Assembly (NCBI GenBank): GCA_945862135.1
Contig: CAMAYE010000004.1
Location: forward strand, 1-50,312
From: Bordetella parapertussis
GTDB taxonomy: Bacteria; Pseudomonadota; Gammaproteobacteria; Burkholderiales; SG8-41
Length of the DNA: 50,312 nt
Direction: 5' to 3'
Below are positions 1 through 50,312 of this stretch, one piece after another (positions within the stretch are counted from its first letter, which is position 1; every line of letters starts with the position of its first letter). A program made the position numbers and the translations under genes. The notes beneath the pieces are model-generated. The model was not told where the DNA came from. It made no database searches and saw nothing but the letters and a program-made list of their open reading frames with translations.

Positions 1-1
1 G

Positions 2-697
2 GTGGTGACTTATGGTTTGTTGGAAGGCGCGCAGATTCGCGCCCATGCAGTTACCGCAGCCGCAGGGCAGATGCGGTTTCGCGTGCAGCGTACGAACGGC
101 CGGCGACTGCCTGATCTGGACATCACGCTGAATCTGGCCGGCGTGCACAACGTGCTTAATGCGCTTGCAGCGATAGCCGTGGGCATGGAAGTCGGCGTGC
201 CAGATGAAAAAATCGTTCGTGCGCTGGGAGAATTCAAGGGGGTCGGCCGGCGTTTCCAGCGCTACGGCGCTGTTCCGATCGCAACTGGTGGTTCGTTTGA
301 ATTGATCGATGACTATGGACATCACCCGGTCGAGATGGCGGCGACCATTGCCGCGGCACGCGGTGCCTTTCCAGGCCGGCGTCTCGTGCTGGCTTTCCAG
401 CCGCATCGTTATACGCGGACTCGTGATTGCTTCGAGGATTTTGCGCGGGTGCTGTCGAGTGTGGATGCGCTGCTGTTGACCGAAGTGTATGCGGCAGGCG
501 AGTCGCCGATTGTTGCGGCCGACGGACGGGCGCTGGCGCGTGCAGTACGCGTGCTGGGCAAGGTCGAGCCAGTATTCGTTGAACAGGTTGCGGAACTGCC
601 GGAGGCAATCCGCAGCGCGGTGCGTGATGGTGATGTGTTGCTGGCGATGGGGGCAGGTTCGATCGGCGCCGTCGCCGGCCGGCTGGTGCAGGACTGA
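2..697 (+). CDS. murC: UDP-N-acetylmuramate--L-alanine ligase, C-terminal part (5' end outside window)
   Basis: The reading frame is open at the left edge, so only the last about 231 residues are present. MurC adds L-alanine to UDP-MurNAc in the cytoplasm, the first amino-acid step of peptidoglycan precursor synthesis. Visible are the end of the central ATPase domain and the whole C-terminal Mur-ligase domain: GRRFQRYG, then [11 protein letters not shown] and [18 protein letters not shown], which are hallmark MurC stretches. The TGA is followed one base later by the murB start, so the two are surely cotranscribed. The gene order murC-murB-ddlB-ftsQ-ftsA-ftsZ confirms the identity. The GTG at position 2 is an internal codon and not the real start. 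Confidence 0.96.
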
Positions 698-698
698 C

Positions 699-1667
699 AT
701 GAACATGAGCGACCAACAATATATATCGGCACACGGACTGCGCGGTGATCTGCGCAGCGACGAGTCGATGGCTCGCCATGTCAGCTGGCGCGCTGGCGGC
801 CGTGTACGTTGCGCGTATACGCCGGCCGACCTTGATGACATGGCCTTGTTCCTGCGCGGGTTGCCGGATGGCGAGCAGGTACACGTGGTCGGGCTCGGCA
901 GCAATCTGCTGGTGCGCGACGGCGGGCTGGACGGCACGGTGATTTTCACGCATTGGGCGTTGCGCGGTTTGAATGTCCTGCGCAGCGACAACAGCGGCGG
1001 TGAAATCTGGGCGCAGGCCGGCGTGGCCTGCCCGAAAGTGGCGCGCACTGCGGCCATCAACAATCTCGCTGGTGCTGAATTTCTTGCCGGCATTCCCGGT
1101 ACCATCGGTGGCGCGCTGGCGATGAATGCCGGCTGTTACGGTGGGGAGACCTGGAGTCTGGTGGCGCAGGTCGAGACCATCGACCGGGCAGGAACATTGC
1201 ATGTGCGCTCGCCACAGCACTACACCATCGGCTACCGCAGCGTAGAGCCGCGCTCCCATCAGATGTCCAGCGCCACCGGCGCCTCCGCATATGAAAGCTG
1301 GAAGGAATGGTTTGTTGCGGCGACTTTCAGGCTGTCGCATGGCGACGGCGAACAGTCTCGCGCAACGATCAAGAAACTGCTGGCACAGCGCATTGCGGCT
1401 CAGCCGCTGGGCATGCCCAACGCGGGATCGGTGTTCCGTAATCCGCCAGGTGATCACGCGGCACGTTTGATCGAGGCTTGCGGACTCAAGGGTCGTCGCA
1501 TTGGCGGTGCATCGATTTCGGCGAAACACTCCAATTTCATCGTCAATCACGGTGGTGCGAGCGCGGCTGATATCGAGGCGCTGATTGAATTGGCGCAGCA
1601 CACTGTAAAGCAGCAGTTCGGTGTGCACCTGGAACGCGAAGTCCGCGTGGTCGGGGGGCGCGCATGA
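699..1667 (+). CDS. murB: UDP-N-acetylenolpyruvoylglucosamine reductase
   Basis: MurB is an FAD enzyme that reduces UDP-GlcNAc-enolpyruvate to UDP-MurNAc with NADPH. The 322-residue product has the FAD-binding segment ([17 protein letters not shown]), the [20 protein letters not shown] substrate/FAD motif, and a C-terminal block [20 protein letters not shown] containing the conserved serine and the [10 protein letters not shown] motif. The layout is that of the shorter type II MurB. The ATG at 699 was chosen because it follows the murC stop by one base and leaves the usual short N-terminus; the open frame extends upstream into murC but without homology. A stretch of about 20 residues before WFVAATFRL (around residues 183-205) looks longer than usual. 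The stop overlaps the ddlB start (ATGA). Confidence 0.96.
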
Positions 1668-2575
1668 GCGGTTTCGGCAAAATCGCAGTGCTCTTCGGCG
1701 GGCGCAGCGCGGAGCGCGAGGTGTCGCTGATGAGCGGCGGCAATGTGCTGAAAGCGCTGCAGCAGGCCGGTCTGGATGCGCATGCTTTTGATCCGGCCGA
1801 ACGTGAAATTTTCGAGCTCAAGCGCGATGGTTTTGCCCGAGTATTCATTGCCTTGCACGGTCGTTACGGTGAAGACGGTACGGTGCAGGGCGCACTGGAA
1901 CTGATGGGTATCCCGTACACCGGCAGCGGTGTGATGGCATCGGCGCTGGCGATGGACAAGGTGCGCACCAAGATGGTGTGGACCGCAGCCGGCATCCCAA
2001 CACCGCGTTTTGAGGTGGTGGACGCGTGCAGCGACTGGGCAGGCGTTGCAAAACGTCTTGGCTTGCCGCTGATCATCAAGCCTGCGCGTGAAGGTTCCAC
2101 GATCGGGCTGACCAAGGTCATCACGGCCTCGCAATTGTCGGCGGCTTATGCGCTGGCGTCGCGGCACGACCCGTTTGTGATGGCTGAAGAATTCATCGCC
2201 GGCGAAGAGCTGACCGCTGCTTTCCTCGGAGACCAGGCGTTGCCGCTGATCCGCATCGAAGCGCCGCAGGGTAACTACGATTATCAAAACAAATACTTCA
2301 GCGACGAAACAAAGTATCACTGCCCTTGCGAGTTACCCGAGTCTGAAGAGCTGCGCATCCGCGCACTGGTGATGAAAAGCGCGCAGGCGCTGGGCTGCAC
2401 CGGGTGGGGGCGAGCTGATTTGATTCGTCGCGCTGACGGTAGCGTGCAGTTCCTGGAAATGAATACATCGCCCGGAATGACCGGACACAGCCTGGTGCCG
2501 ATGGCGGCACGCGAGGCCGGGTTGTCATTCGAGGCCCTCGTGATGCGGATTCTGGAGCTGGCCCATGTGGGATAA
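1664..2575 (+). CDS. ddlB: D-alanine--D-alanine ligase
   Basis: This ATP-grasp enzyme joins two D-alanines for the peptidoglycan stem peptide. At 303 residues it is the standard DdlB length. Visible are the N-terminal [20 protein letters not shown] motif, the [15 protein letters not shown] loop, the ATP-grasp lysine region ([15 protein letters not shown]), the omega-loop region ([17 protein letters not shown]) and the metal-binding end ([17 protein letters not shown]). It overlaps murB by four bases and ftsQ by eleven, so all three are probably translationally coupled. Nothing is unusual. Confidence 0.97.
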
Positions 2576-3299
2576 GCCAGACATTCTCAACCGCTTATCC
2601 GATCTGCTGGTCGTGGCGGCACTGCTCGGTCTGTTGTATGGCGGCGCGGCGTGGGTAGTGCAGTTACCGATATTCCCGATTACCGAGGTGCGTGTGGCTA
2701 CCCCGCTGACGCATGTCACCCGCGAGCAGGTCGAGAGCATCGTGCGGCGCGAGGTGCGCGGCAATTTCTTCACGCTGCATCTGTCCTCGACACGGTTGGC
2801 ATTCGAGAAACTGCCTTGGGTGCGGCGCGCGGATGTGCGCCGGCAATGGCCCGGTGCGCTCGAGGTGGTGCTCACCGAACATGTGCCACTGGCGCGCTGG
2901 GGAAAGTCTGCGCTGGTGAATGTGCATGGTGAAGTTTTTGAGGCTGCTTTTGACGGAACGCTCCCGGTGTTCAACGGGCCCGATGGTTCGGCAAAGGAAA
3001 TGGCCATTCAGTATGAGCACTTCAGGCGCAGCCTGGCGGAAATCGGAAAGGTGCCTGGCGAGCTCAATGTGTCGCCGCGTCGTGCCTGGCAGATTCGGCT
3101 CGACGACGGCATGACTGTTGATTTCGGCCGTGAAAAGGTTGAAGAGCGGTTGCGGCGTTTTGTATCGACTTATCCACGGACGATTGCCCGAATGACGCAT
3201 CCGGTGGATCGCGTTGATCTGCGCTACGCCAACGGATTTGCTGCTCGGGTGCCGGGTTTGCCACCGGCCGTGGAAACCAAGCCGAAACGCGGCGTTTAG
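2565..3299 (+). CDS. ftsQ: Cell division protein FtsQ
   Basis: FtsQ is a bitopic inner-membrane divisome protein that links early cytoplasmic and late periplasmic division proteins through FtsB and FtsL. The 244-residue product has a short cytoplasmic N-terminus, one membrane segment at about residues 14-32 ([19 protein letters not shown]), a POTRA domain beginning at about residue 36 ([19 protein letters not shown]) and the FtsQ beta domain ([30 protein letters not shown]). Its start lies inside the end of ddlB, and ftsA follows after 33 bases, as in other dcw clusters. Confidence 0.94.
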
Positions 3300-3332
3300 T
3301 TCATCGGGGACAGGTTGGGATAAAGACGGACT

Positions 3333-4571
3333 ATGAGTAAAAACAAGGAAAACAAAAAATTGGTGGTAGGCCTGGACATCGGCACATCGAAGATTGTTGC
3401 GATCGTCGCGGAGCTCAAGCCAGAGGGTGGCTTCGAGATCATCGGCATGGGCAGCCATCCATCGCGCGGGCTGAAAAAAGGCGTGGTGGTGAACATCGAG
3501 ACCACGGTCAGCGCAATTCAGCGCGCACTGGAAGAGGCCGAGCTGATGGCCGATTGCAAGATCCGCGAGGTCTACACGGGCATCGCCGGCAATCACATCA
3601 AGAGTTTCAATTCGCAGGGCATGGTGGCGATCAAGGACAAGGAAGTCGCGCAACTGGACATCGACCGCGTGATCGAGACCGCGAAGGCGGTGCAGATCCC
3701 GAACGACCAGCAGATCCTCCATGTGCTCAACCAGGAATTCATCATCGACGGGCAGGAGGATGTGCGCGAGCCTTTGGGCATGTCCGGCGTTCGGCTTGAG
3801 GTGAAGGTTCACATTGTTACGGGTGCGGTGTCGGCTGCACAGAACATCATCAAGTGTGTGAGGCGCTGCGGACTTGAAGTCAACGACCTGATTCTTCAGC
3901 CATTGGCTTCTTCCGTGGCGGTGCTTTCCGAAGATGAAAAAGACCTCGGTGTGTGCCTTGTCGATATTGGCGGCGGCACCACTGACATGGCGGTATTCAC
4001 CAACGGCGCGATTCGCCATACCGCAGTAATACCAATCGCCGGCGATCAGATCACCAATGACATCGCGATGGCGCTGCGCACGCCGACCAAGGACGCCGAG
4101 GACATCAAGCAGCGCTTTGGTTGCGCGCTGTCGCAACTTGCCGACCCGCAGGAAATGGTTGATGTGCCCGGCGTTGGTGATCGCGGTTCGCGTCAATTGT
4201 CGCGAAAGACGCTGTCCGAGGTCATCGAGCCGCGTGTCGAGGAACTTTACTCCCTTGTGCAGGCGGAGCTGCGCCGCAGTGGGTATGAAGAATTGCTGTC
4301 ATCGGGCGTGGTGCTGACCGGCGGCTCAAGCTCAATGCAGGGCATGGTTGAGCTGGGCGAAGAAATATTCCACATGCCGGTGCGCATCGGCATGCCGCAA
4401 TACGCTGGCGGTCTTGCTGAAGTGGTGCGCAGCACGCGTTATGCAACCTGTATCGGTTTGTTGATGGCCGGTGCCGATGAGCATCGCCAGCGCGACGTCG
4501 CGCGTATGCATGTCAGCAGTTTCCAGCAAGTGGTGGATCGGATGAAAACGTGGTTTACGGGGAATTTCTGA
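3333..4571 (+). CDS. ftsA: Cell division protein FtsA
   Basis: FtsA is the actin-like ATPase that tethers FtsZ filaments to the inner membrane. The 412-residue product opens with the phosphate-1 motif VVGLDIGTSKIVAIVAEL, carries the phosphate-2 motif VDIGGGTTDMAVF (around residues 209-221) and the adenosine motif LTGGSSSMQGMVEL. The C-terminal tail (VVDRMKTWFTGNF) fits the conserved membrane-targeting amphipathic helix. The ATG at 3333 gives the family N-terminus (MSKNKENKKLVVGLDIG). The gene is in dcw order between ftsQ and ftsZ, with 99 bases before the ftsZ start. Confidence 0.98.
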   Translation: MSKNKENKKLVVGLDIGTSKIVAIVAELKPEGGFEIIGMGSHPSRGLKKGVVVNIETTVSAIQRALEEAELMADCKIREVYTGIAGNHIKSFNSQGMVAIKDKEVAQLDIDRVIETAKAVQIPNDQQILHVLNQEFIIDGQEDVREPLGMSGVRLEVKVHIVTGAVSAAQNIIKCVRRCGLEVNDLILQPLASSVAVLSEDEKDLGVCLVDIGGGTTDMAVFTNGAIRHTAVIPIAGDQITNDIAMALRTPTKDAEDIKQRFGCALSQLADPQEMVDVPGVGDRGSRQLSRKTLSEVIEPRVEELYSLVQAELRRSGYEELLSSGVVLTGGSSSMQGMVELGEEIFHMPVRIGMPQYAGGLAEVVRSTRYATCIGLLMAGADEHRQRDVARMHVSSFQQVVDRMKTWFTGNF

Positions 4572-4604
4572 ATCAGGCGTGAATGACGGGGAATTACAGT
4601 TCGA

Positions 4605-4635
4605 GGGATTTTTAATTTTTGGTTGCGGGATTTTT
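4605..4635 (+). promoter_or_regulatory. AT-rich ftsA-ftsZ spacer with 9-bp direct repeats
   Basis: GGGATTTTT occurs at 4605-4613 and again at 4627-4635, a 22-bp period, so both copies would lie on about the same face of the helix. They sit 36-66 bases upstream of the ftsZ ATG, in a spacer that is much richer in T than the neighbouring genes. They could be a regulator-binding site or part of an ftsZ promoter; no convincing -35/-10 pair was seen. Confidence 0.3.
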
Positions 4636-4670
4636 CAACATTACTTTGTTTGCAGAAAAAGGAGACTCAC

Positions 4671-5837
4671 ATGATTGAACTGATTGATGCACAAGCGCAG
4701 GAAGCGGTAATCAAGGTGATCGGTGTCGGTGGTTGCGGCGGCAATGCGGTTGATCACATGATCGTGCAGGGCGTGCAGGGCGTGGAATTCATCTGCGCGA
4801 ATACCGACGCCCAGGCGCTCAAGCGCAATCAGGCCAAGACGCAGATCCAGCTCGGCACCAATATCACCAAGGGTCTCGGAGCCGGCGCCAATCCGGAGAT
4901 CGGCCGCCAGGCTGCGCTGGAAGACCGCGAACGCATCGCCGAGATGATTTCCGGCGCCGACATGCTGTTCCTGACTGCGGGAATGGGCGGCGGCACCGGA
5001 ACCGGCGCCGCGCCAGTGGTGGCGGAGATTGCCAAGGAACTTGGCATCCTGACGGTTGCCGTGGTGACCAAGCCGTTCGCATTTGAAGGCAAGCGGCAGC
5101 GGCTCGCGCAGGAAGGGCTTGATGCGCTGGCCCAGCATGTCGATTCGCTGATCGTGATTCCCAATGACAAGCTGATGCAGGTGCTGGGCAACTCGATCAC
5201 GCTGGACGAAGCCTTCCGTGCCGCCAATGATGTGTTGCACGGTGCGGTTGCGGGTATTGCTGAAATCATCAGCTGCCCGGGCATGATCAATGTCGACTTT
5301 GCAGACGTTCGTACGGTGATGGGTGAGATGGGCATGGCGATGATGGGTTCAGCGAAGGCAGCCGGTACCGGACGCGCTCGCGAGGCGGCCGAACAGGCGG
5401 TGGCCTGCCCCCTGCTCGAGGACATTAATATCTCCGACGCGCGCGGCGTGCTGGTCAATATTTCAGCCAGCAAGTCGACCTTCCAGTTGCAGGAAATGTA
5501 TGACGTCATGGAAACCATCAAGGCCTTTGCCGCGGAGTCGGCGACAGTCATTGTCGGCACCGTGTACGACGACAGCCTGGAAGATGGGCTGCGCGTGACC
5601 ATCGTTGCCACGGGTCTCGGCAAGCCGTTGGCGCGCCAGGCCTCGAAACCGATGATCGTGGTGTCCCAGAAGACCGGAACCGACAACATGGCCGTTTCCC
5701 CCGATGTTGACTACGGTGCTCTGGAGCAGCCTGCGGTGATCCGTCGCCGCAACCGGGATGCAACGATTGAGGCAATGCGTCAATCCGGTGTGGAAATGCT
5801 CGATATTCCGGCCTTTTTGCGCAAGCAAGCTGACTGA
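4671..5837 (+). CDS. ftsZ: Cell division protein FtsZ
   Basis: FtsZ is the tubulin-like GTPase that forms the division ring. The 388-residue product has the nucleotide-binding GGCGGNAVDHM motif, the tubulin signature GGGTGTG at residues 106-112, and the catalytic T7 loop region (NVDFADVRTVM). After a short linker it ends with the conserved C-terminal peptide DIPAFLRKQAD, which binds FtsA and ZipA. The start at 4671 is preceded by a strong AAAAAGGAG ribosome site; the upstream in-frame codon at 4623 lacks both homology and a ribosome site. ZapD, which crosslinks FtsZ, is encoded at 14746-15501. Confidence 0.98.
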   Translation: MIELIDAQAQEAVIKVIGVGGCGGNAVDHMIVQGVQGVEFICANTDAQALKRNQAKTQIQLGTNITKGLGAGANPEIGRQAALEDRERIAEMISGADMLFLTAGMGGGTGTGAAPVVAEIAKELGILTVAVVTKPFAFEGKRQRLAQEGLDALAQHVDSLIVIPNDKLMQVLGNSITLDEAFRAANDVLHGAVAGIAEIISCPGMINVDFADVRTVMGEMGMAMMGSAKAAGTGRAREAAEQAVACPLLEDINISDARGVLVNISASKSTFQLQEMYDVMETIKAFAAESATVIVGTVYDDSLEDGLRVTIVATGLGKPLARQASKPMIVVSQKTGTDNMAVSPDVDYGALEQPAVIRRRNRDATIEAMRQSGVEMLDIPAFLRKQAD

Positions 5838-5913
5838 AGGCCGTTGGATGGATGAGGGTGCTCTGCATGAGTCAAAGGGAGGCGGGCTCAGGTGTTGCGG
5901 TGCGGCATCGTGG

Positions 5914-5919
5914 TAAAAT
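5914..5919 (+). promoter_or_regulatory. Possible -10 element upstream of lpxC
   Basis: TAAAAT stands 64 bases before the lpxC start in the ftsZ-lpxC spacer. The context GTAAAATCC matches that of the better supported rpsP promoter (-10 at 23022). No good -35 lies at 16-18 bases (GGTGTT is the nearest), so this is weak. Confidence 0.3.
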
Positions 5920-5982
5920 CCACGATCCGGCCGCATTGAGCCGATACTTATTTTTGGCAAGCATCGCACCGATCAACTTGAC

Positions 5983-6894
5983 GTGATCAAGCAACGCACA
6001 TTGAAGAACGTGATCCGCGCCACCGGCGTGGGTCTGCACACGGGCGAAAAGGTTCATCTGACCTTGCGTCCTGCGCTGCCGGACACGGGTATTGTGTTCC
6101 GGCGGACGGATCTGACTGAGCCGGTCGACATCAAAGCCGATCCGTATGCGGTGCATGACACGCGCCTTTCATCCTGCCTGGAAAAGGACGGCGCGCGGGT
6201 TCAGACGGTTGAGCATTTGATGTCAGCGCTGGCCGGACTGGGTGTGGACAATGTCTGGATCGATGTGACGGCGCCGGAAGTGCCGATCATGGATGGCAGC
6301 GCTGGACCGTTTGTGTTCCTGCTGCAGTCTGCCGGCATTGAAGAGCAGGATGTTCCGAAGAAATTCATCCGTATTCTGAAGCCGGTCGAGGTTCGAGACG
6401 GCGACAAGTGGGTGCGTTTCGAGCCCTATAACGGATTCCGGCTGGAACTGGCCATCGACTATGCGCATCCGGTGTTTGATGCCAGCGCGCAGACCGTGGT
6501 CGTCGATTTCGCATCGACGTCCTACGTCAAAGAGGTGGCTCGGGCGCGGACCTTCGGTTTCATGCAGGACGTCGAAAGCATGCGTTCGCAGGGTTTGGCG
6601 CTAGGCGGCAGTCTCGACAACGCCATTGTCATGGATGAATACCGGGTCCTGAACAATGACGGGCTGCGTTATGACAATGAGTTCGTCAAACACAAGGTGC
6701 TGGACGCCATCGGCGACCTGTATCTGCTGGGGCACCCGCTGATCGGCGCGTTCAGTGGCCATAAATCCGGCCACGCGATGAATAATCGTCTGTTGCGCCA
6801 ACTGCTGGAGCAGCCGCAGGCCTGGGAATACGTCAGTTTTGACCGCGTCGAAGACGCACCCGCCTTCCTCGCCTGGCAGCCTCAGGCCGCCTGA
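5983..6894 (+). CDS. lpxC: UDP-3-O-acyl-N-acetylglucosamine deacetylase
   Basis: LpxC is the zinc-dependent deacetylase that commits UDP-GlcNAc derivatives to lipid A synthesis, showing a Gram-negative cell. The 303-residue product matches the usual about 305. Visible are the N-terminal [20 protein letters not shown], the zinc-binding histidine in [15 protein letters not shown], the [14 protein letters not shown] motif with further metal ligands, and the catalytic-histidine stretch [14 protein letters not shown]. Translation appears to start at GTG 5983, the only codon that gives the conserved N-terminus; no clear ribosome site precedes it. The gene follows ftsZ, as in most proteobacterial dcw clusters. 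Confidence 0.96.
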
Positions 6895-6922
6895 GGTCCG
6901 GGCGCACAGCCCTCACTGAACC

Positions 6923-7108
6923 ATGCTGCTGCTCCGCCTGATCGGGCTGATTGTGCTGATCACCATCGGTGTTTCGCTGGCGCTTTATGCCTGGCGCCGG
7001 GAGCCACGTTACCTGCGCTTTGCCTGGCGGGTGTTTCTTGGCGCTATCGCTTTTGCCATCGTTCTGATGGTTTTTTACGCGGCGGAGCGTTTGCTGATGG
7101 TGGTTTGA
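6923..7108 (+). CDS. Small inner-membrane protein of unknown function
   Basis: This 61-residue product starts 28 bases after lpxC and is probably cotranscribed with it. It has two hydrophobic segments, about residues 3-22 (LLRLIGLIVLITIGVSLALY) and 40-57, separated by a basic loop (AWRREPRYLRFAWR). That predicts a hairpin membrane protein with its loop in the cytoplasm. A short membrane ORF in this position between lpxC and the dciA/secA block is known in other Betaproteobacteria, but I know of no function. The gene ends 23 bases before the convergent dciA. Confidence 0.7.
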   Translation: MLLLRLIGLIVLITIGVSLALYAWRREPRYLRFAWRVFLGAIAFAIVLMVFYAAERLLMVV

Positions 7109-7131
7109 CTCGGCGGCTGCTTTAACCCCGT

Positions 7132-7572
7132 TCAGGCCTTGGTGCGCCGTCGCGCGGCGAATCGGGCTAGTGCGGCACTCAGGCCAGGATCCTTGACGCG
7201 CCGCGACAGTTTCTCAAAATTATCAATAGAATCAATACTTAATGGCGATTTTTCAGGCGCCGGTTCGGGCTTGCGCGCGGCCTGGAAAACTTGAACTTGG
7301 ATTTGAATTCCAGTAACCTCCGCCCTCTGTTTTTGCAGATTCTTCAGTAGTCGGGGCGCCAGTTGACGTAATTTTGCCGCGATTGCTCCGTTGTCTGCCG
7401 CTATCATCAGTATGCCGCCACGGTCTCCGACCACACGGCTTGCCGAAATGAGTTCGGATGGTGCGCAGGCTTCATATAGCCGCTGCAGTGCAGCAATGCG
7501 CTGCAGGGTCCGATTGAGAGCTGATAAGCCCGTGGTGTTGCCGATCAGGGCGCTTAGTTTGCGGTTGGACAT
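7132..7572 (-). CDS. dciA: DUF721 protein, DciA-like DnaB-helicase loader
   Basis: The 146-residue product belongs to the DUF721/DciA family, which in bacteria without DnaC or DnaI helps load the replicative helicase. The N-terminal domain (LSALIGNTTGLSALNRTLQRIAALQRLYEACAP) and the DRGGILMIAADNGAIAAKLRQLAPRLL-type stretch are typical; the C-terminal part is basic and low in complexity (ARFAARRRTKA). The ATG at 7572 (MSNRKLSALIG) was preferred over an upstream in-frame start because the extra 29 residues overlap the opposite gene and show no family likeness. The gene diverges from the M23 peptidase with only 21 bases between starts. Family assignment is from recognisable sequence; the function is inferred from the family. 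Confidence 0.8.
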   Translation of the reverse strand: MSNRKLSALIGNTTGLSALNRTLQRIAALQRLYEACAPSELISASRVVGDRGGILMIAADNGAIAAKLRQLAPRLLKNLQKQRAEVTGIQIQVQVFQAARKPEPAPEKSPLSIDSIDNFEKLSRRVKDPGLSAALARFAARRRTKA

Positions 7573-7593
7573 GGCGAAAAAGGGATGTTGACC

Positions 7594-8511
7594 ATGAATA
7601 TTATTCTGGTTTCCGAGAAACTGCCTCAAGCGCGGACCATTACTTTGGGCTGGCAGCACCTGATTGCTTCGGGTTTGGCGCTGTTCGGGCTGGTGATCTT
7701 GCTGGCCGGTGCGCTCAATTACGGGATTCTGCGTTTTGCTGCAGAACTGAATATTCCCTATGTGCGTGATGTGCTGGTTTCAATTCAGCGTCAGCAGCAG
7801 GAAAAAAACCAGTCTTACCTGCAGGATAACCTGAATGCAATGGCGGTCCGGCTCGGGCAGATGCAGGCGCAACTGCTGCGTCTGGAAACGCTTGGCGAGC
7901 GGTTGGCCAAACTCGCCGGATTCAAGCCGCAGGACCTGATGTTCAATGAGGTTCCCGGCCGTGGCGGCGCACCTTCATCGATCCCCAGTCAGAATTTGTC
8001 GCTTGGCGATTTTACGCAGCAGATCGACCAGTTGACGCGGCAACTGGAAGATCGCAGCGACAAGCTGGGCCTGCTGGAATCGATGTACACGCAGGAAAGT
8101 GCCCGCAAAAAACTGATACCGACCAAGCTGCCGGTCGAAGGCGGTTGGTACTCTTCCAACTTTGGCTGGCGTATTGATCCGTTCACCGGTCAGCGTGCAT
8201 TCCACGAGGGTATCGACTTCATGGCAGAGGAAGGCACCCCCATATTTTCAGCGGCTGCAGGGGTGGTCGTCTACGCCGAGTTTCACCCTCAATATGGTAA
8301 TATGATCGAGATTGATCACGGCAATGATCTGATCTCGCGTTACGCGCATGCGTCGAAGAAATATGTGAAAGTCGGCGATGTGGTTTTACGTGGAACACGG
8401 ATCGCAGATGTTGGCCGGACCGGTCGCGCAACAGGTTCGCATCTGCATTTTGAGGTGCGCCAGCGCGGTGCCGCATTGAACCCCGCGCGGTTTCTGCAGT
8501 TGCCTGGCTGA
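7594..8511 (+). CDS. M23-family (LytM-type) peptidase, cell-envelope
   Basis: The 305-residue protein is a probable peptidoglycan endopeptidase or divisome-associated LytM factor. It has one N-terminal membrane segment (about residues 22-45, [18 protein letters not shown]), a coiled-coil-like middle with many Gln and Leu (about 60-165), and a C-terminal LytM domain. The zinc-site motifs are present: HEGIDF, and SHLHFEV near the end, so the enzyme should be active rather than a degenerate activator. ATG 7594 was chosen over 7585 because it lies at a good distance from AGGGA. A strong terminator follows. The location between dciA and secA is common in Betaproteobacteria. Confidence 0.88.
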
Positions 8512-8540
8512 CCGGCGGCACTAAACGCAAGAATTGCAGG

Positions 8541-8569
8541 GGGGTGGGGTTATCCCACCCCTTTTTTTT
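8541..8569 (+). terminator. Rho-independent terminator after the M23 gene
   Basis: GGGGTGGG (8541-8548) pairs perfectly with CCCACCCC (8554-8561) around a five-base loop, followed by eight T. It lies between the M23 stop and the secA start, so secA either has a promoter within these few bases or depends on read-through. Confidence 0.85.
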
Positions 8570-8579
8570 CGGGAAGTTC

Positions 8580-11387
8580 ATGATTACCGGTTTATTGAAG
8601 AAAGTATTCGGCAGCCGCAACGAACGGTTGCTCAAACAATATCGGCGTACGGTTCGCGCAGTCAACGCGCTTGAACCGCAGATCGCGGCCCTGTCCGATG
8701 ATCAGTTGCGTGCCAAGACCGATGAATTCCGCGAACGTATCCGTCAGTCGGTAGCGGCGCCCGAGTCCCAGGCTGAAGCCGCCGGGCAATCTGCGGAAAT
8801 CGAACGCCGTCGCCGCGCTGCGCTGGATGCACTGCTTCCTGAAGCGTTTGCCGTGGTGCGCGAAGCCGGTAAACGTGTGATGGGCATGCGCCATTTTGAT
8901 GTTCAGCTGGTCGGCGGCATTGCATTGCATAACGGAAAAATTTCCGAAATGCGTACCGGCGAGGGCAAGACATTGGTTGCCACGCTGCCGGCCTACCTCA
9001 ATGCGCTTGCCGGAACCGGTGTGCATATCGTCACCGTTAACGACTACCTGGCGCAGCGCGATGCCGACTGGATGGGCCGCATCTACCGCTTCCTGGGGCT
9101 GACCGTCGGCGTCAATCTGTCGCAGATGGAGCACGACAAGAAGCAGGAAGCGTATCGCGCCGACATCACCTACGGTACCAACAACGAATTCGGTTTTGAT
9201 TATCTTCGCGACAACATGGTTTATGAGTTGTCGGAGAAAGTGCAGCGCGGGCTGGCTTTTGCGATTGTCGATGAGGTCGACTCGATCCTGATCGATGAAG
9301 CGCGTACGCCGCTTATCATATCCGGGCAGGCCGAGGATACGACCGACCTTTATGTGCGCATGAACAGCGTTGCTCCCAAGCTGGTACGGCAGAAAGATGA
9401 GAAAGCGTCGGGGGACTATTGGGTCGACGAAAAGGGGCACCAAGTTGTCCTCTCCGAGGATGGGCATGAGCATGCCGAGGCATTGCTCGCGCAGGCTGGC
9501 ATGCTGCCGGAGGGCGGCAGTCTTTACGATGCCACCAATATTTCGCTGATGCATCATCTGAACGCGGCTTTGCGCGCCCATAGCCTGTTTCATCGTGACC
9601 AGCAGTATGTCGTGCAGGACAACGAAATCATCATCGTCGACGAGTTCACCGGGCGACTGATGCCGGGACGCCGCTGGTCGGAAGGCCTTCATCAGGCGAT
9701 TGAGGCGAAGGAGGGCGTGGAGATCCAGAAGGAAAATCAGACCCTCGCAACAATCACCTTCCAGAATTATTTCCGCATGTACGGCAAGCTGGCCGGCATG
9801 ACAGGGACAGCAGATACCGAAGCCTATGAGTTCCAGCAGATCTACGGACTCGAAACGGTGGTCATCCCGACGCACCATCCAATGATCCGCGATGACCGCA
9901 TGGATCAGGTGTTCCGTACATCAAGGGAAAAATATCAGGCCATCATCAACGATATTCGTGGCTGCCACGAACGCGGTCAACCAGTGCTCGTCGGCACGAC
10001 TTCAATCGAGAACTCCGAGTACATTTCCGGCATCCTGCAAAAAGAGAAGTTGCCGCATAATGTGCTGAACGCGAAGCAGCATGCCCGTGAAGCGGAGATC
10101 ATCACGCAGGCGGGGCGGCCGCAGGTCATCACCATCGCTACCAACATGGCCGGCCGTGGCACGGATATCGTACTGGGCGGCAATCCGGAGCCGGAAATCA
10201 ACCGCGTGCTGGCGGATGAAAGTCTAGACCCTGACGCGCGCGAGAAGCGTGTTGCCGAATTGCGTGTCGAATGGCAGCAACGCCATGACCAAGTGCTTAA
10301 AGCCGGCGGTCTGCATATCATCGGTACCGAGCGCCACGAATCGCGGCGTATCGACAACCAGCTTCGTGGCCGCGCCGGCCGGCAGGGTGATGCCGGATCC
10401 AGTCGCTTCTATCTGGCGCTCGATGATGCGTTACTGCGCATTTTTGCCTCGGATCGCGTTGCCTCGATCATGGAACGGCTGAAAATGCCCGACGGCGAGG
10501 CGATTGAGCATCCCTGGGTGACGCGGTCGATCGAGAATGCGCAGCGCAAGGTTGAGGCTCGCAACTTCGACATGCGTAAACACTTGCTCGAGTATGATGA
10601 TGTCGCCAACGACCAGCGCAAGGTCATTTACCAGCAGCGCAACGATCTTCTCGATAGCTCCGACATTTCAACAACGATTTCGGCGATGCGTGCCGATGTG
10701 ATCATCGGACATGTGGCGACCCACGTTCCCCCCGGCAGTCTCGAAGAGCAGTGGGATATTCCGGGGCTGGAGACGATATTGCGCGGGGAATTGGGGCTGG
10801 AGCTGCCGATCCAGCAATGGCTGAAAGACAGCCCGGAACTGGAGGAGGCGGCTCTGCGTGATCGTGCGATTGATGCGGCGCACGCACGTTATGCAGAAAA
10901 GACCGGTTCGGTCGATCAGGCAGCGATGCGTCAGTATGAGCGGGCCATCATGCTGCAGAGCGTCGATTCGCACTGGCGCGAGCACCTGTCGGCGCTGGAT
11001 CACCTGCGGCAGGGCATCCACCTGCGCGGATACGCGCAGAAGAACCCGACCCAGGAATACAAGCGTGAGGCGTTTGAGTTGTTCTCGCTGCTGCTCGACA
11101 TGATCAAGACCGATGTTACCCGCACGCTGATGACGGTACAGATCCGCAGTGCCGAGGAATTGCGTGCAGCCGAGGAGCATGAGGCGCTGCAGAACGTGCA
11201 GTACCAGCACGCGTCGTCGCCGGACGAAGCGGCTGTAGCCGAATTTGCTGAAACAGCTGCGCAGCCGGATGACCAGGGCGAAGCCCTGCAACCTTTCGTG
11301 CGCGGCGGTCAAAAGGTCGGCCGCAATGATCCCTGCCCCTGCGGTTCGGGCAAAAAATACAAGCAGTGCCACGGAAAGCTGAGCTGA
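8580..11387 (+). CDS. secA: Protein translocase ATPase SecA
   Basis: SecA drives preproteins through SecYEG at the inner membrane. The 935-residue product is full length: Walker [15 protein letters not shown] (GEGKT at 127-131), helicase motif II within [21 protein letters not shown], the preprotein cross-linking region, motif VI-like [13 protein letters not shown], and the C-terminal zinc-binding SecB/phospholipid motif [17 protein letters not shown] 8580 ([16 protein letters not shown]) gives the conserved N-terminus; an in-frame start 36 bases upstream lies inside the terminator hairpin and was rejected. argJ follows 15 bases after the stop. Confidence 0.98.
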
Positions 11388-11402
11388 GTAGGGGAGCACG
11401 TC

Positions 11403-12641
11403 ATGCCCGTCAATCTGAATCCGCCGGATCCCAAAACGTTATTGCCGGTCGCCGGCGTCAGACTCGGCATTGCCCAGGCGGGTATCCGCAAAGCCGGCCG
11501 CAAGGATCTGTTGTTGATCAGTCTTGATGAAGGCGCCCATGTGGCTGGCGTTTTCACGCAGAACCGGTTTTGTGCCGCACCCGTCGTGGTATCTCGTCAG
11601 CATCTGTCGATGATTGACCCCGGGAAGGGAGTTCGCGCTCTGGTGATCAATACCGGTGTTGCCAACGCCGGTACCGGTGCCGAGGGTTTGGCCCGTGCGC
11701 GGCAGACTTGCAACGATGCGGCGCAATTACTTGGCTGCACGGCGGCGCAGGTGTTGCCGTTTTCAACCGGCGTGATCATGGAGCCGCTGCCCGTAGACCG
11801 GATCACCGCGGGATTGCCGCAGTGTATTGCCGCCCTCAAGGCGAATGCCTGGGCGGAGGCTGCAGAAGCCATCATGACCACTGATACCGTGCCGAAGGCG
11901 GTGTCGCGGCAGTTTCCCGTGGGCGATGCGATCATCACCTTCAGCGGCATTGCCAAGGGTGCCGGCATGATCCATCCCGGGATGGCGACGATGCTCGGAT
12001 TTGTCGCCACCGATGCGAAGGTGAGTCAGCCGCTGGTAAAGGCCGCAGTCGCCTACGCAGCACAGCATTCGTTCAACGCCATTACCGTCGATGGCGACAC
12101 GTCGACCAACGACAGTTTCATGCTGATCGCCACCGGCAAGGCGGCAATGACCGAAATCACAGATGCGAAGAGCCCCGAATACACGGCGTTTCGCGATGCC
12201 GTGACGGTGGTGGCGACGACACTGGCGCAAGCGATCGTGCGTGACGGTGAAGGCGCGACCAAGTTCATCACCATCAAGGTGGAAGCGGGACGCAACGAAG
12301 ACGAATGCCGCAAGGTCGCGTTCGCGATTGCACATTCGCCGCTGATCAAGACGGCATTTTTTGCGTCCGACCCGAATCTCGGACGGATACTGGCGGCGAT
12401 CGGTTACGCCGGCATTGCGGATCTCGAAGTCGACGGTGTCGAACTGTATCTGGACGACGTGCTGGTGGCCGAACGTGGTGGACGCAGTCCGTCTTATGAA
12501 GAAGCCCAGGGCCAGCGGGTGATGAAGCAGGCGGAGATCACGGTGTGCGTCGTGCTCAATCGCGGCCGCGCCATGACGACGGTCTGGACCTGTGACCTGT
12601 CGCATGACTATGTCAGCATCAATGCTGACTATAGAAGCTAA
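11403..12641 (+). CDS. argJ: Bifunctional glutamate N-acetyltransferase / amino-acid acetyltransferase
   Basis: ArgJ transfers the acetyl group of N-acetylornithine to glutamate, recycling acetyl groups in arginine synthesis. It is made as a proenzyme that cleaves itself in two. The 412-residue product contains the cleavage motif [10 protein letters not shown]; the nucleophile is Thr196, after Ala195. Also seen are [13 protein letters not shown] near the N-terminus, [10 protein letters not shown], and the C-terminal [19 protein letters not shown]. Whether it also makes N-acetylglutamate from acetyl-CoA cannot be read from the sequence. The start has a GGGGAG ribosome site. Confidence 0.96.
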
Positions 12642-12648
12642 AAAATAC

Positions 12649-12668
12649 TTTAAAAACAACGGGTTATG
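12649..12668 (+). repeat. Dispersed AT-rich element, copy 1 (TTTAAAAACAA-N4-TTATR)
   Basis: This is the first of four copies of a bipartite motif. It begins seven bases after the argJ stop and ends on the ATG of the DUF815 gene. The other copies are at 22921-22940 (+), 31853-31872 (+) and 40511-40530 (-). All sixteen defined positions are identical in the four. Confidence 0.6.
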
Positions 12669-13568
12669 AAGAATTCTCGACCTGCGGGCCCGTCATCTGA
12701 CTTGGCTGCGCTGCTGGGACGCGCGGAGTCTGTGCTGGCGCGCCTTGAGCAGATTCTCCCGGCGCCGGCGGCGACCGTGGACTGGAAGGCGTCGATTGCA
12801 TTCCGCTGGCGGCGCAAGGGCGAGCGGGTAGCGCTCGAGCCCATCCATCAGGTACATGACATTGATCTTCGCGACCTTCATGGTATCGATGATCAGAAAA
12901 AACAGGTCGAGCAAAACACGCGACAGTTTGTCGAAGGCCTTCCCGCCAACAACGTGCTGCTGACCGGTGCGCGCGGCACCGGCAAGTCGTCACTGGTGAA
13001 GGCGCTGCTGAACAAATATGCCTCGCGCGGCTTGCGTCTGATCGAAGTCGAAAAGCGCGACCTCACCGATCTGCCGGACATCGTTGAATTGATTCATGCA
13101 CGGCCTGAGCGCTTTGTGCTGTATTGCGATGATCTGTCATTCGAGGCGGATGAACATGGATACAAGGCGCTGAAGGTGGTGCTCGACGGTTCCGTTGCCG
13201 CGGCATCCGAGAACTGCCTGGTCTATGCCACATCGAACCGCCGCCATCTGATGCCGGAATTCATGAACGAGAATCTTGAATACCAGCATGTCGGCGAAGA
13301 GATTCACCCCGGCGAAACCAGCGAGGAAAAGGTTTCGCTGTCGGAGCGTTTTGGTTTGTGGGTATCGTTCCATTCATTCGACCAGGACGAATACCTGAGC
13401 ATTGTTCGCGTCTGGCTGGAGCACTTCAAGGTGCCCGGCATAAAAAGCGCCGAAGTCGAGCACGCGGCGCTGCAATGGGCGCTGACCCGTGGATCGCGCA
13501 GCGGCCGGGTGGCCTGGCAGTTCGCCCGCGACTGGGCCGGCCGCACGCGCCTCGCGCGGCGCAAATAA
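12666..13568 (+). CDS. DUF815 family ATP-binding protein (AAA+-like)
   Basis: The 300-residue product belongs to the DUF815 family of P-loop ATPases. Walker A is GARGTGKSS at residues 101-109, and the Walker B-like stretch is FVLYCDDLSFE. The segment VYATSNRRHLMPEFMNEN resembles sensor 1 of AAA+ proteins. The family role is not established. It is followed five bases later by the MutT-ThiE fusion, a pairing known from Betaproteobacteria, so a housekeeping function is likely. No clear ribosome site precedes ATG 12666; the upstream sequence is the dispersed AT-rich element, which is odd for a gene in this GC-rich region. Confidence 0.85.
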   Translation: MKNSRPAGPSSDLAALLGRAESVLARLEQILPAPAATVDWKASIAFRWRRKGERVALEPIHQVHDIDLRDLHGIDDQKKQVEQNTRQFVEGLPANNVLLTGARGTGKSSLVKALLNKYASRGLRLIEVEKRDLTDLPDIVELIHARPERFVLYCDDLSFEADEHGYKALKVVLDGSVAAASENCLVYATSNRRHLMPEFMNENLEYQHVGEEIHPGETSEEKVSLSERFGLWVSFHSFDQDEYLSIVRVWLEHFKVPGIKSAEVEHAALQWALTRGSRSGRVAWQFARDWAGRTRLARRK

Positions 13569-13573
13569 ACCCA

Positions 13574-14542
13574 ATGAGCACGTCCCCGGGGCGCCGCCGC
13601 ATTGCGGTTGTCGCGGCGGTGCTGCAGCAGCCCGACGGGCGCTTTCTGCTGGCGCAACGACCGCAGGGCAAGGTCTATGCCGGTTACTGGGAGTTTCCGG
13701 GCGGCAAGGTTGAACCCGGCGAGACTCCACTGCAGGCGCTGACCCGCGAACTGCATGAAGAACTTGGCATTGAGGTCACCGCAGCCTACCCCTGGCTGAT
13801 CCGCGAATTCGATTACGAACACGCCGACGTCAAGCTGCATTTTTTTCGTGTCCGCGGCTGGCGCGGTGACCTGCACGGTCGCGAATCGCAGGCGTTTGCA
13901 TGGCAGCGTATTGATGCGATTGACGTATCGCCGCTGCTGCCGGCGAACGGTCCCATCCTCAGTGCGCTGGCCATTCCCGAAACCTATGGCATTACCGGGT
14001 TTGCCGCTTCGGAACAGCCGTGTGCTCTGGTCGCAATCGATGCCGCGCTGCGTGCTGGACTGCGGCTGATCCAGGTGCGCGGCAAGGATTGGCCCGCCGG
14101 ATCCTTTGCCGGCTATGCGCGGGAGATTGTTATGCGTGCCCGGGCCAGTGGTGCAAAGGTGCTGATCAACGGTGATATTGAACTGGCGCAACGCTGCGGT
14201 GCTGACGGCGTGCATTTGACGTCACGGCAGCTGCACACACTGGTATCGCGGCCACCGCTGGCGTTGATCGGCGCCTCCTGTCACAGCGTCGATGAACTGC
14301 GCCGCGCGGAAGCGCTCGGTGCGGATTTTGCCGTGCTTGGACCGGTATTGCCGACATCGACGCATCCTGAGGCGCAGTTACTGGGCTGGCCGGGTTTTGC
14401 CGCCAGCATTGCCGACACACGGATTCCGGTGTTCGCGCTGGGTGGTTTACGGAAGACAGATCGAGTGCAGGCCCTGGTCAACGGTGCGCACGGGCTGGCG
14501 ATGATCCGCGGTGCCTGGATGCCGGTTACCTCGCCCGACTAG
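13574..14542 (+). CDS. Nudix hydrolase (MutT-like) fused to a ThiE/TenI-like domain
   Basis: Residues 1-130 form a MutT-type Nudix domain with the full Nudix box (the run [18 protein letters not shown] continuing into HEELG). MutT hydrolyses 8-oxo-dGTP and prevents A:T to C:G transversions. Residues 145-322 resemble thiamine-phosphate synthase: LIQVRGKDW, a [17 protein letters not shown] segment, [22 protein letters not shown] and VFALGGL. Several ThiE catalytic positions differ (INDR is INGD, and the TxTK end of the phosphate loop is THPE), so thiamine synthesis by this domain is doubtful. This two-domain layout is common in Betaproteobacteria. ATG 13574 is five bases past the DUF815 stop. 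Its stop overlaps the yacG stop on the other strand. Confidence 0.88.
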
Positions 14543-14742
14543 TTCGGCCTGAAATCGGGGTCTGCCGTCGGCAGTTCTTCGGATTCGTCGTTCTCGACGA
14601 CCGGTACGCGATAACTTTCGCTGGCCCATGCGCCGAGATCAATCATTTTGCAGCGCTCGGAGCAGAACGGGCGGTAGCGGTTTTCAGGATTCCATTCGAT
14701 GCTTGCACCGCATTGCGGGCAGGCGACAATTCTTCCAGCCAT
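14539..14742 (-). CDS. yacG: DNA gyrase inhibitor YacG, zinc-binding
   Basis: This 67-residue protein has the YacG zinc site, CPQCG near the N-terminus and FCSERCK after it, then [14 protein letters not shown]. YacG binds the gyrase GyrB C-terminal region and blocks DNA binding. It lies downstream of zapD (three bases apart), as in the usual coaE-zapD-yacG operon. The TAG overlaps the TAG of the convergent MutT-ThiE gene in a shared CTAG. Confidence 0.92.
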
Positions 14743-14745
14743 GGT

Positions 14746-15501
14746 TCAGAGGTTGCAGAAGGTCAGTTCAAATTCGACGTCGGATTCAGACGCCTTCGGA
14801 CGCTGCATGCCTTCCTGAGTGGTGAAGCGGATGTTCAGCGCATATTTGTTAGCGCTGATTTCCGGAACGCAGGCATAGTCATCGTTCAGTCCGATGCGCA
14901 GCATTTGCGCCATACGACCGGCCATCATCTGCTGGTAAACACCCTGCTGGGCGATCTGCGCAGTGGTTTTACCGCTTTCACGGAGCAACCGCAGCACGAT
15001 GCCGATGGCATCGCGTGTTGGCAGGAACGGCGCCAGCCACTGCTGCAAATCGTGGCGCCGGAGATCTGATGCCTGCTGCAGCCAATAGTGATAGGAGGGC
15101 AGGTCGAACTCGCAGACACCGCCGGGTATCGCCGTACGCTGCTTGATGCTCATCAGCCACTCGTTTTCCCGCAGTTCCTGGCCAACCTTGCCCGATGCCT
15201 GGAAAAGTCGCGAAGAGGACTGGTCGATCTGCCAAAGCACGTTTTCCAGCGCTTCTTCGGAAATGTCGGGGTTGTCGCGCAGGGCTTCCAGCACCTGTTT
15301 CTGGCGCTCGAGTTCCTGAAGCAGGTCCGATTTAAGGTCGGCACGACTCGCAACTTCGAGGATTTCGAATATCAGCAGCAAGGCGACATGATGCTCTTCG
15401 CCGTCATTTTTACCGACGAAGTAGTCGATGCGCTCGAACAGATCCTCAAGTCGCAACAGGGTCCGCACGCGCTCGCTTAATGGATGCTCGTAGACAATCA
15501 C
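14746..15501 (-). CDS. zapD: Cell division protein ZapD
   Basis: ZapD binds the FtsZ C-terminal peptide and bundles FtsZ filaments. The product (251 residues from this start) shows the family blocks YEHPLSERVRTLLRLEDLF at the N-terminus, EVASRADLKSDLLQELERQ, CEFDLPSYHYWL and SANKYALNIRFT. GTG 15501 yields MIVYEHPL, as I remember betaproteobacterial ZapD proteins starting; a TTG at 15516 in the same frame is the alternative. Neither has a good ribosome site, so the start is uncertain while the identity is not. It sits between coaE and yacG. Confidence 0.92.
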   Translation of the reverse strand: MIVYEHPLSERVRTLLRLEDLFERIDYFVGKNDGEEHHVALLLIFEILEVASRADLKSDLLQELERQKQVLEALRDNPDISEEALENVLWQIDQSSSRLFQASGKVGQELRENEWLMSIKQRTAIPGGVCEFDLPSYHYWLQQASDLRRHDLQQWLAPFLPTRDAIGIVLRLLRESGKTTAQIAQQGVYQQMMAGRMAQMLRIGLNDDYACVPEISANKYALNIRFTTQEGMQRPKASESDVEFELTFCNL

Positions 15502-15589
15502 GCCCTGTGCGCTCAATGGAGTTGGATAAGAATGCAGTTGCGGGAGTATCGGACAAAAAGCAGAAAAAATAAAGGCTTAATGCACCGTG

Positions 15590-16219
15590 TCAGGGCGTAT
15601 TTCTGGGGTTGCCCGTAGTCTTTTTCGCCAGATTTATGTAGCGCTCGTGGAGTGCGGCGACCTGGTGACGCAGCGCGGGCAAATCGCTGTCGTTATGCAG
15701 GACATCATCGGCGCGGGCGAGGCGTTGCTGGCGCGGCAATTGTGCGGCCATGATCGCGCCCACCGCCTCAGCGGAAAGTCCGCTACGCTGCATCGTGCGG
15801 CTGATCTGAACGGATTCATCACAATCAATGACCAGTATCCGCTGCACCAGGTCGGGATAGCCGGTGGACTCGAGCAGCAACGGAACGACCAGCATGACAT
15901 AGGGTGCTGCTGACGCTGCAACCCGGCGCCTTGCTTCCGCACGAATCATCGGATGGAGAATGCCCTCCAGAATCTTGCGTTGCGAGGGATCTGCAAAGAC
16001 GATCTCGCGCATTTTATTCCGGTCAAGGCTGCCGTCAGCAGCGACGGTCTTGCTGCCGAAAGCGGTGATGATGGCGGGCATGGCTTGTCCGCTAGGGTGG
16101 GTCAGTTCGTGTGCGATATCGTCGGTATCGACGATGTCGGCACCAAATTCTGCGAAAAGTGCAGCGGCGCTTGATTTGCCCGATCCGATACCGCCGGTGA
16201 CGCCGACGCAGTACGCCAT
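15590..16219 (-). CDS. coaE: Dephospho-CoA kinase
   Basis: CoaE phosphorylates the ribose 3'-OH of dephospho-CoA, the last step of coenzyme A synthesis. The 209-residue product starts MAYCVGVTGGIGSGKSS, with the P-loop at residues 9-16. It carries the DTDDIAHELT motif and EGILHPMIR, both typical. ATG 16219 was taken because it starts directly with the P-loop strand; the open frame extends upstream into pilD without homology. The start overlaps the pilD stop by one base (TGATG), implying translational coupling. Confidence 0.96.
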   Translation of the reverse strand: MAYCVGVTGGIGSGKSSAAALFAEFGADIVDTDDIAHELTHPSGQAMPAIITAFGSKTVAADGSLDRNKMREIVFADPSQRKILEGILHPMIRAEARRRVAASAAPYVMLVVPLLLESTGYPDLVQRILVIDCDESVQISRTMQRSGLSAEAVGAIMAAQLPRQQRLARADDVLHNDSDLPALRHQVAALHERYINLAKKTTGNPRNTP

Positions 16220-17070
16220 CAGAGCGGGCCGAGGTAAGCCCGGGTCAGGGCGGGGCCGTAGAGCATGGCGATCATGCCGGCGATCGCCAGGTAAGGGCCA
16301 AATGGAATCGGCACACTGCGTTCCCGGCCTGCAAAAGCAATCATGCCGATACCGATCACGGCGCCGACCAGTGATGAAAGCAGTATGGTCAATGGCAGCA
16401 TGGTCCAGCCCAGCCAGGCGCCGATAGCCGCGAGCAGCTTGAAGTCGCCGTAACCCATGCCTTCCTTGCCGGTGGCCCATTTGAAGACCCAGTACACCGA
16501 CCACAGCGACAGGTAGCCGGCGACTGCACCTATAACTGCTGACGACAGGGAAACGTAGGTGTTGTCTATGTTGAACAGCAGGCCCAGCCAGAGCAGGGGT
16601 AGCGTGATGCTGTCCGGCAGGTAGAAGGTGTCGAGGTCAATAAACGTCAATGTGATCATCGACCAGGTGAAGATCAGGGCTCCGGCGGCGGCGATGCCGA
16701 AGCCGAAATGCCAGGCGACAAATCCGGAGAGGATTCCGGTCAGCAGTTCGATTGTGGGATAGCGGCGCGAGATGCGCGTCCCGCAGCCGGCGCATTTGCC
16801 GCGCAGTGCGAGCCAACTGATGATCGGTATGTTTTGCAGTGCACTGATGCGATGTCCGCACGATGGACATGCCGAACGCGGCACCAAGAGGTTGTATTGC
16901 TCGGTTGCTGGGGATTCCTGCCCGGACAGTTCAGCGCATTCGGCGCGCCAGTTGCGCTCCATCATCTTGGGCAGACGGTGGATTACGACGTTCAGGAAAC
17001 TGCCGATGCACAGGCCGAACAGCGCGGCACATATGGCAAATACAGCAGGATTGGACAAGGCGTTGATCAT
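16219..17070 (-). CDS. pilD: Type IV prepilin peptidase / N-methyltransferase
   Basis: PilD cleaves the leader of type IV prepilins and pseudopilins at the inner membrane and methylates the new N-terminus. The 283-residue protein has an N-terminal membrane segment with GLCIGSFLNVVIHRLP, a cytoplasmic four-cysteine zinc loop (CPSC, then CAGC) and about seven further membrane segments. The two catalytic aspartates are visible in TFIDLDTFYLPDSI and in the GXGD motif of MGYGDFKLLAAIGAWLG. It lies 84 bases downstream of pilC and overlaps coaE. Confidence 0.95.
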   Translation of the reverse strand: MINALSNPAVFAICAALFGLCIGSFLNVVIHRLPKMMERNWRAECAELSGQESPATEQYNLLVPRSACPSCGHRISALQNIPIISWLALRGKCAGCGTRISRRYPTIELLTGILSGFVAWHFGFGIAAAGALIFTWSMITLTFIDLDTFYLPDSITLPLLWLGLLFNIDNTYVSLSSAVIGAVAGYLSLWSVYWVFKWATGKEGMGYGDFKLLAAIGAWLGWTMLPLTILLSSLVGAVIGIGMIAFAGRERSVPIPFGPYLAIAGMIAMLYGPALTRAYLGPL

Positions 17071-17154
17071 GGATGCAGCCAGCAGTCGGTAGGCGTCGGT
17101 TCGCAGCGCTGGGCGCGCGCCGAGCCGGAGCCGGCGCGTTTCGAAGCCCTTGTT

Positions 17155-18381
17155 TTAAACCGCAGATCCGAGTTTGAAAATCGGCAGATACATGGCAATC
17201 ACCATGCCGCCGATCAGCGTGCCCAGAACGACCATGATCATCGGCTCCATCAGGCTCGACAGCGCTTCGACAGTATCGTCAACTTCCTGCTCGAAGAAGT
17301 CGGCAACCTTGCCCAGCATGGCATCCAGCGAGCCGGCCTCTTCACCGATCATCGCCATCTGGATCACCATGTTGGGAAAGACTTCCGTGCCCTGCATCGA
17401 GGACGTCAGGCTTGACCCGGTCGAGACTTCAGATTGGATTTTTTTTGTTGCCACGTAATACACATAGTTGCCTGATGCGCCGGCAACAGAGCCCAGCGCT
17501 TCAACCAGCGGCACACCGGCGGCAAACATCGTCGCCAGAGTGCGAGTCCAGCGTGCGATGGAGGACTTGCGGATCAGGTCGCCGAACACCGGAATCTTCA
17601 GAACCAGACGATCCATGAACATCTGCATTTTCACCGAACGTTTCCAGGTCCAGAAAAAGGCGTAGATGCTGGCGCCCATGCTGCCGAACAGGATGAACCA
17701 GTTGGCAACAACGAAGTCCGATATCGCCATCACGATCAGCGTGGGCGTCGGAAGATCTGCGCCGAAGCTCTTGAATACTTCCTTGAACGCCGGGATCACG
17801 AAAATCATGATGATTGCGGTGATCACAACCGCAACGACGATGATCGCGATCGGGTAGAACAGCGCCGACTTGATCTTGGCCTTGATGCCGAGGATCTTTT
17901 CCTTGTAGGTCGCGAGACGGTCGAGCAGGCTTTCCAGAATACCGGCAGCTTCGCCGGCGCCAACCAGATTGCAGAACAGCGCATCAAAGTGAAGCGGGTG
18001 TTTTTCAAAGGCTTGCTTGAGGTTCATGCCGGTTTCAACATCGGCCTTGATCGTCATCAGCAGGCGTGCCACAGCCGGGTTGGCGTGGCCCTTGCCGACA
18101 ATGTCAAAGGCCTGCAGCAACGGGACACCGGATTTCATCATCGTCGCCAATTGCCGGGTAAAAAGCGTGATGTCCTTTTCGGAAACCGAGCCACCTTTGC
18201 CAAGACGCTGCTTTTTGACCTCGGTAACCTTGATTCCCTGGCGGCGGAGTACTGCATTGACTTGTGCCTCGCCACTGGCCTGCATTTCGCCCCGTACGGT
18301 TTTTCCGGCGCGATCCTGTCCGACCCAACGGTAGGTGACTTCTACGATATCCGGCTTACGAGCAGCAACGGCTGTGGCCAT
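17155..18381 (-). CDS. pilC: Type IV pilus inner-membrane platform protein PilC
   Basis: PilC/GspF-type protein of 408 residues. It contains two GspF domains, each followed by membrane helices: LFTRQLATMMKSGVPLLQAFDI and, in the second half, ARWTRTLATMFAAGVPLVEAL. Hydrophobic segments are at about 180-205, 225-245 and 375-400. PilC couples the pilus motors PilB and PilT to pilin assembly. ATG 18381 has a GGAGG ribosome site. The assembly ATPase pilB, which usually precedes pilC, is not here; the upstream gene is a CorC-like protein, so pilB must be elsewhere if the pilus is functional. Confidence 0.95.
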   Translation of the reverse strand: MATAVAARKPDIVEVTYRWVGQDRAGKTVRGEMQASGEAQVNAVLRRQGIKVTEVKKQRLGKGGSVSEKDITLFTRQLATMMKSGVPLLQAFDIVGKGHANPAVARLLMTIKADVETGMNLKQAFEKHPLHFDALFCNLVGAGEAAGILESLLDRLATYKEKILGIKAKIKSALFYPIAIIVVAVVITAIIMIFVIPAFKEVFKSFGADLPTPTLIVMAISDFVVANWFILFGSMGASIYAFFWTWKRSVKMQMFMDRLVLKIPVFGDLIRKSSIARWTRTLATMFAAGVPLVEALGSVAGASGNYVYYVATKKIQSEVSTGSSLTSSMQGTEVFPNMVIQMAMIGEEAGSLDAMLGKVADFFEQEVDDTVEALSSLMEPMIMVVLGTLIGGMVIAMYLPIFKLGSAV

Positions 18382-18442
18382 GGTGAGCCTCCAAAATCTC
18401 TCAAGGAACCAATAAGTTACAGGTGGTTATTCATGGAATGAT

Positions 18443-18469
18443 GCCTTTACTGGCCCCCTTTGTAAAGGC
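18443..18469. repeat. Inverted repeat between the CorC-like gene and pilC
   Basis: GCCTTTAC (18443-18450) and GTAAAGGC (18462-18469) are perfect 8-bp inverted repeats with an 11-base loop. The hairpin lies in the leader of pilC and has no T-tract on either side, so it is not a typical intrinsic terminator. It may be an operator, an RNA stem or a factor-dependent 3' end for the upstream gene. Confidence 0.4.
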
Positions 18470-18495
18470 GATACCGCACACTCCCGCAGGCTTGG

Positions 18496-19791
18496 TCAGG
18501 GCTTGGGCGGCGCGAATACCCGCACACTTTTGATCACCCGGTCCTGGGTTTGCACGATTTCCAACGGATGGCCGGCAATACGCACGCTGGTATTGGGTTC
18601 CGGGATGTCCTGCATGTGTTCGAGGATCAATCCATTAAGCGTTTTGGGGCCGTCCAGTGGAAAGTTGAAGCCCAGCTTGCGATTGATTTCACGCAGCAGC
18701 ATGCTGCCTTCAATGACAAAGCTGCCGTCAGGCTGCGGGTGCAGCCCGCGTGCCATCAGCGGCGATTGCGTGGTGAACTCGCCGATGATTTCCTCCAGGA
18801 TATCCTCGAGTGTCACCAGCCCCATGATTTCGCCGTATTCATCGACAACAAGACTGACGCCGTTCGCGTGTTCCTGGAAATTCTGTATTTGTGCCAGCAA
18901 TGGGGTTGCGGAGGGCACGAAGTGGGCCTCGCGGATCATGTCGCGCAGGGTCTCCACGGTCAGCTCATCGCGCTGGATCAGTGTCAGCGCATGCCGAACC
19001 CGGAGCGTGCCGACGACATTGTCGAACTGGTCCTGGTAGGCCACGACACGCCGGTGATGTGCGGTCGATAACTGCTGGATGATTTCTTCAAGGGGCAGGT
19101 CGAGATTGATGCCTTCGATCTGGTTACGTGGAACCATGACGTCGTCCACGGTGATGGCGCCGATTTCAAGCAGGTTGAGCAGTACCGAAGCGTGTTTTTT
19201 CGGGAGTACATTCGATGATTCGAGGACGATGGTGCGGATTTCATCGATGGACAGTGGCTGGGAACCGGACTCTTGAGGCTGCACGTGCAGGATTCTCAGG
19301 GCAACCCCGAGAACCGCATCGGTGGATCTTGTAAGCAGGTGCACGAAGGGCGCGGTAGTCCATGCGAGAACCCGCATTGGCCATGCAACGAAGCGCGAAA
19401 TGTTCTCGGCGCTGTGCTGGCCGAGCCGCTTCGGCACAATTTCGCCGACTACGATCGATACATAGGTCACCCCGACCACCACGATTGCCGTGGCGGTTAT
19501 GTTCGCGGTTTTGTGTTCCAGGCCCTGGGTTTGCAGCCAGCGGGCGAAGGGCTCGGCAAGGATCGCCTCACCGACAATGCCGTTAAGCAGCCCGATCGAA
19601 GTAATGCCGATCTGCACTGTCGACAGGAAACGCGTCGGGTCGGAACTGAGCTTGATTGCGGCGTCGGCAAGTTTGTCGCCGCGCTGTGCCATTGTGGACA
19701 GTTTGGACTGGCGTGCGGTCAGCAGAGCGACTTCCGACATGGCGAAGGCACCATTAAGAAGTATCAGGCAGGCGAGAATCAGGATTTCCAT
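18496..19791 (-). CDS. HlyC/CorC family protein (DUF21-CBS-CorC_HlyC)
   Basis: This 431-residue membrane protein has the standard three parts. Residues 1-190 form a DUF21/CNNM-like transmembrane domain (MEILILACLILLNGAFAMSE, VGEIVPKRLGQ). Then come a tandem CBS pair (VMVPRNQIEGINLDLPLEE; FVPSATPLLAQIQNFQEH) and a C-terminal CorC_HlyC FAD-binding-like domain. Members are linked to magnesium or cobalt efflux or resistance, though older annotations call them hemolysins. ATG 19791 begins directly with the membrane helix; the frame extends upstream without a plausible signal. It is 46 bases downstream of the cytochrome-assembly-like gene. Confidence 0.88.
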   Translation of the reverse strand: MEILILACLILLNGAFAMSEVALLTARQSKLSTMAQRGDKLADAAIKLSSDPTRFLSTVQIGITSIGLLNGIVGEAILAEPFARWLQTQGLEHKTANITATAIVVVGVTYVSIVVGEIVPKRLGQHSAENISRFVAWPMRVLAWTTAPFVHLLTRSTDAVLGVALRILHVQPQESGSQPLSIDEIRTIVLESSNVLPKKHASVLLNLLEIGAITVDDVMVPRNQIEGINLDLPLEEIIQQLSTAHHRRVVAYQDQFDNVVGTLRVRHALTLIQRDELTVETLRDMIREAHFVPSATPLLAQIQNFQEHANGVSLVVDEYGEIMGLVTLEDILEEIIGEFTTQSPLMARGLHPQPDGSFVIEGSMLLREINRKLGFNFPLDGPKTLNGLILEHMQDIPEPNTSVRIAGHPLEIVQTQDRVIKSVRVFAPPKP

Positions 19792-19837
19792 TTTTTGTCT
19801 ACCTCGAGAAACGAAACCGGCGTGTGGGCCGGCCAGG

Positions 19838-20662
19838 TCAGCTGCGACCGAGCAGCACTTCCAGAACGAATTTGCTGCCCAGATAGGCAAGCACCAGAAG
19901 CAGGAATCCGGCGAGTGTCCAGCGAACGGCCACACGACCGCGCCAGCCGCGAAAATGGCGTCCCAGCAGCAGTGCTGCAAACACGATCCACGAGACGAAA
20001 CCGAATATGGTTTTGTGATTGATGCGTGCCGCCTTGCCGAAGACTTCTTCCGAAAAAAACACGCCGCTGATCAGGGTCAGCGTCAGCATCGCAAATCCAG
20101 CCCAGATGATCCGGAACAGCAATGTCTCCATCGTCAGCAGTGGTGGCAGCCGGTGCAATCCGGTAGGCAGGGAGCCCATGTGCAGGCGGCGTTCCAGCAT
20201 GGCCATCAGTAGCACGTGGAGCGAGGCGATGGTAAACAGGCTATAGGCCGCCATCGACATCAGTATGTGAAGCTTGAATGCCAACAGTTCGGTATTTGGC
20301 AACGGTTTTGCTTCGGGCAGCAAAGCCGGCAGGAAGGCCGCGATTGCCGCCGCAGGCATGATGAGTGCCTGAAGACCTTCGAGCCTGTAGAACAGGCTGC
20401 CCAGCCAATAGATGAGTACTGTCAGTCCGAGAATCGCGGAGATTGCGTCGCCGACACCGATCCGCAGCGTATTGCCGGCAAACATCACGCTGAACAAAAC
20501 GGTGACATGCACGGTAAGCGTAACCAATACGGCAGCCCGTTCGGCGAGGCTGCGCAAAGAGGTTGTTTCCGGCGCAGCGGATGACCAGTGAAGCCGCCAG
20601 AAGTAGACGGCCATGGCCGCATAAAGAAGCGCGCTGGCGAGATACGGTAAAATTGCCTGCAT
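19838..20662 (-). CDS. Cytochrome c assembly family membrane protein (CcsA/YpjD-like)
   Basis: The 274-residue product has about eight hydrophobic segments and the C-terminal stretch INHKTIFGFVSWIVFAALL, characteristic of the short CcsA/YpjD branch of the cytochrome c assembly family. The tryptophan-rich haem-handling motif (WAxxxWGxYWxWD type) of true CcsA is not visible, so a role in haem delivery is uncertain. In many Proteobacteria this gene diverges from ffh, exactly as here, with only 21 bases between the two starts. A basic loop near residue 230 (GRHFRGWRGRVAVRW) supports the membrane orientation. Confidence 0.85.
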   Translation of the reverse strand: MQAILPYLASALLYAAMAVYFWRLHWSSAAPETTSLRSLAERAAVLVTLTVHVTVLFSVMFAGNTLRIGVGDAISAILGLTVLIYWLGSLFYRLEGLQALIMPAAAIAAFLPALLPEAKPLPNTELLAFKLHILMSMAAYSLFTIASLHVLLMAMLERRLHMGSLPTGLHRLPPLLTMETLLFRIIWAGFAMLTLTLISGVFFSEEVFGKAARINHKTIFGFVSWIVFAALLLGRHFRGWRGRVAVRWTLAGFLLLVLAYLGSKFVLEVLLGRS

Positions 20663-20683
20663 GCATCCAGTTTACCTTAAGCC

Positions 20684-22039
20684 ATGTTCGACAACCTGAC
20701 CGGTCGCCTCGCGAAAGTTGTCAAGACGCTGCGCGGCGAGGCGCGGCTGACCGAAGCCAACACCCAGGATGCGCTGCGTGAAGTGCGCATGGCCTTGCTG
20801 GAGGCTGACGTGGCCTTGCCCGTCGTCAAGGCTTTTATCGATCGCATTCGCGAAAAAGCCGTCGGCGAGGAGGTGGTCGGCAGCCTGACGCCCGGCCAGG
20901 CCCTGGTGGGCGTAGTCCACCGCGAGTTGATCGCGCTGATGGGCGAACACAGCGAATCGCTGAACCTTGCGGTGCAGCCGCCGGCGGTGATTCTGATGGC
21001 AGGCCTGCAGGGGGCGGGCAAGACGACCACCGCGGGCAAACTGGCGCGCTGGTTGCGCACCGAGCAGAAGAAAAAAGTATTGCTCGCCAGTTGTGACGTC
21101 TATCGCCCGGCGGCCATCGAGCAGTTGAAGGTGCTGGCGGGGCAGGTCGAAGCGGATTTCCACCCGGTTGCCGATGGCGAGAAGCCTGTGGATATCGCAA
21201 AGCGGGCGCTGGAATATGCGCGTACCCATTATCACGACGTGCTGATTGTCGATACCGCTGGCCGGCTTGCGATCGACGAGGCGATGATGCAAGAAATCCG
21301 CGAACTGCACGCTGCGATGCATCCGATTGAAACGCTGTTTGTGGTCGATGCGATGCAAGGCCAGGATGCGGTGAATGTCGCGAAGGCCTTCGGTGAGGCG
21401 TTGCCGCTAACCGGCGTCATCCTGACCAAGCTCGACGGCGATTCACGCGGCGGTGCCGCGCTGTCGGTGCGTCATGTTACCGGCAAGCCGATCAAGTTCG
21501 CCGGTACCGGCGAAAAAGTCACCGGACTCGAGGCTTTCCATCCTGACCGCATGGCGTCGCGAATCCTCGGCATGGGCGATGTGCTGTCGCTGATCGAGGA
21601 TGTCACCAAATCGGTGGATCGTGTCGAGGCTGAAAAGCTCGCACGCAAGGTCAAGTCCGGCAAGGGTTTCGATTTGGAAGATTTCAAGCAGCAGGTGGCT
21701 CAGATGCGCAAGATGGGCGGCGTCAGTGCGCTGATGGACAAGCTGCCAGCGCATCTCGCGCAGGCTGCGGCGCAGGGCGCCCCGCAGATGGAAGACAAGG
21801 CGATCCGCCGCCTTGAAGGCATCATCAATTCGATGACGCGGCTCGAGCGCGCCAAGCCGGAACTGATCAAAGCCTCGCGCAAGCGGCGTATTGCCGCCGG
21901 TGCCGGGGTGACGGTTCAGGAGGTGAACCGCCTGCTCAACCAGTTCGAGCAGACGCAGAAAATGATGAAGATGGTCGCCAAGGGCGGCATGGCAAAAATG
22001 ATGCGCTCAATGAAAGGCATGTTCCCGGGCATGCGCTGA
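20684..22039 (+). CDS. ffh: Signal recognition particle GTPase Ffh
   Basis: Ffh binds 4.5S RNA and signal sequences of membrane proteins and hands ribosomes to FtsY. The 451-residue product has the N domain (MFDNLTGRLAKVVKTLRGEA), G1 GLQGAGKTTTAGKLA, the DTAGRLAIDE motif, TKLDGDSRGGAAL, GTGEK, and a methionine-rich M domain ending MVAKGGMAKMMRSMKGMFPG. It diverges from the CcsA/YpjD-like gene and converges on the nitroreductase with a 21-base gap. A TAAAAT at 20648-20653 might be its -10, but no matching -35 was found. Confidence 0.98.
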   Translation: MFDNLTGRLAKVVKTLRGEARLTEANTQDALREVRMALLEADVALPVVKAFIDRIREKAVGEEVVGSLTPGQALVGVVHRELIALMGEHSESLNLAVQPPAVILMAGLQGAGKTTTAGKLARWLRTEQKKKVLLASCDVYRPAAIEQLKVLAGQVEADFHPVADGEKPVDIAKRALEYARTHYHDVLIVDTAGRLAIDEAMMQEIRELHAAMHPIETLFVVDAMQGQDAVNVAKAFGEALPLTGVILTKLDGDSRGGAALSVRHVTGKPIKFAGTGEKVTGLEAFHPDRMASRILGMGDVLSLIEDVTKSVDRVEAEKLARKVKSGKGFDLEDFKQQVAQMRKMGGVSALMDKLPAHLAQAAAQGAPQMEDKAIRRLEGIINSMTRLERAKPELIKASRKRRIAAGAGVTVQEVNRLLNQFEQTQKMMKMVAKGGMAKMMRSMKGMFPGMR

Positions 22040-22060
22040 GTATCCCGGGGAGCCTTTCGC

Positions 22061-22912
22061 CTATTTCAGGCTGAAGCCCTGGCGCCGGATATATGCGCCG
22101 AAATCTGCGCGTTCCGGTTCGGCATACTGCCGGGCCTTGTCTTCTGACCAGCCGTAAAATTCTGCGGCACCGAATTGCTTGATACGCCGCTGCTTCCCGT
22201 AAGGATGGTTGGCATGGCGCCGCTGGTCGTAGCTGTCCACGTTTTCGCGCAATTGCGTTTCGTCGTAACGATCGGTGTGCACTGTGACGTCAAGCGACAG
22301 CCGCGGACTGATATGGCCGGCCGCCGCCGGATAACCCACGCATAAACCGGCGATCGGGAACACGCCCTCGGGCAATTCCAGTTCCCTGCTCACGGTATCG
22401 ATGGCATTGCGGATGGCGCTGATCGGACAGGTTCCGAGGCCGGCGGCTTCGGCGGCGCTGATGAAGTTCATCATCACGATGCCGGCATCGACTGCCGCAT
22501 TCATGAAGTGGTCGAGGTGTTCATTGGCGAAAGGTTTGCCGCGCCATTGGCCAATGTGGCGGATCCGCCGGTTGTTGCCGCAGAACACCAGAAACACCGG
22601 TGCGTCGAGAATCCATGGCATCTCGGTGAGATGGGCGACGATGCGCTGGCGTTTTGCAGGGTCGGCGACGTGAATGATGTCCGCCTGCTGCAAGTCGCTC
22701 TTGGTTGGGGCCGACAGCGCGCAGGCACAAAGCAGCTGCAAAAGGTCCGGGCTGACCGGGTCAGGGCTATAGCGACGCAGGGAGCGATGCTCGGCAATAC
22801 GTGCAAGCTCGGTCAGGCCGGCTTGGTCAGGATTAAGTTGAAAATCCATGCCGTAGCGGGTCTTCAGGGCGGCACCGATGCGTTTGGAGGGTGTTTTGTC
22901 TTGGTTATTCAT
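22061..22912 (-). CDS. Nitroreductase family flavoprotein
   Basis: A 283-residue nitroreductase-fold protein, presumably an FMN- and NAD(P)H-dependent oxidoreductase. Family signs are EHRSLRRYSPDPVSPDLLQLL (FMN phosphate site at the N-terminus), SAPTKSDLQQADIIHV, and the ISAAEAAGLGTCPISAIRN block. The long C-terminal tail (about 218-283) with GAAEFYGWSEDKARQ fits the NfsA-like group. The natural substrate cannot be read from the sequence. It is a single gene on the minus strand between ffh and rpsP, and its start is nine bases from copy 2 of the dispersed AT-rich element. Confidence 0.85.
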   Translation of the reverse strand: MNNQDKTPSKRIGAALKTRYGMDFQLNPDQAGLTELARIAEHRSLRRYSPDPVSPDLLQLLCACALSAPTKSDLQQADIIHVADPAKRQRIVAHLTEMPWILDAPVFLVFCGNNRRIRHIGQWRGKPFANEHLDHFMNAAVDAGIVMMNFISAAEAAGLGTCPISAIRNAIDTVSRELELPEGVFPIAGLCVGYPAAAGHISPRLSLDVTVHTDRYDETQLRENVDSYDQRRHANHPYGKQRRIKQFGAAEFYGWSEDKARQYAEPERADFGAYIRRQGFSLK

Positions 22913-22920
22913 AAATTTGT

Positions 22921-22940
22921 TTTAAAAACAATTAGTTATG
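22921..22940 (+). repeat. Dispersed AT-rich element, copy 2
   Basis: This copy lies in the divergent spacer between the nitroreductase (-) and rpsP (+). Around it, TTGTTTT-A-AAAACAA (22918-22932) forms a perfect palindrome with 7-bp arms, which the other copies only partly share. See the entry at 12649 for the consensus. Confidence 0.6.
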
Positions 22941-22997
22941 TTGATTCTTGTTGTGTTTGAGAAATTCGGTGGTATTTGTTGTCATCGTGATTAAACG

Positions 22998-23027
22998 TTG
23001 CTTCGAAGGGGCAAAGTACCGTAAAAT
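22998..23027 (+). promoter_or_regulatory. Probable sigma-70 promoter of the rpsP operon
   Basis: TTGCTT (22998-23003) and TAAAAT (23022-23027) are separated by 18 bases and lie about 40 bases before the rpsP ATG. Each differs from the consensus at one or two positions. This is the only promoter-like pair in the spacer facing rpsP. Confidence 0.5.
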
Positions 23028-23066
23028 CCGCCCCTTTCGACTTTTTCAGTCACCGGGAAATCCGTC

Positions 23067-23324
23067 ATGGTGGTGGTCCGTTTAGCTCGTGGTGGCGCCA
23101 AGAAGCGCCCGTTTTTCAACCTCGTCGTTGCCGATTCGCGCTTCGCTCGCGACGGCCGCTTTATCGAGCGCCTGGGATTTTACGATCCCAAAGCGCCGGA
23201 AGGCCGCGAACGTCTGCGTATCAACAGTGAGCGCCTCGCTTTCTGGCAAGGCAAGGGTGCGCAACTGTCGGACACAGTCACCCGTCTCGTCAAGCAGGCT
23301 GGTGCCCAAAAAGCAGCTGCCTGA
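23067..23324 (+). CDS. rpsP: 30S ribosomal protein bS16
   Basis: The 85-residue product shows the bS16 signature [20 protein letters not shown] and the central [16 protein letters not shown]. bS16 binds 16S rRNA early in 30S assembly. It is the first gene of the rpsP-rimM-trmD-rplS operon. The rimM start lies inside its last codons. Confidence 0.98.
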
Positions 23325-23847
23325 GCAGTCGGTTGCTGAACGGCTGGTAGTGATGGGGCGTGTGGTTGCGCCCTACGGCGTCAATGGCTGGGTCAAGGTT
23401 CAGCCGTTTACGCAGGAGAGCCGGGGGTTGCTCGATTATTCGTCGTGGCAGGTCGGACGCGAGGGCGCCTGGCAGCTGCGATCCGTGGAGTCGGCCAAAG
23501 TGCATGGCACCGCGGTGGTAGCAAAGCTGGCCGGTATTGCGGATCGCGATCAGGCGGCGGTACTGCAGGGAATGCGTGTCGCGATATCGCGCGATCTTTT
23601 TCCTGCAGCGGCTTCCGGGGAGTTTTACTGGGCCGATCTGATCGGGCTGAGGGTGGTTAATGCGTCCGGGCTCGAACTAGGTATCGTGTCCCGGGTTTTT
23701 GAAACCGGGGCCAATGATGTGCTGGTGGTGGAAGACAAGGTGTCTGGTGATGAGCGCGAACGCCTGTTGCCTTTCATCGAGACGGTGATCCGGCAAGTGG
23801 ATGTTGCCGGCGGCAGGATTACCGTTGACTGGGAAGCAGATTACTGA
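23302..23847 (+). CDS. rimM: Ribosome maturation factor RimM
   Basis: RimM helps process the 16S rRNA 3' domain during 30S maturation and binds uS19. The 181-residue product has the N-terminal barrel ([21 protein letters not shown]) and the C-terminal PRC-barrel ([37 protein letters not shown]). GTG 23302 gives an N-terminus of normal length and overlaps the end of rpsP by 23 bases. ATG 23353 is possible but would trim the first strand. The stop overlaps the trmD ATG by one base. Confidence 0.94.
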
Positions 23848-24611
23848 TGTTGCAGTTTGATGTGGTTACGCTGTTTCCGGCGATGTTCGATGCGGTAACT
23901 GAATTGGGGATTACCGGACGTGCGCGGGAGCGCGGGCTGTATCAGTTTGTGGCTTGGAATCCTCGGGATTTCACGAAGAATGTGCATCGCACCGTTGATG
24001 ACCGGCCTTATGGCGGCGGTCCCGGCATGGTGATGATGGCGGAACCGCTGGATCTGGCGCTGGCAGCAGCGCGGCAACGGCAGGTCAGTGCAGGTGTAGA
24101 GCGGCCACGGGTCGTACATCTGACGCCGCAGGGAAGATTGTTGGACCACGCGCTGGTTGCAGAGTTGGCGCATGAGCAGGGACTGGTGTTGCTGGCCGGA
24201 CGCTACGAAGGTGTGGATGAGCGTCTGATCGAGCGTCAGGCCATCGAGGAAATCTCGATTGGTGATTACGTATTGAGCGGCGGTGAACTGGCCGCGATGG
24301 TGTTGATGGACAGTGTGATACGGCAACTGCCCGGCGCGTTGGGCGATGCTGAATCCGCCAGTCAGGATTCGTTTGTTGACGGCCTGCTGGACCACCCGCA
24401 CTACACCCGCCCGGAAGTGTATGAGGGCGCGGCGGTGCCGGCGGTGCTGTTGTCAGGCAACCACGCGGTGATTACGCGCTGGCGTTTGAAGCAGTCGCTG
24501 GGACGCACCTTGCAGCGACGGCCGGATTTGCTGGAACAGCGGGTGTTGACCGCGGAAGAGCGGGCACTGCTCGATGAGTATCGCCGTGAACAGAACAGCG
24601 GCAGGGTTTAA
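23847..24611 (+). CDS. trmD: tRNA (guanine37-N1)-methyltransferase
   Basis: TrmD methylates G37 next to the anticodon with S-adenosylmethionine, preventing +1 frameshifting. The 254-residue product shows the SPOUT trefoil-knot features: [15 protein letters not shown] at the N-terminus, [32 protein letters not shown], and the knot motif [20 protein letters not shown]. Asp and Arg residues required in the family are present in these blocks. It sits in the rpsP operon and overlaps rimM by one base. Confidence 0.98.
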
Positions 24612-24660
24612 CCGCGAACGCCATGATGGCGGACGCAATCAAGTTTGAGGGAGTTACGAG

Positions 24661-25068
24661 ATGAACGTCATACAGCAGCTGGAACAGGAAGAAATGAAGC
24701 GTCTGGGCCGCAAGACCCCGGAGTTTGTTGCCGGTGATACGGTCATCGTCAACGTCAACGTGGTCGAGGGCGAGCGCAAGCGCGTCCAGGCTTATGAAGG
24801 CGTGGTCATCGCCAAGCGCAACCGGGGCATCAACTCCTCGTTCATTGTGCGCAAGATTTCCTCGGGCGAGGGCGTCGAGCGGACATTCCAGACCTACTCA
24901 CCATCGATCGCCAGCATCGAAGTGAAACGTCGCGGCGACGTTGGCCGTTCGAAGCTTTACTATCTGCGCGGCCTGTCCGGCAAAGCGGCCCGCATCAAGG
25001 AAAAACTCACTGTCAGCACGGCAGTGGTTGCCGAGGTTGAAGCGGAAGCTGCCCCGGCCGAGAAGTAA
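24661..25068 (+). CDS. rplS: 50S ribosomal protein bL19
   Basis: bL19 lies at the 30S-50S interface. The 135-residue product has the family core [38 protein letters not shown] and [18 protein letters not shown]. The tail after that is Ala/Glu rich ([14 protein letters not shown]), slightly longer than in E. coli. It has a GGGAG ribosome site and is the last gene of the operon, followed by a strong terminator. Confidence 0.98.
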
Positions 25069-25085
25069 GCATTTTGTATTACCGG

Positions 25086-25110
25086 AAAAGGCGGCTGCGG
25101 CCGCCTTTTT
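25086..25110 (+). terminator. Rho-independent terminator of the rpsP-rplS operon
   Basis: AAAAGGCGGC (25086-25095) pairs with GCCGCC plus T's (25100-25109) around a TGCG loop, ending in five T. It begins 18 bases after the rplS stop. Confidence 0.88.
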
Positions 25111-25167
25111 CTTTGCTTGTTTCATCCTCAGAAACTGCTGCCCCAGGTTTCTGCGCCTGCGCGCCGC

Positions 25168-25173
25168 TACAAT
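25168..25173 (+). promoter_or_regulatory. Possible -10 element directly before the gene at 25179
   Basis: TACAAT ends five bases before the ATG, so transcription would begin at or next to the start codon and yield a leaderless or near-leaderless mRNA. No clear -35 is present at 16-18 bases and no ribosome site precedes the ATG. Confidence 0.35.
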
Positions 25174-25178
25174 AAAGC

Positions 25179-26885
25179 ATGACTCTGAAACGCCTGACAG
25201 CCGTTCTTGGCCTTGCCGCGTCCGTGACGGTGGGGATGAACTCATCGATGGCCCATGCTGCAGACGAACTGGCCGCCACGCGCAGGCTGGCTGAAGCCGG
25301 CGCAGTCCAGCTCGCGCTGCAGCGTCTGGATGTGTTGCAACCGGCAGCGGTTGCTGCGCCTGTTCCCAAGGGATCTTCTGCCGGGACTGGCTGGACTGAG
25401 TGGGAGCGTCTGCGTTTGCAATTGCTGGCGTCCGGCGGATCGCATGCAATGCTGCTGCAGCGTGTCGCCGCAATGCCCCCGGGGGTTGATGCGGAAGCTG
25501 CCGCGGAGTTTCATGTTGTTGCGGCTCGTTCGGCCTTGGCCATCGGGCGCGGCGCTGCGGCACGCGATCAGGCCGCACGCGCGTTGTGGGGCTCAGGCAT
25601 GGAGGCGGCGCGTTCGCGCGAGTTGCGCCTGCTGGTGATCCGCAGTCTGGTGAATGACGGTCAGGCGGACGAAGCCTATCGCAGCATGTTGCGGTTCCAG
25701 CAGGATTACCGACCGCTTGATGCCGCGGTCGCGACGCAGTTCGTTGACGGTCTTCTTGATCTGAAGCGGGTTCAGGAGTCTTTGAGCTGGTTGTCCCTGC
25801 TGGATGAGCGTAGCCCGACGAAATTGCGTCTGCGTCTGCATACCGGTTTATTGACTCCGGCGGAAGTCGTGACGCTAGTCCGGGCCGGCATCGCGCGTAG
25901 CGAGGACACTGCCTGGTGGCGGGTGTTGCAGGAAGTCGGAGAGAAACAGCCGGCGACCGCAATGAAAATCGAGGCCCTGGAACAGTTGCTCGATCGCCCG
26001 AATGCGTCGAATGCAGATGGATCCCGGTTGTGGGAGGCGTATTTTGCGTATGCGCGCAGTGCGGCGAATACGCATCAGCTGCTGGCCGGAGACGAGGGCA
26101 GCTGGCTCGAGTTTGCACTGAAACACAAAGAGTTCGAGCCAGTCGTGGCGCGCGCTTATTTTGCTTACCTTGCACGCGAGGGACGCGGAGAATCCCTGCG
26201 CCGCACCGCACAGTCACAGCTCGCGTCCAGCCTGATGGGATCACGTCTGCCGCGCTCGGCATTGGCATTATTCGATGCATGGCCCGGCGATCCGGCGTCG
26301 CTGACGGCGGACACACGTTATCAACTGGGTGGCGCGGCCGAGGCGCTGCAGCAGCATGCGCGCGCGTTGCAGTATCGGCAGGGATTGCCGGCGCCTGATG
26401 GAACTGCCCCCGCTGTCTGGGATCTGCGCATCGCAGGGCTGGCGCTGCGCGCCGGCCGTGGCGATGTGGGTACCGCCATCACCCGGCAACTGGCGGCAGC
26501 CAATACGCCGATTCCGGCTGCGCAGCTGCCGGAGTGGATCACGTTGACGTCGCAGCTCGCTGATCACGGGCTGCCCGCCGAGACGCAGTTGATGGCGGGG
26601 CGGATTGCCCCGCATGCCGATGCTGCGCAGAGGCGCCTCTTGCTGGCTGCGACGGCGCGCGCCCTGGAGTCCGCTAGCCAACCCTTGCTGGCCGCTGAAT
26701 ATCAACTGCGCCTGGCTTTAAACGCACCACAACCCGAGGCGGCCGCGGAGTCCCGGCTGCGCGCGGGTCTTAATCTGGCGCGCGGCGGCCTGCGCGAAGA
26801 TGCCCGCGTCCAGTTTGAATGGGTGCTTAAAAATGCGCGCGATCCGGCGCAGATTGCGGTGGCGCGGCGGGAACTCGGGTTCTAG
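25179..26885 (+). CDS. Exported alpha-helical repeat protein of unknown function
   Basis: The 568-residue product begins with a Sec signal peptide (basic MTLKR, a hydrophobic stretch, cleavage after AHA near residue 28). The rest is Ala/Leu/Arg-rich and helical, with degenerate TPR-like units, for example AEAGAVQLALQRLDVLQPA near 45, RSLVNDGQADEAYRSMLRFQQDY near 155, and the last one ARGGLREDARVQFEWVLKNA. I do not recognise a named family. A TPR-like periplasmic adaptor or scaffold is plausible. It is a single gene between the ribosomal operon terminator and the convergent GntR gene. Confidence 0.75.
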   Translation: MTLKRLTAVLGLAASVTVGMNSSMAHAADELAATRRLAEAGAVQLALQRLDVLQPAAVAAPVPKGSSAGTGWTEWERLRLQLLASGGSHAMLLQRVAAMPPGVDAEAAAEFHVVAARSALAIGRGAAARDQAARALWGSGMEAARSRELRLLVIRSLVNDGQADEAYRSMLRFQQDYRPLDAAVATQFVDGLLDLKRVQESLSWLSLLDERSPTKLRLRLHTGLLTPAEVVTLVRAGIARSEDTAWWRVLQEVGEKQPATAMKIEALEQLLDRPNASNADGSRLWEAYFAYARSAANTHQLLAGDEGSWLEFALKHKEFEPVVARAYFAYLAREGRGESLRRTAQSQLASSLMGSRLPRSALALFDAWPGDPASLTADTRYQLGGAAEALQQHARALQYRQGLPAPDGTAPAVWDLRIAGLALRAGRGDVGTAITRQLAAANTPIPAAQLPEWITLTSQLADHGLPAETQLMAGRIAPHADAAQRRLLLAATARALESASQPLLAAEYQLRLALNAPQPEAAAESRLRAGLNLARGGLREDARVQFEWVLKNARDPAQIAVARRELGF

Positions 26886-26892
26886 TCAACAA

Positions 26893-26918
26893 CGCCGCGC
26901 TCAGCGCGCGGCGCTTTT
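26893..26918 (+). terminator. Possible terminator between convergent genes
   Basis: CGCCGCGC (26893-26900) pairs with GCGCGGCG (26906-26913) around TCAGC, then CTTTT. The T-tract is short. The hairpin overlaps the final codons of the convergent gntR gene, so sequence constraint by coding is an alternative explanation. Confidence 0.4.
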
Positions 26919-27659
26919 CCACAGGTCACTCAGATATTCGTGGTCAGCGGTATTGATCCAGCTGCGGCGGTATTCCACCGGGGTGTCGTTGTAGGTGTAG
27001 GCGACGCGGCGTATCTGCAGCGCGGGTTGGTCGATGCGCATACCGAGGATGGTCGCGATGTCCGCAGGTGGATGCGCAGCCGATAACCGTTCGCTGATAC
27101 GAACGACATTGACGCCGTACCGCGCCTGATACAGGCCGTAGATCGTGCCTTCTCGGTTGCGGAAGGTGGATTCGTCGAGACGCGAAAACCGTTCAGTCGG
27201 CACCGTGATGTCGTCCAGCACCACTGGTTTACCGGCGAGATTCAGCAGATTGCGCACCCGCGCCACGCGGCTGCCGCGGGCAAGTCCGAACTGGCTTTCG
27301 TCGTCGGCGTCAGCGCGTTCCTTGCGGAAGCCCAGCAGTTCGGAGACCGGGAATTCGCGGCTGCCGTCCTTACCGACGACATGGAAAAAATAAAACAGCG
27401 TGCGGTCTTCGGTGTGGCTTGCGACAAAGGTGCCGCGGCCCTGCTGGCGCACGAGGATGCGGCCGGCGACCAGTTCGTCAATCGCGCGGCGGATGGTGCC
27501 GATGGACACCTTGAACTGCCGCGCCAGTTGCGATTCGCTGGGGATGGCTTCGCCCGGCTTCCACTCGCCGGCGGCCAGTGCGCGGGTGATTTTCCATTGC
27601 ACTTCGCGGTAAAGCGGGGCGGCGACGAGGTTTTCGGTGATGAGGGCGGGGGTGTCCAT
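26901..27659 (-). CDS. GntR-family transcriptional regulator, HutC/UTRA subfamily
   Basis: The 252-residue product has an N-terminal GntR winged helix (PLYREVQWKITRALAAGEWK, IPSESQLARQFKVSIGTIRRAIDELVAGRIL, RQQGRGTFVA) and a C-terminal UTRA ligand-binding domain (about residues 90-245) ending with YRRSWINTADHEYL. HutC-type regulators usually repress a neighbouring catabolic operon until a pathway intermediate binds. It diverges from the SuyA-like gene and the run of catabolic genes behind it, so it is the likely local regulator. ATG 27659 is chosen; an in-frame ATG nine codons upstream is possible. Confidence 0.9.
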   Translation of the reverse strand: MDTPALITENLVAAPLYREVQWKITRALAAGEWKPGEAIPSESQLARQFKVSIGTIRRAIDELVAGRILVRQQGRGTFVASHTEDRTLFYFFHVVGKDGSREFPVSELLGFRKERADADDESQFGLARGSRVARVRNLLNLAGKPVVLDDITVPTERFSRLDESTFRNREGTIYGLYQARYGVNVVRISERLSAAHPPADIATILGMRIDQPALQIRRVAYTYNDTPVEYRRSWINTADHEYLSDLWKSAAR

Positions 27660-27695
27660 GGCAGCGCGCGGCAGTCTATCATGCACAACCCGGAT

Positions 27696-27730
27696 TCATA
27701 TAGGTCATATAGTTGACTGGCCGAAAGGCC
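27696..27730. promoter_or_regulatory. Candidate operator/promoter in the GntR-SuyA divergent spacer
   Basis: TCATATAG occurs twice in tandem (27696-27703 and 27705-27712, 9-bp period). TTGACT (27713-27718), a good -35, follows directly towards the SuyA-like gene, but no convincing -10 lies 17 bases further. GGCC-GAAA-GGCC (27719-27730) is a small perfect hairpin with a GNRA loop. The AT-rich tandem repeat is the best candidate for binding the adjacent GntR protein, although it is not an obvious HutC-type palindrome. Confidence 0.4.
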
Positions 27731-27807
27731 GGGGGTTAGCATCTCCGGCCCTGCACACCTGTTTTCATTCCGGTTGCATATCACCCCGCATTTATCCAGG
27801 AGGCGCA

Positions 27808-28089
27808 ATGATTCATTTGTTGGTACACGATAAAAAGGACACGGTCGGCGTGGCCGTCATCGAAGGCATCAAGGCCGGTCAGGAGATGGTTGGCTGGGTC
27901 ATGGAGGACGACTCCACGATCAAGGTCAAGGCGCTCAACGACATCCCGATCGGGCACAAGGCGGCGCTGCGCGAGATCAAGAAGGGCGACACCATCATCA
28001 AATACGGTTTTGACATCGGCAAGGCCGTCGCTGACATCAAGCTCGGCGAGCACGCCCACGTGCACAACATCAAAACCAAGCGTTGGTAA
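27808..28089 (+). CDS. suyA: SuyA-like small subunit (SAF domain) of a UxaA-family lyase
   Basis: The 93-residue product is a stand-alone SAF domain (about residues 15-90: VGVAVIEGIKAGQEMVGWVM, ALNDIPIGHKAALREIKKGD, YGFDIGKAVADIKLGEHAHV). In the UxaA/GarD family this domain is either fused to the catalytic part or, as in (2R)-sulfolactate sulfo-lyase, separate as SuyA. The latter enzyme splits 3-sulfolactate into pyruvate and sulfite. The adjoining gene is a SuyB-like large subunit. A perfect AGGAGG ribosome site precedes ATG 27808. The name rests on domain layout and remembered similarity, without a search; a sugar-acid dehydratase small subunit is the alternative. Confidence 0.7.
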   Translation: MIHLLVHDKKDTVGVAVIEGIKAGQEMVGWVMEDDSTIKVKALNDIPIGHKAALREIKKGDTIIKYGFDIGKAVADIKLGEHAHVHNIKTKRW

Positions 28090-28163
28090 AAGACGGTTTG
28101 TAAAAACTGGCTGCCAACCCGGCACGACCCCGAACCCGAATCCGATCCAAAACGGAGATACAA

Positions 28164-29333
28164 ATGATCGACAGCAAAACCACATTCATGGGCTACCGCC
28201 GCGAGAACGGTCGCGTTGGTGTCCGCAACCACGTCCTGATCCTGCCGGTGGACGATCTGTCCAACGCCGCCGCTGAAGCCGTGGCCAACAACATCAAGGG
28301 CGCAATTGCGATCCCGCATCCCTACGGCCGCCTGCAGTTCGGCGCCGACCTGGACCTGCATTTCCGTACCATCATCGGCGCGGGTGCCAACCCCAACGTC
28401 GCTGCCGTGGTGGTGATCTGCATTGAAGAAGGCTGGGCCAAAAAAGTGGTCGACGGCATTGCCAAGACCGGCAAGCCTGTCACCGGCTTCGGCATCGAAC
28501 TGCATGGCGACCACGACACCATCATGCGTGCGTCCAAAGTGGCCAAGGAATACGTGCAATGGGCGTCAGAACTGCAGCGCGTCGAGTGCCCGATCAGCGA
28601 CCTGTGGGTTTCGACCAAGTGCGGTGAGTCCGATACGACCTCGGGCTGCGGCTCCAACCCCACTGTCGGCAGCGCCTTCGACAAGCTCGAGCCGCTGGGC
28701 GTGACCATGTGTTTCGGTGAAACCACCGAAATCACCGGCGGCGAAAACATTGTTGCCGACCGCTGCGCAACCCCGGAAGTGCGCAAGGAATTCATGCGCA
28801 TGTTTGATCGTTACCAGGAAATCGTCGAGAAAAACAAAACCAGCGATCTTTCCGATTCGCAGCCGACCAAGGGCAATATCGCCGGCGGCCTGACCACGAT
28901 CGAGGAAAAAGCGCTGGGCAACATCCAGAAAATCGGCAAGAAGTGCAAGGTTATCGGCGTACTCGACAAGGCCGAAGAGCCGACCAAACCCGGCCTGTGG
29001 TTCATGGATTCGTCCTCTGCCGCGGCGGAAATGGTCACGCTGTGCGCAGCATCCGGTTATGTGGTGCACCTGTTCCCGACCGGCCAGGGCAATGTCATCG
29101 GCAATCCGATCGTGCCGGTGGTGAAACTGACGGCGAATCCGCGCACCGTGCGCACCATGAGCGAACACGTTGACTACGACTGCTCAGGCCTGTTGCAGCG
29201 CGAGAAGAACCTCGACCAGACCGGCGATGAGCTGATTGAAGTCATGCTGCGCACCTGCAACGGTCGCCTGACGGCCGCCGAAGCACTGGGCCATCGCGAG
29301 TTTGTGCTGACCCGCCTGTACGAAAGCGCTTAA
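28164..29333 (+). CDS. suyB: SuyB-like large subunit, probable (2R)-sulfolactate sulfo-lyase
   Basis: The 389-residue product is the catalytic half of a UxaA-family enzyme. It begins [20 protein letters not shown], typical of the family, and contains [19 protein letters not shown], where altronate and galactarate dehydratases as I know them read KCGGSDATSG. GESDTT together with the stretch [20 protein letters not shown] matches the SuyB branch as I remember it. SuyAB needs iron and releases sulfite from sulfolactate, leaving pyruvate. GGAG precedes the ATG by seven bases. No sulfite dehydrogenase or exporter is visible in the window, which is a gap in this reading. Other beta-eliminations remain possible. 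Confidence 0.72.
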
Positions 29334-29366
29334 ACCGACAGGCCGCTAGGGGTCCGTGATCGGGCT

Positions 29367-29424
29367 GCGATGCAGAGTGCTGCATAGCGGCCGTTCGCGG
29401 ATTCTGCGCGGCCGTTGTTTTTTT
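29367..29424 (+). terminator. Tandem hairpins with T-tract between suyB-like and ThDP enzyme genes
   Basis: First stem: ATGCAG (29370-29375) with CTGCAT (29380-29385), loop AGTG. Second: CGGCCG (29388-29393) with CGGCCG (29409-29414), extended by CGC/GCG inside, followed by TTGTTTTTTT (29415-29424). The second is a plausible intrinsic terminator or attenuator. It lies 20 bases before the next start codon, so expression of the downstream genes may be reduced relative to suyAB. Confidence 0.55.
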
Positions 29425-29444
29425 CTGAACGGAAGATTCTGTAC

Positions 29445-31100
29445 ATGACCTCAATGCGCGGCGCCGACATTCTGGCGCGTTCGTTGGCAGCAGCCGGATT
29501 GACCCGGGTATTTTCGCTGTCCGGCAATCACATCATGCCGATCTACGATGCGGCGATCGAAGCGAAGCTGGCCATTACCCACGTGCGTTACGAAGGCGCC
29601 GCTGTGCACATGGCTGACGCCTGGGCGCGCCTCACCGGCGAACCGGGGATTGTCATGCTTACCGGCGGCCCGGGGCACGCCAATGGTGTGGGTGCGCTGT
29701 ATACCGCCCTGGCTTCCGAATCACCGCTGGTGTTGCTGTCGGGACATGCGCCGCTGAACGAGCTCGGACGCGGATCATTCCAGGAAATGCGTCAGGCGGA
29801 TATCGCCGCGCCGCTGGTCAAGGCTTCATGGACTGCATCCAGCGCTGAATCGCTGGGTGCCGATATTGCCAAGGCCTGCCGCATCGCGCGATCCGGCCGG
29901 CCGGGACCGGTGCATCTCAGTTTGCCTTTTGACATTCTTGAGGCCAAAGTTGCTGACGGCGAACGCGCGATCGCGGCCGCCGCGCAATTTGCCCCCATGG
30001 AGCATGTACTGGAGAGTAAATCGGCAGCAGCACTGATGGCTTTGCTGCAATCGGCGGCACGGCCGCTGATTCTGCTGGGTCCGGTAATGTCGCATGCACC
30101 GGTTTCGACGCTGGTGAAACAGCTCGCTGACGCCACCGGAGTACCGGCGGTATGCATGGAGAGCCCGCGCGGGGTTAATGATCCGTCATTGGGCGCCTTT
30201 GCCGGCGTCTTGGCCAAGGCTGATCTGGTGGTACTGCTCGGCAAACAGCCTGATTTCACACTGAAATTCGGCAAAGCACCGGCAGTGGTGGCCGATTGCC
30301 GTTTTGCGGTGATTGATCCGGAAAGCGAAGTGCTGCAACGTTCGGTGAAAAATCTCGGTGCTGCGCGTGTTGTGCTGTCGGCTCAGGCGGATTCAGCGGC
30401 GGCTGTGCGCGCACTGATCAAAAACGCATCGCGTAAAGCGGATCAAGCCTGGTTTGACGAAGTGGCTGCGGCAGTGGCCTTTCGTCCGGTGGCATGGCGC
30501 GACATCAACAGTGGTGATGGCGGACCGGTGCATCCGGTTGAACTCGGGCGCGCGGTGCAGGAATTGCTTGTTGGCTCCCCGGATGCAGTGTTTGTTGCAG
30601 ACGGCGGCGAGATCGGCCAGTGGGCGCAGGCCTGCATCAGCGCGCCGACTCGCATCATCAATGGTCCGGGCGGCTCCATCGGCAGCGGTGTTCCGTTTGC
30701 TTTCGCGGCGTGCATGGCGCGCCCCAAGGCGCCGGTGGTTGCAGTGATGGGCGATGGCGCCTTTGGTTTTCATTTGATGGAGTTTGATACTGCTTCACGT
30801 TCCAAAGTGCCGATGGTCGTGGTGGTCGGCAACGATTCCTGCTGGAACGCGGAACACCAGATCCAGTTGCGTACCTACGGCAAGGATCGTGCGCACGGTT
30901 GCGAACTGGCCAGCGGCACGCGTTATGATCTGGCGGTGGCGGCGCTGGGTGGCCATGGTGAGCTGGTAACCCGTGCAGCAGAACTGAGACCGGCGCTGCA
31001 GCGTGCAATTGCCAGCGGCAAACCCGCCTGCGTCAACGTGATGATTCAGTGCCTGCCTGCACCAACGGTGACGGCGGCAACTACGGGTGGCGCACACTAA
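29445..31100 (+). CDS. Thiamine-diphosphate-dependent enzyme, acetolactate-synthase-like
   Basis: The 551-residue protein has the three-domain ThDP fold: an N-terminal Pyr domain with the catalytic glutamate Glu50 (HVRYEGAAVHMADAWARL), a central FAD/Rossmann-like domain (about 190-335), and a C-terminal PP domain with GDG at 436-438 and the matching Asn in VVGNDSCWNAEHQIQL. The reaction is not evident. The family includes carboligases, 2-oxo-acid decarboxylases, oxalyl-CoA decarboxylases and sulfopyruvate decarboxylases. Beside SuyAB, a 2-oxo-acid decarboxylase for a sulfonated or C4 oxo-acid is an attractive guess. ATG 29445 follows GGAAG; an in-frame ATG ten codons earlier lies in the terminator tract. 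Confidence 0.85.
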   Translation: MTSMRGADILARSLAAAGLTRVFSLSGNHIMPIYDAAIEAKLAITHVRYEGAAVHMADAWARLTGEPGIVMLTGGPGHANGVGALYTALASESPLVLLSGHAPLNELGRGSFQEMRQADIAAPLVKASWTASSAESLGADIAKACRIARSGRPGPVHLSLPFDILEAKVADGERAIAAAAQFAPMEHVLESKSAAALMALLQSAARPLILLGPVMSHAPVSTLVKQLADATGVPAVCMESPRGVNDPSLGAFAGVLAKADLVVLLGKQPDFTLKFGKAPAVVADCRFAVIDPESEVLQRSVKNLGAARVVLSAQADSAAAVRALIKNASRKADQAWFDEVAAAVAFRPVAWRDINSGDGGPVHPVELGRAVQELLVGSPDAVFVADGGEIGQWAQACISAPTRIINGPGGSIGSGVPFAFAACMARPKAPVVAVMGDGAFGFHLMEFDTASRSKVPMVVVVGNDSCWNAEHQIQLRTYGKDRAHGCELASGTRYDLAVAALGGHGELVTRAAELRPALQRAIASGKPACVNVMIQCLPAPTVTAATTGGAH

Positions 31101-31122
31101 AAGAGTCTTACGGAAACGGTTT

Positions 31123-31836
31123 ATGGAAAATCTTCAGGTCAGAATCTGGCGCGGCAAAGAGAACGGCGGCTTCCAGGAATTCGAGGTGCCGCGGCAGGAA
31201 AGCCAGACCGTGCTCGATGTGGTCACCTATGTGCAGCGCAAATGTGATCCGACGCTGTCCTATCGTTTTGCCTGCCGTGTCGGTGTTTGCGGCTCCTGTG
31301 CGATGACGGTCAACGGCGTATCGCGCTGGACCTGTCGCACCCATGTCGACAAGGTGGCTGACGAAAACAAGGTTGAGATCGCGCCGTTGCGCAATCTGCC
31401 GGTGATCAAGGATCTGGTCACCGACATGAGTGAGTTTTTCGACAAGTGGGCCAAAGCGCGTGGCCGGTTTACCGGCAGCACAACCCGCAAGGATGAGTTT
31501 GCGCAAGTCTCCCCGGAATCGAAAGAGCGCAAGCGTGTCGATGCCGGCATTGAGTGCATCGGCTGCGGGGTCTGCTACAGCGCCTGCGACGTTGTCACCT
31601 GGAACAAGGATTATCTCGGACCGGCGGCGCTCAATCGTGCATGGACACTGGTCAACGACGTGCGTGATACCGCACGCGCGGAACGTCTGGCTGCAGTGGC
31701 CGGTGATGCCGGTTGCCATGCCTGCCACACGCATCTGAATTGCACGGAGCGTTGTCCCAAGGGTTTGTCGCCGACCGCCGGTATTGCCGGGTTGAAGCGC
31801 GCGGTGCTTGCGGCCACGTTGTCAGGTGAGATATAA
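31123..31836 (+). CDS. SdhB/FrdB-like iron-sulfur subunit
   Basis: The 237-residue product is a succinate dehydrogenase/fumarate reductase-type iron-sulfur protein. All three cluster motifs are present: [2Fe-2S] CRVGVCGSCAM with a later Cys in SRWTC; [4Fe-4S] CIGCGVCYSAC; and the third cluster in CHACHTHLNCTERCPKG. It passes electrons from a flavoprotein to membrane haem or quinone. ATG 31123 is chosen because ENLQVRIWRG is the usual start; an upstream in-frame ATG lies in the ThDP gene. The two membrane subunits follow, but the flavoprotein is 4.1 kb downstream after four other genes. Probably a second, specialised complex rather than the main respiratory one. Confidence 0.92.
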   Translation: MENLQVRIWRGKENGGFQEFEVPRQESQTVLDVVTYVQRKCDPTLSYRFACRVGVCGSCAMTVNGVSRWTCRTHVDKVADENKVEIAPLRNLPVIKDLVTDMSEFFDKWAKARGRFTGSTTRKDEFAQVSPESKERKRVDAGIECIGCGVCYSACDVVTWNKDYLGPAALNRAWTLVNDVRDTARAERLAAVAGDAGCHACHTHLNCTERCPKGLSPTAGIAGLKRAVLAATLSGEI

Positions 31837-31852
31837 AATATTAATAAATATG

Positions 31853-31872
31853 TTTAAAAACAATAATTTATA
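31853..31872 (+). repeat. Dispersed AT-rich element, copy 3
   Basis: This copy lies in the 62-base spacer between the SdhB-like gene and the first membrane-subunit gene and is embedded in a run of about 45 bases that is almost entirely A/T. TGTTT-AA-AAACA (31851-31862) forms a short inverted repeat. See 12649. Confidence 0.6.
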
Positions 31873-31898
31873 TATTTATCCGGAAGGGGCTGCTGCTC

Positions 31899-32246
31899 AT
31901 GAGCCGGCGTAGCGAAGTGCTCCTTTGGGGGGCGCAACGGATCAGCGCGATGGCGCTCGCGGTGTGTGTCGTCGTGCATCTGATCACGATGATCTATGCA
32001 GTGCGCAGCGGACTGAGCGGTGCGGAGATTCTCGGGCGTACGCAAGGTAACGTCGGCTGGTTCATGTTCTATGCCGTTTTTGTTGCCGCTGTTTCAGTAC
32101 ATGCGCCGATCGGCCTGCGCACCATACTTGCTGAAACCTTCAATTGGCGCGGTCAAGGTGCCAATGTGTTTGCAGCGATCGTCGGCTTGAGTCTGGCGAT
32201 GTGGGGCCTGCGTGCGGTAATGGCGGTATTCGGCGGGGCGCCTTGA
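31899..32246 (+). CDS. SDH-type membrane subunit 1 (SdhC-like)
   Basis: A 115-residue protein with three membrane segments (about 12-33, 54-75 and 89-110). Segment 1 holds QRISAMALAVCVVVHLI (His27) and segment 2 SVHAPIGLRTIL (His68). Both patterns resemble those of SdhC (RVSG...H and H-x3-G-x-R), so this seems to be a divergent paralogue of the next gene rather than a classical SdhD. It should help bind haem b and quinone. The stop overlaps the next ATG by one base (TGATG). Confidence 0.8.
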   Translation: MSRRSEVLLWGAQRISAMALAVCVVVHLITMIYAVRSGLSGAEILGRTQGNVGWFMFYAVFVAAVSVHAPIGLRTILAETFNWRGQGANVFAAIVGLSLAMWGLRAVMAVFGGAP

Positions 32247-32593
32247 TGAAAAACGATTTTCGCGCGCGCAATCATCCTGCATATTGGGCTTTTATCGTTC
32301 ACCGTGTGTCAGGCCTGCTGCTGACGTTCTTCCTGCCTTTGCATTTCTGGGCGCTGGGCCAGGCTTTTCATGGTGCGACCGGACTCGATCGTTTTCTCGA
32401 ATGGACGCAGAACCCGCTGGTGAAATTTGCCGAAACCGGCCTGGTATTGCTGCTGTCCGCGCACATGGCTGGCGGCGTGCGTCTGCTGATGATGGAGTTT
32501 CTGGACTGGCGTGAATGGCAAAAGACGTTGCTCGCGATCGCGGTCGGCGTATCGCTTGTGGCCATGCTGGCTTTCCTTTTGAATCTGGTCTGA
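32246..32593 (+). CDS. SDH cytochrome b-type membrane subunit 2 (SdhC-like)
   Basis: A 115-residue protein with the SdhC signature HPAYWAFIVHRVSGLLL at the start, PLHFWAL (His33) in the first membrane segment, and SAHMAGGVRLLMMEF (His73) in the second, followed by a third segment (about 92-113). His73 aligns with the haem ligand of SdhC. Together with the preceding subunit and the SdhB-like protein it forms a membrane-anchored electron-transfer module. It is translationally coupled to the preceding gene. The sulfatase gene follows 29 bases later. Confidence 0.87.
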   Translation: MKNDFRARNHPAYWAFIVHRVSGLLLTFFLPLHFWALGQAFHGATGLDRFLEWTQNPLVKFAETGLVLLLSAHMAGGVRLLMMEFLDWREWQKTLLAIAVGVSLVAMLAFLLNLV

Positions 32594-32622
32594 TTGCCTT
32601 AATCCGTACGGGGTGCATTCAA

Positions 32623-34032
32623 ATGAAAAAGAGCAAACCGAAGAAGCCGAATATCCTGTTGATCCTGGTGGATGACCTGCGCTTCGATGAATTCGGCGCC
32701 GGCGGCCACCCTTACATGAAAACGCCGAATATCGACCGGATTGCCCACGAAGGCGTGATGTTTGATCGCGCATTTCATACCACGTCGATCTGCTCACCCA
32801 ACCGCGCCTCGATACTGACCGGGCAATACGCCAGCCGCCACGGCATCATCGACAACGTTGCGCGCGACCTGGCCAGCCATCGTCTGCCGAACTATCACCT
32901 TGAACTGCAACGCCTCGGATACGAAACCGCACACATCGGTAAATGGCATATGGGCAACGACGGCAAGCCGCGTCCCGGTTATGATTTCTGGGTGGCCTAT
33001 GACGGCCACGGCAATCTCTACGATCCCAAGCTAAACGAAAACGGCAAATACGTACAGCACAAGGGCTATGTCACCGACATCATGAATACGATGGCGGTTG
33101 ACTGGATCAAGAGCAAAAGCCGGCGCAAGGGGAAAAACGCCGACAAGCCGTGGTCGCTGTGGTTTGCCCACAAGGCGGTGCATCCGGATGCCGAGCAGGC
33201 CGCTGATGGGTCCTTCCGCATGGACGGCTACCGTCCGGCCAAGCGCCACGAAAATCTTTACAAGGGCTGCATATTCCCGAAGAAGCCGAATATGCAGAAA
33301 CCCACCGAGTTCCTCAAGCACAAGCCGGTGTGGGCGGAAGCGGTGGAACTGCGCAAGACCGAAGCCTCGAAAATCATGCATGACGCCATTCACTCCGGCA
33401 AACAGGAGGAGATTCGCCTGCGTGCGGCGATGATGGCGGCAGTGGATGAAGGTGTCGGCATGTTGTTCAAGGCGCTGGAGGAAACCGGCGAACTCGACAA
33501 CACGGTAATCCTCTTCCTCGGCGACAACGGCTACTTTTTCGGCGAGCACGGGCTCGGACCCGAGCGTCGATTCCCCTATGAGGAAGGTATTCGCGCCCCG
33601 CTGACCATACGCTGGCCGAAATTGATCCAAGCCGGCAAGCGGGTGAACGACCTGGTGATTTTGCAGGACATCGCCCCGACGCTGCTTGAAATTGCCGGCG
33701 GGAAACCCGGAGAGCATATTCAGGGGCATTCACTGCTGCCGGTGATTCGCGGCAAGCGTGCCGGCTGGCGCAAGTCATTCCTTGTTGAATACTGGGCTGA
33801 GAATGCCTATCCGTGGCTGGTCGGCATGAGTTTCAGGGCCATTCGTACCGGTCGCTATAAATACATTCACTGGGTCAATCGTGCACGTAATGGCGAGCTT
33901 GATGAGTTGTATGACCTGGAGAAGGATCCTTACGAGTTGATCAACGTGGCAAAGAAACCGGCTTACGCGGCAGTGCGCAAAAAAATGACCCGGGAACTGC
34001 GTGTGCTGGCCGCAGAGGCATTGGGGCTTTAA
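32623..34032 (+). CDS. Sulfatase-family hydrolase, Cys-type (formylglycine)
   Basis: The 469-residue product belongs to the type I sulfatases. Metal-binding Asp17 and Asp18 lie in ILLILVDDLR. The catalytic motif C-S-P-N-R at 57-61 followed by ASILTG fits the CxPxR signature in which the Cys becomes formylglycine. HIGKWHMG and FLGDNGYFFGEHGL carry further active-site residues. There is no signal peptide, so the enzyme should be cytoplasmic, unlike many sulfatases. Likely reaction: hydrolysis of a sulfate ester, though phosphonate or phosphate diesters also occur in the family. No formylglycine-generating enzyme is encoded in the window. It lies between the membrane subunits and the first Bug receptor. 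Confidence 0.88.
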   Translation: MKKSKPKKPNILLILVDDLRFDEFGAGGHPYMKTPNIDRIAHEGVMFDRAFHTTSICSPNRASILTGQYASRHGIIDNVARDLASHRLPNYHLELQRLGYETAHIGKWHMGNDGKPRPGYDFWVAYDGHGNLYDPKLNENGKYVQHKGYVTDIMNTMAVDWIKSKSRRKGKNADKPWSLWFAHKAVHPDAEQAADGSFRMDGYRPAKRHENLYKGCIFPKKPNMQKPTEFLKHKPVWAEAVELRKTEASKIMHDAIHSGKQEEIRLRAAMMAAVDEGVGMLFKALEETGELDNTVILFLGDNGYFFGEHGLGPERRFPYEEGIRAPLTIRWPKLIQAGKRVNDLVILQDIAPTLLEIAGGKPGEHIQGHSLLPVIRGKRAGWRKSFLVEYWAENAYPWLVGMSFRAIRTGRYKYIHWVNRARNGELDELYDLEKDPYELINVAKKPAYAAVRKKMTRELRVLAAEALGL

Positions 34033-34134
34033 CGCAAGCAGGGCGTCGCTTGCTCCCCCCGGGTGCGTCGGGTATCGTGATCCACGGGTTCGTTCGCAGG
34101 GTAGCCAACAACAACACCAGAGCGTGAGGAGAAA

Positions 34135-35100
34135 ATGATGAGCAAAGCAGGAATGATCGCCGCGGCATGCATGCTTGCCGCATCCACCGTGTTTGCTGCG
34201 GACGTTTATCCCAACCGTCCGGTGCGCATCGTTGTGCCGTTCCCGCCCGGCGGGGCCACCGATATCGTGGCGCGTCTTGCTGCACAGAAGCTCAACGAGG
34301 CATGGGGCCAGACCATGGTTGTCGACAACCGCGCCGGCGCCGGCGGCAACATTGGCGGTGAACTGGCAGCAAAATCCAATCCCGACGGCTATACGTTATT
34401 CATGACATCCGGATCCATCGTCACCGCTAATCAGCACATGTACGCGAAAATGCCGTTCAACCCGGAGAAAGACCTTGTTGCAGTAACCAACGTTGCCAGC
34501 GGGCCGCAGGCCATTGTCGTCAACCCGAGTAATCCGGCGAAAACGCTGAAGGAATTCATCGCGATGGCCAAGTCCAAACCGAAGTCGATGACTTTCGGGT
34601 CAGCTGGCGTCGGCACTCAGACCCATCTGGCGGCTGAGAACTTCATCTACACCGCAGGCATCGACGTGACTCACGTACCGTATAAAGGCGAAGGCCCTGC
34701 CATCAGCGATCTGGTTGGTGGGCAAATCCAGTTTGTTACCCCCAATCTGTCTGCCGCAATCAGCTTTGTTGGATCAGGCAAGCTGCGTGCGCTGGCGGTC
34801 ACCAGCAAGGAGCGTTCTCCGCAACTGCCGAACGTGCCGGCGGTTGCTGAGACGCTGCCCGGATTCGAGAACCTTGGCTGGTTCGGCTTCATGGTGCCGA
34901 CCGGCACACCGAAAGCTGTGATCGACAAGGTGCATGCTGATACGGTGAAAGCGCTCGGCTCCGCGGATTTCCGAAAGCGGCTGACTGAAATCGGCATGGT
35001 GCCAGTTGGTAACACTCCCGCCGAGTTCACCAAGGCGATCAAGGCCGAATCGTTGATGTGGGCGAAGATCATCAAGGAACGTAATCTGCAGGTGAAGTAA
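34135..35100 (+). CDS. Bug/TctC family periplasmic solute receptor 1
   Basis: The 321-residue protein has a signal peptide (cleaved after VFA near residue 22) and the Bug-family fold: YPNRPVRIVVPFPPGGATDIVAR, VVDNRAGAGGNIGGELAAKS, PDGYTLFM, and FGSAGVGTQTHLAAE. Such receptors bind carboxylates in a pincer of main-chain amides and water, and serve tripartite tricarboxylate transporters. No TctA or TctB membrane gene is in the window. It precedes the fumarase-like genes in the same direction, which suggests a dicarboxylate ligand. GAGGAG ribosome site; ATG 34135 or 34138. Confidence 0.93.
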   Translation: MMSKAGMIAAACMLAASTVFAADVYPNRPVRIVVPFPPGGATDIVARLAAQKLNEAWGQTMVVDNRAGAGGNIGGELAAKSNPDGYTLFMTSGSIVTANQHMYAKMPFNPEKDLVAVTNVASGPQAIVVNPSNPAKTLKEFIAMAKSKPKSMTFGSAGVGTQTHLAAENFIYTAGIDVTHVPYKGEGPAISDLVGGQIQFVTPNLSAAISFVGSGKLRALAVTSKERSPQLPNVPAVAETLPGFENLGWFGFMVPTGTPKAVIDKVHADTVKALGSADFRKRLTEIGMVPVGNTPAEFTKAIKAESLMWAKIIKERNLQVK

Positions 35101-35183
35101 CGCAACGATCACGGGAGCCGGCCTGCGCGGGCGCAATGCCCGGCACCGGCCCCCGGGTTTTACATTCAAGCGAAGGTGCATCT

Positions 35184-36059
35184 GTGAAGGTCGATCCCAA
35201 ACAAGTGGAAGAAGCGTGCAAGGAACTGTATATCCGCGCGCTCAAAATGTTGCCGCCGGACATCAAACAGGGTTTTCAGCAGCTTGATCGCGCTGAAACC
35301 AATGCTACCGGCAAAGCCATCCTCGGCACGATGATCCGCAACATCAAGGTGGCGGAGGACAATACCAACCTGTTGTGCCAGGACACCGGTATTCCGATTT
35401 ATAACGTGGTGATTGGGAGCGGCATTGAGTTTGACGGTCATGCGCTGAAGCAGGCGATCGTCAGCGGCTGCACCCGCGCGACCCAGGAGCATCCGCTGCG
35501 TTCATCGGTGGTTCATCCGACCACGCGCAAGAATCTTCATACCTCCGGCGGTCGTCATGTGCCGGTGATCAATATCGATTTTTCGTCGCAGGCCGAGACG
35601 CTGTCGATCGAGATGATCCCCAAAGGCTCGGGCTCGGAGAACAATTCCTGGCTGAAAATGGCAATACCTGCCGACGGCATCGACGCGATCAAGACCTTTG
35701 TCATTGACTGCGTGCTGGAAGCCGGAGGCAAGAGTTGCCCGCCGGTGATTGTCGGCGTCGGCGTCGGTGGTACGGCAGACCTTTGCGTGCACCTGTCGAA
35801 AGTCGCAGCGACCCGGCCACTGGGCAGCCAATGCGCAGATCCCGAGGGCGCGAAGCTTGAGGCCGAACTCAGCGCCGTGGTCAACAAGCTGGGTGTCGGT
35901 GCGCAAGGCCTCGGCGGCGATTCCACGGCATTTGCAGTGCATGTCGAGACTGCTGCCACACACATCACGATGAATCCCGTTGCGGTCAACATGCAGTGCC
36001 ATTCGGCACGGCGCGCGCGGGCGACTTTCACGCCGCAAGGCCTCAGTTACGGTTACTGA
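35184..36059 (+). CDS. Class I fumarase / L(+)-tartrate dehydratase, alpha subunit
   Basis: The 291-residue product is the [4Fe-4S] alpha part of a two-subunit hydro-lyase. The three cluster cysteines are Cys65 (LLCQDTGIP), Cys185 (GGKSCPPVIVGVGVGG) and Cys272 (NMQCHSARRA). Also typical are HPTTRKN and PKGSGSENNSW. The enzyme adds or removes water across a fumarate-like double bond. Specificity for fumarate, tartrate or a substituted analogue cannot be told from the sequence. GTG 35184 preceded by GAAGG gives the conserved N-terminus. It is followed by the beta subunit 15 bases later, and by the SdhA-like gene. Confidence 0.92.
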   Translation: MKVDPKQVEEACKELYIRALKMLPPDIKQGFQQLDRAETNATGKAILGTMIRNIKVAEDNTNLLCQDTGIPIYNVVIGSGIEFDGHALKQAIVSGCTRATQEHPLRSSVVHPTTRKNLHTSGGRHVPVINIDFSSQAETLSIEMIPKGSGSENNSWLKMAIPADGIDAIKTFVIDCVLEAGGKSCPPVIVGVGVGGTADLCVHLSKVAATRPLGSQCADPEGAKLEAELSAVVNKLGVGAQGLGGDSTAFAVHVETAATHITMNPVAVNMQCHSARRARATFTPQGLSYGY

Positions 36060-36074
36060 TCGACGGATACAGAC

Positions 36075-36686
36075 ATGGCGCATTACGAACTCAATATGCC
36101 GGTGACGGAGGAGCAGGTCCGCAAACTGCGCATCAACGATACCGTCACCCTGCATCAGACGCTGTACGGCATTCGCGATGCCACGCAGATTCACATGTTC
36201 GACCATGGGCGTAAGACGCGTTTCGACCTGAACGGACATGCGGTGGTGCATACCGCACCCAATGTCAAATGGGTAGGTGAAACCAAAGCACATCCTTCGG
36301 GCTATGCGCCGATCTGCATCGGCACCACCACCAGTGCTCGCATGGAGCGCTTTACCCGCCCGCTGATGGAGCAATACGGCGTGCGCATCATCATCGGCAA
36401 GGGCGGATTGTTTGCGGCTTCAGCCAAGGCTTTCTCCGATATCGGCGGCGTTTATCTGGCGATCATCGGTGGCACCGCGGCGCTGGAAACGACCTGGATC
36501 GAACAGATCGAAGAGGTTGATCTCGACGACCTCAATCCAGAATCGCTGTGGAAATTCCGCATCAAGGGCTTCGGCCCGTTGCTGGTCGCGATGGATTCCC
36601 ATGGCGGCAGTCTTTATACCGCAGTTAACGCGGCTGCCAAGGACCAGCGTGCCGGCGTACTTGCGGCCCTCGGCGTCAAAAGTTAA
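36075..36686 (+). CDS. Class I fumarase / L(+)-tartrate dehydratase, beta subunit
   Basis: The 203-residue beta subunit matches the C-terminal domain of class I fumarases. Recognisable blocks are RDATQIHMFDHG, HTAPNVKW-like region, SGYAPICIGTTTSARMER (swivelling domain), IIGKGGLFAAS, and YLAIIGGTAALETTWIEQIE. It pairs with the alpha subunit to form the substrate pocket. The stop is six bases before the ATG of the SdhA-like gene, a tight arrangement that links hydration with succinate-type oxidation. Confidence 0.92.
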   Translation: MAHYELNMPVTEEQVRKLRINDTVTLHQTLYGIRDATQIHMFDHGRKTRFDLNGHAVVHTAPNVKWVGETKAHPSGYAPICIGTTTSARMERFTRPLMEQYGVRIIIGKGGLFAASAKAFSDIGGVYLAIIGGTAALETTWIEQIEEVDLDDLNPESLWKFRIKGFGPLLVAMDSHGGSLYTAVNAAAKDQRAGVLAALGVKS

Positions 36687-36692
36687 AACCTC

Positions 36693-38408
36693 ATGAAAAC
36701 CATCAAGACCGACATTCTTATTCTTGGCTCCGGCGGCGCCGGCCTGTTTGCTGCGCTGCATGCCCATCAGCACAACCCTGAACTGTCGATCACCGTTGCG
36801 GTGAAAGGCCTGCTCGGGAAAAGCGGCTGCACGCGCATGGTACAGGGCGGCTACAACGTGGCGCTTGCCGAAGGCGATTCCGTCGAGCGTCATTTCATGG
36901 ACACCATCGAAGGCGGCAAGTGGCTGCCCGACCAGGATCTGGCGTGGACGCTGGTTGAAACCGCGGTCGAGCGTATTCATGAGCTGGAAAACGAACTCGG
37001 CTGTTTCTTCGACCGCAATCCCGACGGCACGATCCACCAGAAGGCTTTTGCCGGACAGACTTTTGATCGTACCGTGCACAAGGGTGACCTGACCGGCATC
37101 GAAATCATCAACCGCCTCGCCGAACAGGTGTGGGCGCGCGGCATCAACCGGCTGGAAGAACATCGCGCCGTCGAGTTCATCAAGAACAAGGACGGTTCTG
37201 CGGTTTCCGGCGTGCTGATGATCGATATGCGCAGCGGCGAGTTCACCTTCGTGCAGGCGCAGGCGGTGCTGCTGGCCACTGGTGGTGGCCCGACGATGTA
37301 CAAATACCACACGCCTTCCGGCGACAAGAGTTGCGACGGCATGGCGATGGCGATGCGCGCGGGGCTGCAACTGCGCGACATGGAGATGGTGCAGTTCCAC
37401 CCGACCGGACTGATTGCCGGCATGGACACACGCATCACCGGTACCATCATTGAGGAAGGCCTGCGCGGCGCCGGCGGTTATCTGCTCAACGGCGACGGCG
37501 ATCGCTTCATGCACAAATATGATCCGCGTAACGAGCGTGCGACGCGCGACATCGTCAGCCGCGGCATGTTCGAGGAAATGCGCGCCGGACGCGTGGGCCC
37601 GCGCGGAGGCCTCTACATCACCATGCGCCATCTCGATCCGGTGATGGTGCGCAAGGAATTCAAGGGCATGGTCGAGCGCTGCGCCGACTGCGGTTTTGAT
37701 CTGGTCGGAGGACTCGCCGACGTGGTGCCGACGGCGCATTACATGATGGGCGGCGTGGTGTTCAAAACCGACTGCACCACCGATCTGCATGGTTTGTTCG
37801 TTGCGGGTGAGGATTCGGGCGGCGTTCATGGCGCCAACCGCCTCGGTGGCAACGGCGTTGCCAATTCCACGGTGTTCGGTGGTATCGCCGGCGACGTGAT
37901 GCCTGGCTGGATCAAGGCCAATGGCGAGTTTCGCGCGCCGGACCAAGAGGCGATTGATGCCGCGGTGGCCCGTTGCCAGGCGCCGTTGTCGCGCAAGGGT
38001 GGTGACATGAACGCCATTCGCGAGCAGCTTTACAACGTGATGTGGGATGACGTCGGTATAGTCCGCGATGCCGCCTCTTTGGAGCGGGCTGAGGGGCAGC
38101 TCGATGATCTTGATGCGCAGCTTGATGCAGTCGGCATCAACGGTTCAACGCTGGCATTCAATTTGACCTGGCACGACTGGCTCAATTTGAAGAACCTCGT
38201 CATGGTGTCGAAGTCGATCCGCTTCGCGGCGATGGCCCGTGAGGATTCGCGCGGCGCGCACTTCCGCGCCGACCACCCGGATGTGCGCGATCTTGAGAAC
38301 TCGCGTTACACCTGTGTCGGCTGGAAGGATGGGCGTTTCAACATTGAAACGCGGCCGGTCAAATTCACCCGGGTCAAGCCTGGCGAGTCGCTGCTGACAG
38401 CAAGCTGA
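36693..38408 (+). CDS. SdhA/FrdA-like flavoprotein without the FAD-linking histidine
   Basis: The 571-residue product has the Rossmann FAD motif ILGSGGAGLFAALHA and the catalytic segments of succinate dehydrogenase/fumarate reductase: MVQFHPTGLI, GAGGYLLNGDGDRFM, ERATRDIVSRG (active-site Arg), VPTAHYMMGG and HGANRLGGN. In SdhA/FrdA the covalent flavin is held by His in RSHT-x-x-x-QGG. Here the segment is KSGCTRMVQGG, with Cys46 at that place. In E. coli fumarate reductase, loss of this His leaves fumarate reduction but abolishes succinate oxidation. So this protein may bind FAD loosely, use another substrate, or run reductively. Its partners are presumably the SdhB-like and membrane subunits at 31123-32593. 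Confidence 0.88.
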   Translation: MKTIKTDILILGSGGAGLFAALHAHQHNPELSITVAVKGLLGKSGCTRMVQGGYNVALAEGDSVERHFMDTIEGGKWLPDQDLAWTLVETAVERIHELENELGCFFDRNPDGTIHQKAFAGQTFDRTVHKGDLTGIEIINRLAEQVWARGINRLEEHRAVEFIKNKDGSAVSGVLMIDMRSGEFTFVQAQAVLLATGGGPTMYKYHTPSGDKSCDGMAMAMRAGLQLRDMEMVQFHPTGLIAGMDTRITGTIIEEGLRGAGGYLLNGDGDRFMHKYDPRNERATRDIVSRGMFEEMRAGRVGPRGGLYITMRHLDPVMVRKEFKGMVERCADCGFDLVGGLADVVPTAHYMMGGVVFKTDCTTDLHGLFVAGEDSGGVHGANRLGGNGVANSTVFGGIAGDVMPGWIKANGEFRAPDQEAIDAAVARCQAPLSRKGGDMNAIREQLYNVMWDDVGIVRDAASLERAEGQLDDLDAQLDAVGINGSTLAFNLTWHDWLNLKNLVMVSKSIRFAAMAREDSRGAHFRADHPDVRDLENSRYTCVGWKDGRFNIETRPVKFTRVKPGESLLTAS

Positions 38409-38508
38409 TTCCGCATCAGCATCTGCTGTTTGATTTTTCCGGGCTGGCGGGGGAGACTGCCGGTCCGGTCTTCCCGTACATACATAACATCTGCTTGGAG
38501 GAAAAATC

Positions 38509-39492
38509 ATGGATCGCTCCATTTTTCTTGGCATCACGCTTGCGACTGCGACTTTCGGCGGCATATTTGCTATGGCCTCAACCGCGGCAGCCCAGGAATT
38601 TCCGACGCGCAGCATTCGCATGGTGCTCCCATTTCCTGCTGGCGGCGGCAGTGATCTGGTGGCGCGCATCATTGCGCAGAAATTTTCGCAGCAGCTGGGG
38701 CAGCAGGTGGTTGTCGACAACCGTGCCGGCGCCAGCGGCAACATCGCGGCAGACATCGTCGCCAAGGCGCCGGGCGACGGCTATACGGTGTTTTTTGCAA
38801 ATTCCTCGATAACGATCAGCCCCGCGATCTACAAAAAACTGAGCTTTGACCCGGTCAGGGACTTTGCCCCGATATCGATGGCATCCTCTTATCCTTTTGC
38901 TCTGGTTGCGCATCCCGCGCTGCCGGTAAAAAGCGTCAAGGATCTGGTGGCGCTTGCCAAGGGCAAGCCGAACTCGCTCGATTATTCTTCGGCCGGCACC
39001 GGCACCATGTCACACATGGCAATGGAAATGCTCCGGGTCAAAACCGGTACCCGCATCACCCACCTTCCGTACAAGGGCGCAGCACCGGCAACGGTCGCGC
39101 TGCTCACCGGCGAATCCCAGGCGGCCTTTGTGGTGATGCCGGTGGCCGCGCCGCATATCCGCAACAACCGCCTGCGTGGTCTCGCTGTCGCCGACAAGGT
39201 GCGGTCGAAGGTTGTTCCGGAAGTGCCGACCATGGAAGAAGCCGGCGTCCAAGGTCATCTTGCCGTTCAGTGGAACGGTCTGTTTGTGCCGGTGAAAACG
39301 CCGCAGGCGGTGCAGGACAGGCTGTACAAGGAATGGGTTGCCTCGGTGAAGTCGCCAGAAGTGGTGCAGCGCATCCGCGCCGAGGGCGCGGAACCCAGCG
39401 GCAACACACCGGCGGAATTTGCGGCGTTTTTCAAGGCCGAGACTGCGAAGTGGGCGGATGTGGCGAAGCAATCCGGCACCAAGGTCGACTGA
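38509..39492 (+). CDS. Bug/TctC family periplasmic solute receptor 2
   Basis: The 327-residue receptor has a signal peptide (cleaved after AAA near residue 28) and the family pattern FPTRSIRMVLPFPAGGGSDL, VVDNRAGASGNIAADIVAK, GDGYTVFF and SSAGTGTMSHMAMEML. It is clearly divergent from receptor 1 at 34135, so it probably binds a different ligand or is a second affinity version. GGAGG ribosome site. The dehydrogenase gene follows after only four bases, so the two are cotranscribed. Confidence 0.93.
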   Translation: MDRSIFLGITLATATFGGIFAMASTAAAQEFPTRSIRMVLPFPAGGGSDLVARIIAQKFSQQLGQQVVVDNRAGASGNIAADIVAKAPGDGYTVFFANSSITISPAIYKKLSFDPVRDFAPISMASSYPFALVAHPALPVKSVKDLVALAKGKPNSLDYSSAGTGTMSHMAMEMLRVKTGTRITHLPYKGAAPATVALLTGESQAAFVVMPVAAPHIRNNRLRGLAVADKVRSKVVPEVPTMEEAGVQGHLAVQWNGLFVPVKTPQAVQDRLYKEWVASVKSPEVVQRIRAEGAEPSGNTPAEFAAFFKAETAKWADVAKQSGTKVD

Positions 39493-39496
39493 TCTC

Positions 39497-40510
39497 ATGC
39501 TAGTACTAGCGATTGCCGAATTGACCGAACTTGCCGCGCGGGCGCTGAAGCGTGCGGGCGCGTCGAAATCCATGGCTGAGGCGACCGCACAGGCCTTGGT
39601 TGCAGCCGAAGCGGAGGGACTGTCAGGCCACGGCCTGTCGCGCGTTGCGCTCTATGCCCAGCATCTGCGCGAAGGCCGTGCCGATGGCAAAGCCAAACCC
39701 AAAGTCATTCGCAAGAACGGCGCTACCTGCCTGATCGACGCCGGCGGTGGGCTGGCGTTTCCTGCAGCGGCCCTTGCGGTCAATGAAGCGATCAAACGCG
39801 CCAAAAAATACGGTGTCGCTTTTGTCGGCATCACCAACAGCCATCATTTTGGCGCCGCGGCGTATCACCTCGCCGCGATTGCCGATGCCGGGATGACCGG
39901 TATTGCGCTGACCAACTCCCCGTCGGCGATCAATGCCTGGGGCGGCAGCAAGGCCTTTTTCGGCACCAATCCGATCGCGGCGATTTTTCCGCGCAAGAAT
40001 GCACAGCCGATTGTTGTTGATCTGTCGCTGACCGAAGTGACGCGCGGCAAGATCATGCTCTATGCCAAGGAAAACAAGCCGATTCCGCTGGGCTGGGCAG
40101 TCGATCGCGATGGCAATCCGACGACCAGCGCGCAGGCTGCACTGACCGGCAGTCTGACGGCGATCGGCGGCGTCAAAGGCACCGCATTGGCGTTGATGGT
40201 CGAGGCGTTATGTGTTGCGCTCACTGGCGCTGCTTTGAGCTGCGAAAACGATTCGTACTTCGAACCCGGCAACAAGCCGCGCATCGGCCACGCGCTGATC
40301 GTCATCAATCCCGATGCGCTGGCCGGAGCCGATGTTTATTTCTCGCGCATCGAGGACATGGTTGGGCACATGCTCGGCGATGCCGGCGTACGTTTGCCGG
40401 GCGCAAGGCGCCATCAGGCGGTGGCGAAGGCGCAGGCCGAAGGCATCAGCCTGGCGGATACGTTGCATCAGGAGTTGCTGAAACTCGCCGGGCGCAGCCG
40501 CAAGAAGTGA
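39497..40510 (+). CDS. LDH2/MDH2-family NAD(P)-dependent 2-hydroxyacid dehydrogenase
   Basis: The 337-residue protein belongs to the family of MDH2-type malate, L-lactate, ureidoglycolate and (R)-sulfolactate (ComC) dehydrogenases. Typical blocks are AEAEGLSGHGLSRV at the N-terminus, TNSHHFGAAAYHL (catalytic His), FFGTNPIAAIFP, PLGWAVDRDGNPTTSA and IGGVKGTALALMVE. The reaction is reversible oxidation of a 2-hydroxyacid to a 2-oxoacid. With SuyAB in the same island, a ComC-like (R)-sulfolactate dehydrogenase is one reading; with the fumarase and SDH-like genes, malate or a substituted malate is the other. ATG 39497 gives the family N-terminus and has no strong ribosome site, so coupling to the Bug gene is likely. 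Confidence 0.88.
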   Translation: MLVLAIAELTELAARALKRAGASKSMAEATAQALVAAEAEGLSGHGLSRVALYAQHLREGRADGKAKPKVIRKNGATCLIDAGGGLAFPAAALAVNEAIKRAKKYGVAFVGITNSHHFGAAAYHLAAIADAGMTGIALTNSPSAINAWGGSKAFFGTNPIAAIFPRKNAQPIVVDLSLTEVTRGKIMLYAKENKPIPLGWAVDRDGNPTTSAQAALTGSLTAIGGVKGTALALMVEALCVALTGAALSCENDSYFEPGNKPRIGHALIVINPDALAGADVYFSRIEDMVGHMLGDAGVRLPGARRHQAVAKAQAEGISLADTLHQELLKLAGRSRKK

Positions 40511-40530
40511 TATAAGTAATTGTTTTTAAA
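40511..40530 (-). repeat. Dispersed AT-rich element, copy 4 (reverse orientation)
   Basis: This copy begins on the base right after the dehydrogenase stop codon and is oriented opposite to the other three. It marks the right edge of the catabolic island before recQ. See 12649 for the consensus. Confidence 0.6.
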
Positions 40531-40607
40531 TATTAATTTATGGTTGCGGCCGTCCGTTCCGCGGCCGCGACAACGCCTGTCCGCCTGCTGCGTTGTTCAG
40601 GATCATC

Positions 40608-42413
40608 ATGAACACCACGACTGATCCGCGTCCATTGCAGCTGTTACGCACGGTATTCGGTCATCCAGCATTCCGCGGCGCGCAGGAGGACATCGTCACG
40701 CACGTTGCCGGCGGTGGTGATGCGCTGGTACTGATGCCCACCGGCGGCGGCAAATCCCTGTGTTACCAGTTGCCGGCGTTGTTGCGCGACGGCACCGCAC
40801 TGGTGGTGTCACCGCTTATTGCGCTGATGCAGGATCAGGTCGCCGCGCTGAAGCAGCTCGGTGTGCGCGCCGCATTCCTCAACTCGACGCTCGATGGTCG
40901 TGAAGTCAACGCCTGCGAAAAGGCGCTGCGCAACGGTGAACTCGACCTGCTGTATGTCGCGCCGGAACGACTGATGATGCCGCGCATGCTGGATTGCCTC
41001 GCAGAATCTAGGATTGCGCTGTTCGCGATTGATGAAGCGCATTGTGTGTCGCAATGGGGTCATGATTTCCGGCCGGAGTATTTGCAACTGTCGGTGCTGC
41101 ATGAGCGGTTTCCGCAGGTCCCGCGCATTGCGCTGACTGCGACGGCCGATCCGCAGACCCGCGAAGAAATCATCCGCCGTCTGGCCCTGGATGAAGCCCG
41201 AGTATTCATTTCCAGCTTCGACAGGCCGAACATCCGCTATACCATCGTTGACAAGCAGGATGCGCGCAACCAGCTGCTGCGCTTTATCCGCGAAGATCAT
41301 CCAGGCGAGGCCGGTATCGTCTATTGCCTGTCGCGAAAAAAGGTCGATGAGACGTCGGCGTGGCTGGTCAGTCACGGCGTACGCGCGCTGCCGTACCACG
41401 CCGGCATGGATCCCCAATCACGCGCGGATCATCAAAGTCGTTTCCAGCGCGAAGAGGGTGTGGTGGTGGTCGCGACGATTGCCTTCGGCATGGGCATCGA
41501 CAAACCCGACGTACGTTTTGTTGCACATCTCGATCTGCCGAAAAGCATTGAAGGGTATTACCAGGAAACCGGCCGCGCAGGGCGTGACGGCGCGCCCGCT
41601 GATGCGTGGATGGCGTACGGCTTGGGCGACGTTGTGCAGCAGCGGCGCATGATCGACCAGTCTGAGGGCAGCGAGGAGTACCGTCGGGTGCTGGTGGTCA
41701 AGCTGGACGCGCTTCTCGGACTGTGTGAGACCGCCGGTTGCCGGCGGGTGCGCCTGCTTGATTACTTTGGCGAGGACAGCGCGCCCTGCAGTAATTGCGA
41801 CACTTGCCTTGAGCCGCCACAAACCTGGGACGCCTCCGTAGCTGCGCGCAAGGCGTTGTCATGCATTTATCGCACTGGTCAGCGTTTCGGCGCAGTGCAT
41901 CTGATTGATGTGCTGCGCGGGCGCTCGACAGAGCGTACCGCGCAATGGGGCCATGAGCAGCTCAACGTCTTCGGCATCGGCGCTGATCTTGATGAGCCTT
42001 CATGGCGCAATGTCTTCCGCCAATTAGTGGCGCTGGGTTATGCCGAGCCTGATCACGACGCGTTCGGTGCCCTGAAACTGACCGAGGCCAGCCGTCCGGT
42101 GCTGAAGGGCGAGCAGTCCGTGGAGATGCGCCAGCTGCAGCCGCGCAAAGGGAAGGTGAGCAAGGCACGCCGTGATGCTACTGCGGGTTTGTCGACAGCC
42201 GATGCCGGCTTATTGGAGCAACTCAAGGTCTGGCGGCTTGAACAGGCCCGTGAACAGTCGGTACCGGCCTACGTGATTCTCCACGACCGCACCCTGGCGG
42301 AAATCGCGGCATTGCGCCCCCGGGATATGGATGAGCTGGCGACCATCAGCGGCATTGGTGCCAAAAAACTTGAACGGTACGGAGCCGCATTGCTGACGCT
42401 GGTCGAGGCATGA
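40608..42413 (+). CDS. recQ: ATP-dependent DNA helicase RecQ
   Basis: RecQ is a 3'-5' helicase of recombination and fork repair. The 601-residue product is complete: motif [14 protein letters not shown], motif [19 protein letters not shown], motif [12 protein letters not shown], the zinc site with cysteines in [12 protein letters not shown] and CSNCDTC, the winged-helix domain (about 405-520), and an HRDC domain at the end ([36 protein letters not shown]). ATG 40608 was taken over a TTG five codons upstream. It lies just past the catabolic island and is likely housekeeping. Confidence 0.97.
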
Positions 42414-42554
42414 CGTTAGTGATGGTCTGATTCGACGTGGTGCGTCGCACCAAAGTGCTGAGCAGTCGATTTCCAAGTGAGTATTGGCATTTGTTGCGGT
42501 CGCACGGTAACGTATGCACCGTCATTGTGAGAACGCGGTCCAAAAGGGGGAGTC

Positions 42555-43586
42555 ATGAAAATTGCCGTTGCAGCTTGTGCGCTGGTGACGTTGGTGCTGG
42601 GCAGTGCGCCGGTGCTGGCGCAGAACGTGAAAATAACGCCCATCGGTTCGCATCCCGGAGAGCTCTGCGCGAATGATCGCGCAATTGTTTTCGAAGATCC
42701 TACCGGTGTCCGCTTTCTTTACGACCCCGCGCACAACGTGACTGGCGGTGATGATCCGCGGCTGGGCACGATTCATCTGGTGCTGCTTTCACACATGCAC
42801 GGCGATCATGTCGGCGACCAGAAGTTGAGAGAGCCGGGTGCGGGAAGCTGCGCCAACTCGGCAAGGATGCCGGCGCCCCATTCGACAACTGCGGAAGTTG
42901 CGGCAGCTAAGAATGCCGGGCTGGTGATGACCCGCGCCATGAGCGGATTCGTCGGCAAAAAGATCCAGATGATCCACAGCGGCAAGCCGATCGGTTTCTG
43001 TCCGCAAACCGGTGGCGCCACGACCGTGCCGGTTGCCACGGTATGTGCCTCCCAGACAGATCTTGGCGGTGTTTTTGTTGCAAAAACGGCTGATGCGTCA
43101 AAGGGCGTGGAGATCTCGATCATTTATGCCTCGCACGTCAACAACGCGCCGCCCGCGTTGCTGTCGGAGGCGCAGCGCGCCTTGATGAAGGCTGACGGTT
43201 CGATTGTCGAATATGGTCCTGCGACAGGATTCGTCGTCAAGTTCACCAATGGTCTGACGGCCTACCTCACGGGGGATACCGGCATTCATTCCGAGATGAA
43301 AACGGTCGTGAAGGAGTTTCACAAAGCCAACCTGACCGTGCTTAATCTCGGGCCGAATCCAGGCATTTTCTATTCTGGCGGGCACGCCATCAACGAGCTG
43401 ATCCAGCCCGCTTCGGTGATACTCACGCATCCGAACGAGCCGGTTACCGAGGGTGGGGCACTCCGGCCTGCTTCGCGTACGGCGGCGTTCATCAAGATGC
43501 TCAAACCGCCTTCTCACCTGGCCATCAGCGGCCGTACGATGGAGTTCGATGGCCAGGGCAAATGCGTATCGGGTTGCAGCCCCTGA
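42555..43586 (+). CDS. Exported metallo-beta-lactamase-fold hydrolase
   Basis: The 343-residue product has a Sec signal peptide (cleaved after VLA near residue 22) and a metallo-beta-lactamase fold of the UlaG-like type. The metal motif is SHMHGDHVGD at 79-88 (H80, H82, D84, H85). Further ligands are likely in IYASHVNN (around 195) and LTGDTGIH (around 237). The substrate is unknown. A strong GGGGGAG ribosome site precedes the ATG. It stands alone between recQ and the convergent DUF1330 gene. Confidence 0.85.
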   Translation: MKIAVAACALVTLVLGSAPVLAQNVKITPIGSHPGELCANDRAIVFEDPTGVRFLYDPAHNVTGGDDPRLGTIHLVLLSHMHGDHVGDQKLREPGAGSCANSARMPAPHSTTAEVAAAKNAGLVMTRAMSGFVGKKIQMIHSGKPIGFCPQTGGATTVPVATVCASQTDLGGVFVAKTADASKGVEISIIYASHVNNAPPALLSEAQRALMKADGSIVEYGPATGFVVKFTNGLTAYLTGDTGIHSEMKTVVKEFHKANLTVLNLGPNPGIFYSGGHAINELIQPASVILTHPNEPVTEGGALRPASRTAAFIKMLKPPSHLAISGRTMEFDGQGKCVSGCSP

Positions 43587-43618
43587 GCAGTTGAAGTGAA
43601 ATCGTCGGGGCCGCGCCG

Positions 43619-43915
43619 TCAGGCGATGCCTTCGACGATGCGCAGGTCGCGCTCGACGGCGCCGCCTTCAAGTTCCTTCAACGCCGCCTGATAGGCCGGT
43701 GTGTCATGCGCGGCCAGTGCCAGCGCAAGGTTGTCGAATTCGATGACCACGACGCGTTGCTGGATACCGGCCTCGTACACCCGGGCAGCCATGCCACGAA
43801 CCAGAAAACGGCCGCCGCTGGCCTGCACTGCAGACGGTGCGACGGCTGCATAACGGGCAAAGGCATCCGGTTTGTGGATCGCACGGTAGCTGACGACCCA
43901 ATAGGCTTTGGCCAT
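43619..43915 (-). CDS. DUF1330 family protein
   Basis: A 98-residue product typical of DUF1330, a dimeric alpha/beta-barrel (ferredoxin-like) family: AKAYWVVSYRAIHKPDAFARY, SGGRFLVRG, VVVIEFDNLALALAAHDTPAYQAAL. No biochemical role is established for the family. ATG 43915 starts directly on the first strand; the frame extends eleven codons upstream without similarity. It converges on the metallo-hydrolase with 32 bases between. Confidence 0.88.
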   Translation of the reverse strand: MAKAYWVVSYRAIHKPDAFARYAAVAPSAVQASGGRFLVRGMAARVYEAGIQQRVVVIEFDNLALALAAHDTPAYQAALKELEGGAVERDLRIVEGIA

Positions 43916-44054
43916 TTTGTTCCCCTCAGGTTTTGTGTTCTTCAGCAATGATACGCCGGCTGTTTTAATCGGGGGATCAGCCAGGTCGGGAGGGCGAACG
44001 CCGTTACCATAATCCGGAATGTCCGCTGAAGGGCATGCCGGCTGAGTGTATGTT

Positions 44055-44087
44055 GCTGTTACAGCATTGGCATCTGCTTAATAATAA
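44055..44087 (+). promoter_or_regulatory. Palindrome and AT-rich -10-like region before the TfdA-like gene
   Basis: GCTGT-T-ACAGC (44055-44065) is a perfect inverted repeat. TTACAG inside it could be a -35, with an AT-rich TAATAATAA tract about 15-17 bases downstream. It lies 40-70 bases before the dioxygenase start, in the divergent spacer with the DUF1330 gene. An operator overlapping a promoter is plausible. Confidence 0.3.
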
Positions 44088-44127
44088 CTTCTTGCGCTGA
44101 TGCCGCTATTCCAGGAGGAGCTCAAGC

Positions 44128-45024
44128 ATGGCTATCACCATAGTTCCCGTGACGCCGGATTTTGTGGCCGAGGTCGGCGATGTCAATTTGTCGAAGTCGC
44201 TGTCCAGCGAGGATTTTGAAGCGATCAAACAGGCGTTCTGGAAATACGCCGTCCTGGTATTTCCGCAGCAAAAGCTGACGCAGGAAGAGCAACTGGCCTT
44301 CGCCGCGTTGTTCGGACCCATTGAGAACGAGCGTACGCTGGATCCCAAAGCCACGCCGTCGCGGTTCAGTGGCGCTTTTTCCGATATTTCCAATCTGTCT
44401 GCCGATGGCAAGATCTGGGGCGAAACCAGTCGTCAGCGCATGTATAAGGCCGGAAACCGGCTATGGCATACCGACAGTTCGTTCAAGCGCCTGCCCAGCA
44501 TTTGCTCGCTGCTGTATTCGGAGACGGTTGCGCCCATCGGCGGCCACACCGAATTTGCCGACCAGCGTGCGGCTTACGATGCTTTGCCTGCTGCAACCAA
44601 ACAAAAGCTGCAGGGCCTGGTGGTCGAGCACTGGATTGCCACCTCGCGCCGGCGCAACGGTTTCATGGAATTCACCGAAGAGGAGCAGCGGCGGCTGCCA
44701 CCAGTACCGCAGATGCTGGTGCGCACGATTCCCCAGAATAAAAGGAAATCACGGTTTGTCGCCTCCCACGCGGGTCGCATCTGGGGCATGCCCGATATCG
44801 AGGGACGTGCTCTGATTGATGAGCTCATCGCACATGTCACGCGGCGCCAGTTTGTCTACACCCATCGCTGGCGGCCGCAGGAACTGGTGATGTGGGACAA
44901 CCGCTGCACCATGCACCGCGGCACCGAGTTCGATGATTTACGCTGGGTCCGCGACATGCGTCGCGTTACCGTCAGTGACGTAGCGAATAGTTGTGAGCAG
45001 GAAGGGGTGGCAATGCCTGCCTGA
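44128..45024 (+). CDS. TauD/TfdA-family Fe(II)/2-oxoglutarate dioxygenase
   Basis: The 298-residue product belongs to the family that includes taurine dioxygenase and 2,4-D dioxygenase TfdA. The metal triad is visible: His114 and Asp116 in RLWHTDSSF, and the distal His in VMWDNRCTMHRG, followed by the 2-oxoglutarate-binding Arg in DMRRVTV. The surrounding residues look closer to TfdA than TauD. It probably hydroxylates an organic acid or a sulfonate or ether side chain to release a product. The substrate is unknown; given the sulfur-related island upstream, an alkylsulfonate is conceivable but unsupported. AGGAGG ribosome site. Confidence 0.9.
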   Translation: MAITIVPVTPDFVAEVGDVNLSKSLSSEDFEAIKQAFWKYAVLVFPQQKLTQEEQLAFAALFGPIENERTLDPKATPSRFSGAFSDISNLSADGKIWGETSRQRMYKAGNRLWHTDSSFKRLPSICSLLYSETVAPIGGHTEFADQRAAYDALPAATKQKLQGLVVEHWIATSRRRNGFMEFTEEEQRRLPPVPQMLVRTIPQNKRKSRFVASHAGRIWGMPDIEGRALIDELIAHVTRRQFVYTHRWRPQELVMWDNRCTMHRGTEFDDLRWVRDMRRVTVSDVANSCEQEGVAMPA

Positions 45025-45039
45025 CTGGCATGCGCGGGC

Positions 45040-45064
45040 AAAAAAATCCCCGCCGTAGCGGGGG
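45040..45064 (-). terminator. Rho-independent terminator of the OmpA-like gene
   Basis: Read on the minus strand, CCCCGC pairs with GCGGGG around a four-base loop (stems 45048-45053 and 45058-45063) and is followed by a T-tract (A's at 45040-45046 on +). It lies just past the OmpA-like stop. It may also help end transcription of the convergent dioxygenase gene. Confidence 0.8.
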
Positions 45065-45092
45065 GAAGCTCTCCTCGCTTTGGTCGTCGCTC

Positions 45093-45596
45093 TTAGTCGA
45101 CGCAGAATTTGGTAACGGCGACCGGTTCTTTCGCGTCCTTGCCTTCCCAGAACATCAGTTTGGGATTCAGGCCTTTTTGGGTGAGGTAGGCCTGCACATT
45201 GCGGGCACGTTCTTCGTCGAGATTGGTTTTTCCGTCCTCGACTTCCGTGCGATCAGAATGACCAGTGATGATGATTGAATTGACGGCGGTCGGGCGAGGA
45301 TCTTTTTTGTTGCCTGTGTTGATCAGGTTGATGACTTTGTCAAATTCAGCCTTGCCGCCGTCTTTGAGCGTGGCGTTGCCGTAGTCAAACGCGGAATCAC
45401 CTTGGGCCAGAGCTTTATAGAGCACGTTGTCTCGGCCAGGTTTGGCACCGGGTTTGGCCGGCGGTTTGACCTTGCTTCCGGTAATTTCTACGGCGACACG
45501 ACGGTTCGGTTGCAGGCAACTGACCAGTTCCGGGCTGGCGGCACAACCAGTAAGCAGCGCCGCGAGCGTAACGGCGCCAAGATGCAATGCTTTCAT
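45093..45596 (-). CDS. OmpA-like lipoprotein with apparently permuted domain
   Basis: The 167-residue product has a lipoprotein signal peptide (LAALLTGC, lipidated Cys18) and a peptidoglycan-binding OmpA-like domain: IIITGHSDRTE and NLDEERARNVQAYLTQKGL. The usual C-terminal NRRVE-type strand is missing; the chain ends PVAVTKFCVD. Instead, right after the lipobox, residues 27-40 read CLQPNRRVAVEITG, which closely resembles the normal C-terminal strand of betaproteobacterial OmpA proteins. The domain therefore looks circularly permuted. A Cys near each end could form a disulfide. GGAGG ribosome site, and a good promoter upstream. Confidence 0.85.
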   Translation of the reverse strand: MKALHLGAVTLAALLTGCAASPELVSCLQPNRRVAVEITGSKVKPPAKPGAKPGRDNVLYKALAQGDSAFDYGNATLKDGGKAEFDKVINLINTGNKKDPRPTAVNSIIITGHSDRTEVEDGKTNLDEERARNVQAYLTQKGLNPKLMFWEGKDAKEPVAVTKFCVD

Positions 45597-45660
45597 TCGG
45601 GTTCCTCCTCGCGATTATTTATTGATATGCCCAGCACAGAGCGAGCTGCGCCTCAAAGTG

Positions 45661-45690
45661 ATTCTAGACCGCTGGGAGGGAGTATGACAA
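45661..45690 (-). promoter_or_regulatory. Probable sigma-70 promoter of the OmpA-like gene
   Basis: On the minus strand, TTGTCA (45690-45685) and TAGAAT (45666-45661) are 18 bases apart, each one mismatch from consensus. They predict a leader of about 60 bases before the ATG at 45596. Confidence 0.55.
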
Positions 45691-45728
45691 TTAATTTTGA
45701 CGTTCAGCACCAAACGCCTGCTTTATGC

Positions 45729-45756
45729 TTCCATAAGATGGAATTCAGGGGGGGGG
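45729..45756. repeat. Short palindrome and run of nine G in the lldD/ompA spacer
   Basis: TTCCAT-AAG-ATGGAA (45729-45743) is a perfect 6-bp inverted repeat. Nine G follow at 45748-45756. The spacer 45597-45856 (260 bases) holds the OmpA promoter and these elements and no convincing gene. Confidence 0.4.
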
Positions 45757-45856
45757 CGTGCCTGCCCAAACTCCTGATTTGAAGGCATGAATAAGGTGGT
45801 GACAAATGGTCAGCGCTGATGCGGGGCGCGATCGCACAGAACACAAAATGACTGTT

Positions 45857-47104
45857 TCAGCCCTGTGTGTATCCGTCAAAGCTGCGGGCGTCCATCAACT
45901 GCTTGCGGGAAACCTCGGCAATGGTGTTGGTGCCGAGCATGGCCATGTCGCGATCCACCTCATCACGCAGCAACCGGATGGCATGGCTGACGCCGGTTTC
46001 ACCGGCAACGGCCGCCGCATACAGCATGGGCCGGCCAACGAAGACAAACTTTGCGCCGAGCGCCAGTGCTTTCAGCACATCGGTGCCGCGACGGAAGCCG
46101 CTGTCGATCAACACTGGCATTACCCCTGCCGCGGCGACGATCCCTGGCAGCACGCGCAATGGCGAGGTGGCCGAGTCGAGCTGGCGGCCCCCGTGGTTGG
46201 ACACAATGATGCCGTCGGCGCCGTGTTCGCGGGCGATGACGGCATCCTCCTTGGCAAGAATGCCCTTGATGAGGAGTTTGCCTTTCCACAGCCGGCGCAT
46301 CAGCGCGACATGCTCCCAGTTCAGGTGGTCGCGGTTGGCGCGTTCGCGTACGGCGGTGCTGGAAACCAGGGGCGTGCGTTTGCCCATGTTTTCGAAATGC
46401 GGCATGCCGGTGGTGAAATAGGTGCGTAATGCGGTGCCGATGAGCCAGCGCGGATGTGAAAGGCATTGCAGCGCGAGGCGCAGGCTCGGCCGCAGCGGCG
46501 CGTTGTAGCCGTTGCGCACATTGTTTTCCCGGTTGGAGCCCACGGGAATATCCACGGTCAGCACCAGCGTGTCGTAGCCGGCTTTGCTGACCCGTTCGAC
46601 CAACTCGGTAATGGCCTGATCTTCGCCTGGCAGATAGGCCTGGAACCAAGTGTGCTGCGGGCTTGCTGCACGCACTTTTTCCAGCGGGGTCAGCGAAGCG
46701 CCGCTGAGGATCATCGGGATGTTGTTGGCCTGTGCGGCGCGGGCCAGCGACAGATCGCCTTCAAAGCCGGCGAGCGAGGTGCCGCCCATCGGTGCGATGC
46801 CGAAGGGCGAATCATAGCTGCGGCCGAAAAGTTCGGTTTTCTGTGAACGCTGCGACACACCGACCAGCATGCGCGGAATCAAAGCCAGGTCATCAAATAC
46901 CGAGCGGTTCCAATCCAGAGTGACGTTGCGTTCGACGCCACCGGAGACATAACCGTAGATCGGTCGAGGAATGTAACGGCGAGCGGGCGCTTCGAAATCT
47001 TCCAGCGCAAGCATCATGCGCAACGCGGGCGGCGCGTTGGCGCTGGTGATCTGTGGTGTGCCACGATCACCGGAGGAAAGGGGTTTTTGCTGGACGTTCG
47101 GCAT
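45857..47104 (-). CDS. FMN-dependent alpha-hydroxy-acid oxidase/dehydrogenase (LldD family)
   Basis: The product (415 residues from this start) is a TIM-barrel FMN enzyme oxidising L-2-hydroxyacids such as L-lactate, glycolate or mandelate. Family marks: ARRYIPRPIYGYVSGG near the start, SPFGIAPMGGTSL, LVLTVDIPVGSNRENN, LLIKGILAKEDAV (FMN lysine), and GADGIIVSNHGGRQLDSA with catalytic His and Arg. FMN phosphate binding is in IDSGFRRGTDVLKALALGA. Three in-frame starts exist (47191, 47140, 47104). The last was chosen because similarity begins shortly after it and AGGA lies upstream, but the start is uncertain. A small exported-protein gene precedes it on the same strand. Confidence 0.88.
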   Translation of the reverse strand: MPNVQQKPLSSGDRGTPQITSANAPPALRMMLALEDFEAPARRYIPRPIYGYVSGGVERNVTLDWNRSVFDDLALIPRMLVGVSQRSQKTELFGRSYDSPFGIAPMGGTSLAGFEGDLSLARAAQANNIPMILSGASLTPLEKVRAASPQHTWFQAYLPGEDQAITELVERVSKAGYDTLVLTVDIPVGSNRENNVRNGYNAPLRPSLRLALQCLSHPRWLIGTALRTYFTTGMPHFENMGKRTPLVSSTAVRERANRDHLNWEHVALMRRLWKGKLLIKGILAKEDAVIAREHGADGIIVSNHGGRQLDSATSPLRVLPGIVAAAGVMPVLIDSGFRRGTDVLKALALGAKFVFVGRPMLYAAAVAGETGVSHAIRLLRDEVDRDMAMLGTNTIAEVSRKQLMDARSFDGYTQG

Positions 47105-47208
47105 GGCGGTATCGCTTTCCTGCGGTTGTGGAGGCGCCATGATAGCGTCAACAGCCACAGGAGCAGCTGCGAAAGTCCACGTATTCGCCATGCCCTCCCA
47201 GGCGGCCG

Positions 47209-47475
47209 TCAGCGTTTCTCGGCGGTGACTCTGCCCTGCGCGTTGACATAGACGCGGTATTGATTGCCGTCGCTGCAGGTTGCAAGGTGATCGCGTTCCC
47301 CCTGCGAGGAAACCTTGATCACCTGGCCGCAGGGCAGCCCGAGCAACGCGATGGATGCGGTGAGATCCTTCGCCAGCGGGCTGGTGTCCGCAGACAGGGC
47401 AGGCGCGATTCCGCTAACTGCAAGGATGAGAGCAAGCAATGAATTTTTCAGGTGATGGAATGGTAATCTGAACAT
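47209..47475 (-). CDS. Small exported protein of unknown function
   Basis: An 88-residue product with a signal peptide (about residues 1-29, KNSLLALILAVSGIAPALSA) and a short mature part with two Cys (GLPCGQVIKV and LATCSDGNQYRVYV) that may form a disulfide. I do not recognise a family. It follows the Pro/Ala-rich lipoprotein gene by 15 bases on the same strand, so the two may be cotranscribed. Confidence 0.6.
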   Translation of the reverse strand: MFRLPFHHLKNSLLALILAVSGIAPALSADTSPLAKDLTASIALLGLPCGQVIKVSSQGERDHLATCSDGNQYRVYVNAQGRVTAEKR

Positions 47476-47490
47476 GGTTGTGTGTTTTCT

Positions 47491-48156
47491 TCAGAGTTTG
47501 GCAAATTTCACGGGATCGGTCAGCACGCTCCAGATGGCTTCGCGGGAATTGATGATCGCGCTTGCGAGCACCGGGTCGCCATCTTTCAGCAAACCATGGA
47601 CCTTGGCGAGCAGTTGTTCGTAGTTCTGTCTTAGCTGCGGGATCGTCATGCCGCCTCGGCCTTCATAATGCGCGCGGAAACGGTTGAGTAGATCATCGAC
47701 CTGATTCTTCAGTGTGAGTTTGGTGAATACGCCGATCGCCGGCGTATCTTTCAGGCGTTGTTCGAGTGTATCGATGGCCAACGGAACGGGTGCTGGCGCC
47801 GTACTTTGCGGTTTTGGCGCCGGCGTGGGTGTCGCCACCGGTTTTACCGGCGCTTTGAGGACAGGTTTTGCAGGTTTCGGAGCTTCGCTGTTTGATGTTG
47901 CCGCAATCACCGGCGCGATCGGCGCAGGAGCTTCCGGTTTTGCTGGTGCAGCGGGCGCTACTGTGGTTGTCGTTGCGGCGGCAGCGGGCTTGTTGTCCGG
48001 CGGCTGCGCTGCAGGGACAGTCGTAACAGCGGCTGGTGTTGTGTAAACAGCAGGCTTGTTGTCCGGTGGCGACGTTGAAGTCACAACGCAGCCAGCGTTA
48101 AACAGCAGCAGACTAGCCAGCGTGATTTTGTAAAGAATGTGTATTTCCTTGATCAT
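47491..48156 (-). CDS. Putative lipoprotein with Pro/Ala/Thr-rich linker
   Basis: The 221-residue product has a lipoprotein-type signal (TLASLLLFNAGC, Cys23), then about 100 residues rich in Pro, Ala, Lys and Thr with two copies of PPDNKPA, and a C-terminal helical domain of about 95 residues (IDTLEQRLKDTPAIGVFTKL, LLNRFRAHYEGRGGMTIPQL, AIINSREAIWSVLTDP). This layout suggests a domain held away from the membrane by a flexible spacer. No known family recognised. No clear ribosome site. Confidence 0.65.
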   Translation of the reverse strand: MIKEIHILYKITLASLLLFNAGCVVTSTSPPDNKPAVYTTPAAVTTVPAAQPPDNKPAAAATTTTVAPAAPAKPEAPAPIAPVIAATSNSEAPKPAKPVLKAPVKPVATPTPAPKPQSTAPAPVPLAIDTLEQRLKDTPAIGVFTKLTLKNQVDDLLNRFRAHYEGRGGMTIPQLRQNYEQLLAKVHGLLKDGDPVLASAIINSREAIWSVLTDPVKFAKL

Positions 48157-48288
48157 TGTTGTTCAACGCATGACGATTAAATAGGTTGTCGTGCAAGATT
48201 CGAACACGGTGCTGCCACATGGTTCCCCGCGCGGCCATTCAAGTATCATGGATGCAATTGATGCTTCACCCCAAAAAGCGAATATATC

Positions 48289-48510
48289 TTGGAAAACCGT
48301 GAATTCATGCTGCGTGACGATCATGTGCGCCTTTGTGATCTGCTGAAACTCGCAGGCGTCACTGAAAGCGGCGGACGCGGCAAGCAGCTCGTCGCCGCCG
48401 GTGAGGTGACGGTTGATGGTCTGCCCGAGAGCCGCAAAACGGCCAAGATCCGTGCCGGACAGCAGGTCGAGTGCCAGGGGGTGCGTATCCGGGTGAGAGC
48501 GCCGGAATAA
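48289..48510 (+). CDS. S4-domain RNA-binding protein (YbcJ-like)
   Basis: A 73-residue protein that is almost entirely an S4 RNA-binding domain: HVRLCDLLKLAGVTESGGRG, VAAGEVTVDGLPESRKTAKI, AGQQVECQG. It resembles E. coli YbcJ, whose function is unclear beyond RNA binding. TTG 48289 keeps the family's EFxL strand before HVRLCDLLK; ATG 48307 is the alternative. No strong ribosome site precedes either. slyX follows ten bases later. Confidence 0.85.
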   Translation: MENREFMLRDDHVRLCDLLKLAGVTESGGRGKQLVAAGEVTVDGLPESRKTAKIRAGQQVECQGVRIRVRAPE

Positions 48511-48520
48511 AGGAGCCGCC

Positions 48521-48724
48521 ATGGATGAGCCCCGTCTTGCCGAAATCGAAATCAAGCTGAGCTTCAACGAAGATCTGCTGGAAGCACTCAATCAAGAAGT
48601 TGCGCAACAGCAGCAGCGCATCACTGATCTTGAGCAGCTGGTGCGTGACCTGCGACTGCAATTGTTACGCAGTCTGCCACCAGAGTCCGATGCTCCGGCC
48701 CACGAAATCCCGCCGCATTATTAG
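48521..48724 (+). CDS. slyX: SlyX family protein
   Basis: The 67-residue protein matches SlyX: LAEIEIKLSFNEDLLEALNQ followed by a coiled-coil (EVAQQQQRITDLEQLVRDL) and a Pro-rich tail ending PPHY. The function is unknown. AAGGAG ribosome site. It is in an apparent operon with the S4 protein and possibly the serine hydrolase. Confidence 0.9.
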   Translation: MDEPRLAEIEIKLSFNEDLLEALNQEVAQQQQRITDLEQLVRDLRLQLLRSLPPESDAPAHEIPPHY

Positions 48725-48741
48725 TCATAAGAGAAATCCAG

Positions 48742-49962
48742 ATGAACAAGACTGAAAACATGGTCCCGCTGACGCGAGCTGAACCCCGGGATCTAGGTTT
48801 TGCGCCTGACCGGCTGCCGCGTATTGCGGCGGCATTGAATGCCGAGATTGCACGCAACGCACTGCCCGGCGCGGTGTTGATGATTGCGCGTCGCGGCAAG
48901 CTCGGTTATTGCGAAACTTTTGGTCATCTCGATCCGGTTACGGGTTCGGCGATGCCGGTTGATGCGATGTTCAGCATTGCCTCGATGACCAAGCCGCTGG
49001 TAACTGTCGGGGCGCTGATGTTGTGCGAGGAAGGGCGCCTGGCCATCAATCAACCGGTGCGTCATTATCTGCCGCAGCTTTCGGGTATGCGCGTCAATCC
49101 TCCGCAGTGCGACGGCGCCCCGGGAGCCCCCACTGAAGCTGCGCTGCGTGAAATGACCGTCGAAGACCTGATGCGCCATACCGCCGGCCTCAGTTACGGT
49201 CGGGGCGACAAGGCGCTTTATGCGCGCTACCCTTTTTCATCAGACATCGCTTCGACTAAATGGACTGGATCCGAATTCCTCGCGCAGCTTGCTGCGCTGC
49301 CGCTGCATTACCAGCCGGGTTCCCGGTGGGAATACAGTCTGGGTCTGGACGTGCTGGGGCTGGTGATTGAAGCGGTTGCCGGAATGCCGCTTTCGCGGTT
49401 TCTCGATGAACGTTTGTTCCGGCCGCTGGGCATGTGTGATACCGCGTTCACCGTGCCCGCCGATCAGGTGATGCGTTACGCAAAAGCGCTGGCGCTTGAC
49501 CCCGTCACCGGTGAACCGCAGACCTTGCGTGACGGCACCACGCCTCACAAGTTTGATTGCGGCGGCGGCTGCGCCGTATCGACGGCGGCTGATTATCTGC
49601 GTTTCGCGCAGATGCTTCTGAACCGCGGAGAACTGGACGGCGTGCGTGTTTTGTCGCGCAAAAGTGTTGAGTTCATGACCAGCGATCATCTCGGTCCTGA
49701 GGTGGATCTGGGCAAACTCAACGACTACCCGAATATCCGTGGTTATGGTTTTGGTCTTGGTGTTGCGGTGCGACGCAGCGCGGGCCGTGGCGGCATGCCG
49801 GGTAGTGCCGGGGAGTTTCACTGGGCAGGTTCCACCGGTACGTATTTCTGGGTTGATCCTTCCGAGGAGCTTGTCACGGTGTTCATGGCCCACGCTCCGG
49901 GGGCCATACGCTATTACCACCGCCAGCTACTGCATGCCTTGGTGCTTCAGGCCTTGGTCTAG
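48742..49962 (+). CDS. Serine hydrolase of the beta-lactamase/penicillin-binding family
   Basis: The 406-residue product is a class C-like serine hydrolase (esterase or D-aminopeptidase type). The catalytic SxxK is S-M-T-K at residues 81-84 (FSIASMTKPL). The Tyr motif is YSL in RWEYSLGLDVLG, and the third box is HWAGSTGTYFWVDP, where the His-x-Gly type replaces KTG. No signal peptide is visible, so it is probably cytoplasmic, which favours an esterase or peptidase over a beta-lactamase. The substrate is unknown. It follows slyX by 17 bases. Confidence 0.88.
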   Translation: MNKTENMVPLTRAEPRDLGFAPDRLPRIAAALNAEIARNALPGAVLMIARRGKLGYCETFGHLDPVTGSAMPVDAMFSIASMTKPLVTVGALMLCEEGRLAINQPVRHYLPQLSGMRVNPPQCDGAPGAPTEAALREMTVEDLMRHTAGLSYGRGDKALYARYPFSSDIASTKWTGSEFLAQLAALPLHYQPGSRWEYSLGLDVLGLVIEAVAGMPLSRFLDERLFRPLGMCDTAFTVPADQVMRYAKALALDPVTGEPQTLRDGTTPHKFDCGGGCAVSTAADYLRFAQMLLNRGELDGVRVLSRKSVEFMTSDHLGPEVDLGKLNDYPNIRGYGFGLGVAVRRSAGRGGMPGSAGEFHWAGSTGTYFWVDPSEELVTVFMAHAPGAIRYYHRQLLHALVLQALV

Positions 49963-50016
49963 GTTACGCAAAATCAACGGCTTGGCCACTTTTTGTACGC
50001 TAAGCTGTTGTTTTAA

Positions 50017-50045
50017 TTGAAGGTTGCAGTGTACAGTGCGATAAT
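50017..50045 (+). promoter_or_regulatory. Sigma-70 promoter for a probably leaderless gene
   Basis: TTGAAG (50017-50022) and GATAAT (50040-50045) are separated by exactly 17 bases. Transcription should start about seven bases after the -10, which coincides with the ATG at 50053. No ribosome site is present between. Confidence 0.6.
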
Positions 50046-50052
50046 ACCTCCC

Positions 50053-50312
50053 ATGAACGATTCGCAACCACCCCAATCTCCCGTTTCACCACGCCAGCGC
50101 ATGCAGGAGTTGCTGGCCATCCCCGACCGCAATCGGACCGATGCCGAGTGGGACGAACTCAACGAACTCGAAATCGCGCTCGCTTCGGGCAACCGCCCCG
50201 GCGCGCCTGATCCGCAGCAACGCCGCAGCATGGGCGTGATGACCAGCGGGCAGCAGCCCAAAATGGGCGGTGGACGTCCGCAGGGCAAGAACCAAGGCGG
50301 CGGAGGCGGGGG
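50053..50312 (+). CDS. Hypothetical protein, N-terminal part (3' end outside window)
   Basis: An open frame runs from ATG 50053 to the right edge without a stop (86 complete codons visible). It begins MNDSQPPQSPVSPRQRMQEL and contains LLAIPDRNRTDAEWDELNEL, then turns into a low-complexity Gly/Gln/Pro-rich stretch (MGGGRPQGKNQGGGGG). I recall similar short proteins with a basic, Gly-rich tail in Burkholderiales, with no known function. The promoter placement supports the start. The minus-strand open frames here are considered shadows. Confidence 0.65.
   Translation, partial: MNDSQPPQSPVSPRQRMQELLAIPDRNRTDAEWDELNELEIALASGNRPGAPDPQQRRSMGVMTSGQQPKMGGGRPQGKNQGGGGG

Follow-up and report, generated by a model that had tools for sequence, protein, structure and literature searches.

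A gene island of the Burkholderiales predicted to serve aerobic breakdown of 3-sulfopropanoate

Introduction

What does a bacterium degrade with a succinate dehydrogenase-like complex and a fumarase-like hydratase that are encoded next to a sulfolactate sulfo-lyase? The question is raised by a stretch of 50,312 nucleotides (contig CAMAYE010000004.1 of assembly GCA_945862135.1, Burkholderiales), hereafter the window, for which a sequence-only reading had proposed a route starting from a substituted succinate such as sulfosuccinate. The analysis reported here gives good support to a sulfonated substrate resembling succinate, and points to 3-sulfopropanoate (3-sulfopropionate). Enterococcus gilvus produces this compound from sulfoquinovose and dihydroxypropanesulfonate, whereas homotaurine is its source in other bacteria.

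The consulted sections of PMC11489063 (2024) describe bacterial 3-sulfopropionate degradation as previously unreported and add its use as electron acceptor by Bilophila, while those of PMC12890257 (2026) call the Bilophila mechanism unclear. The former sections also cite a thesis in which homotaurine use by Roseovarius nubinhibens proceeds via 3-sulfopropionate, sulfoacrylate and sulfolactate, as well as the formation of 3-sulfopropanoate by C. necator H16.

Results and Discussion

Gene content of the island

The gene list and orientation of the sequence-only reading proved correct. Fourteen ORFs are open and intact close to where that reading placed them; thirteen genes, from SuyA to LDH2, lie on one strand, and the GntR gene is divergent ahead of the set. 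Better starts are likely at 31123 (SdhB), 32623 (sulfatase), 35184 (GTG; FumA) and 39497 (LDH2). The features are as follows.

26901..27686, minus strand: GntR/HutC-type regulator (NCBIfam HutC/PhnF models below cut-off; neighbour of SuyA in many relatives)
27808..28089, plus strand: SuyA-like small subunit, 93 aa (place ahead of SuyB; GarD N-terminal match only)
28164..29333, plus strand: SuyB-like (R)-sulfolactate sulfo-lyase large subunit (PF04295 and PF20629; identity to SuyB of C. pinatubonensis HN-2)
29445..31100, plus strand: ThDP-dependent lyase/decarboxylase, optional (ThDP N, M and C domains)
31123..31836, plus strand: SdhB-like Fe-S subunit (Fer2_3, Fer4)
31899..32246, plus strand: SdhC/D-like membrane anchor 1 (PF01127, Sdh_cyt)
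32246..32593, plus strand: SdhC/D-like membrane anchor 2 (PF01127, Sdh_cyt; HRVSG, which we take to be a quinone-site-like motif)
32623..34032, plus strand: sulfatase, accessory (PF00884; CSPNR motif)
34135..35100, plus strand: Bug/TctC-type periplasmic binding protein 1 (own sequence, and homologs in the same place in many loci)
35184..36059, plus strand: FumA-like hydratase alpha subunit, proposed 3-sulfoacrylate hydratase (PF05681; NF004885 over cut-off)
36075..36686, plus strand: FumB-like hydratase beta subunit (PF05683)
36693..38408, plus strand: SdhA-like flavoprotein, proposed 3-sulfopropanoate dehydrogenase (PF00890, FAD_binding_2; PF02910, Succ_DH_flav_C; altered FAD-link and substrate-site signature)
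38509..39492, plus strand: Bug/TctC-type periplasmic binding protein 2 (PF03401, TctC)
39497..40510, plus strand: LDH2-family dehydrogenase, ComC-like (PF02615, Ldh_2)

An operator of the regulator was sought at 27600-27830, where only weak inverted repeats were seen. The weak points that had been conceded for the sulfosuccinate scheme are true of the window, which has neither a gene for sulfite oxidation or export nor TctAB, and whose sulfatase has no place in the scheme. Elsewhere in the same genome, PF00174 is over cut-off in one gene and TauE in seven; these are broad families, present in 9/14 and 14/14 control genomes, respectively, so that their presence says little.

SuyAB and the described sulfolactate pathway

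SuyB of the window shows the second and C-terminal domains of the GarD/UxaA family (PF04295, 109.9 bits; PF20629, 289.8 bits). The 93-aa SuyA ORF has no Pfam match, SAF included, and the GarD model covers its N-terminus only (30 bits). SuyB is 82% identical to its counterpart in the hpsN-hpsO-suyAB cluster of C. pinatubonensis HN-2. Identities leave a clear gap, with SuyB orthologs at at least 73%, a few second copies at 63-67% and GarD/UxaA-like matches at 40% or less; because of this gap and of the identity to the HN-2 protein, a sugar-acid role of this UxaA-type enzyme was rejected. By sequence comparison, SuyAB is predicted to split (R)-sulfolactate into pyruvate and sulfite. The consulted part of a review describes SuyAB as an Fe(II) (R)-sulfolactate sulfo-lyase in C. 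pinatubonensis JMP134.

In the portions of the literature consulted, sulfolactate degradation relies on SuyAB with SlcC/ComC (Chromohalobacter, Paracoccus, Cupriavidus). The island likewise has SuyAB and a ComC-like LDH2; SlcC is found in part of its relatives, and sulfite export is common to both systems. In contrast to the set described there, the window lacks SlcC and has the additional SdhBCDA-FumAB genes. SlcC was rejected as a required part of the island, as matches with 50% identity or more occur in only 20 of the 59 SdhA-positive genomes, some of which are drafts.

The complex II-like and fumarase-like enzymes

Domain searches returned a complete set of complex II subunits (FAD, Fe-S and two membrane anchors), the same four as in SdhABCD and FrdABCD. 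Two other complex-II-type flavoproteins are encoded in the genome, with 34-35% identity to that of the island. Upon alignment to these paralogs and to FrdA, the island's flavoprotein keeps R285, H236, H349 and R383, all of them invariant in 19 orthologs. We take R285 to be the catalytic Arg and the three other residues to form the dicarboxylate site, the Arg and His residues of which are hence retained as in complex II. The His for covalent FAD linkage is absent (SGCTRMVQGG where RSHT is expected), Gly-Cys standing in its place, and a short insertion ending in TG is present. Moreover, Thr244 of FrdA corresponds to Glu254, which is invariant in the 19 orthologs and in the aligned plasmid and RHA1 proteins. 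This altered FAD-link and substrate-site signature is common to three bacterial lineages. It does not separate 3-sulfopropanoate from sulfosuccinate.

The FumAB-like pair shares domain families and subunit split with class I two-subunit fumarases and L(+)-tartrate dehydratases, the FumA-like protein scoring 297.5 bits with NF004885 (cut-off 276). It differs from these enzymes in that its genes are mostly kept beside the SdhA-like gene: FumAB is present in 41 of the 46 long loci of the named set, and was not found in L106, L108, L125, L129 and L140. For LDH2, the best NCBIfam model is NF040650 (ComC L-sulfolactate dehydrogenase), the 500-bit cut-off of which is not reached (210 bits).

Conservation of the gene set

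A search of other Burkholderiales, which had been proposed along with the sequence-only reading, found the set conserved. The sample consisted of 399 genomes of this order, which is that of the window, and an SdhA-like ortholog occurs in 51 of them. SuyB orthologs are present in 50 of these 51 genomes and in 22 of the 348 SdhA-negative ones (Fisher test, p ~ 6e-45); at the level of genera, SuyB is found in 24/24 SdhA-positive and in 7/134 other genera (Fisher test). In the lone exception, G211, the contig begins at SdhB, which cuts off the SuyAB side. The gene set recurs in synteny across many genera and is far from chance. Among the carriers of the module are Paracoccus versutus UW1, Massilia solisilvae and Methylobacterium radiotolerans JCM 2831.

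At least one sulfonate marker is present in 41 of the 46 long loci and none in the other five, the counts being SuyB 29, TauE 22, SlcC 12, Xsc 3, HpsN 3 and sulfite dehydrogenase 2. In relatives, the cluster contains or adjoins genes for sulfite exporters or sulfite dehydrogenases. In distant lineages, TauE, YeiH, SorA/SoxC, Xsc or HpsN adjoin the module, also where SuyAB is missing from the stretch. Six compact clusters (L050, L061 and L101-L104), probably one close group, contain only GntR, SuyAB, a gene for a SorA-like sulfite dehydrogenase, SdhBCDA, Bug and FumAB, and are devoid of ThDP, sulfatase and SlcC.

These data bear on the idea that the Sdh/Fum substrate is a non-sulfonated substituted C4/C5 dicarboxylate (e.g., methyl- or hydroxy-succinate), with SuyAB as a chance neighbour or a sugar-acid enzyme. 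Many dicarboxylates are substrates of complex II and class I fumarase paralogs, five long loci are without a sulfonate marker, and AcnX genes, which occur in only two of the five FumAB-less long loci, adjoin the module in L129, L140 and L179. However, neither the co-occurrence of SuyB with SdhA, nor the exporter, sulfite dehydrogenase, Xsc and HpsN genes at the module in distant lineages, nor the separation of SuyB orthologs from GarD/UxaA-like proteins agrees with that idea, which we hold to be very unlikely.

The proposed route and the case of sulfosuccinate

The island probably serves aerobic 3-sulfopropanoate breakdown, by a sulfonate copy of the sequence from succinate through fumarate to malate that would end in SuyAB. 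A Bug protein may assist in taking up 3-sulfopropanoate, which is the sulfonate counterpart of succinate. The SdhABCD-like complex would remove two hydrogens, yielding 3-sulfoacrylate (the fumarate analogue) and passing the electrons to quinone, and the FumAB-like hydratase would convert 3-sulfoacrylate by water addition to 3-sulfolactate (the malate analogue). By our own reasoning from the CIP rules, water addition to sulfoacrylate in the manner that yields L-malate should produce (R)-sulfolactate, that is, the substrate that SuyAB would convert to pyruvate and sulfite; other loci of the genome might encode the enzymes that then export or oxidise the sulfite. LDH2 could link sulfolactate and sulfopyruvate, either as a side entry or, with SlcC where present, for stereo-correction. 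It is from gene content, synteny, co-occurrence and the common active-site signature that we infer all substrates, products and stereochemistry.

This simplest route is preferred because the ThDP and sulfatase genes are often missing (they are present in 16 and 9 of the 46 long loci, respectively), because the compact clusters exist, because 3-sulfopropanoate reaches sulfolactate in only two steps and because of outside support: the thesis cited in the consulted sections of PMC11489063 has the same intermediates for homotaurine/3-sulfopropanoate metabolism in Roseovarius. Those sections name no genes for the sulfoacrylate steps, for which the island supplies candidates, and described genes for the route from 3-sulfopropanoate via sulfoacrylate to sulfolactate were not found in a literature search. 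With a candidate aerobic enzyme set, carried by 51/399 sampled genomes of the order and others beyond it, this gap in the organic sulfur cycle becomes open to direct testing; if true, the proposal would add a new substrate class for complex II and fumarase paralogues.

The ThDP enzyme, possibly a sulfopyruvate decarboxylase, and the sulfatase are not accounted for by the 3-sulfopropanoate route, which does not need LDH2 either and leaves its retention unexplained. LDH2 orthologs (E < 1e-70) are present in 52/59 SdhA-positive genomes; as they are kept in 50/51 within the order, a route that uses LDH2 may apply, that from sulfosuccinate included. The latter would lead through sulfofumarate, sulfomalate, sulfo-oxaloacetate and sulfopyruvate to sulfolactate and SuyAB or, in a short form, SuyAB would cleave sulfomalate to oxaloacetate and sulfite. 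It calls for the same enzyme classes as the island offers, both of its redox steps could be those of LDH2, and di- or tricarboxylates are frequent ligands of Bug receptors. Nevertheless, the decarboxylase that the scheme expects with the module is encoded in just the 16 long loci mentioned, the sulfatase in still fewer, and sulfolactate itself is favoured by the identity of SuyB to its counterpart in a dihydroxypropanesulfonate/sulfolactate cluster. The wide spread of the gene set is also at odds with sulfosuccinate, a mainly synthetic compound, which we consider an unlikely substrate.

What stands of the sequence-only reading is organosulfonate catabolism, a succinate-like dehydrogenation and hydration leading into SuyAB, and conservation elsewhere; sulfosuccinate, with its five- to six-step route, gives way as the best reading. 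That reading knew of no described gene set for the latter, and our literature search for sulfosuccinate pathway genes found none either; the consulted part of a review (PMC5445686) discusses biodegradability alone. A mercaptosuccinate route was set aside, SuyAB being without place in it; according to the consulted part of PMC5373536, the dioxygenase of that route gives sulfinosuccinate, which falls apart spontaneously.

Loci without SuyAB

Outside the order, SuyB is missing in six of the eight SdhA-positive genomes. Xsc is over cut-off in all six, so that among these SdhA-positive genomes SuyB or Xsc is present in 8/8. Another route onward from sulfolactate must be assumed for the SuyB-negative genomes, and is possible. 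In SuyAB-less clusters of a second type (SdhBCD-SdhA-FumA-FumB), 3-sulfopropanoate could alternatively be degraded by FumAB hydrating the sulfonated carbon, which would yield sulfite and malonate semialdehyde, the latter then passing to a CoA-acylating semialdehyde dehydrogenase. In Pseudomonas MPC6, the gene directly after FumB encodes an enzyme of this kind (TIGR01722 over cut-off), homologs of it (64% and 61%) are situated some 3 kb away from SdhB in L166 and L178, and sulfite exporter genes, in two cases sulfite dehydrogenase genes, are found without SuyAB in the stretch. Against this, three such loci were seen in all, none of them among the 46 long ones, SuyAB is present on another contig of the genome of L166, and Xsc was detected in every SuyB-negative genome tested. 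The mechanism is improbable for these clusters and inapplicable to the window, which has SuyAB. Equally improbable is the combined reading in which the paralogous Sdh-type complex and fumarase of proteobacteria and Rhodococcus not only form an aerobic 3-sulfopropionate sink, as a sulfonate copy of the arm from succinate to malate, but in a SuyAB-free version also break the C-S bond, the fumarase paralogue hydrating the sulfonated carbon to give malonate semialdehyde and sulfite.

A check for cysteate lyase by TIGR01275 gave no genome over cut-off among the nine searched. In Pseudorhizobium, a succinate-semialdehyde dehydrogenase gene and one resembling that of sulfolactaldehyde reductase lie 8-11 kb downstream of SdhA, the reductase-like protein reaching 324 bits (cut-off 348). 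In the 46 long loci, semialdehyde dehydrogenases occur in none and a sulfolactaldehyde-reductase-like gene in one. Homologs of both Pseudorhizobium genes are found in Rhodococcus RHA1 within the same 41 kb as the module, and the two genes would be suited to a supply of 3-sulfopropanoate from the corresponding alcohol or aldehyde.

Genes of the island

The sequence-only reading had described fourteen genes, thirteen of them in one direction behind a divergent regulator, and this was borne out:

26901-27686, minus strand: GntR/HutC-type regulator
27808 to 40510, thirteen co-directional, intact genes: SuyA, SuyB, ThDP enzyme, SdhB, two Sdh anchors, sulfatase, Bug1, FumA, FumB, SdhA, Bug2, LDH2

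The gene families that it had named were likewise matched by Pfam and NCBIfam models in a search covering all products but Bug1; SuyA, which is short, is without a Pfam match. As two further flavoproteins of the complex II type, which have the customary RSHT motif and are 34-35% identical to the island SdhA, are encoded elsewhere in the window's genome, the island gene is an extra copy. The same genome contains a match to sulfoacetaldehyde acetyltransferase (Xsc) above the model cut-off (G000:C83:11904-13469, stretch L210), and may therefore use other sulfonates too. The island is also carried by metagenome bins titled Bordetella parapertussis (L088, L089, L092 and L094); these labels look wrong, and the bins appear to be environmental.

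Co-occurrence and gene order in Burkholderiales

Orthologs of SuyB (identity of at least 70%) were present in 72 of the 399 genomes sampled from the order, and SdhA-like orthologs (identity of at least 65%, E at most 1e-150) in 51. SuyB was found in 50/51 SdhA-positive genomes versus 22/348 others (Fisher p = 5.7e-45). Since related genomes are not independent, genera were counted as well: 24/24 SdhA-positive genera had SuyB, versus 7/134 others. The lone SdhA-positive genome without SuyB (G211) has a contig that begins at SdhB (L168), and one of the 22 genomes with SuyB only (G382) carries an SdhA fragment, below threshold, at a contig end (L043).

A search for the same gene set in other Burkholderiales, suggested by the earlier reading, was performed on 40 stretches, 37 centred on SuyB orthologs and three on more distant copies (L069-L071). 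Among called genes, SuyB occurred in 39 stretches, GntR and LDH2 in 30 each, SdhB and FumA in 22 each, FumB in 21, SdhA in 20, an SlcC-like D-2-hydroxyacid dehydrogenase in 17, the ThDP enzyme in nine and the sulfatase in six. These counts indicate two modules: one, SuyAB-LDH2(-SlcC), resembles the sulfolactate set already known, and in roughly half of the stretches it is linked to the other, SdhBCD-(Bug)-FumAB-SdhA. At four loci (L038:10637-11227, L041, L042 and L043), FumA and FumB are separated by a gene for a secreted-looking protein of about 150-200 aa. Massilia solisilvae (L122) and Caballeronia arvi (L141) have two SuyAB copies, flanking the module on either side.

SdhA signature

Nineteen SdhA-like orthologs were aligned with six plasmid proteins and the protein of strain RHA1. 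In all of them the FAD-carrying His is replaced by Gly-Cys (window numbering 45-46) and FrdA Thr244 by Glu254; H236, R285, H349 and R383 are retained. A short insertion, TRxTG, is also common to them, with K replacing R in one protein and A replacing T in RHA1. The shared signature speaks for one common, changed substrate, and does not indicate its identity.

Loci in a wider set of genomes

In a sample of the phylum, 11/398 genomes were SdhA-positive, three of them from the order. The eight others all have SuyB or Xsc (SuyB ortholog in two, Xsc above cut-off in seven); Xsc exceeded the cut-off in 0/14 control genomes.

Scanning named genomes with the SdhA alignment yielded at least 576 stretches encoding a relative, and 46 of the best 80 span at least 19 kb. 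By marker thresholds of our own, these 46 long loci among the best 80 include FumAB in 41, SuyB in 29, LDH2 in 28, a TauE-type exporter in 22, ThDP in 16, SlcC in 12, the sulfatase in nine, Xsc and HpsN in three each and sulfite dehydrogenase in two; none of the 46 yielded YeiH or a semialdehyde dehydrogenase. One or more sulfonate markers were present in 41/46, and none was found in L105, L119, L125, L129 and L147. The five loci in which FumAB was not detected are L106, L108, L125, L129 and L140. Aconitase X (AcnX) genes adjoin the SdhA module in L129 (6147-7810), L140 and L179 (6117-7762), and may stand in for the hydratase in L129 and L140, where FumAB was not found; in L106, L108 and L125, neither FumAB nor AcnX was detected within about 10 kb. 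The Xsc-bearing loci (L113, L118 and L140) are titled Alphaproteobacteria (Rhodospirillaceae or Magnetovibrio); the L113 protein, the one run against the Xsc model, passes it.

Among annotated plasmids, that of Methylobacterium radiotolerans packs the module, ThDP, TauE, SuyAB, DctA, Ldh, GntR and an SlcC-like gene into about 16 kb. In Paracoccus versutus the module is accompanied by YeiH, TauE, Ldh and an SlcC-like gene, and a stretch of about 34 kb also takes in SuyAB, a sulfite oxidase and a hisD-named gene taken as HpsN-like. Sulfite exporter genes accompany the module in M. nodulans, Pseudomonas MPC6, Sulfitobacter THAF37 and Pseudorhizobium NT-26; M. nodulans and MPC6 also have sulfite dehydrogenase genes, and SuyAB is absent from the examined stretch in all four. 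Sulfitobacter S190 has no marker of this kind, and the sole marker in Paracoccus seriniphilus is a YeiH gene about 7 kb away. A distant form (SdhA 51%) shares a 41 kb region of Rhodococcus jostii RHA1 with a SuyB-like gene (63%). Plasmid pPAN3 of Paracoccus pantotrophus DSM 11072 (L202:13768-17900) gave FumAB, YeiH and NIPSNAP matches and no SdhBCD match; its DNA match to P. versutus begins inside the module, and the cluster looks truncated. A small NIPSNAP-family gene recurs near fumarase and sulfate/sulfite exporter genes (L074:16135-16461, L076, L077 and L202). In type II clusters (SdhBCD-SdhA-FumA-FumB), an Amidohydro_2 family gene, the model being run on that of L073, adjoins FumB (L073:14685-15524, L166, L169, L170 and L178) and fits no scheme proposed here.

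Candidate substrate

Six compact clusters (L050, L061 and L101-L104), which look like one close group, contain GntR, SuyA, SuyB, a SorA-like gene, SdhBCD, Bug, FumAB and SdhA. ThDP and the sulfatase are absent from them and thus are not core. LDH2 is represented in these clusters by at most a 28-31% relative; the two genomes checked (G181 with L050, G012 with L061) have an ortholog (59-60%) elsewhere.

The island very likely serves organosulfonate catabolism. 3-Sulfopropanoate, probably the substrate, offers the shortest chemical path on which dehydrogenation and hydration lead to cleavage of sulfolactate. It would be dehydrogenated to 3-sulfoacrylate and this hydrated to 3-sulfolactate, to be cleaved by SuyAB; if the hydratase keeps L-malate stereochemistry, the CIP rules would by our reasoning give the (R)-sulfolactate that SuyAB needs. 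Direct hydrolytic desulfonation to malonate semialdehyde is a speculative alternative, raised by a CoA-acylating semialdehyde dehydrogenase near three type II clusters.

Several points count against the 3-sulfopropanoate route. LDH2 is kept in 52 of the 59 SdhA-positive genomes; SlcC is missing in 39 of them, which is relevant if the hydratase made (S)-sulfolactate. ThDP and the sulfatase are unaccounted for, and the loci that lack FumAB or bear no sulfonate marker, as well as the loss of the FAD-linking His, also weigh against it.

In the literature searched, with most subscription papers outside its scope, the accessible text named no genes for 3-sulfopropionate degradation and, besides PMC11489063, mentioned sulfoacrylate only in unrelated chemistry. 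According to that paper, 3-sulfopropionate is formed by Enterococcus gilvus from sulfoquinovose and dihydroxypropanesulfonate, arises from homotaurine in other bacteria and is used by Bilophila as electron acceptor, its bacterial degradation having no earlier report (PMC11489063). Homotaurine degradation is reported for Paracoccus pantotrophus NKNCYSA in PMC12421959. A Roseovarius nubinhibens thesis, as cited in PMC11489063, describes 3-sulfopropionate degradation via sulfoacrylate and sulfolactate.
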